From positions 1-33,805 of the forward strand of contig CANIVU010000098.1 of assembly GCA_947470805.1 (NCBI GenBank): 33,805 nucleotides of DNA. The letters run 5' to 3'. This DNA is from Acidobacteriota bacterium (GTDB lineage Bacteria; Acidobacteriota; Terriglobia; Bryobacterales; Bryobacteraceae). The notes beneath the pieces were generated by a model. That model was not told the origin of the DNA. It worked only from the letters and a program-made list of their open reading frames with translations, and made no database searches. The translations under genes were made by a program, and so were the position numbers. This document shows positions 1 to 33,805 of the stretch, piece after piece. Each line of letters opens with the position of its first letter. Position 1 is the first letter of the stretch.

Positions 1-275
1 AGCATCGACCAGATCGCCGTACCGCACAACGCGGCCACGAAAGACAAGAACACGTCCATGTACTGCAACGCCGTGTCGCCGCTGCCGGTGCGGTGGTAGG
101 TCGCCGCCTCCGCGCTGACATGAAACAACCGCGTTGCCACCATCGGCGCAACCGGCTTCCAGATAGGCGACAGCCACAGCACCCAATACAAACAAAAAAA
201 CCGGAATGCAATCCGGTGCAAACAACTCCACGGGGGAAATCCCGGAGTTACTATCTCATCGGCATTGTCAGTCAC
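1..275 (-). CDS. DoxX-like membrane protein, tandem paralog (3' part outside window)
   Basis: Reading the minus strand from a GTG at 275 gives 91 in-frame codons running off the left edge. By hand alignment, 76 of these 91 residues are identical to the N-terminus of the neighbouring gene at 313-1503, including the shared stretch FRFFCLYWVLWLSPIWKPVA. About 20 bases upstream of the start codon are also conserved between the copies (GTGCGGC, then AGTCTATCATGACCG). It is therefore a head-to-tail duplicate lying downstream of its paralog with a 37-bp gap. The ATG of the paralog is replaced by GTG here. The visible part has two likely membrane segments. Function is inferred only through the paralog; whether the copy is intact cannot be judged. 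Confidence 0.8.
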   Translation of the reverse strand, partial: MTDNADEIVTPGFPPWSCLHRIAFRFFCLYWVLWLSPIWKPVAPMVATRLFHVSAEAATYHRTGSGDTALQYMDVFLSFVAALCGTAIWSM

Positions 276-312
276 AGTGCGGCAAGTCTATCATGACCGT
301 ACCTAACCGGCG

Positions 313-1503
313 TCACCGGTTAAACGGATACTCCTGCACCCAATGAAACCCCCGCGTGCGCAGCAGCAGCGTCTCGTCAATCCGGCGCAGGCGAATGGTC
401 GTCTCCTTTCCCCCCACCGCCCAGGTCAACAGCAGCACGTTGCCGTCCTGTAGGCTCCATCGGAACGAATTGCCGTTCTTCACTTTGAACATCTGCTTTG
501 CCACGTCGTAGTCAACCTCGTAGTAACCCAATCGCCCATCGCGCTGCCGGATGGTAAAGCTGTCCGGTGTGTCGAACGCCACGCGGTGCCAGCCGTTTGG
601 CGTCTCACTCTCCACAGCGTACAGTCCGTAAAGGGGCGGACGCGGTTTGGGCGGCGCATACTTCTTGTACGCACCCACGCCGTTGGAGAACACCCCCAGC
701 ACAACCACGAGCGCCCAGACACCGCGCGACGCCCAAAGCGGCCAACCGGTCCTGAACGCCGGGAACCGAAAATCCGCTGGCTCAGCCGTGCGGTTCAGCA
801 GAAACACATTCACTAGGCGATGAAAGTCGGGAGCCAACAGAAATGCCGACATCAGAAGGTAGTGCGTCGAATGGAGCTTTACCGGAATGTCGTAACAGTA
901 GTTGAGCGCGACAACATTCGTCATGACCCCAAAGGTCACCAGCGCGCCCAACGCCGTTGTTCTTCGAAAGAAGAGTAATACGCCCCCGGTTACCTCCGCC
1001 ACGCCGCTGAAAACTGTGTAAGCAGCGGATGCTCCCATGAAACTCCAAACAACACCCATCGGGGAAAAGGTGCCGTACTCCTGTCCCAGCCGGCTCAGCG
1101 AGTTCTCGGGAAACTGCAGCAGGAATACCTTCGAATAGCCATAGCCCATCAACATCCCCGCCAAAAAATAGCGGATCAACAGCCGCAACCAGCTATGCAG
1201 CATCACATACTGATCGCGCCGCCGGTCCAGCACCGACCAAATCGCCGTTCCGCACAACGCAGCTACGAAGGACAGAAACACGTGAACATAGTTCAGCGTC
1301 GTATCGCCGCTGCCGGTTTGCCTGTAGGTAGCCGCCTCCGCGCTGGCATGAAACAGCCGGGTAGCCACAAAAGGCGCAACCGGTTTCCAGATAGGGGATA
1401 GCCACAACACCCAGTACAAACAGAAGAACCGGAACACGATCCGGTGCAACAAACTCCACGGGGGAAAACCGGTAGTTACTATCTCATCAGTACTGTCGGC
1501 CAT
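313..1503 (-). CDS. DoxX-like integral membrane protein with soluble C-terminal domain
   Basis: A 396-residue protein. Residues about 20-270 contain several hydrophobic segments, for example FRFFCLYWVLWLSPIW, VFLSFVAALCGTAIWSVL, YFLAGMLMGYGYSKVFLL and WALVVVLGVFSNGVGAY, which suggests six to seven membrane spans. The arrangement, including the GYGYSKVF and GGVLLFFRRTTALGALV stretches, resembles DoxX/DoxD-like membrane proteins. Residues about 290-396 are hydrophilic and predicted to be a small soluble domain. Proteins of this length with a DoxX-like core and a soluble tail are usually annotated only as DoxX family, and no biochemical role can be assigned here. A second copy follows immediately downstream (1-275). 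The ATG at 1503 was chosen because it aligns with the paralog's start. Membrane topology is fairly certain; the family name is moderately so. Confidence 0.75.
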   Translation of the reverse strand: MADSTDEIVTTGFPPWSLLHRIVFRFFCLYWVLWLSPIWKPVAPFVATRLFHASAEAATYRQTGSGDTTLNYVHVFLSFVAALCGTAIWSVLDRRRDQYVMLHSWLRLLIRYFLAGMLMGYGYSKVFLLQFPENSLSRLGQEYGTFSPMGVVWSFMGASAAYTVFSGVAEVTGGVLLFFRRTTALGALVTFGVMTNVVALNYCYDIPVKLHSTHYLLMSAFLLAPDFHRLVNVFLLNRTAEPADFRFPAFRTGWPLWASRGVWALVVVLGVFSNGVGAYKKYAPPKPRPPLYGLYAVESETPNGWHRVAFDTPDSFTIRQRDGRLGYYEVDYDVAKQMFKVKNGNSFRWSLQDGNVLLLTWAVGGKETTIRLRRIDETLLLRTRGFHWVQEYPFNR

Positions 1504-1546
1504 GGTGCGGCGAGTCTATCATGACCGCCCCTGGCAAAAGAAGTAA

Positions 1547-2059
1547 CTACTTAGCCGCCGGCGCGATCCCCAGATCCTTCTTCAACTGCGCCACAATCTT
1601 CCGCGCCTGCCCCACCATCTCCTTCGTCGCGCTGTTCTTCGGCTGCCGGTTCATAGACCACAACAAGTTCTGCGACTTCCGCTCCACCAGGAAAATCGTC
1701 CCCTTCCCGCGCCCCATCGTCGACCCGCCCACCCGCTGCATCGGCGATTGCGTCAACCCGCCCTCTTCCTTCTTCGTTTCCTTCTCTTCCTTCTTCACTT
1801 CCGGCTTCGGCGGCGGCGGGTACAACTCGGCGAACTTCTTCTCAAATCCCTCGCCCAACGAATCGGTGAAGACCGCATCCGCCTTCTGCGGGTCCGTTGT
1901 CACCGAATACACCCCGCTCTTGGTCAACTCGCTGGCCAACAACTGGTCCAGCCCGCTACCCATCCGCAGAATGTAGACGGACTTCACGCTCCGTGCCTCC
2001 GGATCCATCGCCAAAAGCGCCGACACGGCAAACACGAACAGAAGGAATGCTTTTCTCAC
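1547..2059 (-). CDS. secreted hypothetical protein
   Basis: A 170-residue protein that I do not recognise. It starts with a plausible signal peptide (MRKAFLLFVFAVSALLA). The first mature half has alternating hydrophobic segments (SVYILRMGSGLDQLLASELTKSG, then a KADAVFTD motif), a pattern reminiscent of periplasmic or outer-membrane proteins that read a parameter and test a value, but no named domain can be claimed. The centre is a charged low-complexity linker rich in P, K and E (about residues 78-100). The C-terminal part has SQNLLWSMNRQPKNSA and ends in a helical, basic tail. The start is GTG at 2059; the GAGGGT just before it sits unusually close to serve as a ribosome binding site. The gene is divergent from the sulfatase with a 37-bp gap. 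Confidence 0.65.
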   Translation of the reverse strand: MRKAFLLFVFAVSALLAMDPEARSVKSVYILRMGSGLDQLLASELTKSGVYSVTTDPQKADAVFTDSLGEGFEKKFAELYPPPPKPEVKKEEKETKKEEGGLTQSPMQRVGGSTMGRGKGTIFLVERKSQNLLWSMNRQPKNSATKEMVGQARKIVAQLKKDLGIAPAAK

Positions 2060-2096
2060 ACCCTCATCATACCCATACTGGAAGTAGGCAATCGAT

Positions 2097-3470
2097 ATGT
2101 GGACCCGCCGTCAGTTCCTCGCCGCCACCGCCGCGCCGCTCTCCGCCCAGACCGCTCCTCCCAACCTCGTCATCTTCCTCGCCGACGATCTTGGCTGGCG
2201 CGACGTCGGCTTCCACGGTGGCCGCACCGCCACGCCGAACATCGATCGCATCGCCAAAGAAGGCGTCGAACTCGCCCGCTGCTACGCCTTCCCCTTCTGT
2301 TCCCCCACCCGCGCCGCCCTCCTCACTGGCCGCATGCCCATCCGCTATGGCATGGTCTACACCGTCATCCGCCCCTGGTCGCCCTACGGCCTCCCCGTCG
2401 ATGAACATCTATTCCCGGAAACCTTGAAATCCGCCGGCTACCAAACCGCCTGTATCGGGAAATGGCACCTCGGTCACGCCCACCGCCGCCTGCTCCCCAA
2501 CGCCCGTGGTTTCGACCACTTCTACGGTCACGTCAATGCCGATATCCACTACTTCACCCACCTCCACATGGGCGGCCTGGATTGGCAGCGCAACGGCAAG
2601 AGTGTCGATGAAGAAGGCTACTCCACCAACCTCCTCGCCAACGAAGCCAGCAACTGGCTCCGCCAGCGAGACAAATCCCGGCCATTCTTCCTCTACCTGC
2701 CCTTCAACGCGATTCATGCCCCGCTCTCCGCGCCCGACGAAGTGATGGTCAAACATCGCCAAATGGAACACCCCAAGCTCCGAATGCTTGCCGGCGCCAT
2801 CGATGCCATGGACACGGCCATCGGCCAAGTCCTCGCCACCCTCGACCAGGAGTCGTTAACGAACAACACTATCGTCCTGTTCCTCAGCGATAACGGCGGT
2901 GCCCCCGCCCAAGGCAGCGAAAACACCCCCCTCCGCGGCGGCAAAGGAACGACCTACGAAGGCGGCATCCACGTGCCCGCCGCCATCCGCTACCCCGGCC
3001 GCCTCCCCGCCGGAACCAAGTCGCAGCAAGTCATCACCGTCACCGATCTCTTCCCAACCCTCGCCGCGGCCCTCAACCTATCCCCCCAAGGCAAAAAACC
3101 GCTCGACGGCCAAAACCTCTGGCCGCAAATCACCGAAGGCAAGACGGTACCCCGCGAGCCCCTCTTCTTCGCCGTCAAGTCCAACGAACGAGCCGACTTC
3201 CGCTACGCCGTCCTCCACGGCGACTGGAAGCTGATCCGAACAATAGAAGAAGGTCGCCCCGGCCACGCCGAGTACCTCTTCAACGTGCCCATCGACCCCT
3301 CCGAAGCCAAAGACGTCCGCGACGCCAACCCAGCCAAAGCCCACGATCTCGCCCAGGCCCTCGACCAATGGCTAACCCTCCACCCCGACGGCGACATCCA
3401 ATCCAGCACCCGCCCCCACCCCGGCTGGATCCCCCCAAAAGACTACACCCTAGCCGTCCGCCCCGACTAG
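2097..3470 (+). CDS. Tat-exported sulfatase (arylsulfatase family)
   Basis: A 457-residue sulfatase that hydrolyses sulfate esters, probably on an aromatic or sugar substrate, in the periplasm. The N-terminus TRRQFLAATAAPLSAQ is a twin-arginine signal. The active-site signature C-S-P-T-R-x4-L-T-G-R is at residues 68-79; Cys68 would be converted to formylglycine. Other family residues visible are the metal-binding Asp30-Asp31 (FLADDLGW), Lys122 and His124 (GKWHLGH), and Asp265-Asn266 (LSDNGG) followed by a GGKGTTYEGG segment. Length is typical. No formylglycine-generating enzyme or anaerobic maturase is in the window, so it must be encoded elsewhere. An AGTAGG sequence about 10 bases upstream can serve as ribosome binding site. 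The substrate cannot be read from sequence; the neighbouring glycosyltransferase operon is separated by a repeat array and need not be related. Confidence 0.93.
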   Translation: MWTRRQFLAATAAPLSAQTAPPNLVIFLADDLGWRDVGFHGGRTATPNIDRIAKEGVELARCYAFPFCSPTRAALLTGRMPIRYGMVYTVIRPWSPYGLPVDEHLFPETLKSAGYQTACIGKWHLGHAHRRLLPNARGFDHFYGHVNADIHYFTHLHMGGLDWQRNGKSVDEEGYSTNLLANEASNWLRQRDKSRPFFLYLPFNAIHAPLSAPDEVMVKHRQMEHPKLRMLAGAIDAMDTAIGQVLATLDQESLTNNTIVLFLSDNGGAPAQGSENTPLRGGKGTTYEGGIHVPAAIRYPGRLPAGTKSQQVITVTDLFPTLAAALNLSPQGKKPLDGQNLWPQITEGKTVPREPLFFAVKSNERADFRYAVLHGDWKLIRTIEEGRPGHAEYLFNVPIDPSEAKDVRDANPAKAHDLAQALDQWLTLHPDGDIQSSTRPHPGWIPPKDYTLAVRPD

Positions 3471-3945
3471 GATTCCCCTGGGAGCCGTGCTACCGGAAAT
3501 GCCCGAGATCGAGGAATCCCCCGATCCCGCCCCGAACGCCCACCCACCCTAAGATTCTCCCTGGTACCGTGACACCGGGGAACTCCGTGATCTAGCAATC
3601 GCCCGAGCCTGCGCGAGCAATCCACGCCACCCCCGGATTCCCCTGGGAGCCGTGCTACCGGAAAAGCCCGAGATTGAGGAATCCCCCGATCCCGCCCCGC
3701 ACGCCCACCCTCCCTAAGATTCCCCCTGGTACCGTGACACCGGGGAACTCCGTGATTTAGGAATCGCCCGAGCTTGCGCGAGCAATCCACGTCACCCCCA
3801 GAATCCCCTGGGAGCCGTGCTACCGGAAATGCCCGAGATCGAGGAATCCCCCGATCCCGCCCCGAACGCCCACCCACCCTAAGATTCCCCCTGGTACCGT
3901 GACACCGGGGAACTCCGTGATCTAGGAATCGCCCGAGCCTGCGCG
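3471..3945. repeat. 165-bp tandem repeat array, 2.9 copies, each of two diverged half-units
   Basis: Three copies begin at 3472, 3637 and 3802, spaced exactly 165 bp; the last ends at 3945, lacking about 21 bp. The first halves of copies 1 and 3 are identical except at one base. Each unit is itself a dimer: half A (82 bp) starts GATTCCCCTGGGAGCCGTG and half B (83 bp) starts GATTCCCCCTGGTACCGTG. Each half opens with GATTCC and carries GGAATC about 40 bases later, so each can form a bounded inverted repeat followed by a roughly 35-base spacer. There are thus six half-elements. The array fills the whole gap between the sulfatase stop and the glycosyltransferase operon. All three periods are multiples of three, so one minus frame stays open, but nothing else supports coding. 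Confidence 0.93.
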
Positions 3946-3973
3946 GACCGACGTATCTAGCTACAATGACAAC

Positions 3974-4657
3974 TTGTACAAGGATCTCCGCATTACGGTG
4001 ATCATCCCCTGCCTGAACGAGGAACAGGGGATTGAAAAAGTGCTCCGTCGCATGCCCCCGTTCGTCGATGACGTCATCGTTGTCGACAATGGCTCCACCG
4101 ACCGCACCGCCGATGTCGCACAATCGTACGGCGCCCGCGTCATCCGCGAAAACGTACGCGGCTACGGTCGCGCCTACAAACGCGGGTTTGCCGACGCCAC
4201 CGGCGACGTCATCATCACCCTCGATGGCGACCACAGCTACCCGCCCGACGCCATCTCCTACCTCCTCGAAGCCTACCTCCACCTTCAAGTGGACTTCCTC
4301 AACGCCTCCCGCTTCCCCGTTCGCGATAGCGAAGCGATGAGTTTTAAGCACAAATTTGGCAATTTTGTGCTCTCCCTGGCCATGAGTTTGCTCTACTTCC
4401 GTTGGGTCCGGGACTCCCAGTCCGGCATGTGGGTCTTCAAACGGTCCATCCTCGATGGCTTCAATCTGGAGAGCGATGGCATGGCCTTCAGCGAGGAAAT
4501 CAAGATCGAAGCTCTCCGCAGTTCAAACGTTCGTTTTGCGGAGCTGTCCATTTTATACACCTCAAGACTGGGTGAAATTAAGCTAAATCCGTGGCGAGAT
4601 GGCTTCTTTAACCTCTATTTTCTCGTCAAAAAACGGTTCTCCGCGCGCCGCAGGTAG
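3974..4657 (+). CDS. GT2 family glycosyltransferase, dolichyl-phosphate-mannose-synthase-like
   Basis: A 227-residue GT-A fold glycosyltransferase, first of a five-gene cluster. It has the family pattern ITVIIPCLNEE at residues 7-17, VVDNGSTDRT about 36-45 and the metal/nucleotide-sugar motif DGD at 84-86 in TLDGDHSYPP, closest in style to DPM1/polyprenyl-phosphate hexose synthases and their relatives. It lacks the C-terminal membrane helices of polyprenyl-phosphate glucose synthases, so it is either soluble or peripheral. The likely start is TTG at 3974: no ATG or GTG exists in frame between the preceding stop (3923) and this point, and the next candidate, GTG at 3998, would cut into the first beta strand. 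No ribosome binding site is visible; a TACAAT hexamer (3962-3967) lies directly upstream. Donor and acceptor are unknown. Confidence 0.87.
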   Translation: MYKDLRITVIIPCLNEEQGIEKVLRRMPPFVDDVIVVDNGSTDRTADVAQSYGARVIRENVRGYGRAYKRGFADATGDVIITLDGDHSYPPDAISYLLEAYLHLQVDFLNASRFPVRDSEAMSFKHKFGNFVLSLAMSLLYFRWVRDSQSGMWVFKRSILDGFNLESDGMAFSEEIKIEALRSSNVRFAELSILYTSRLGEIKLNPWRDGFFNLYFLVKKRFSARRR

Positions 4658-4665
4658 CTCCTCCC

Positions 4666-5583
4666 ATGCCCCAGGTGACGGCAATCCTCCCCACGTACGG
4701 TCACCCCGAACTGACCCTTTCGGCCGTCACCCGCCTCCGCGAGCAGTCCGCCCCACCCGCCGAAATCATCGTTGTTGACGACGGCGCCGCCGAACCCTTC
4801 GTCCCTCCCCCCGGCGTCCGCCTGCTCCGGCACGACTCAAATCGGGGCTTTGCGGCGGCTGTGAACACCGGAGTCCGGGCCGCGGAAACCGAACTCGTCG
4901 CGATTCTCAACAACGATGTCACCCTCGCCCGGGACTGGATGGACCGCCTGACATCGGTAATTTCTTCGCAACGCGTTGATTTCGCTTGCGGAAAACTTTA
5001 CCGCCCGGATGGCCTCATCGATGGCACGTTCGACCTCATCTGCCGCGGCGGCCTCGCCTGGCGCGCCGGCAACGGCCGTCCCGATGGCCCTCTCTGGTCC
5101 GCTCCCCAACCCATTCTGTTTACATCGTACACAGCTGTGATCGCCAAGCGGGAAACGGTCGTGCTCGACGAAACCTACCACTCCTACTATGAAGACGTGG
5201 AGTGGAGCCTCCGCGCCGTCATTGATCACAAAACGGGCTACTTCGACCCCTCCGCCACCGGCGTCCACACCGGCAGCGCCACCGCCGGCGCCTGGAGCGC
5301 CTACTCCACTCGCCAACTCCTCCGAAACCACCGACGCCTGGCGCACCAATATCTACTGCCCGAATACCAGCGGGAATACCAGATCGCCCGCACCCTCCTC
5401 CGCGCGCACTGCCTGAACCACGGCCAGTGGCCCGACGTCCCCAACGAATCCATCGAACCTAAGTCCATTAATCGCAACCGCTTAGCCGAGATACTCTCCG
5501 CCTCCGAAAATCAACTCCGCCAACTCCAAACCGACTCCACCCCCGATCGCCTCTGGCGCTGGTACTTCCGCCTAACCGCATGA
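4666..5583 (+). CDS. GT2 family glycosyltransferase
   Basis: A 305-residue GT2 enzyme, probably transferring a sugar onto a cell-surface glycan. Visible motifs are TAILPTYGHPELT at the N-terminus, IIVVDDG at 34-40, SNRGFAAAVNTGVRAA at 58-73 and NND at 82-84, which occupies the DxD position, plus YYEDVEWSLRAV, the family's acidic catalytic-base region. This resembles the rhamnosyltransferase-like subgroup that uses N-N/P-D rather than D-x-D. There are 8 bases between the preceding stop and this ATG, and its stop overlaps the next gene's start in an ATGA, so it is translationally coupled within the operon. The C-terminal 60 residues are variable and not diagnostic. Confidence 0.88.
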   Translation: MPQVTAILPTYGHPELTLSAVTRLREQSAPPAEIIVVDDGAAEPFVPPPGVRLLRHDSNRGFAAAVNTGVRAAETELVAILNNDVTLARDWMDRLTSVISSQRVDFACGKLYRPDGLIDGTFDLICRGGLAWRAGNGRPDGPLWSAPQPILFTSYTAVIAKRETVVLDETYHSYYEDVEWSLRAVIDHKTGYFDPSATGVHTGSATAGAWSAYSTRQLLRNHRRLAHQYLLPEYQREYQIARTLLRAHCLNHGQWPDVPNESIEPKSINRNRLAEILSASENQLRQLQTDSTPDRLWRWYFRLTA

Positions 5584-6539
5584 CCCCGCCCACCGCCCTC
5601 TTCGTCACCTACAACTCGGCGGAGTTCATCGGACCGGCGGTCGAATCCTGCCTGCGGCAACACTTGCCAGTCGTGGTGGTCGATAATGCTTCCACCGATG
5701 GCACCCGCGCCGCCATCCCGGCGGATCCCACTGTCCGCCTCATCGCCAATGCGACGAACCTCGGCTTCGCCGGAGCGGTCAATCAAGCTGTCCGGGAGCA
5801 TCCGGCCGAACTCTATCTTTTACTCAATCCGGACATCGAACTCCGGAATTCCATAGGGCCATTAGTCGACGCACTCGGTGAAAATCGACACAATGCCGCC
5901 ACCGCTCTGCTGACCAATCCCGACGGCTCCCCACAGAAAGGCTTTAGTTTCCGTCGTTTACCCACCATGGCCGCATTGGCCTTGGAAGTGCTTGGGATAA
6001 ATCGAATCTGGCCGGGTAATCCGGTCAACCGGTGGTACCGCTGTCTGGACGTCGATCCGCTGCAAGCACAGGTGGTCGAACAGCCGGCGGGAGCGTGTTT
6101 CCTGTTCCGCCGTGTTGATTGGGAGCGCCTGGGTGGGTTCGACGAAGGGTTCTATCCGGTCTGGTTTGAAGATGTCGATTTTTGCCAGCGCCTGTCTGCG
6201 GCAGGTGGAACAATCTGGTTTTGTCCTTCAGTACACGTAGTACATTTTGGTGGGCATTCTGTTCAAAAGATTGAGCTTGGATGCCGTCAAAGGGTCTGGT
6301 ATGGTAGTCTGCTTAGGTACGCTGCGAAGCATTTTAGCCCCTTGTCGAGGCGGATTCTAGCGGTAACTGTAGCGCTGGCAATTGTTCCCCGGATCATGAT
6401 TAGCAGGGCTGGGGAATCAGTTCGATCAAAAATTCTATCCATCAAATACATCTGGAGATTGGCATGGAGATGCTTCCAGACCGGCGGTTCGACGGAGGAT
6501 ACGCCGGGTGGGAAGCACGACAAACCAGAACAACCGTAA
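5580..6539 (+). CDS. GT2 family glycosyltransferase, WbbL/rhamnosyltransferase-like
   Basis: A 319-residue GT2 enzyme. Motifs: ALFVTYNSAEF at 6-16, VVVDNASTDGTRA at 32-44, NLGFAGAVNQAV at 60-71, NPD at 83-85 and the acidic FEDVDFCQRL segment following GGFDEGFYPVW. This combination is typical of WbbL-type rhamnosyltransferases and related polysaccharide enzymes. Its ATG overlaps the upstream stop codon (ATGA at 5580-5583). The last third (about 6229-6470) uses noticeably more A/T-rich codons (AAA, ATT, TTA) than the rest of the operon and ends in a basic tail that could be a membrane-associated amphipathic helix, including LAVTVALAIVPRIMI. Acceptor and donor are not identifiable. Confidence 0.88.
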   Translation: MTPPTALFVTYNSAEFIGPAVESCLRQHLPVVVVDNASTDGTRAAIPADPTVRLIANATNLGFAGAVNQAVREHPAELYLLLNPDIELRNSIGPLVDALGENRHNAATALLTNPDGSPQKGFSFRRLPTMAALALEVLGINRIWPGNPVNRWYRCLDVDPLQAQVVEQPAGACFLFRRVDWERLGGFDEGFYPVWFEDVDFCQRLSAAGGTIWFCPSVHVVHFGGHSVQKIELGCRQRVWYGSLLRYAAKHFSPLSRRILAVTVALAIVPRIMISRAGESVRSKILSIKYIWRLAWRCFQTGGSTEDTPGGKHDKPEQP

Positions 6540-6578
6540 CGGGAACTTTCTGGCCGTGTTCGATCTTACAACTCATTC

Positions 6579-7628
6579 ATGTCCCAACTCGATTTTGTCT
6601 CCGTCACTCTGGTGACCTACAACAGCGGGCGCTTCATTAAGAAGTGCCTGGAATCGGTGCTGGCGCAAAAATATCCGGATCTTGAACTGATCGTAATCGA
6701 CAATGCTTCGACCGATGGGACCGTTGACATCCTGGAGCAGTTCGACGGACGCTGCCGCATCGTTTACAACGACGAAAACTGTGGGTTTGCCGCCGCGCAA
6801 AACCAGGCCATCGCCATGTCCCGCGGCGAATGGGTGCTGACTCTCAATCCCGACGTCCTCTTGATGCCGGGCTTCATCCAGCAACTCGTCGAAGCCGGTC
6901 AGCTCCACCCCCGCATCGGCGCGGTGTGCGGCAAGCTGCTGACCATCAAGTCCACCTTCGAGCTGCCCGATAAAGCCGTCATCGACTCCACCGGCATGTA
7001 CTTCACCCCCATGTTGCGCCACTTGGACCGTGGCAGCCAGCAGCCGGACGGCGGGGAATACTCGAATTTCGAATACGTGTTTGGCGCTACCGCGGCCGCC
7101 GCGCTCTACCGCCGCGAGATGATCGACGACGTCGCCTTGAACGGCGAGTTCTTCGACAACGACTTTTTCGTCTACCGCGAAGACGCCGACGTGGCCTGGC
7201 GGCATCAGCTGCTCGGTTGGCGTTGTCTCTACACCCCGTACGCCCGCGCCTATCATGTTCGCAACGTACTACCCGGTAATCGTCGCGCGCTGCCGCCGGA
7301 AATCAACATGCACTCGGTGAAGAACCGCTTCCTGATGCGCATCAAGAACATGACCTGGGACTTGTACCGCCGGAACTGGTTCTCCATCACCTCGCGGGAT
7401 CTGGTCGTCATCGGCGCCTGCATCGTTCGGGAGCATAGCTCGCTGAAGGCATTCTGGAAGGTGGCTCTCTCCTGGAGCAGCGTTCGCGAAAAGCGCGCGG
7501 AGATCATGCGCCGCCGCAAAGTCACCGACGAGTACATGGCCTCGTGGTTCCATGCGCAACCGGTCAGCCGGCCCGCGCCGAAGCCATCGCCCCGTGTGCT
7601 GGCAAGGCTGAAGGCCGCCCGCGGCTAA
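6579..7628 (+). CDS. GT2 family glycosyltransferase
   Basis: A 349-residue GT2 enzyme. Family motifs are VSVTLVTYNSGRF at 7-19, LIVIDNASTDGTVD at 37-50, NCGFAAAQNQAI at 67-78, NPD at 90-92 and the catalytic-base region YREDADVAWR. The C-terminal roughly 100 residues are strongly basic, suggesting a peripheral association with the membrane where the lipid-linked acceptor resides. It is separated from the upstream gene by 39 bases and from the downstream GT4 gene by 6 bases, continuing the same transcription unit. No clear ribosome binding site precedes the ATG. It shares the NPD version of the nucleotide-sugar motif with the preceding gene and probably arose from the same subfamily. Sugar specificity is unknown. 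Confidence 0.88.
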   Translation: MSQLDFVSVTLVTYNSGRFIKKCLESVLAQKYPDLELIVIDNASTDGTVDILEQFDGRCRIVYNDENCGFAAAQNQAIAMSRGEWVLTLNPDVLLMPGFIQQLVEAGQLHPRIGAVCGKLLTIKSTFELPDKAVIDSTGMYFTPMLRHLDRGSQQPDGGEYSNFEYVFGATAAAALYRREMIDDVALNGEFFDNDFFVYREDADVAWRHQLLGWRCLYTPYARAYHVRNVLPGNRRALPPEINMHSVKNRFLMRIKNMTWDLYRRNWFSITSRDLVVIGACIVREHSSLKAFWKVALSWSSVREKRAEIMRRRKVTDEYMASWFHAQPVSRPAPKPSPRVLARLKAARG

Positions 7629-7634
7629 GTTTCC

Positions 7635-8714
7635 ATGCGCATTGCCATTCTGGGCACGCGCGGAATCCCGGCCCGCTACGGCGGTTTTGAGACTTTCGCG
7701 GAAGAGTTGGGCAAACGGCTGGCCGAGCGCGGTCACGACGTCACCATCTACTGCCGCGAACGCCACCCCAACCCTAGCTATCTAGGTGTCCGGCTCGTCT
7801 ACCTGCCCACCATCCGGCACAAGTACGCCGACACGCTGGCGCACACGGCAATTTCCACCGTGCACGCCGTCACCCAGGGTTACGAAATGATCCTGTGCTG
7901 CAACGCCGCCAACGCCATCTTCTGCTGGCTGCCCCGGTTGTTTGGTACACCCGTCGCCCTGAACGTCGATGGCCTGGAGCGGAACCGCAAGAAGTGGAAC
8001 AAGCTGGCGAAGGCCTGGTATCTCCTCTCCGAACGCCTATCCACGTTCTGCCCGACCCACGCCGTCTCCGACGCCGTCGCCATCAAGGCCTATTACAAAG
8101 AGCGCTACCACTGCGAAACCACCTTCATCTCCTACGGCGCCGAGCAGGGCAAGCTGGCCACAAAGGTGGTCCTGGACGAACTCGGCCTGGAGCCGCTCCG
8201 CTACTTCCTCTACGTCTCCCGTTGGGAACCGGAAAACAACGCTCTGCTCGTCCGCCAGTCCTTTGAGCAAGTGGAAACCTCCCTCCGCCTGGCTCTGATC
8301 GGGGACGCCCCCTATGCGCCGGAGTACATCGCCCGCGTCCGCGATACGAAAGACACGCGCATCGCCATGCCGGGTTACGTCTTCGGCCAGGGGTACAAGG
8401 AGCTTGGCTCCCATTGTTTCGCCTATATCCACGCTACCGAAGTCGGCGGCACTCACCCGGCGCTGATCGAAGCCATGGGACGCGGCGCCCTCGTTCTTTA
8501 TCTGAATACCATTGAAAACAGGGAGGTTGCTGGCGATTGCGGGCTCGCTTTCACGGCGGAAACTCTACCCGCCGTCCTCCGCCAAGCCATCGACCTGCCG
8601 GCCGACGAACGCGCCCGCCTGCAGAATGCCGCCATGGCCCGCGTACAGGACCGCTACAGCTGGGACGCCATCACAACACAATACGAACGACTGTTTGAAA
8701 CCCTGCGGGGTTAA
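7635..8714 (+). CDS. GT4 family glycosyltransferase with DUF1972 N-terminal domain
   Basis: A 359-residue GT-B enzyme, the last of the five-gene glycosyltransferase cluster. The N-terminal domain begins MRIAILGTRGIPARYGGFET, the hallmark of the DUF1972 subgroup, whose characterised members include rhamnosyltransferases of capsule and exopolysaccharide synthesis. The C-terminal Rossmann domain carries FLYVSRWEPENN at its start and the donor-binding segment GGTHPALIEAMGRGALV, which contains the usual E-x7-E-like acidic positions. It is soluble and acts at the cytoplasmic membrane face. It follows the preceding gene by 6 bases. A hypothesis is that the five enzymes extend one repeat unit in turn; no polymerase, flippase or priming transferase is in the window. 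Confidence 0.92.
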   Translation: MRIAILGTRGIPARYGGFETFAEELGKRLAERGHDVTIYCRERHPNPSYLGVRLVYLPTIRHKYADTLAHTAISTVHAVTQGYEMILCCNAANAIFCWLPRLFGTPVALNVDGLERNRKKWNKLAKAWYLLSERLSTFCPTHAVSDAVAIKAYYKERYHCETTFISYGAEQGKLATKVVLDELGLEPLRYFLYVSRWEPENNALLVRQSFEQVETSLRLALIGDAPYAPEYIARVRDTKDTRIAMPGYVFGQGYKELGSHCFAYIHATEVGGTHPALIEAMGRGALVLYLNTIENREVAGDCGLAFTAETLPAVLRQAIDLPADERARLQNAAMARVQDRYSWDAITTQYERLFETLRG

Positions 8715-8810
8715 GTAGTGATCGGTCCTCATCGGTGGCATTAGGAGCGGTGCTCGGACCGCAAGCCGCCTCGGATCCCAACACTCGTTCATTCTAAATC
8801 AAACGAATGA

Positions 8811-8853
8811 ATGAAAAATGCGCCGGTAGACCCCGAATGGGTCCCACCGGCGC
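8811..8853 (-). terminator. intrinsic terminator for the composite PEP-CTERM ORF
   Basis: On the minus strand GCGCCGGT (8853-8846) pairs perfectly with ACCGGCGC (8827-8820), with GGGTC/GACCC extending the stem inside, and the hairpin is followed by ATTTTT (complement of 8814-8819). It sits 26 bases after the stop of the minus-strand ORF ending at 8879. Confidence 0.85.
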
Positions 8854-8878
8854 TGTCGGCTCTGACAATTTGTTCGCT

Positions 8879-11581
8879 CTAGATCTTCAACCCGGAAGGA
8901 CCCAGCGGACCGAGAACGAATACCTTCGGAACGTAAGACAACGCACCCGGACCCGTCTGGGTGAACGAATACGTTCCCACAGCCGAGGATCCAGGCGGCA
9001 TGCTGATTCCCACCTGCTTGTAGTAGCTACCTGCCGGCGCGACGCAGCTGGTGACCCCTGTCGGGCCGCTCACTGCGAAGACACTTGACCCGGTCAACCC
9101 GGCAAACACCAGTTCCACGTACTCAAGCGTCCGGCCGGTGTTGTTGGTGATGGAAATCTGTTGCGTGGTAACGCCGGTTACCCGGTTCAACCGCGCCCCG
9201 CCAACCGTAATCGCCATCTGCGCTGTCACGTCCTCCGCGGTATTGGAAAGGAAGTTGGCCGTGATCGATTTCGCTCCCGTCACATCCAGCAGGAAAGGAT
9301 TCGAAGTCCCGGTGGCGTCACCAGACCACTGGTCGAACTTCCAGCAAGCCGAAGCCGGGTTGGCCGTGAACATAGTCGGCCCCGCGTAGCCGCCAGTTCC
9401 AGGCGAGACCGTTCCGGCACCGGCGGGACTGACGTTGGTGGTGACCGTATACAGCGGGTTCACCGTCAGCGTGCCGTTATTGAGCGTCACGTTGTAATTC
9501 CCCAGTCGTCCGTTCGGATCGGCCAAAACCGGGGTAATCGGATAGCCGCCGGGCACGCTGGCCGGGTTGGCGGTGGTAGTGTAGCTGGCCGAGATGTTGT
9601 CGGCCGGCATGTTGCCCAGGAGGGTTCCGGTCAGTGGCGGATTGGCTTGGCCGAAGAAGCGGCTGGCGCTATTGGCCGTTGCGGATAGCGACGCCTTGGC
9701 AATGCTCAGAGTCCCAGTGGCCGGCACGGAATCGTAGCTACCGTCCAGAATCGTCGCTGTTGCGGTGTAAGCACCGGCCGCAGTGGGTGAGGAGGATGGT
9801 GTGTAGGTGATCGAACTCGGCAGACCCGAAGGAGACGTAACCGCCGTCGCGGTTTTCGCAGTGCCGTCATATGTATGGCTCAAGCCGGTGAGGGAAATCG
9901 TAGCCGGGGGCTTCAACAGCGTTACTAAGCCAGCGCCACTGGTGATGAAGCTCGTCGTGTAAATCCCCGTCCAGGTCCCGGCCGGTTGCTGAAGGGCCAG
10001 AACCGCATTGACAGACGGGATCAATGCCGGTGTGTTGCGCATGGTAATCCCGGTGGAACTAAGCGCATACAGCACCATTCCGGAGGTGAAGCTCTGCGTC
10101 GAGGGGCCATTGGTGAAGTCCTGCCAAAGATCGTTCGACAGCCGCATGCCCTGAATAGTCCCTTGCAACGCGGCGGCGGTGGGATTGTTGGATGCATTGC
10201 GTCCGCCCTGAGCCAAGCCAAAGAGCGCAAGAGCCCGCATGTAGGGGCTGACATTGAGGAACTCTGACCCCAAATTCCGGGCCACAATCGCTTCCAACGT
10301 ATTGGCGGCATCCGTCAACACCAAGTTATACGTGGTCACCTCGTTCGGCGTCAGCGATAGGTGATTTGCCAGAAGAACCTTGATGGCGTAGGACATGAAC
10401 GCCGTGGCCGGTGTGTCGTTATACGAGTAGGGATAGTCGATCAGCGATAGACTGCCCTGTCCATCATCCGCCCAGTAGCGAAGCGGAACGCCGCTCAATA
10501 GGAACGGATCGTTAAATACGAAAATACGGCGGCGGGAAATCATCCAATCAACGGCGCGCTTCATGCTGGCGAGTACGGCGGGCCGAATGTTCGAATTCGG
10601 TACGGCCTCAACGTAAGAACCCAACGCCATAAGGTAGTTCCACGTGAGAGTCTCTTCAAAGTTGTTGGGCGATTCGTACACAAACCGGCCGTCACCACCC
10701 TGGCGTCCCAGAATGTGACCAATCATGGCGTCATAGCCGGAACCCGCCAACTGGGTGGAACCGCTTTTGATCGCCTGTCCGAGAAAAAACAAGCCCTGCG
10801 CCTTGTGGCAGGAGATGCAACCGTTGGAGTTGCGGAAGGCAATGACATCGTTCAGGATGTAGCTACCGGCGTTGGATCTCGCCGTTGCCAACTGCGACGG
10901 CGTCGGCTGCGCCTGCGCCACGCCGGCCGCCACGATGACCACCGCCAGCGCCGGAGCGGCCCGATGCCGCAGCCGCCAGCCGAGTAACAACAACGTCACG
11001 CCGCACAGCACAAACGTCGCCGGTTCCGGTGTGGCCTGCGCCCCGAAGTAGTAATTCGCGCTATCGGGAAATGACGCCTGCGTGAAAACACCGGGCGACG
11101 AGCTCCAAATGACAAACGTGTTATCGGAGCTGCCCAGCGAAGGCGGATCAAATGCCGGCAATCCGAACTCCATCAGCGGGTTGGATGGATTCGAAAATGA
11201 CAGCGTCCAGATAATGTCACTGGGGACGACGATGTTGGGGTTGAAGTCAGCCATGACAAATGAATTGGCTGCGGCGTTCACGCTCGTCAGCGTGCCGGAA
11301 TACAGGTTGGCGCCGGGTAATCCGCCCACGGAACTCCACAAGTCCAACGTCACATCTACGGTGCCGCCAATGCTGGAGGACAGGTTCCAGAACCCTGTCG
11401 ACGCCACGACCAGGTACCGTGGCGTGTCCGGCGCGAACTGGATCAGATCGCCGCCGGCAAGAAGCGCGTTGGTGGTAAAGCTATCGACGAAACCGGTATC
11501 GGTGACGTTGTTCTGATAAATGGCAACTGGCCCGGCGAACAGCGCGGGAAGCGATAACAGTACGAATAAGGAACGTAACAC
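8879..11581 (-). CDS. composite secreted protein: PEP-CTERM protein joined to a haem-motif/MBG-domain protein
   Basis: One uninterrupted 900-codon frame that looks like two proteins. Residues 1-207 form a complete PEP-CTERM protein: signal peptide LRSLFVLLSLPALFAG, beta-rich body, then the sorting tail TPEPATF (PEP at 185-187), hydrophobic CGVTLLLLGW and basic RLRHR. Residues 208-225 (APALAVVIVAAGVAQA) look like the core and cleavage site of a second signal peptide. After it come a haem-type CISCH motif (255-259), an alpha-helical repeat region of about 300 residues resembling toroid or cyclase-like folds, an MBG-type repeat region, an InlB-like beta repeat (GTVSPGTGGYAGP...FDQWSGD) and a C-terminal beta domain. 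The start is GTG at 11581 with AGGGAG six bases before. An intrinsic terminator follows. Function is unknown; export is certain. Exosortase is not in the window. Confidence 0.8.
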   Translation of the reverse strand: MLRSLFVLLSLPALFAGPVAIYQNNVTDTGFVDSFTTNALLAGGDLIQFAPDTPRYLVVASTGFWNLSSSIGGTVDVTLDLWSSVGGLPGANLYSGTLTSVNAAANSFVMADFNPNIVVPSDIIWTLSFSNPSNPLMEFGLPAFDPPSLGSSDNTFVIWSSSPGVFTQASFPDSANYYFGAQATPEPATFVLCGVTLLLLGWRLRHRAAPALAVVIVAAGVAQAQPTPSQLATARSNAGSYILNDVIAFRNSNGCISCHKAQGLFFLGQAIKSGSTQLAGSGYDAMIGHILGRQGGDGRFVYESPNNFEETLTWNYLMALGSYVEAVPNSNIRPAVLASMKRAVDWMISRRRIFVFNDPFLLSGVPLRYWADDGQGSLSLIDYPYSYNDTPATAFMSYAIKVLLANHLSLTPNEVTTYNLVLTDAANTLEAIVARNLGSEFLNVSPYMRALALFGLAQGGRNASNNPTAAALQGTIQGMRLSNDLWQDFTNGPSTQSFTSGMVLYALSSTGITMRNTPALIPSVNAVLALQQPAGTWTGIYTTSFITSGAGLVTLLKPPATISLTGLSHTYDGTAKTATAVTSPSGLPSSITYTPSSSPTAAGAYTATATILDGSYDSVPATGTLSIAKASLSATANSASRFFGQANPPLTGTLLGNMPADNISASYTTTANPASVPGGYPITPVLADPNGRLGNYNVTLNNGTLTVNPLYTVTTNVSPAGAGTVSPGTGGYAGPTMFTANPASACWKFDQWSGDATGTSNPFLLDVTGAKSITANFLSNTAEDVTAQMAITVGGARLNRVTGVTTQQISITNNTGRTLEYVELVFAGLTGSSVFAVSGPTGVTSCVAPAGSYYKQVGISMPPGSSAVGTYSFTQTGPGALSYVPKVFVLGPLGPSGLKI

Positions 11582-11668
11582 GGATGTCTCCCTGGAAGTT
11601 ACGCTGCAAATAAAAGAGGCGCAGGTAACTTAGGTAGCGGAGACGATCCGAATCCAGTGACAGACTTT

Positions 11669-12433
11669 CTACTTAAAAACCTGATTTAGTGTGCCGGCCA
11701 GCCGGACACCGGCCTGCAACAGGCGCTGCTTCACGATGGGCATGCTTTTGTAGACGTAGTCATAGCTCAATGGCAGCTCCGGCTTGAAGTCGTAGCAGCG
11801 GTCGCGCAATTTGAACGACTCCTCCATCCAGGCCGTATAGCCGGACGCCTGCCAATCCTTCAGTTCCGCCGCCGTGGGATGGTCCAGGAAGCGGGTCCAT
11901 TCAGTGAAGCTAAGCTTTTCCTGCTCAATCAGCAGGTCGTCCCAAACGGTGTGCAGATTCGTCGCTTCCACGCCGCGGAACCAGTGGACGCTGACGCGGT
12001 TGCCGCCCAGGTCGTCCCGCTTGCCGGCGTGCAGCGGCTGGTGCAAATCCCCAATCATATGCACCATGAATTTCAGCGCCTGAATCCGTTCCTCCTTCGG
12101 CGCGGCCGGATTACGGAGCGTGGCCTCGAACTTTTTCAGTGCCACGATCACGTCGCCCGCGGGGTTCTTGCTCATCGCCTCATACGTCTCGCCGTCGGGA
12201 ATGTTGACGTAGTGCCACGGGTCGGCGCGCTTCCACGACGGATCGGAACGGATCTCGTCGGCCCAGTTGGAGACCTCCGCCAGTGAGTCCGGCCCCAGCA
12301 GTTCGCGGACCGCTTTGGCGGCTTTGGGCGAAAGATGGTTTTCGGCAATCTGGCCCACAACGCGGTGGCCGGTTTTCCCCCAGCTGAAGGCGAGGGCGGG
12401 AACGAGAAGGAGCACAAGAGTGGCTTTGGTCAT
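11669..12433 (-). CDS. S1/P1-type zinc-dependent nuclease, secreted
   Basis: A 254-residue secreted nuclease that degrades single-stranded DNA or RNA and probably removes 3'-phosphates, acting outside the cytoplasm. A signal peptide (MTKATLVLLLVPALAFS) is cleaved just before Trp18, which becomes the N-terminal zinc ligand. By comparison with the fungal P1 nuclease, all nine trinuclear-zinc ligands are present: Trp18, His23, Asp59 (WADE), His74 (WHY), His125 and Asp129 (HMIGDLHQPLH), His135, His161 and Asp165 (HTVWDD). Length and motif spacing are normal for bacterial members. It is divergent from alanine racemase with only 33 bases between the translated regions (39 to the ATG), so the promoters must overlap or lie within the genes. 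Likely role: scavenging nucleotides or phosphate. Confidence 0.95.
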   Translation of the reverse strand: MTKATLVLLLVPALAFSWGKTGHRVVGQIAENHLSPKAAKAVRELLGPDSLAEVSNWADEIRSDPSWKRADPWHYVNIPDGETYEAMSKNPAGDVIVALKKFEATLRNPAAPKEERIQALKFMVHMIGDLHQPLHAGKRDDLGGNRVSVHWFRGVEATNLHTVWDDLLIEQEKLSFTEWTRFLDHPTAAELKDWQASGYTAWMEESFKLRDRCYDFKPELPLSYDYVYKSMPIVKQRLLQAGVRLAGTLNQVFK

Positions 12434-12472
12434 GGGCTTTGTTCACCACGATAGCGCGATAATCGAGTGAAT

Positions 12473-13588
12473 ATGTACCGATCGTGGTTGGAGGTATCGC
12501 TGAGCCAGATCGCCAGTAATTTCCGGGCCATCCGGAAGCTGGCCGGGAGCGGCGTGACGGTGATGCCCGTGGTGAAGGCCGACGCCTACCGGCATGGCGC
12601 CGTGGAAGTGTCGCGAGTGTTGGAGGAAGCCGGGGCGCGGTGGCTGGCCGTGTCGAACGTGCACGAAGGGATTGCCCTGCGGGAATCCGGAATGACCAGC
12701 CGTATCCTGGTGATGGCCGATTTTCTGCCCAGCAGCCGGCCGCTGTTTTTGGACTATGACCTGACGCCGGCCATCCATTCGCTCGAAGGCATCGCCGCCT
12801 ACGAGCAACTGGCTGCCGCCGCCGGCAAGACAGCGCCGTTCCATTTGAAGATCGACACGGGCATGGGACGCCTGGGCACGCGCGCCTCGGCGTCGGAGAT
12901 TCTGGACGCGCTCGCCCGGACCCGGGCGGCGCGGCTGGAAGGGCTGATGTCGCACTTCGCCTCGGCGCCGAACTATACGACGTCCCAGACCGATGAGCAG
13001 ATCGCCACCTTCACCGCCGTCCTGCAGCACCTGCGCAACGCCGGCGTGAACCCAACAATGGTCCACCTGTCCAGCACCGTGCCGCTGGCCTACGGGAGGA
13101 AGGAGGCCTGGGGCAACCTGGTGCGGCCCGGCCACGCTATATATGGATACATCTCCCCGGCCAAAGGCGCGTCGTCGCCCTGCCTATTGGAAGTGCATCC
13201 AGCGCTCAGCTGGAAGGCTACGGTGCTGGAGGTAAAGGACATCCCGGCCGGCGCGGCCATCGGCTACGGTGGCATCCACACCACCGGCCGCGAAACGCGC
13301 ATCGCCGTGCTGGGCGTTGGCTATGCCGATGGTTACCCGCACCGGCTGTCGAACAAGGGCAAGGTGCTGTTGCAGGGCCGCGCGGTGCCGGTGCTGGGCG
13401 CGGTGTCGATGGACCTCACCACCGTCGATGCCTCGGGCCTGGATGTGAAGCCCGGCGACGCGGCCACGCTCCTCGGCACCGATGGCGACGAATCGATCGA
13501 CGCGCAGCAGATCGCCAAACTCGCCGGCACCATCTCCTACTCCGTCCTCTGCGGAATCAGTTCCCGGGTGGTCCGGCTGTATGTGTAA
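12473..13588 (+). CDS. alr: alanine racemase
   Basis: A 371-residue PLP enzyme interconverting L- and D-alanine in the cytoplasm, supplying D-alanine for peptidoglycan. The PLP lysine is Lys35 in VVKADAYRHG; the usual Gly before HG is Arg here. Other conserved segments are KIDTGMGRLG, the SHFASA region, LVRPGHAIYGY, the second-base tyrosine Tyr265 in GYGGIHTT and LGAVSMDLTTVD. The ATG at 12473 is preferred; an in-frame GTG at 12467 would add two residues. No clear ribosome binding site is present, and a GATAAT hexamer at 12458-12463 lies so close that a leaderless transcript is possible. Its TAA stop (13586-13588) is followed one base later by the start codon of the isoleucine leader peptide, tying it to the amino acid biosynthesis genes downstream. 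Confidence 0.95.
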   Translation: MYRSWLEVSLSQIASNFRAIRKLAGSGVTVMPVVKADAYRHGAVEVSRVLEEAGARWLAVSNVHEGIALRESGMTSRILVMADFLPSSRPLFLDYDLTPAIHSLEGIAAYEQLAAAAGKTAPFHLKIDTGMGRLGTRASASEILDALARTRAARLEGLMSHFASAPNYTTSQTDEQIATFTAVLQHLRNAGVNPTMVHLSSTVPLAYGRKEAWGNLVRPGHAIYGYISPAKGASSPCLLEVHPALSWKATVLEVKDIPAGAAIGYGGIHTTGRETRIAVLGVGYADGYPHRLSNKGKVLLQGRAVPVLGAVSMDLTTVDASGLDVKPGDAATLLGTDGDESIDAQQIAKLAGTISYSVLCGISSRVVRLYV

Positions 13589-13589
13589 G

Positions 13590-13670
13590 ATGAGAGAAGT
13601 GAAGTTCGTTCCGCAAATTAGCAACGCACGTCTCGCGATGGCGATTATTATGATCGCCAATTCCGCCTGA
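13590..13670 (+). CDS. isoleucine-rich leader peptide (26 residues)
   Basis: A short frame from ATG 13590 to TGA 13668-13670, starting one base after the alanine racemase stop. Near its end it reads RLAMAIIMIANSA, with Ile codons at 13644, 13647 and 13653, plus a further one at 13617: four Ile among 26 residues. A second possible start is ATG 13638. It is followed by a terminator and the ACT/ilvA genes, the arrangement known for ilvL in enterobacteria. No strong ribosome binding site is visible, so translation may depend on ribosomes finishing the alanine racemase gene. The role in sensing charged tRNA-Ile is inferred from codon content and position. Confidence 0.75.
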   Translation: MREVKFVPQISNARLAMAIIMIANSA

Positions 13671-13711
13671 GCCTGCCTGCGAACGAACGCAATTTTCAAG
13701 GCCTCCGGTGG
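13640..13711 (+). promoter_or_regulatory. attenuator: leader hairpin and antiterminator of the ilv-type operon
   Basis: Two structures compete with the terminator downstream. GGCGAT (13640-13645) and ATCGCC (13653-13658) form a hairpin across the Ile codons. CCGCCTGAGCCT (13663-13674, containing the leader stop codon) can pair with GGCCTCCGGTGG (13700-13711) through eight Watson-Crick and two G-U pairs with two mismatches. That pairing would sequester the 5' arm of the terminator. A ribosome stalled at the first Ile codons leaves 13663-13674 free, favouring read-through, whereas one reaching the TGA covers it, favouring termination. Pairings are read directly; the mechanism is inferred. Confidence 0.7.
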
Positions 13712-13741
13712 ATCACCTTCCACCGGGGGCTTTTCTCTTTT
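13701..13741 (+). terminator. intrinsic terminator in the ilv-type leader
   Basis: GCCTCCGGTGG (13701-13711) pairs over all 11 positions, one of them G-U, with CCACCGGGGGC (13720-13730). The loop is ATCACCTT, and the hairpin is followed directly by TTTTCTCTTTT. It lies 27 bases before the start of the ACT-domain gene, so it would stop transcription before the structural genes. Confidence 0.93.
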
Positions 13742-13767
13742 ACGCCAACCAACCCGGAGACAAACTG

Positions 13768-13995
13768 ATGCTACAAACCGTGGAGATACTGCTGGAAAAT
13801 AAGCCGGGCGCGTTGATGCGCGCCGTCGGGGTGATTACGGCGAAGGGTTCTAATATCGCGTCGCTCACTGTGGCGCCGGATGCGGAGCAGCCCGGGTTGG
13901 CGCGGGTGCGGATGGTGGCCGACGTGGAAGAACGGTTGCATGACCGGGTGTTGAAAGAGTTGAACCGGCTGGTGCAGGTGGTGAAGGCGTGGTAA
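13768..13995 (+). CDS. IlvM/IlvN-like ACT-domain protein
   Basis: A 75-residue single ACT domain. The pattern LLENKPGALMRAVGV, then GSNIASLTVAP and a C-terminal LKELNRLVQVVKAW, matches the N-terminal ACT domain of acetolactate synthase regulatory subunits (IlvH/IlvN) and the short enterobacterial IlvM. It would bind a branched-chain amino acid and regulate a partner enzyme. The start is ATG 13768, preceded by CGGAGA seven bases upstream; an upstream in-frame reading from 13708 would run through the terminator hairpin and is rejected. It overlaps the threonine dehydratase start by 7 bases. No acetolactate synthase large subunit is nearby, so the partner may be encoded elsewhere or be the adjacent threonine dehydratase. 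Confidence 0.88.
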   Translation: MLQTVEILLENKPGALMRAVGVITAKGSNIASLTVAPDAEQPGLARVRMVADVEERLHDRVLKELNRLVQVVKAW

Positions 13996-15185
13996 CGCTG
14001 CAGCAGATCGAAGCCGCCACGGCGCGGATCCGCGGGGAAATCTACGTCTCGCCGTTGGTGCATTCCAAGGCGTTGTCGGCGTTGTCCGGCAACGAGATCT
14101 ACCTCAAGTTGGACAACCTGCAAATGACGGGTTCGTTCAAGGAGCGCGGCGCGCTGAACCGCATTCTCACATTGACCGATGCCGAAAAAGCCCGCGGCGT
14201 GGTGGCCGCCTCCGCCGGCAACCATGGCCAGGCGGTGGCCTATCACGCCACCCGGCGCGGCATTCGCGCGCAGATCTGGATGCCGCGCTATACGCCATTG
14301 GTGAAGCTCTCGGCCACGCGCAACTACGGCGGCGATGTGGTGCTGCACGGCAACAGTTATGACGAGGCTTTCGAAGGCGCCATCGCCCAGGACGCCGCGT
14401 TCGTCCATGCGTTCGATGATGAAGCTGTCATCGCCGGGCAGGGATCGCTGGGCCTGGAGATGTTGGACCAAAACCCGGAGCTGGACGTGATCGTCACCTC
14501 CATCGGCGGCGGCGGTCTGGCCTCCGGCGTGGCCTGCGCGGCGAAGGGGCGGAAGCCATCGATCGAAGTCGTCGGCGTACAGACGTCCCGCCTGCCGTCC
14601 ATGGTGGCGGCCCTCGCCGAAGGGGCGCCGGTGCGCGTCGCGGCCGGGTCCACACTCGCTGATGGTATCGCCGTGCGCAAAGCCGGCGGCTTCACGCTGC
14701 CCATGGTGCGCGAGTATGTCGATAACGTCGTCACCGTGGACGAAGGCGACATCGCCGCCGCCATCCTCTATCTGCTGGAGCGCGAAAAGACGCTGGCCGA
14801 AGGCGCCGGGGCCATCGGCGTCGCGGCCGTGCTGCAAGGGCTCACCGGGCACCGCGGGAAGAAGATCTGCGTCATCGTCAGCGGCGGAAATCTGGACGTG
14901 ACCCTGTTGGCCCGCATCATCGAACAAGGCATGGTGCGCGACGGCCGCCGCCTGCGCGTGCGCGTGACGCTGCCCGATTACCCCGGCGCGCTGGAAGGCC
15001 TGGCCGCGCGCATCGCCGCCGCCGGCGCCAACATTGTCGAAACCCTCCACAACCGCGCCCACTACGGCGTCAGCCTCACCGAGACCGCTATCGACATCAC
15101 CATGGAAACGCGCGGGCGCGAACATGCCACCGAAATCCTGGCCGCCCTTAGCGCAGCCGCCTACGAGTTCACCATGGTGGAATAA
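13989..15185 (+). CDS. ilvA: threonine ammonia-lyase (threonine dehydratase) with C-terminal ACT domain
   Basis: A 398-residue PLP enzyme converting L-threonine to 2-oxobutanoate and ammonia, the committed step of isoleucine synthesis from threonine. The PLP lysine is Lys51 in the motif SFKERGA. ASAGNHGQAVAY forms the substrate loop and IGGGGLASG the phosphate-binding glycine loop. Residues about 318-398 (RVRVTLPDYPGALEGLAARI) are a single ACT-like domain, as in the shorter TdcB/clostridial-type enzymes rather than the two-domain E. coli IlvA. The GTG start overlaps the upstream ACT gene by 7 bases, implying translational coupling. Placement behind an isoleucine-codon attenuator supports a biosynthetic over a catabolic role. 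The gene name is assigned from that context. Confidence 0.93.
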   Translation: MVTLQQIEAATARIRGEIYVSPLVHSKALSALSGNEIYLKLDNLQMTGSFKERGALNRILTLTDAEKARGVVAASAGNHGQAVAYHATRRGIRAQIWMPRYTPLVKLSATRNYGGDVVLHGNSYDEAFEGAIAQDAAFVHAFDDEAVIAGQGSLGLEMLDQNPELDVIVTSIGGGGLASGVACAAKGRKPSIEVVGVQTSRLPSMVAALAEGAPVRVAAGSTLADGIAVRKAGGFTLPMVREYVDNVVTVDEGDIAAAILYLLEREKTLAEGAGAIGVAAVLQGLTGHRGKKICVIVSGGNLDVTLLARIIEQGMVRDGRRLRVRVTLPDYPGALEGLAARIAAAGANIVETLHNRAHYGVSLTETAIDITMETRGREHATEILAALSAAAYEFTMVE

Positions 15186-15245
15186 ATTTCTCCCCCCCGC
15201 GACCCCTTTCCAGAAAACCCGCATCCCCAATGACAGGAGGAATCT

Positions 15246-16868
15246 ATGAAGATTCTGAGTCTCGTCATGATGACGGCTGTAGGCGCAACAGCCTGGGCGC
15301 AAGGGTGGAAGGTAATCGGGTGGAACGACCTGGGCATGCATTGTGTGGATGGAAAGGATTACTCCATTTATTCCATCCTGCCCCCCTTCAACACCTTCCA
15401 TGCGCAGGTGGTGAACAGCTCCGGCAAGCTGGTGAAATCCGGCGTCACCCTGACCTATCAGGCGGTAGCCGATTCCACCGGCTCCATCAACAAAACCTCC
15501 GTCGGCAAGACCACCTTCTGGCAATTCGCCCAGCCGCTCTACGGCGCCGCGCTTGCGCCTGATAAAGGCCTCGCCGGCTTCGCCATGCCCGGTGCCGCCA
15601 ATACCCCGCAGCGCATGCGCTTCGATTCCCCCTTCGCCTGGTTCACTGGCGAAGGCGTCCCCATCCTCCCCTATGACGACAAGGGCAAAAAGAACTTCTA
15701 CCCCATGATGCGCCTCACCGCGCGCAACACGGCCGGCACCGCGCTCGCCTTCACCGACATCGTCCTGCCCGTCTCCGACGAAATGAACTGCCTGGCCTGC
15801 CACGCCTCCGGCTCCACCAGCACCGCGCGCCCCGACGCCGGCTGGGCCTTCCTCACCGATCCGGAAAAGGACTACAAGCGCAACGTCCTCCGCCTGCACG
15901 ATGAGCGCGAAGCCAACAACCCCACCTTCCGCAACGCGCTCGCCAAAGTCGGCCTGAACCTCGCCGGCCTCTCCGCCACCGTCGACGCCGGCCGCCCCGT
16001 TCTCTGCGCGTCCTGCCACGGTTCCAACGCCCTCCCCGGCACCGGCATCGCCGGCATCGGCCCGCTCACCAAGGCCATCCACACCCGCCATGCCAACGTC
16101 GTCGATCCCACCAACTTCCTCACGCTCGACGCCGCCAACAACCGCTCCGCCTGCTACCGCTGCCACCCCGGCTCGGAAACAAAATGTCTCCGCGGCGCCA
16201 TGGGCAATGCCACCCAGCCTGACGGCACCATGACCATGCAGTGCCAAAGCTGCCACGGCAACATGAGCGCCGTCGGCGCCTCCAACCGCAACGGCTGGCT
16301 GCAGGAGCCCTCCTGCCAGAACTGCCACACCGGCACGGCCGTCAAGAACAACGGGCAAATCCGCTACACCGAAGCCTCCGTTGGCGGCGCCCCGCGCGTC
16401 CCCGTGGACCGTACCTTCGCCACCAACGCCAACGTGCCCGTTGCCGGTTCCGATCTGTACCGCTTCTCCAAGGGCCACGGCGGTCTGCAGTGTTCGGCCT
16501 GCCACGGCTCCACCCACGCCGAGTTCCCCAGCTCCCATGTGAACGATAACGTCCAGTCCATCAAACTGCAGGGCTACGCCGGCACGGTTGCCGAATGTTC
16601 CGCCTGCCACTCCACGGTTCCCTCCACGGTCACCGGCGGCCCCCACGGCCTCCATCCCATCGGCCAGAGCTGGGTCGGCAAACACGGCGATGCCGCCGAA
16701 AAGAATGCCGCCCAATGTCAGGCTTGCCACGGTGTCGATTACCGCGGCACCGTCCTATCCGCCACCCGCACCGCGCGCAGCTTCCAAACCGAACGCGGTA
16801 CGAAAACGTTCGCCAAGGGAACGCAAGTTACCTGCTACCAGTGCCACAACGGCCCTCACGGCGGGTAA
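15246..16868 (+). CDS. periplasmic nonahaem c-type cytochrome
   Basis: A 540-residue exported cytochrome. Signal peptide MKILSLVMMTAVGATAWA; AGGAGG six bases before the ATG. After a haem-free first third (which contains VIGWNDLGMHCVDGKDYS, a sequence also familiar from multihaem cytochromes of metal-reducing bacteria) come nine CxxCH motifs: CLACH (182), CASCH, CYRCH, CQSCH, CQNCH, CSACH, CSACH, CQACH and CYQCH ending at the C-terminus. It would carry electrons in the periplasm or at the cell surface; electron donor and acceptor are unknown. It is transcribed alone and converges on an ECF sigma gene with 3 bases between the stop codons. Its terminator lies inside the sigma gene. Confidence 0.92.
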   Translation: MKILSLVMMTAVGATAWAQGWKVIGWNDLGMHCVDGKDYSIYSILPPFNTFHAQVVNSSGKLVKSGVTLTYQAVADSTGSINKTSVGKTTFWQFAQPLYGAALAPDKGLAGFAMPGAANTPQRMRFDSPFAWFTGEGVPILPYDDKGKKNFYPMMRLTARNTAGTALAFTDIVLPVSDEMNCLACHASGSTSTARPDAGWAFLTDPEKDYKRNVLRLHDEREANNPTFRNALAKVGLNLAGLSATVDAGRPVLCASCHGSNALPGTGIAGIGPLTKAIHTRHANVVDPTNFLTLDAANNRSACYRCHPGSETKCLRGAMGNATQPDGTMTMQCQSCHGNMSAVGASNRNGWLQEPSCQNCHTGTAVKNNGQIRYTEASVGGAPRVPVDRTFATNANVPVAGSDLYRFSKGHGGLQCSACHGSTHAEFPSSHVNDNVQSIKLQGYAGTVAECSACHSTVPSTVTGGPHGLHPIGQSWVGKHGDAAEKNAAQCQACHGVDYRGTVLSATRTARSFQTERGTKTFAKGTQVTCYQCHNGPHGG

Positions 16869-16871
16869 AAC

Positions 16872-17423
16872 TTACACAACGCGCCCGGCCAGCTGTTCAT
16901 GAATCGCTTGCCGGGCGCGTTTCAATCTGCCTTTCACCGCCTCTGCGCTGATGCCTACAACCTCGGCCGTTTCCTCCGTCGTCATGCCCTCCACCGTCCG
17001 CAACAGGAACACCATCAACTGCTCCTCCGGCAGGTGCGCCACCGCCGCGTAGAACTGCCGGATCGTCGCGCCGTTTTCCATGCAACGCGCAAGGAAAGCG
17101 GTCTCGATATGCGGGTCGATCGAAACCTCCCGCGGCGCCGTTTTATTGGCCCCCCGCCGCTTCATCATGCAAACATTGCGGGCGATCCGGAACGCCCAAG
17201 GGCGCAGCCTCGACGGCTCCCGCAACTCGCTGATGTGGTCGTGCAGCTTCAGCAGCGTGTCCTGCACCACCTCCTCGGCGTCTTCCCGCTGCCGGCAAAT
17301 CAGCAGGCTGTAGTGCAGCAGCCGGCGGCCAAAGGCGATGGCAAATTCCTCAAACGCCGCTGCGTCTCCATTGCGGATGCGCTCGGCCAGCTGGATCTCG
17401 CGGGCTTGATCGAGCTTGGACAT
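16872..17423 (-). CDS. ECF-family RNA polymerase sigma factor
   Basis: A 183-residue sigma-70 family protein of the extracytoplasmic-function type. Region 2 is around residues 35-85: [23 protein letters not shown], then [16 protein letters not shown] with basic residues behind it. Region 4 is around 125-175, with [41 protein letters not shown] as helix-turn-helix. There is no region 3, as expected. No anti-sigma factor lies next to it: the neighbours are a cytochrome (convergent) and an oxidoreductase (divergent, 55 bases away). Its target promoters cannot be inferred. The last codons overlap a hairpin that probably terminates the cytochrome transcript. Confidence 0.92.
16880..16924 (+). terminator. 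terminator of the cytochrome gene, inside the sigma factor coding region
   Basis: CGCGCCCGGC (16880-16889) and GCCGGGCGCG (16910-16919) form a perfect 10-bp stem with a 20-base loop, followed on the plus strand by TTTC. It begins 12 bases after the cytochrome stop and lies entirely within the 3' end of the convergent sigma gene. The U-run is short. Confidence 0.6.
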
Positions 17424-17478
17424 GACTCATTACAAGATGCAAACGCATCGCCAAAGTGACAACGGCTACGATGGACAG

Positions 17479-18405
17479 ATGCTCAACTGGTTAGTCGCGG
17501 GCGTCGGCGATATCGCCACCCGCCGCGTCCTCCCCGCCATCCTCGCCGAATCCCGCTCCCGCCTCCACGCCGTCGTCACCTCCCAACCCGCCAAAGCGCA
17601 GGCCTACGGCGTCCCCGGCTACGCCAACTTCAACGACACCCTGGCCGACCCCGCCATCCACGCCGTCTACATCGCCACCCCCGTCGCCCTCCATCACCCC
17701 TCCCTCCTGGCCGCCCTGCAAGCTGGCAAACACGTCCTCTGCGAAAAGCCCACGGCCATGAACTACGCCCAGGCGCAGGAGATGGCCGCCGCCTCCGCCG
17801 CCCACCCAAATCTCGTCTGCGCCGTCGCCTACTACCGCCGCCGCTACGCCAAGGTCATGGAAGCCAAACGCCTTCTCGATGCCGGCGCCATCGGCCAGCC
17901 CGTCCTCGCCGAGTTGAACTGCCATAGCTGGTTCAACCCCACCGACGGCCACCGCTCCTGGCTCGTCGATCCCACCCTCGCCGGCGGCGGCCCGTCTTAT
18001 GACATCGCCAGCCACCGCATCGATCTGCTCAATTTCTTCCTCGGCACCCCCACCCGCGCCACCGGGTTCCGTTCCAACGCCGTCCACACCTACGCCGTGG
18101 AAGATAACGCCACCGTCATCGCGGACTACCCCAACGGCGCCCGTGGAATAGTAGACGTCCGCTGGCACAGCCGTGTCGAACGCGACGCCTGCCGCATCAT
18201 CGGTACCGACGGCGAGTTAAATCTCGACCCCCTCAACGGCCCCCTCCTCCGCACCCCCACCGGCGATTTGCACCTCCCCGCACCCGAAAACCTGCATTTC
18301 CCGCTGATTGCAGACTTCGTCGATGCCGTTTTGGACGGGAAAAAGCCCGCCTGCCCCATCGCCGAGGCGATTTCGACTGATTGGGTGACCAGTCAAATAC
18401 GATAA
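17479..18405 (+). CDS. Gfo/Idh/MocA family NAD(P)-dependent oxidoreductase
   Basis: A 308-residue dehydrogenase. The N-terminal Rossmann domain is [18 protein letters not shown], then [33 protein letters not shown]; the EKP lysine is the conserved catalytic/cofactor residue of the family. The C-terminal alpha/beta domain contains [21 protein letters not shown], whose D-x3-H region supplies the substrate-binding histidine. Members act on sugars, inositols or related polyols, and the specificity here cannot be told. ATG 17479 is preferred because it starts directly at the first beta strand; the frame upstream adds residues without homology and runs into the sigma gene start. It is divergent from the sigma gene and lies 72 bases before the 2-oxoglutarate dehydrogenase gene. 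Confidence 0.88.
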
Positions 18406-18418
18406 GATGAATATGGAA

Positions 18419-18449
18419 AGGCGCGCCTTTCGTGCGCCTTCGCGCGCCT
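18419..18449 (+). other. hairpin between oxidoreductase and 2-oxoglutarate dehydrogenase genes
   Basis: AGGCGCGC (18419-18426) and GCGCGCCT (18442-18449) pair over eight bases around a 15-base loop that repeats GCGCCTT. No U-run follows, so it is not a typical intrinsic terminator. It could be an RNA end-stabilising or regulatory structure ahead of the gene starting at 18478, which lacks a recognisable ribosome binding site. Confidence 0.4.
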
Positions 18450-18477
18450 ACATCTCCCCCAAAATAACCACATTCCC

Positions 18478-21400
18478 ATGTCGGACAGCACCAAGATCGA
18501 CGTCAACAGTTGGCTGGAAGAAGAACTGTACCAGCAGTACCTGCATAACCATTCGTTCGTGGACGCAGCCTGGCAAAGCGAATTTGCCGGCGAAGCGCCG
18601 TCGAATGGCGCCGCGGTAGCCACTCCTGTGGCCCCGGTTCCGCCGCCCGCGCCGGCTCCCGCGCCCGCGCCCGCGGCTCCTCCGCCCGTGGCCCCTGCTC
18701 CGCCCACTCCTGTTGCCGCGCCCGTCCCGGTCCCGCCGCTGGCGCCCGTTGCACCCCCGACTCCCCCCGCGGCCCCTGCCGCCCCCCAGAATCAGCAAGT
18801 GACAAAAACCGAATCCACCGTACAGACCAGCCAACCAGGCTCCAAAGACGTCGACTCTTCCGAACAGCTCGTGCCGTTGCGCGGTACTGCGCTCCGCATC
18901 GCCGAGAACATGGTGCTCTCGCTGTCGGTTCCCACCGCCACCAGCCAACGTTCCATCCCCGTCAAGGTGATCGACGAGAATCGCCGCATCATCAACCAGC
19001 ACCGCACGGTGCTCGGCCTCTCCAAGATCTCCTACACCCACCTCATCGGCTGGGCCATCGTGAAATCTCTGGAGACGGTCCCCTCCCTGAACTCTTCCTA
19101 CACCGAAAATAATGGCGAAGCGTTCAAGGTGGTGCGCAACCACGTCAATCTCGGCCTCGCCATCGATCTGCCTTCCCGCGACGGCGGCCGTTCGCTCGTC
19201 GTGCCCAGCATCAAAAACGCCGGGTCCATGAACTTCGCCGAGTTCCTGAAGTCCTATGACGATCTGGTCGCACGCGGCCGCAAAGGCAAGCTGACGCTCC
19301 CGGACTTCCAGGGCACCACCCTTTCGCTCACCAATCCCGGCACCATGGGCACGGTCGGCTCCATCCCGCGCCTCATGCCGGGCCAGGGCTGCATCATCGC
19401 CACCGGCGCCATGGACTTCCCGGCTGAATTCATGGGCGTCGCGCCGGAAATGCGCGCCATGCTCGGCCTCGGCAAGGTGATGACGGTCACCTGTACCTAC
19501 GATCACCGCATCATCCAGGGTGCCGAAAGCGGCGCCTTCCTCGGCAAGCTGCAAGGCCTGCTGCAGGGTGAAGACAACTTCTACGACACCATCTTTACCG
19601 ACCTGCGCATGCCGCACAAGCCGGTGAAGTGGGAAGCCGATCGCGCCGTTGCCCCGCGCCAGACGGCCATGCGCCAGGTGGAGATCAGCAAAGAATCCAG
19701 CATTCTTCAGTTGATCAACGCCTATCGAGTCCGCGGCCACCTCATTGCCGATCTCGATCCACTCGGCGCCGAATCGCACTACCATCCGGAGCTCGATCCG
19801 GCCCATTACGGCCTCACCATTTGGGATCTCGACCGTGAATTCGTCACCGGCTCCCTCGGCCAGGAATTGGGCGAAGGCGCCGCGCACATGGTGCTCACGC
19901 TCCGCGAAATCCTGGAAACGCTCCGTCAAACCTACTGCGGCAAGATCGGCGCCGAGTACATGTACATCCAGTCGCCGGAGCAGAAAACCTGGCTCCAGCA
20001 GCGCATGGAAACCAATAAGTACACGCTGCCCACCGCGGACCGGACCCGCATTCTCGAACGTCTCCACGAAGCCGAAGGCTTTGAATCCTTCCTTGGCACC
20101 CGCTTCGTCGGCACCAAGCGCTTCGGTCTGGAAGGTGGCGAATCGGCCATCGCCATCTGTGACGAAATCTGTGAACGCGCCGCCGACGCCGCCGTGCACG
20201 AAATCGTCATCGGCATGGCCCACCGCGGCCGCCTGAACGTTCTCACCAACATCATCGGCAAGAAGCCGGAGCAGATTCTCTCCGAATTCGAAGGCAACCC
20301 CACCGAGGGCAGCACGCAGGGCTCCGGCGATGTGAAGTACCACTTGGGCGCCACCGGCGTCCGCCGTGCGGTCTCCGCGCGCGAAATCGTCGTCAGCCTC
20401 GCGCCCAACCCGTCGCACCTGGAAGCCGTCAATCCGGTTGTCGAAGGCGTTGTCCGTCCCAAGCAGGATCGCCTCGGTGACCTCAAGCGCGAACGCGTCA
20501 TTCCGTTGTTGATCCACGGCGACGCCGCCTTCGCCGGCCAGGGTGTTGTTGCCGAAACGCTCAACATGTCCCAGCTCGACGGCTACACCACCGGCGGCAC
20601 CATCCATCTGGTCATCAACAACCAGATCGGCTTCACCACCCGCCCCGACGACAGCCGCAGCTCCATCTACGCCACCGATATCGCCCGCGCCGTCGACGCC
20701 CCGGTCTTCCACGTCAACGGGGACGATCCGGAAGCCTGCGCCCACGTCGCCCGCTTCGCCTACGAGTTCCGCCAGCGGTTTAAGAAGGATGTCGTCATCG
20801 ACATGATCTGCTACCGCCGGCACGGCCACAACGAGGCCGACGATCCCAGCTACACCCAGCCGATCATGTATCGCAAGATCAAGGCGCACCCCAGCGTCGC
20901 CACGATCTACTCCGATCGTCTGGTGCGTGAAAAGGTCGTCACGCAGGAAGACGTCGACCGCATTCGAAAAGCCATCAACCTGCGCCTCTCCGACGCCCAC
21001 GCCCGCGCGCAGCAGAACGCCCAGCAACTGGAATACCAGGAACTGGCCATCGTCGACGAAACGGCCGTGCGCCGCGAAATCCCGCAAACCGCCTCGGATT
21101 TCGCCACGCTCCAACGCGTCGTCTCCGGCTCCACGGTCTTCCCGGAAGATTTCCACGTCCATCCCAAGCTGGAAAAGTTCCTCGCCACCCGTCGCAACAT
21201 CCTCGACGGCGGCACGCTCGATTGGGCAGCCGCCGAAGCCATGGCCTTCGGCAGCCTGGTCCTCGAAGGCACGCCTGTCCGCCTCTCCGGTCAGGACTGT
21301 GGCCGCGGCACCTTCAGCCAGCGCCATCTGGTCTTCCACGATTCGGAAACCGGTGCGCCCTACATCCCCATGCAGCATCTCGCCCCCAACCAGGCGAAGT

Positions 21401-22311
21401 TCGAAGTGTGGGATTCCAGCCTGAGCGAATACGCCGTCATGGGCTTTGAGTTCGGCTACTCGGTGGCCGATCCGTTGAGCCTCGTCATGTGGGAAGGGCA
21501 ATTTGGCGATTTCGTCAACGGCGCCCAGATCATGATCGATCAGTTCATCTCCTGCTCGTACTCCAAGTGGGGCCAGCCCAGCGGGCTGGTGCTCCTGCTC
21601 CCGCACGGCCAGGAAGGCCAAGGTCCGGAACACAGCTCCGCCCGCCTGGAGCGGTTCCTCACCCTCTGCGCCGAAGAGAATATGCAGGTGGTCAACCCCA
21701 CCACGCCCGCCCAGTATTTCCACCTCCTCCGCCGCCAGATGCACGGTGGCGAGGATCGTCGCGGCATGCGCAAACCGCTCATCGTCATGACGCCCAAGAG
21801 CCTGCTCCGGCACCTGAAGGCCACCTCGACGCTGAACGATCTCACCAGCGGCGGTTTCCGCGAAATCATCGGCGACAACAACATGATGGCCGCCGACGAA
21901 GTCCGGCGCGTCCTGCTCACCAGCGGCAAGATCTACTACGAACTCGCCGACCAGCGTGAAAAGCTCGCCGCCCAGAACGTCGCCCTCATCCGACTCGAAC
22001 AGTACTACCCGTTCCCCAAGGCGGAACTGCAGGACGTCCTCATGCGCTACCCGGTCACCGCCGAAGTCTGCTGGGTCCAGGAAGAACCGCAAAACATGGG
22101 CGCCTGGCGCTTCGTTCGCGAACATATCCAGCCCATTCTCGACCCCGCACGCCGCACGCTCCGCTACATCGGCCGCGCCGAATCGGCCAGCCCGGCGCCC
22201 GGCTCGCTCAAGCGCCACCAGGCCGAACAGCACGAGATCCTCATGGAGTCGTTCAGCAACGACCCCACGCCCCGCGCCAAAACCCGCCTCGTGGTTCGGC
22301 GCAAACGCTAA
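18478..22311 (+). CDS. kgd: 2-oxoglutarate dehydrogenase E1 with fused E2-like acyltransferase domain (Kgd/OdhA type)
   Basis: A 1277-residue thiamine-diphosphate enzyme that decarboxylates 2-oxoglutarate in the TCA cycle. Domains: a short E1 N-terminal helix (SWLEEELYQQYL, about 11-22), an Ala/Pro linker (about 43-105), an E2-type succinyltransferase catalytic domain (about 120-370, active-site DHRIIQGAESG at 342-352) and the E1 core (about 400-1277). The core holds GDDPEAC from 748 (ThDP/metal site) and YRRHGHNEADDPSYTQP at 779-795. No lipoyl domain is present, so the lipoyl carrier and E3 must come from other proteins. This arrangement is that of mycobacterial Kgd and corynebacterial OdhA. 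The ATG is chosen because the N-terminal helix follows at once; no Shine-Dalgarno sequence is visible. The stop codon abuts the stop of the next, convergent gene with no gap. Confidence 0.95.
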   Translation: MSDSTKIDVNSWLEEELYQQYLHNHSFVDAAWQSEFAGEAPSNGAAVATPVAPVPPPAPAPAPAPAAPPPVAPAPPTPVAAPVPVPPLAPVAPPTPPAAPAAPQNQQVTKTESTVQTSQPGSKDVDSSEQLVPLRGTALRIAENMVLSLSVPTATSQRSIPVKVIDENRRIINQHRTVLGLSKISYTHLIGWAIVKSLETVPSLNSSYTENNGEAFKVVRNHVNLGLAIDLPSRDGGRSLVVPSIKNAGSMNFAEFLKSYDDLVARGRKGKLTLPDFQGTTLSLTNPGTMGTVGSIPRLMPGQGCIIATGAMDFPAEFMGVAPEMRAMLGLGKVMTVTCTYDHRIIQGAESGAFLGKLQGLLQGEDNFYDTIFTDLRMPHKPVKWEADRAVAPRQTAMRQVEISKESSILQLINAYRVRGHLIADLDPLGAESHYHPELDPAHYGLTIWDLDREFVTGSLGQELGEGAAHMVLTLREILETLRQTYCGKIGAEYMYIQSPEQKTWLQQRMETNKYTLPTADRTRILERLHEAEGFESFLGTRFVGTKRFGLEGGESAIAICDEICERAADAAVHEIVIGMAHRGRLNVLTNIIGKKPEQILSEFEGNPTEGSTQGSGDVKYHLGATGVRRAVSAREIVVSLAPNPSHLEAVNPVVEGVVRPKQDRLGDLKRERVIPLLIHGDAAFAGQGVVAETLNMSQLDGYTTGGTIHLVINNQIGFTTRPDDSRSSIYATDIARAVDAPVFHVNGDDPEACAHVARFAYEFRQRFKKDVVIDMICYRRHGHNEADDPSYTQPIMYRKIKAHPSVATIYSDRLVREKVVTQEDVDRIRKAINLRLSDAHARAQQNAQQLEYQELAIVDETAVRREIPQTASDFATLQRVVSGSTVFPEDFHVHPKLEKFLATRRNILDGGTLDWAAAEAMAFGSLVLEGTPVRLSGQDCGRGTFSQRHLVFHDSETGAPYIPMQHLAPNQAKFEVWDSSLSEYAVMGFEFGYSVADPLSLVMWEGQFGDFVNGAQIMIDQFISCSYSKWGQPSGLVLLLPHGQEGQGPEHSSARLERFLTLCAEENMQVVNPTTPAQYFHLLRRQMHGGEDRRGMRKPLIVMTPKSLLRHLKATSTLNDLTSGGFREIIGDNNMMAADEVRRVLLTSGKIYYELADQREKLAAQNVALIRLEQYYPFPKAELQDVLMRYPVTAEVCWVQEEPQNMGAWRFVREHIQPILDPARRTLRYIGRAESASPAPGSLKRHQAEQHEILMESFSNDPTPRAKTRLVVRRKR

Positions 22312-23109
22312 CTACCACTTCCCGCCGGCCAGCTCCTTTACCTCTTTTTCGGTGAGCGGCCGGCGGAACGTTGCAATATCGTCCATCAGCCCCGTGTAGT
22401 TGATGCCCAGCCGGATGGTCGTATTCACCTTGTCCCAGTCGAAGATCTCTTTGATCCCGGTCTTCGTCCCCTGCGACTGGCCATTAACATATAGCGTTGC
22501 CGTCCCCGCCCCTTCGCCCAAGCCGGAATAAACAATCGCCACGTGCGTCCAAGCGTCACGCGTAAACGGCGGCTTGTTCACCACCACCAGCCGATTATTG
22601 AAGTCCGGGTTCTTGTCGCTCTCCGCATTAGTCGGATTCCACGCCTTCAGCGCCCCGAAGACACCCAGCCGGAAGTGCCGCGGTTTATCGTCTTTCGTAA
22701 AATCCACCCAAATGGCCGAGTTGTTATAGGCCTTGTCCGTCAATTGCAACGGGTCACAGAACCCCGGCGCCAAGTCCTGGTCCGGATCCAGCTTCAGCCA
22801 GAAGCTCAGCGTGCCCGACTGCAGGCCCACATTCCCATGCGCCTTGAAGTATACCGCCTTCGTGTTCTTCACCGGAAACTTCAACGCCCCGCCCTTCCGC
22901 CCGCCACTGGTCACCCACTCCACGCCCGACCCCTCCAGCCCCGGCACCGGCTTGTCCTTATAGGTAGCCGCGCTGTAGAGGTTCTTGTCCCCAACGCCGG
23001 TCTGCGCCGCCGTCCCCCCGTCAAAGGTAGCCCGGAACAGTACCTCCTTCTTCCAATTCGCGGCGCACAGGCCCGTCATGAACAACGAAAAAAGCAACAA
23101 AAAGCGCAT
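22312..23109 (-). CDS. secreted LamG/concanavalin-A-like domain protein
   Basis: A 265-residue exported protein. After a signal peptide (MRFLLLFSLFMTGLCA) the body has the beta-sandwich pattern of LamG/concanavalin-A-like proteins: VLFRATFDGG at the start, GTLSFWLKLDPD, AIWVDF, DAWTHVAIVYSG, TATLYVNGQSQGT, IRLGINYTGLMDDIATFRRPLTEKEVKEL. The last two segments are the typical end of the domain. Such proteins bind carbohydrates or form parts of extracellular enzymes; no catalytic domain is attached. ATG 23109 is chosen because it begins the signal peptide; a longer reading from 23187 would translate the palindromic repeat and is rejected. It is convergent with the dehydrogenase gene, stop against stop. 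Confidence 0.85.
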   Translation of the reverse strand: MRFLLLFSLFMTGLCAANWKKEVLFRATFDGGTAAQTGVGDKNLYSAATYKDKPVPGLEGSGVEWVTSGGRKGGALKFPVKNTKAVYFKAHGNVGLQSGTLSFWLKLDPDQDLAPGFCDPLQLTDKAYNNSAIWVDFTKDDKPRHFRLGVFGALKAWNPTNAESDKNPDFNNRLVVVNKPPFTRDAWTHVAIVYSGLGEGAGTATLYVNGQSQGTKTGIKEIFDWDKVNTTIRLGINYTGLMDDIATFRRPLTEKEVKELAGGKW

Positions 23110-23128
23110 AAAGCTACTATACAGCCCA

Positions 23129-23169
23129 GACAAATCCTGGGTGACTGTCACCCAGGATTTGTCCGATCC
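23129..23169. repeat. palindromic repeat, copy 1
   Basis: A perfect 35-base inverted repeat: GACAAATCCTGGGTGAC, one central T, then its exact complement ending at 23163, followed by CGATCCC. The same element with four paired substitutions recurs at 28102. This copy lies between two divergent genes (starts 23109 and 23209). Confidence 0.95.
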
Positions 23170-23208
23170 CTCCCGCGCGTGTCGCACTGCGTCATAATCG
23201 CAGTCAGC

Positions 23209-23547
23209 ATGCTACGCCGCATCCTTCTCACCGCCCTGCTCGCCCTCCCCGCCCTCGCCGCCGACATCACCGGCAAATGGAATGTCGCCGTCGACCTCGG
23301 TGGCCAAAGCGGAACCCCCAAGTTCACCTTCGAACAAAAAGGCGAAACCCTCACCGGCACCTACTCCGGCCAGCTCGGCGAATCCAAACTCACCGGCACC
23401 GTCAAAGGCGACGATGTCAGCTTCCAGTTCGAAACCTCCGGCATCAAGGTCACCTACATCGGCAAAGTCACCAGCCCCACCACCATGAAGGGCCAGGCCG
23501 ATTACGGCGGCCAGGCCGAGGGCACCTGGACCGCCAAAAAAGATTAA
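23209..23547 (+). CDS. small secreted beta-rich protein
   Basis: A 112-residue exported protein of unknown function. Signal peptide MLRRILLTALLALPALA, then about 95 residues of alternating strands: DITGKWNVAVDL, KFTFEQKGETLTGTYSG, KLTGTVKGDDVSFQF, KVTYIGKV, TMKGQADYGG and EGTWTAKK. The repeated G-T-x-x-G/K pattern with a W near both ends suggests a compact lipocalin- or avidin-like beta barrel, a type of small domain common in Acidobacteriota; this is a structural guess. The ATG at 23209 begins the signal peptide. Its TAA stop overlaps the TAA stop of the convergent enolase-superfamily gene, sharing the four bases TTAA (23544-23547). Confidence 0.75.
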   Translation: MLRRILLTALLALPALAADITGKWNVAVDLGGQSGTPKFTFEQKGETLTGTYSGQLGESKLTGTVKGDDVSFQFETSGIKVTYIGKVTSPTTMKGQADYGGQAEGTWTAKKD

Positions 23548-24728
23548 ACGGTCACCTTCTCCGCCTTCGCCAAATACGCCGGGTCGAACGCAATCCCCAG
23601 CCCCGGCGCCGTCGGCACCGCCACCGTCCCATTCCGGATCTTGAACTCCGGCGTGTACCAGCTCTCCCGCTTCTCATCGCCCCGGTGCGGGAACTCCATG
23701 AACCCGCCAATGTTCTCCACCGCCGAAGCAAACTGCACAATATTCACCGCCGACGCCCCCGTCTGCGTATTGTGCGGCACAATCGGCAGCCCGAACTTCT
23801 TCGCCATCCGCGCCACCCGCAGCGCCCGCACAAACCCGCCGTTGTAATTCAAATCCGGCTGCACAATCCGGACTACCTTGTTCTCCATCATCCACAGGAA
23901 CCGCCACAAACTCGAATCCTGCTCCCCCGCCGCCACCTTCTGCGTCTCGCCCAACTCCTCCCACGGGCACGGCTCCTCAAAGAAATTCACCCCCAACCCC
24001 TCCAACATCCGCCCCACCTCAATCGCCTTCTCGGCGTTATAGGACCCATTCGCATCGGCGTTGATAATCACCCCATCCCCCATCCGCTTCCGCGCCAGCT
24101 TCATCATCGTCTCCGTCCGCCCCGGATAGGCGTCCAGGTTCCGGCTCATCCGCCCGCCAATCTTAAACTTCACCGCCTTCGCCCGGGTTTCCGCAAGCCC
24201 TCGCACATACAAATCCACCTCCTCCTCCGCCGTCGTCTCCCGCCCCGACCCCGACAAATACACCGGAATCTCCTTCCGGATCACCCCGCCCAGCAACTCT
24301 CCCACCGGCACCTTCGCCGTCTTCCCCAGCAAATCAAAAATCGCCTGCTCCACGTAAGCCACCGGGCACCAGAACGCCTGCCCCGCCAGCTTGTAGTTCT
24401 TCGTATAGACCTCGTCCACCAACGTCTCAATCTCACGCGCGTCCCGGCCAATAAACACCGGCGCCACCCGCCGCAGCAGAATGGCAATGTAATCCTCCAT
24501 CTGCTTCGTCCGGCATATCCCCTTCGCCCCGTCCGTCGACGTCACCTCCAGGAAGTAGTTCGCTCCCACTCGCAACAGCTCAATCGACCGGATCTTCACC
24601 GGCGCCTTCACCTTCCCCGGAATCCCCAAGAACGGTTCTTCATACCAAGGAATCACCCGCTTTTCCTGTCCAGCAACCAGGCCCGCGGCGCCCGCGGAAA
24701 ACAGCAATTGACGGCGTGAAATCGACAT
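23544..24728 (-). CDS. mandelate racemase/muconate-lactonizing enzyme family protein, Tat-exported
   Basis: A 394-residue enolase-superfamily enzyme. It begins with a twin-arginine signal, SISRRQLLFSAGAAGLVAG. In the barrel domain the residues of the mandelate-racemase subgroup are all visible: the KxK base at Lys187/Lys189 (VKFKIGG), metal ligands Asp225 (NADANGSYN), Glu251 or Glu252 (FFEEPCPW) and Glu269 (AAGEQ), and the Asp292/His319 dyad (QPDLNYNGG; VPHNTQTG), with Glu345 (FMEFPH). It would abstract the alpha proton of a carboxylate, probably a sugar acid, giving racemisation or dehydration. ATG 24728 is chosen over a reading starting 51 bases earlier because it starts the Tat signal and has GGGAG just upstream. 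Substrate unknown. Confidence 0.92.
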   Translation of the reverse strand: MSISRRQLLFSAGAAGLVAGQEKRVIPWYEEPFLGIPGKVKAPVKIRSIELLRVGANYFLEVTSTDGAKGICRTKQMEDYIAILLRRVAPVFIGRDAREIETLVDEVYTKNYKLAGQAFWCPVAYVEQAIFDLLGKTAKVPVGELLGGVIRKEIPVYLSGSGRETTAEEEVDLYVRGLAETRAKAVKFKIGGRMSRNLDAYPGRTETMMKLARKRMGDGVIINADANGSYNAEKAIEVGRMLEGLGVNFFEEPCPWEELGETQKVAAGEQDSSLWRFLWMMENKVVRIVQPDLNYNGGFVRALRVARMAKKFGLPIVPHNTQTGASAVNIVQFASAVENIGGFMEFPHRGDEKRESWYTPEFKIRNGTVAVPTAPGLGIAFDPAYLAKAEKVTV

Positions 24729-24769
24729 GTGACTCCCAAAGTAAACGGAATTTGAACAAAAAGCCGTCG

Positions 24770-24798
24770 TTGTCATCACTCTGTAACAGAACCATAAC
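24770..24798 (+). promoter_or_regulatory. possible sigma-70 promoter of the TonB receptor gene
   Basis: TTGTCA (24770-24775; five of six consensus bases) and CATAAC (24793-24798; four of six) are separated by exactly 17 bases, 36 bases before the receptor's ATG. Inferred from spacing and similarity only; the -10 match is moderate. Confidence 0.4.
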
Positions 24799-24834
24799 AG
24801 CGTCGAAACGAAGCGTTGCTACGTTCGTAGGTGA

Positions 24835-27800
24835 ATGCGAAACCTGTTATTCACACTCGCCCTGGCCACTGTGGCGTTCGCCCAGGACCAAGGCCGCTTT
24901 ACCGGCATCGTTGCCGATACCACCGGCGCCGTCATCCCCGGCGCATCCATCCGCGTCAAGAATGAAAAAACCGGTGCCGAACGCACCGTCAAGTCGTCCG
25001 ATACCGGCGTCTTCTTCGTCACCAATCTCAGCCCCGCAACCTACTCCATCGTCGCCACCAGCACCGGCCTGAACGACGCCGTTTATAAGGAAGTCAACCT
25101 CGCCCTCGGCCAGGAACGCACCATCAACATCATCATGCAGCCCACCTCGGTGGCCACCGAAATCACCGTGTCCGGCGGCGAACTCGCCGTCGTCGATACC
25201 AGCTCGGCCTCCGTCGGCGCCAACGTCAACGCGCGCGAAGTCTCGCAGATGCCCATCAATGGCCGCCAGGTCTCGCAGCTCTACCTCCTCGCCCCCGGCG
25301 CCCAAACCTCCGGCGGCGGATCGTTCGATAACATCCGCTTCTCCGGCCGCTCCAATCAGCAAAACGCCGTCCGCTTCGACGGTGTCGAAGCCTCCGCCAT
25401 CATCGACGCCTCCCCCGGCAACCTGAACGGCCAAACCTCCTCCGCCTTCCGCCTCCAGGCCAGCCTGGAAACGGTCCAGGAGTTCCGCGTCGAATCGTCG
25501 AACTACCCCGCCGAATACGGCACCGGTACCGGCGGCCAGATCTCCATCGTTACCAAGTCCGGTGGCAACCAGTTCCACGGCAGCATCTTCGAATACATGC
25601 GCAACGATGCCTTCGACGCCCGTAACTTCTTCGACGGCAATAACAAGTCCCCCCTCCGCCTCAACCAGTTCGGCGGCTCCATCGGCGGCAAAATCATCAA
25701 GGACAAGCTCTTCTTCTTCGGCCACTACGAAGGCCTGCGCCAGCGCGCCGGCTTCCCCCTCGTCGGCCAAACCCCCTCCGCCGCCGTTCGCAACCTCCCC
25801 GTCTGCGTCGCCGGCTCCTCCGCCCGCTGTATCGATGCCACCATCAAGCCCCTCCTGGGCGCCTTCCCCGTCGGCAACTACGGCTCCACCACCAACCCCG
25901 ATTTCGACGTCGCCCGCCTCGACGGCCGCGCCATCGTCAACGAAAACTCCGGCTCCGTCCGCATTGATTACCGCCTCAGCGAAAAGGACCAGGTCTACTT
26001 CCGCTGGTTCCGTGATGACGGCAACTCCACCGCGCCCTTCGACGTCTCCGGCTCGGCCTTTGAACAGAAAGCCGTCGCCCAGAACGGCGTCCTGAACTGG
26101 CAGCGCATCATCACGCCGACCGTCATCAACGAAGCCAAAATCGGCTACAACGGTCCCAAGACCCGCACCAACGGCGTCGCTCCCACCGTCCCAGGTGTCG
26201 ATCTCTCCGGCGTCACCCTCAACATCACCGGCGCCAACGTCCTCGTCGGCATCGGTGGCCAGGGCGCCAGCGCCGGTATCTCCATCCCCTCCGGCCAGGT
26301 TCGCGCCAGCTCCGCCACCAACGGCCGCGGCCAGCCCTATACGAACTACTCCCTCTCCTACGTCGATAACTTGACCTGGATCAAGGGCGCCCACAACATC
26401 AAGTTCGGCGGCGAATTCCGCCAGGTCCGCCTCTATACGGACCGCCTCGGCGGCGTCACCTACGCCTTCTCGAACCTCAACGCCTTCCTCGCCAACACCC
26501 CGTCCATCTCGGTGCTCGGTGATCTCAGCGCCCCCAGCCCCTTCAACAACGGCGCCACCGGCAACCGCTTCGGCAAAACCGAAATGTTCTCCGCCTACGC
26601 CCAGGACGAGTTCAAACTGAAGTCCAACATCACGTTGACCTACGGCCTGCGCTACGAATACTACACCCCCATGCGCGAAGACCGGAACCTGGTGGTGCTC
26701 TACAACATCGTCACCGGCGGGCTCGACGCTCCCGGCAGCCGGTCGTTCTACCAGTCCAGCAAAACCGCCTTCGGCCCCCGCCTAGGTCTCAGCTGGGCGC
26801 CGTCCAAGCTGAACAACAAAACCACCCTCCGCATCGGCGCCGGCTACTACTACGGCCCCGGCCAGGGTGAGGATCTCATCCAGCCCATCGAAAGCGATCG
26901 CGTCTCCACCACCACCACCGGGCGCTTCCCGGTCGACGCCCTCACCGTCGTCAAGAACTTCAACATCAACACCGCCACCGGCATCGGCGTCCGCGCCTAT
27001 GCCCCCGGCTACAAGGTGCCGGAACGCATCCTCTCCTACACCGCCTCCCTCCAGCAGCAGGTCTGGGGCGGCGCCATCCTCCAGCTCGCCTACGTCGGCA
27101 GCCAGGGTCGCAACCTCTTCCTCCGCTCCATCGCCAATAAGGTCACCGGCGTGGTCATGAACCCCACCACCGGCGTCGGCACCGTCACCCGCGAGTTCGG
27201 CACCCGCTTCGGTGAAATCGACTACAAAACCACCGGCGGCAACGACAACTACAACTCGCTGCAGACAACACTGAACCGCCGCTTCTCCCGCGGCCTCACC
27301 CTCGGCGCCCAGTGGACCTACGGCCACTCCATCGGCAACACCGCTGGTTCCAATGAAGCCAACACCGCCATGAACCCCTACAACTTCGGTATGGATCACG
27401 GCAACAACGCCTTCGACGTGCGCCACAGCGCCAACGTCAGCGCCATGTACGAACTGCCCTTCGCCCGGAACAACAAGTACCTCGGCGGCTGGCAGCTCGG
27501 TGGCATCATGAACGGCCGCACCGGCCTCCCGATGGATATCCGCATCACCCGGCCCGACGTCGTCTACCGCGATACCCGCAACAACAACATTGTCAACGCC
27601 CCCATCCTCGCCAACGGCGCCGTCGTCACCGTCCCCGTCGTAAATGTGCCCGGCGGCGGCAACTCCCGCGACGTCCGCGTCCCCGACGTGGTCGCCGGCG
27701 TCAACCCCTTCTTGCAGAGCAGCGATCGCCGCTACGTCGTCAACCCGGCGGCCTTCTCCACCCCGGCCCCCGGTACCTTCGGCAACCTCGGCCGCGGCGC

Positions 27801-28101
27801 GCTCCACGGTCCGGGCCTGACGCAGTTCGATCTCACGCTCCACAAGAAGTTCACCTTCAAAGAGCGCATCACTTCCGAGTTCCGCTTTGAAGCCTACAAC
27901 CTCTTCAACCGCGCCAACTTCGCCAACCCGATCGTGCGCCTGAACAACGTCCTCGGCACCGGAACGAACCAGCTCCAACCCGGCCAGGCCTACAACGCCA
28001 CCACCGGCGGCTCCTTCGGAACCGTGCTCCAGACGGTGGAATCCGCCGTCGGCCTAGGCGCCCAGCGCCAAATCCAACTCTCGCTCCGCTTCTCCTTCTA
28101 A
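24835..28101 (+). CDS. TonB-dependent outer-membrane receptor with carboxypeptidase-regulatory-like domain (Oar-like)
   Basis: A 1088-residue outer-membrane protein. Order of parts: signal peptide MRNLLFTLALATVAFA; a carboxypeptidase-regulatory-like beta domain (about 19-105, GRFTGIVADTTGAVIPGASI ... ALGQERTINIIMQP); a TonB plug (about 130-240, MPINGRQVSQLYLLAPGAQT and EYGTGTGGQISIVTKSGGN); then a large beta barrel with many aromatic strand ends, finishing QIQLSLRFSF, whose terminal Phe is the outer-membrane assembly signal. This is the Oar-like form abundant in Acidobacteriota, thought to import large or complex nutrients. TAGGTGA precedes the ATG directly. No TonB box was identified with confidence, and no substrate is evident. 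The stop codon is immediately followed by a palindromic repeat. Confidence 0.95.
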   Translation: MRNLLFTLALATVAFAQDQGRFTGIVADTTGAVIPGASIRVKNEKTGAERTVKSSDTGVFFVTNLSPATYSIVATSTGLNDAVYKEVNLALGQERTINIIMQPTSVATEITVSGGELAVVDTSSASVGANVNAREVSQMPINGRQVSQLYLLAPGAQTSGGGSFDNIRFSGRSNQQNAVRFDGVEASAIIDASPGNLNGQTSSAFRLQASLETVQEFRVESSNYPAEYGTGTGGQISIVTKSGGNQFHGSIFEYMRNDAFDARNFFDGNNKSPLRLNQFGGSIGGKIIKDKLFFFGHYEGLRQRAGFPLVGQTPSAAVRNLPVCVAGSSARCIDATIKPLLGAFPVGNYGSTTNPDFDVARLDGRAIVNENSGSVRIDYRLSEKDQVYFRWFRDDGNSTAPFDVSGSAFEQKAVAQNGVLNWQRIITPTVINEAKIGYNGPKTRTNGVAPTVPGVDLSGVTLNITGANVLVGIGGQGASAGISIPSGQVRASSATNGRGQPYTNYSLSYVDNLTWIKGAHNIKFGGEFRQVRLYTDRLGGVTYAFSNLNAFLANTPSISVLGDLSAPSPFNNGATGNRFGKTEMFSAYAQDEFKLKSNITLTYGLRYEYYTPMREDRNLVVLYNIVTGGLDAPGSRSFYQSSKTAFGPRLGLSWAPSKLNNKTTLRIGAGYYYGPGQGEDLIQPIESDRVSTTTTGRFPVDALTVVKNFNINTATGIGVRAYAPGYKVPERILSYTASLQQQVWGGAILQLAYVGSQGRNLFLRSIANKVTGVVMNPTTGVGTVTREFGTRFGEIDYKTTGGNDNYNSLQTTLNRRFSRGLTLGAQWTYGHSIGNTAGSNEANTAMNPYNFGMDHGNNAFDVRHSANVSAMYELPFARNNKYLGGWQLGGIMNGRTGLPMDIRITRPDVVYRDTRNNNIVNAPILANGAVVTVPVVNVPGGGNSRDVRVPDVVAGVNPFLQSSDRRYVVNPAAFSTPAPGTFGNLGRGALHGPGLTQFDLTLHKKFTFKERITSEFRFEAYNLFNRANFANPIVRLNNVLGTGTNQLQPGQAYNATTGGSFGTVLQTVESAVGLGAQRQIQLSLRFSF

Positions 28102-28143
28102 GACAATTCCTTGGTGACTGTCACCAAGGAATTGTCCGACCCC
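28102..28143. repeat. palindromic repeat, copy 2
   Basis: A perfect 35-base inverted repeat: GACAATTCCTTGGTGAC, one central T, then its exact complement ending at 28136, followed by CGACCCC. It begins at the base after the TonB receptor's TAA and ends 7 bases before the convergent cytochrome stop, so here it could also act as a two-way transcription end. Confidence 0.95.
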
Positions 28144-28149
28144 AAAACC

Positions 28150-28560
28150 CTACTGCCCCAACTCGTGGCAGGCATTGCAGGCCACCGTGGCCCGGTTCTC
28201 CTTATGGCACTCCACACAAGCCGCCATCTTGGTCGACCGGAACAACCCCACGGTGGCCTGCGTTTTCATTTCCCCATGGCAACTGGCGCAAGCCACCTTC
28301 CCCGCCGCGTGCTTCCCGTGGCTGAAAAACACAAAATCCGGCAACTTATAAACCCGCCCCGAAGGAATCACCCGCTCGGCCATCTCCACATGGCAAGTCG
28401 CACAGGTCTTCCAAGCCGGAAACCCCGCCCGATCCCCCGTCGCCGCCCCCTTGTGGCAAAAGGTACACGCCAACTGCACCTCCGCGTGCCGCTTATGCGA
28501 AAACGAGGGCTCGGCGCCAAACGCCACCACCCCAGCCGCCAGCAAAAGCCAAGTCCGCAT
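28150..28560 (-). CDS. periplasmic pentahaem c-type cytochrome (c7/c3-like)
   Basis: A 136-residue exported cytochrome with five CxxCH motifs at Cys32 (CTFCH), Cys53 (CATCH), Cys91 (CASCH), Cys115 (CVECH) and Cys128 (CNACH). The signal peptide is MRTWLLLAAGVVAFGA. The FSHKRH (20-25) and FSHGKH (79-84) segments supply likely distal histidine ligands, as in the cytochrome c7/c3 group. It would shuttle electrons in the periplasm. ATG 28560 is chosen: it starts the signal peptide, follows the transporter's TAG by four bases and has AGTAGG just before it, indicating translational coupling as the last gene of the minus-strand operon. No cognate reductase is adjacent. Confidence 0.88.
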   Translation of the reverse strand: MRTWLLLAAGVVAFGAEPSFSHKRHAEVQLACTFCHKGAATGDRAGFPAWKTCATCHVEMAERVIPSGRVYKLPDFVFFSHGKHAAGKVACASCHGEMKTQATVGLFRSTKMAACVECHKENRATVACNACHELGQ

Positions 28561-28564
28561 AAAC

Positions 28565-29803
28565 CTACTCAATTATCCGCCGCACCCGCCCCCCCAGCAA
28601 CAACAGCAACCCCGTCCCAATCACCGGCAACACCGCCACAATCACCAACACCGGCGTATATCCAAAATTGTCCACCAGCCACCCCGTCGACATCGTAAAC
28701 AACAACGCCCCCACCCCCGCCCCCAACCCGCTCATCCCCGCCACCGTCCCCACCGATTCCGGCGGAAAGTAGTCCGAAGGCAGCGTCTGCACATTGCTCA
28801 CCCAAAACTGAAAACCAAACGTCGCCGCCGACATCCACCCGAGCGCCTGATACACATCATGCGCCGTCACAATCCCCACGCCCGAAGCCATACAAGCGGC
28901 CCCAATCACAATGACCGTCTTCCGCGTCCGGTCCACCGACCATCCCCGTCCCAACATCCAAGTCGCCACAAAACCGCTCATCAACGCCCCGATATCGGAA
29001 ACAAAAAACGGCACCACCGCCGCCCACGCCAGGCTCTTCAAATCCAGCCCATGCACCCGCGTCAAATACAGCGGCAGCCAGTTCAAATACAACCACCAAA
29101 CCGGATCCGTAAAACACCGCCCCAACACAATCCCCCAAACTTCCTTGTACCCAATCAACTCCACCCAAGGCGTCCGCCGCACAACCGCCGAACCACCCTC
29201 GGAATAAACAGAACGCTCCTCAACCGACAACCACCGGTGCTCCCCCGGCGCCTGATAAATCCACCACCAAAACCCCAGCCAAATAAACCCCAACGACCCC
29301 GTAATCAAAAACGTCGCCTGCCACCCAAACGCCTGCTGCAACGCAATAATAATCGGCGTCGCAATCACACTCCCCATCGCCGTCCCGCTGTTGAAAATGG
29401 ACATCGCCAGCGCCCGTTCCTTCACCGGAAACCACTCGGTCGCCACCTTCGCCGCCCCCGGCCAGTTCCCCGCCTCCCCCAGTCCCAACAAAAACCGGAA
29501 GATACTCAACGACCCCGCCCCCCGCGCCGTCGCATGCGCCATCGCCGCCACCGACCACACCACAATCGACAACGAAAACCCGTTCTTCAACCCAATCCGG
29601 TCATAAATCCGCCCGCTCAACGCATGGCTGATCGAATACGCCACCAGAAACCACGAAGCAATCGCCGCATACTGCTGATTACTCAGGTTCAACTCCTTCA
29701 CAATCACCGGCGCCAGTGTCGATACCGTCAACCGGTCAATAAAGTTAATCAGCGTGGCCGCGAATACCAGCCCAATCATCAGCCAGCGCAGCCGTGGATA
29801 CAT
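28565..29803 (-). CDS. MFS transporter, ACS (hexuronate/anion) type
   Basis: A 412-residue inner-membrane carrier with about 12 hydrophobic segments. The first loop contains the MFS motif as SGRIYDRIGLKNG. LINFIDRLTVSTLAPVI in helix 1, FRFLLGLGEAGNWPGAAKVATEWFP and the SIFNSGTAMGSVIATP segment are typical of the anion:cation symporter branch that includes hexuronate (ExuT) and glucarate/galactarate carriers. The substrate is therefore plausibly a sugar acid, but this is inference. It follows the bestrophin gene by 3 bases and precedes the pentahaem cytochrome by 4 bases in one operon. Confidence 0.9.
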   Translation of the reverse strand: MYPRLRWLMIGLVFAATLINFIDRLTVSTLAPVIVKELNLSNQQYAAIASWFLVAYSISHALSGRIYDRIGLKNGFSLSIVVWSVAAMAHATARGAGSLSIFRFLLGLGEAGNWPGAAKVATEWFPVKERALAMSIFNSGTAMGSVIATPIIIALQQAFGWQATFLITGSLGFIWLGFWWWIYQAPGEHRWLSVEERSVYSEGGSAVVRRTPWVELIGYKEVWGIVLGRCFTDPVWWLYLNWLPLYLTRVHGLDLKSLAWAAVVPFFVSDIGALMSGFVATWMLGRGWSVDRTRKTVIVIGAACMASGVGIVTAHDVYQALGWMSAATFGFQFWVSNVQTLPSDYFPPESVGTVAGMSGLGAGVGALLFTMSTGWLVDNFGYTPVLVIVAVLPVIGTGLLLLLGGRVRRIIE

Positions 29804-29806
29804 CGC

Positions 29807-30706
29807 CTATAGCCCCTCGGGCAGGGCATCGCGATGCAGCTTTTCGATCCCCGCCATCGCGTACAAATTCTTGTGAATGGTCTCGCAAATATCTTCCAAC
29901 GGCAGGTCGTTGTCGTCGTGCCCGAACGGCCCCTCAATCTCCACGCCAATCTCCTCAATGCCGAAAAACGTATACGCCACCGCCAGTACCGCCGGCACCG
30001 TAATCCACCCGAACGTCTCCACCATCGCAAACGGCAGCGTGAAGCAAAACACCACCAGCGCCCGCCGCAAATGCACCGCATACGCAAACGGCATCGGCGT
30101 CTTCCGGATCCGCTCGCACCCGCCCAAATAGTCCACCAATTGCTGAATGTTCTGGTCCAACGCCGCCATCACAATGTCGCTGATCAGCCCCTCCTCCCGT
30201 GCCTCCCGCAAACAGCCGGTCATCGCCACCGCCACCGCCAGCGCCACATGCTGCGCCCCCACGGCCTCCTCCGCCGCCTCCTCCGGCAACTCGTGCGCCT
30301 GCGGCCCCAGTCCATCCGTCCCGCGCAGCCCATGCATCGCCGCCCACGGAAACGCAGCAGTCCACCGTGTCAGCCGCGCCAACAACGCCCGGTCCCCCGC
30401 CAAATGCACCGCCGCCCCGCGCACCAGGTTCCGCGTCTCGTTCACAATCCCGCCCCACAACTTCCGCCCCTCCCAAAACCGTTCGTAACTCGAACTCGTC
30501 CTGAACACCAGCAGCATCCCCAGCGCCAGCCCCAACAGCGTGTGCATCAACGGCGGCATCCCCACCGCATGCACCCGCTGGTGAAACGCCACCACCCCCG
30601 CCGCCCATGCCACGCACAGCGCCACCCGCCCGCTGATCTCCCGCACCAGCGAGCCGCGAATGTCGAAGAAGTGGTCCAGCCACTGATGAGGATCGTATTG
30701 AATCAT
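29807..30706 (-). CDS. bestrophin family ion channel
   Basis: A 299-residue membrane protein of the bacterial bestrophin (UPF0187) family, forming pentameric channels; characterised bacterial members conduct cations or anions. Family hallmarks are RGSLVREISGRVALCVAWA near the start, LLVFRTSSSYERFWEGRKLWGGIVNETRNLVR in the first third, and near the C-terminus FFGIEEIGVEIEGPFGHDDNDLPLE. Four membrane segments are visible, including LGLALGMLLVF and ALVVFCFTLPFAMV. It lies between the protease and MFS genes with 3-base gaps on each side, so it is expressed with them. What it conducts in this context is unknown. Confidence 0.93.
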   Translation of the reverse strand: MIQYDPHQWLDHFFDIRGSLVREISGRVALCVAWAAGVVAFHQRVHAVGMPPLMHTLLGLALGMLLVFRTSSSYERFWEGRKLWGGIVNETRNLVRGAAVHLAGDRALLARLTRWTAAFPWAAMHGLRGTDGLGPQAHELPEEAAEEAVGAQHVALAVAVAMTGCLREAREEGLISDIVMAALDQNIQQLVDYLGGCERIRKTPMPFAYAVHLRRALVVFCFTLPFAMVETFGWITVPAVLAVAYTFFGIEEIGVEIEGPFGHDDNDLPLEDICETIHKNLYAMAGIEKLHRDALPEGL

Positions 30707-30709
30707 GCG

Positions 30710-33700
30710 CTACTTCGAGTACTTAGGATAAACCGGCTCCGCCGGCTTCTTCGCCGGGTTCTTCCGCAACTCCTCCATCGCCACCCGGATCGCCGCCTCC
30801 AACTGCATGTCCCGCCCCTGCCGCGCCGCCGCCGGATCGTCACCAACTTCAACATCCGGCGCCACGCCCTTGTACTCAATATTAAACTCGCCCTGCAAAT
30901 TCCGGAAAGCAAAATCTGGCGAAGTCAGCGTGCCCCCGTCCATCAACTCCGGATACGCGCCAATCCCCACCAGCCCGCCCCACGTCGTCTTCCCCACCAG
31001 CGTCCCCACCTTGTGGAACCGGAAGTAATACGGCATCGCATCCCCGCCCGAACCCGCGAATTCATTGATGATCATCACCCGCGGCCCCGTTATCCCCATC
31101 CCCGGCGTCGTCGTGTCGTGCCCATACCGGAACCGCCAATAGTTCATCGGCACACGCCGCAAGACGTCAATCACGTAATCCGCCGTCTTCCCGCCCGCGT
31201 TGAAGCGTTCATCAATAATCACGCCCTCTTTCCCTGATTGTGCATAGTAATACCGCACAAAACTCTCATACCCGCCCGCCCCCGTATTCGGCATATAAAC
31301 ATACGCCAGCTTCCCGCCCGACGCCGCGTCCACCTTCCGCCGGTTCCCCTCCACCCAGTCGAAATACCGCAGCTCCGTCTCGCTCGACACCGGGACAACC
31401 ACCACATCCCGCGCCCCCGCCCCGCTCGCATCCGCGCCCACCCGCAGCCGCACCCGCTTCCCCGCACGCCCCTCCAGGAACGCAGCCATCTCCTGCTCCG
31501 CCTTCACCTCCCTCCCATCAATAGCCAGTACATAATCCCCCACCCGCACCTCCACGCCCGGCTCCGTCAACGGCGCCCGCAACGCCGGATTCCAATTCTC
31601 CCCATTGAAAATCTTCCGAATCCGATACCGCCCATTCGCCACCTCGAAATCGGCGCCCAACAGCCCGCCTGGCACCCGCTTCCCCGCCTGCACATCCCCG
31701 CCCCGCACGTACAAATGGCGCACGCTCAAATGCCCCAACATCTCTGCAAACAGGTAGTTCAGGTCCGCCCGCGAACCCACGCCCCGCAAGTACTTCTCAT
31801 ACCGTTCCGACATCGCACGCGCGTCCACACCATGCAGGTTTGGGTCGTAGAAATACTCCGCCTGCATCCGCCACGCCTCCCGGTACATCTGCTTCCACTC
31901 CTCCCTTGGATCCGTCCAAACCGCAATCTTCGACACGTCCACCGCGCCCTCCCCCGCCTTCGCCGGCCCGCCCGATCCAGCCAGCGAATACTGCTGCCCC
32001 TTCCGCAATAAAACCTTCTCCCCGTCCGCCGTCACCGCCAATTCATTCACACCCTCCGCAAACACCGCCGCCTTCCGCGTCTTCATCTCAAACCGGTGCA
32101 AAACGCCCCCGCCGCCCTCCTTGTCCTCATACAAAAACAGCACCCCCGCCTTCCCCGCCTCCAGCCCCCTGTAATCCCGCGGTGGCACCGGCAACGCCAG
32201 GATCCGCTGTCCAATCCCATCCACATCCACCCGCACCACCGGCTTCTCTTCCTTCGCCGCGTCCTTCTTATCCGTCTCCTCATCGCTCTCCGCCGCCAGC
32301 GGGGAAGCCGTGTCCTTCCGCAACACCATCACGTAAGCGTGGCTATGCACCGAAAACGGCATCGCATTCATATCCAGCCCGCTCAACGTCGGCCCCGCGT
32401 TCGTCGACGCCGTTAAATACAAATACAACCCGCTCCGGTCAAACACCGGGAACCGCACATCGCTCATCCCATCCGTCAATTGAACCGTCTTCTTACCCGC
32501 CAGCGAATACGCAAACGCCGCCCGGAACCGCGACGGCAACTGCTTCGTATAAACCAACCACTGCGAATCCGGAGCCCACGCCGCCGCCATCGAACCCGGA
32601 TCAAAGTAGTAGTCGGTGTCAATCGTGCTCACCCGCCCGCTCGCCACCTCCACCAGCAGCAAATGCAGCCGGTTGTCCTCACACACAATCCACTTCGAAT
32701 CCGGAGACCAAACCGGCTTGAAGTAATACCCCGGCTTCGCGTCCATCGCAATCGTCCGCTTCTCTCCCGTCCCGTCCTGGCTCGCAATCGTCAACGCATA
32801 CCCGCCGCTCTCATCGCTGAACCACGCCACGGACTTCCCATCCGGCGCCCACGCCGGGCTCCGGTCATGCGCTCCCGGAGAGTTCGTCAGAACCCGTACA
32901 TCGCCCTTCTCCGCCGGCACCGTCACAATCTCGCCCCGCGCCTCAAACGCCACCCGCTTCCCCGTTGGCGACACCGCAAAATCCCGCAGCATCCCCGCCC
33001 CCTTCTCCCACCGTGGCCGCACCTCGCTCAGGTCCGCCGCCACCGTCACCGGAACATCCGTCACCTTCTTCGTCTTCACATCAAACAACTGCAACCCGCC
33101 AAAGCGTTCCAACACAATCGCCCCGCCCCCGCCAGACGCTGACTTGTAATCCAGCCCCGCGTTCTCCACCACCCGCCGCACCGTCTTCGCGTTCGTGTCG
33201 TAAGCAAACAGCTTCACCGTCCCTTCCCGGTCCGAAAGGAAGTACACATCGTTCCCCACCCAAACCGGATCCGTGTCGTTCGAATTCGCGCGCGGCAACT
33301 CCGTCACCACCGAATCGCTCAACCGCCCAATCCAGATCTTCGTCGTCTGCCCGCCGCTGTAGTTCTTCCAGGCGTCATAGCTGTGCGGCTGCCGGAAAAA
33401 GCCAATCGGCATGTACGCCATCCGCGCCCCGTCCGGCGAGTAGCTCCCCGCCACCGCCAGGTTAAACGGCAACACGTCCTCCGCCCCGCCCTCGGCCGGA
33501 ATCGTAAACAACTGCCGGTACCGCTCCGTCGTCGCCAACCGACTGGACCGGAACACAATCCGCTTCCCGTCGTTCGTCCAAGTGGTCGGCTCGTCAATCC
33601 CCGGATGATACGTAATCCGCTTCGGCACCCCGCCTGTCACCGGCACCGTGTAGACGTCAAAGTTCCCGTCATACTCCCCGCAAAACGCCACAGTTTTCCC

Positions 33701-33805
33701 GTCCGGAGAAAACACGGGATACGTCTCCACGCCCTGGCCGGACGTCAGGCGAACCGCCGCGCCGCCAGCCTTCCCCACGCGCCACAGGTCGCCCGCGTAA
33801 GAGAA
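30710..33805 (-). CDS. tricorn-like S41 protease (5' end outside window)
   Basis: The frame is open to the right edge, where it reads FSYAGDLWRVGKAGG, so the protein starts beyond the window; 1031 residues are visible. The N-terminal two thirds are WD40/PD40-type propeller blades (FSPDGKTVAFCGEYDG, WAPDGKSVAWFSDESGG and others). Then come a helical core domain, a PDZ domain (around VGDYVLAIDGREVKAEQEM) and an S41 protease domain. The nucleophile is Ser in NEFAGSGGDAMPYYF (codon 31051-31049), and the catalytic His is in LSVRHLYV (codon 31717-31715). In archaeal tricorn that His is preceded by Ser; here it is Arg. Probably exported; the signal sequence is not visible. First in a four-gene operon. 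Confidence 0.92.
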   Translation of the reverse strand, partial: FSYAGDLWRVGKAGGAAVRLTSGQGVETYPVFSPDGKTVAFCGEYDGNFDVYTVPVTGGVPKRITYHPGIDEPTTWTNDGKRIVFRSSRLATTERYRQLFTIPAEGGAEDVLPFNLAVAGSYSPDGARMAYMPIGFFRQPHSYDAWKNYSGGQTTKIWIGRLSDSVVTELPRANSNDTDPVWVGNDVYFLSDREGTVKLFAYDTNAKTVRRVVENAGLDYKSASGGGGAIVLERFGGLQLFDVKTKKVTDVPVTVAADLSEVRPRWEKGAGMLRDFAVSPTGKRVAFEARGEIVTVPAEKGDVRVLTNSPGAHDRSPAWAPDGKSVAWFSDESGGYALTIASQDGTGEKRTIAMDAKPGYYFKPVWSPDSKWIVCEDNRLHLLLVEVASGRVSTIDTDYYFDPGSMAAAWAPDSQWLVYTKQLPSRFRAAFAYSLAGKKTVQLTDGMSDVRFPVFDRSGLYLYLTASTNAGPTLSGLDMNAMPFSVHSHAYVMVLRKDTASPLAAESDEETDKKDAAKEEKPVVRVDVDGIGQRILALPVPPRDYRGLEAGKAGVLFLYEDKEGGGGVLHRFEMKTRKAAVFAEGVNELAVTADGEKVLLRKGQQYSLAGSGGPAKAGEGAVDVSKIAVWTDPREEWKQMYREAWRMQAEYFYDPNLHGVDARAMSERYEKYLRGVGSRADLNYLFAEMLGHLSVRHLYVRGGDVQAGKRVPGGLLGADFEVANGRYRIRKIFNGENWNPALRAPLTEPGVEVRVGDYVLAIDGREVKAEQEMAAFLEGRAGKRVRLRVGADASGAGARDVVVVPVSSETELRYFDWVEGNRRKVDAASGGKLAYVYMPNTGAGGYESFVRYYYAQSGKEGVIIDERFNAGGKTADYVIDVLRRVPMNYWRFRYGHDTTTPGMGITGPRVMIINEFAGSGGDAMPYYFRFHKVGTLVGKTTWGGLVGIGAYPELMDGGTLTSPDFAFRNLQGEFNIEYKGVAPDVEVGDDPAAARQGRDMQLEAAIRVAMEELRKNPAKKPAEPVYPKYSK

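Follow-up and report, generated by a model that had tools for sequence, protein, structure and literature searches.

The locus studied here raises the question of why a short reading frame with clustered isoleucine codons should lie, together with a strong terminator, between the end of an alanine racemase gene and the start of a stand-alone ACT gene followed by ilvA, and which of these genes it serves. It was found in an acidobacterial contig of 33,805 nucleotides (hereafter the window) from an 8.7-Mb genome assembled into 220 contigs. We consider it very probable that the element is an isoleucine-specific, ribosome-mediated transcription attenuator controlling the ACT gene and the ilvA behind it. 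This reading was first proposed in the initial annotation of the sequence and is well supported by comparison with relatives, in which the frame, the codons, the terminator and the alternative pairing are all kept.

The leader frame (13590..13670, forward strand, as are all features of the leader) runs from ATG 13590-13592 to the stop TGA 13668-13670 and encodes the peptide MREVKFVPQISNARLAMAIIMIANSA. Its start codon is uncertain: the 26 codons originally proposed hold if translation begins at ATG 13590, but GTG 13599, which by eye aligns with the GTG start of relative L006, would give 23, and no convincing ribosome-binding site was found for either ATG 13590 or GTG 13599. Directly 5' of the leader lies alr (12467..13588, forward strand; TIGR00492, 316.2 bits against a cut-off of 168), whose stop codon is 1 nt before ATG 13590 (TAAGATG, 13586-13592), so that in the lineage of the window translation of the leader could be coupled to that of alr. 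The two are possibly co-transcribed. No sigma-70-like promoter was found in 12500-17000. The control codons ATT ATT ATG ATC (Ile Ile Met Ile, 13644..13655) stand near the end of the frame. The three Ile codons first reported are indeed there (13644-46 and 13647-49, both ATT, and 13653-55, ATC, with one Met between), although they occupy three of four codons, not of five; in relatives, Ile occupies codons -5 to -7 counted from the stop. Codon 10 is a fourth Ile, outside the cluster. Three of the four Ile codons in the leader are ATT, while six genes of the window use ATC 158 times, ATT 18 times and ATA twice. The window has a single frame with three Ile in five codons and a strong terminator behind it, against none in 40 first-order Markov sequences, and the folding of 13590-13745 has a z of -4.73 against 200 shuffles. 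No Rfam leader or T-box family matched the window at its gathering score, the best sub-threshold match over the leader being His_leader (20.9 bits; cut-off, 49).

The cluster codons sit inside a hairpin that was absent from the initial annotation (13639..13659; 13639-13645 with 13653-13659, and outer pairs 13635-13637 with 13664-13666), which we call the strand-1 hairpin. Strand 2 of the antiterminator (13662..13674) spans the leader stop codon and pairs with strand 3 (13699..13712), which is also the 5' arm of the intrinsic terminator (13698..13739; 13698-13712 with 13719-13733, then a T-rich tract). The terminator, previously described as a perfect 11-bp stem, is present, but in the fold it has 15 pairs (13697-13735 at -28.8 kcal/mol), and the 11 first counted include one G-U. 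Likewise, the alternative pairing reported between 13663-13674 and 13700-13711 exists, but its extent is 13662-13674 with 13699-13712 and it contains mismatches; the fold of 13660-13713 has -20.5 kcal/mol. Apart from these structures, the early leader (13604-13615) can pair with 13678-13688 just past the leader stop, and a similar long-range pairing seems possible, by eye, in L006 and L007.

The switch would operate as follows. When Ile-tRNA is ample, the ribosome would reach the stop at 13668 and cover strand 2, the terminator (13698-13733) would form and transcription would stop short of the ACT gene. A shortage of Ile-tRNA would make the ribosome stall at codon 19 or 20, or less effectively at codon 22; strand 2 would then pair with strand 3 ahead of the synthesis of strand 4, and the polymerase would read through. 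We folded the leader with a masked ribosome, whose footprint was assumed to be the first base of the A-site codon plus 12 nt. In these folds the pairing of strands 2 and 3 is full for stalls at codons 19-21, drops to about 60% at Ile 22 and to about a quarter at codon 23, and is absent from codon 24 on. The other nine leaders tested, and the median of 50 leaders found before ilvB, lose this pairing over codons -7 to -3 before the stop; two of the nine, L006 and L045, show a further dip for stalls farther upstream. At equilibrium, every fold that includes strand 4 contains the terminator, and in the model the 2:3 pairing is present in the untranslated leader; timing must therefore decide the outcome. 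The features of a ribosome-mediated attenuator are thus found in a codon-clustered short frame, an intrinsic terminator, an exclusive antiterminator and the placement of the control codons, while translation of the frame is predicted. The anatomy, its conservation, compensatory changes and a codon position that fits the switch point all came out of the computation; stalling, termination and read-through in the cell, and the response to isoleucine, are what we infer from the sequences.

The genes downstream are not those that the enterobacterial precedent would suggest. The first (13768..13995, forward strand), whose start codon lies about 35 nt past the terminator hairpin, encodes a stand-alone ACT protein of 75 aa and AHAS-small-subunit type: it scores 45.1 bits against PF22629, above the cut-off of 27, and 54.7 against TIGR00119, the model of the whole AHAS small subunit, below its cut-off of 56.9. 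It had been named IlvM-like, a label that has to be replaced, as the protein is closest by sequence to the first domain of IlvN/IlvH, aligns with that domain of the solved AHAS small subunits 2pc6 and 2f1f, and has no IlvM-named model among its 10 NCBIfam matches (E up to 0.1). The frames searched around it contain no AHAS large subunit (a catalytic ilvG). The function of the ACT protein is presumed from these resemblances. In a tree of 30 short sequences nine stand-alone ACT proteins cluster with a support of 0.95 (those of L211 and L183 were left out), which is weak evidence because only 75 positions are available. The second gene is ilvA (13989..15185, forward strand), a threonine ammonia-lyase of 398 aa with one C-terminal ACT (TIGR01127, 463.2 bits against a cut-off of 378.75), and directly 3' of it follows a multi-haem cytochrome-like gene (15246-16868) that matches MtrC/MtrF-like and cytochrome c7/c3 profiles.

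To see how far the arrangement extends, the ACT gene was searched in 237 genomes of the family, 204 of which had a match (E up to 1e-8); among those listed, most were full-length IlvN. Together with a second search, in 10 genomes, this gave at least 10 stand-alone ACT loci. An Ile-cluster leader precedes seven of these 10 ACT genes, four in the genus of the window (L001, L004, L005 and L006) and three in as many other genera (L007, L008 and L045). Two further leaders, of G158 and G159 (MSLNRIVIQNAAIIIAAPV and MSFNRIVIRNAAIIIAAPV), precede a second IlvN-like gene, of about 170 aa, with no ilvB in the 5.4 kb around that of G158; the genus of these two genomes is the fifth in which Ile-cluster leaders occur. 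Other genera keep the frame, the Ile cluster, the terminator and the alternative pairing. At codons -8 to -5 of nine Ile-type leaders, Ile takes 26 of 36 places, Ala, Met or His the rest, and Val or Leu none. L005 has His at one position of the cluster, and L001, L004 and L005 carry an extra in-frame codon within it, in the loop of the hairpin. The initial annotation had named loss of the Ile codons with retention of the terminator among the observations that would speak against it. This was seen at one ACT locus in 10, L009, where the hairpin and a short terminator-like stretch are kept and Met-Asn-Val replaces the Ile cluster; upstream of the ACT genes of L029 and L211 no leader was found at all.

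Outside the family the Ile-type leader was not recovered. A model built on it (R1, whose E-values, like those of the ilvB-leader model R2 described below, are rough) gave eight loci in the class at E up to 1e-4 and seven in the phylum at E up to 1e-6, none of which showed a BCAA leader on inspection; they consist mostly of coding sequence or of a terminator by itself, and five from the phylum search resemble, by eye, a 5S rRNA with a terminator behind it. Since these loci are not leaders, the Ile-type leader is seen only in the family, with 399 genomes of the class and 396 of the phylum sampled. Within the family, 24 R1 loci were inspected: 10 are not leaders (L047, L049, L055, L056, L059, L063 and L065-L068) and nine are weak matches before ilvB.

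Such conservation could be read differently, with the hairpin 13639-13659 itself, bound as RNA by a protein or a ligand, as the conserved element and the Ile codons as its by-product. The inner helix and the loop are nearly invariant in nine leaders, ATT ATT ATC included, and L009 retains the hairpin with Met-Asn-Val instead of Ile, as this explanation would have it. However, the extra loop codon of L001, L004 and L005 preserves the reading frame, the region of the stop codon pairs with the terminator arm, and the sibling leaders before ilvB lack the hairpin sequence and yet have Ile and Val codons at like positions. We therefore regard a hairpin recognized as such as quite improbable, and attenuation by a translating ribosome as the better account of the same sequences.

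Attenuation also predicts that the arms of each pairing evolve together. We aligned nine Ile-type leaders, with structures drawn from the same sequences, which favours them, and with permutation tests in which relatedness among the leaders is uncorrected. In the 1:2 hairpin the inner helix is 100% paired and two of its seven pairs differ in both partners; the outer four pairs are 75% paired. Seven of the 14 terminator pairs are changed on both sides, a number reached by two of 500 shuffles, and no shuffle reached the score, although the terminator slid by one column scores slightly higher (0.294 vs 0.284). The covariation of the 2:3 pairing is weak in this alignment (two of 10 pairs, matched by 61 of 500 shuffles, with the score matched by 15 of 500). 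Swapping arms between genomes is a better test than covariation in an alignment. Among ten Ile-type leaders, including L048 of cimA, strand 2 pairs with its own partner at -18.45 kcal/mol on average versus -15.49 kcal/mol for all combinations (permutation value 0.0001); with seven non-redundant leaders the values are -18.06 and -15.33 (permutation value 0.0017), and shuffling strand 2 gives -14.3 (sd 3.95). For 50 ilvB leaders, own arms pair at -23.51 versus -21.00 kcal/mol, and none of 20,000 permutations was as low.

These ilvB leaders and the leader of the window are part of a wider set in the group, alike in build, of which the latter is the Ile-only, ACT-linked branch. A BCAA-rich (Ile/Val) frame with a terminator was found in 51 of 53 regions upstream of ilvB (L080, in the window's own genome, G000:C84, and L086-L137), by a script that takes the frame richest in Ile, Leu and Val and hence favours the leader reading; L093 and L100, where no leader was found, are counted as misses. 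The expectation of a lone compact variant did not survive this result, as nearly the whole family has leaders of this build in front of ilvB. In the ilvB leaders, the last seven bases ahead of the stop codon (CCCCGCC in most) form pairs with the arm of the terminator (GGCGGGG in most). In the best register all seven pairs form in 33 of the 51 leaders and at least six in 47, counting L105, whose hairpin was set by hand for this count and which is excluded from the 50-leader sets. Six of the seven positions show changes in both arms; the seventh does so in L098 alone, where the register is doubtful. A control based on counts is weak: 22 variant ilvB leaders have 6.1 pairs with their own arm and 5.7 with those of others. 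As for the codons, Val stands at -7 (0.88) and -5 (0.74), and Ile is commonest at -6 and at -9 to -11.

The ilvB leaders also reach further than the Ile type. The model R2 was built from 33 sequences of alignment A4, those used of the 46 remaining once L097, L098, L105, L111, L116 and over-long stretches had been excluded. It matched 107 of 399 genomes of the class at E up to 1e-4. By group, and assuming that the list of misses is ordered by kinship, these are 96 of 101 genomes in the family, six of the 14 from a sister family within the order, and five of 284 elsewhere. We inspected 26 of the R2 loci: 19 are before ilvB (nine of them outside the family; that of L197 has no start codon found by the script), four before cimA-like genes, two before ilvA and one before a stand-alone ACT gene. 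The cimA-like genes with leaders of this build are L048, which came from R1, and L181, L186, L187 and L189; their leaders are rich in Ile, with Leu or Val also close to the cluster in three of the five. Scores above the TIGR00977 cut-off were obtained for the cimA of L084 and for that of the window's own genome, which is located behind ilvC. The single ACT gene reached in this way (L183, G120:C18) is of a divergent second kind, and its leader is MSGVCARATVVLLLNNIAIPVITIRGPA.

The pairings of the ilvB leaders bear on a second alternative, by which the leader would work mainly through coupling, through Rho or on translation of the ACT gene, with the intrinsic terminator not acting as the switch. 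Codon-rich leaders need not be classical attenuators: in the Streptomyces coelicolor ilvB leader, codon changes are reported to have been without effect (PMC1262725). In the window, the end of the leader can pair with the 5' arm of a strong intrinsic terminator, the ilvB leaders show compensatory changes in the corresponding pairing, and the ACT start lies past the hairpin at the distance given above. We hold this mode of action to be very improbable here. That the element is a plain alr terminator with a chance frame ahead of it is extremely improbable, because, although it does lie directly behind alr in the window, L006, L007, L008 and L045 keep leader and terminator next to an upstream gene that is not alr (in the stretches read), and the Markov controls never produced the combination.

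If the element is an attenuator, one may ask which gene is its client. Full-length relatives of the window's ilvA are present in 12 of 19 genomes of the genus, and in four of them the ACT gene stands in front. The other eight ilvA genes are 62-88% identical, and their genomes have no stand-alone ACT match (matches are of IlvN length or there are none). An Ile-cluster frame was found before none of these eight genes (479-624 nt upstream, same genus, one rule), while the identical rule detected the leader at three of the four ilvA genes with ACT, that of G097 being missed because His and Met break its cluster. From the side of the ACT gene, five of the ten loci precede ilvA and all five have a leader. 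Among four ACT loci without an adjacent ilvA, G231 has an Ile leader, L009 an altered one and two have none; at L007 the leader is present and the sequence then ends in an assembly gap. Therefore, ilvA alone brings no such leader, and ACT brings it often, not always. The view of ilvA as the main client is hard to maintain when eight ACT-less ilvA genes lack the leader and one is present before the ACT gene of G231, which has no adjacent ilvA. Still, ilvA can have a leader of its own, as L191 (G124:C30) and L206 (G122:C178) show in another genus, where a leader with two Ile codons and a terminator directly precedes ilvA with no ACT gene.

In enterobacteria, the ilvL attenuator controls ilvGMEDA, a set of isoleucine pathway genes that includes ilvA, and IlvM, which serves AHAS II as its small subunit, consists of one short ACT domain. 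The leader of the window resembles ilvL in its frame with branched-chain codons, in the competition between an antiterminator and an intrinsic terminator, and in having ilvA downstream. It differs in that its control codons are Ile only, that no ilvG, ilvE or ilvD follows and that the ACT protein resembles IlvN/IlvH; indeed, the gene order is not that of ilvGMEDA, with the ACT gene and ilvA followed by the cytochrome-like gene. Similarly, the ACT protein is like IlvM in having just one short ACT domain, akin to those of acetolactate synthase small subunits, but matches best the first domain of IlvN/IlvH and has no gene for a catalytic subunit adjoining. By analogy, the window attenuator would act in the mode of the classical ribosome-mediated ones, and we take its likeness to ilvL as one of build, without claiming descent.

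Leader-peptide attenuators outside Proteobacteria, which had been thought to make the locus unusual, are not a novelty in themselves, since they have been described in Actinobacteria and Firmicutes (PMC1262725, PMC2965389). The ilvBNC leaders of Actinobacteria, for which a three-hairpin model exists in Corynebacterium glutamicum (PMC11857589), also have a short frame rich in Ile, Val and Leu with a terminator and an antiterminator before ilvB, a description that the sibling ilvB leaders fit; they differ from the leader of the window by their phylum, and in that the latter is Ile-specific and precedes ACT and ilvA. Among the openly accessible papers listed in our literature searches, none describes leaders like ours. 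The element appears to be a classical attenuator that is new in its client and undescribed in Acidobacteriota. What is new is the phylum, so far as searched, a stand-alone AHAS-type ACT gene under Ile-only control, and a set of sibling leaders whose codons fit their clients. The leader set thereby gains clients and a likely signal, with codons that fit the branch of the pathway: Ile without Val before ACT and ilvA, and Ile with Val before ilvB.

Why an ACT gene should be placed under Ile-only control is a matter on which we can only offer a tentative and rather doubtful proposal: leader and ACT gene would form a module against the isoleucine starvation induced by valine, with the ACT protein and IlvB making a valine-insensitive acetolactate synthase. 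Excess valine would inhibit IlvBN, and charged Ile-tRNA would fall while Val-tRNA stays charged, a situation in which an Ile-only leader would permit read-through. An IlvN-like subunit without the second domain would then be made and bind IlvB, and ilvA would supply 2-ketobutyrate. The first small-subunit domain alone activates E. coli AHAS III. If the ACT subunit did alter valine feedback, this would amount to a starvation-controlled remodelling of an allosteric enzyme. Two hints point in this direction. The control codons of ACT-type leaders are Ile without Val, Val being prominent in ilvB leaders. Also, at position 11 of the ACT domain, the residue of which presumably contacts valine, eight of 10 stand-alone ACT proteins have Asp where 19 of 19 IlvN have Asn; the protein of the window and that of L211 keep Asn. 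L211 (G206), the tenth stand-alone ACT gene, has neither a leader nor, in the 2.4 kb read, an ilvA, and together with its Asn this weakens both the link of the leader to ACT and the Asp signature, so that our confidence in valine insensitivity was set low. At position 28, nine of 10 stand-alone ACT proteins have Ser or Ala, versus Tyr or Phe in all 19 IlvN examined.
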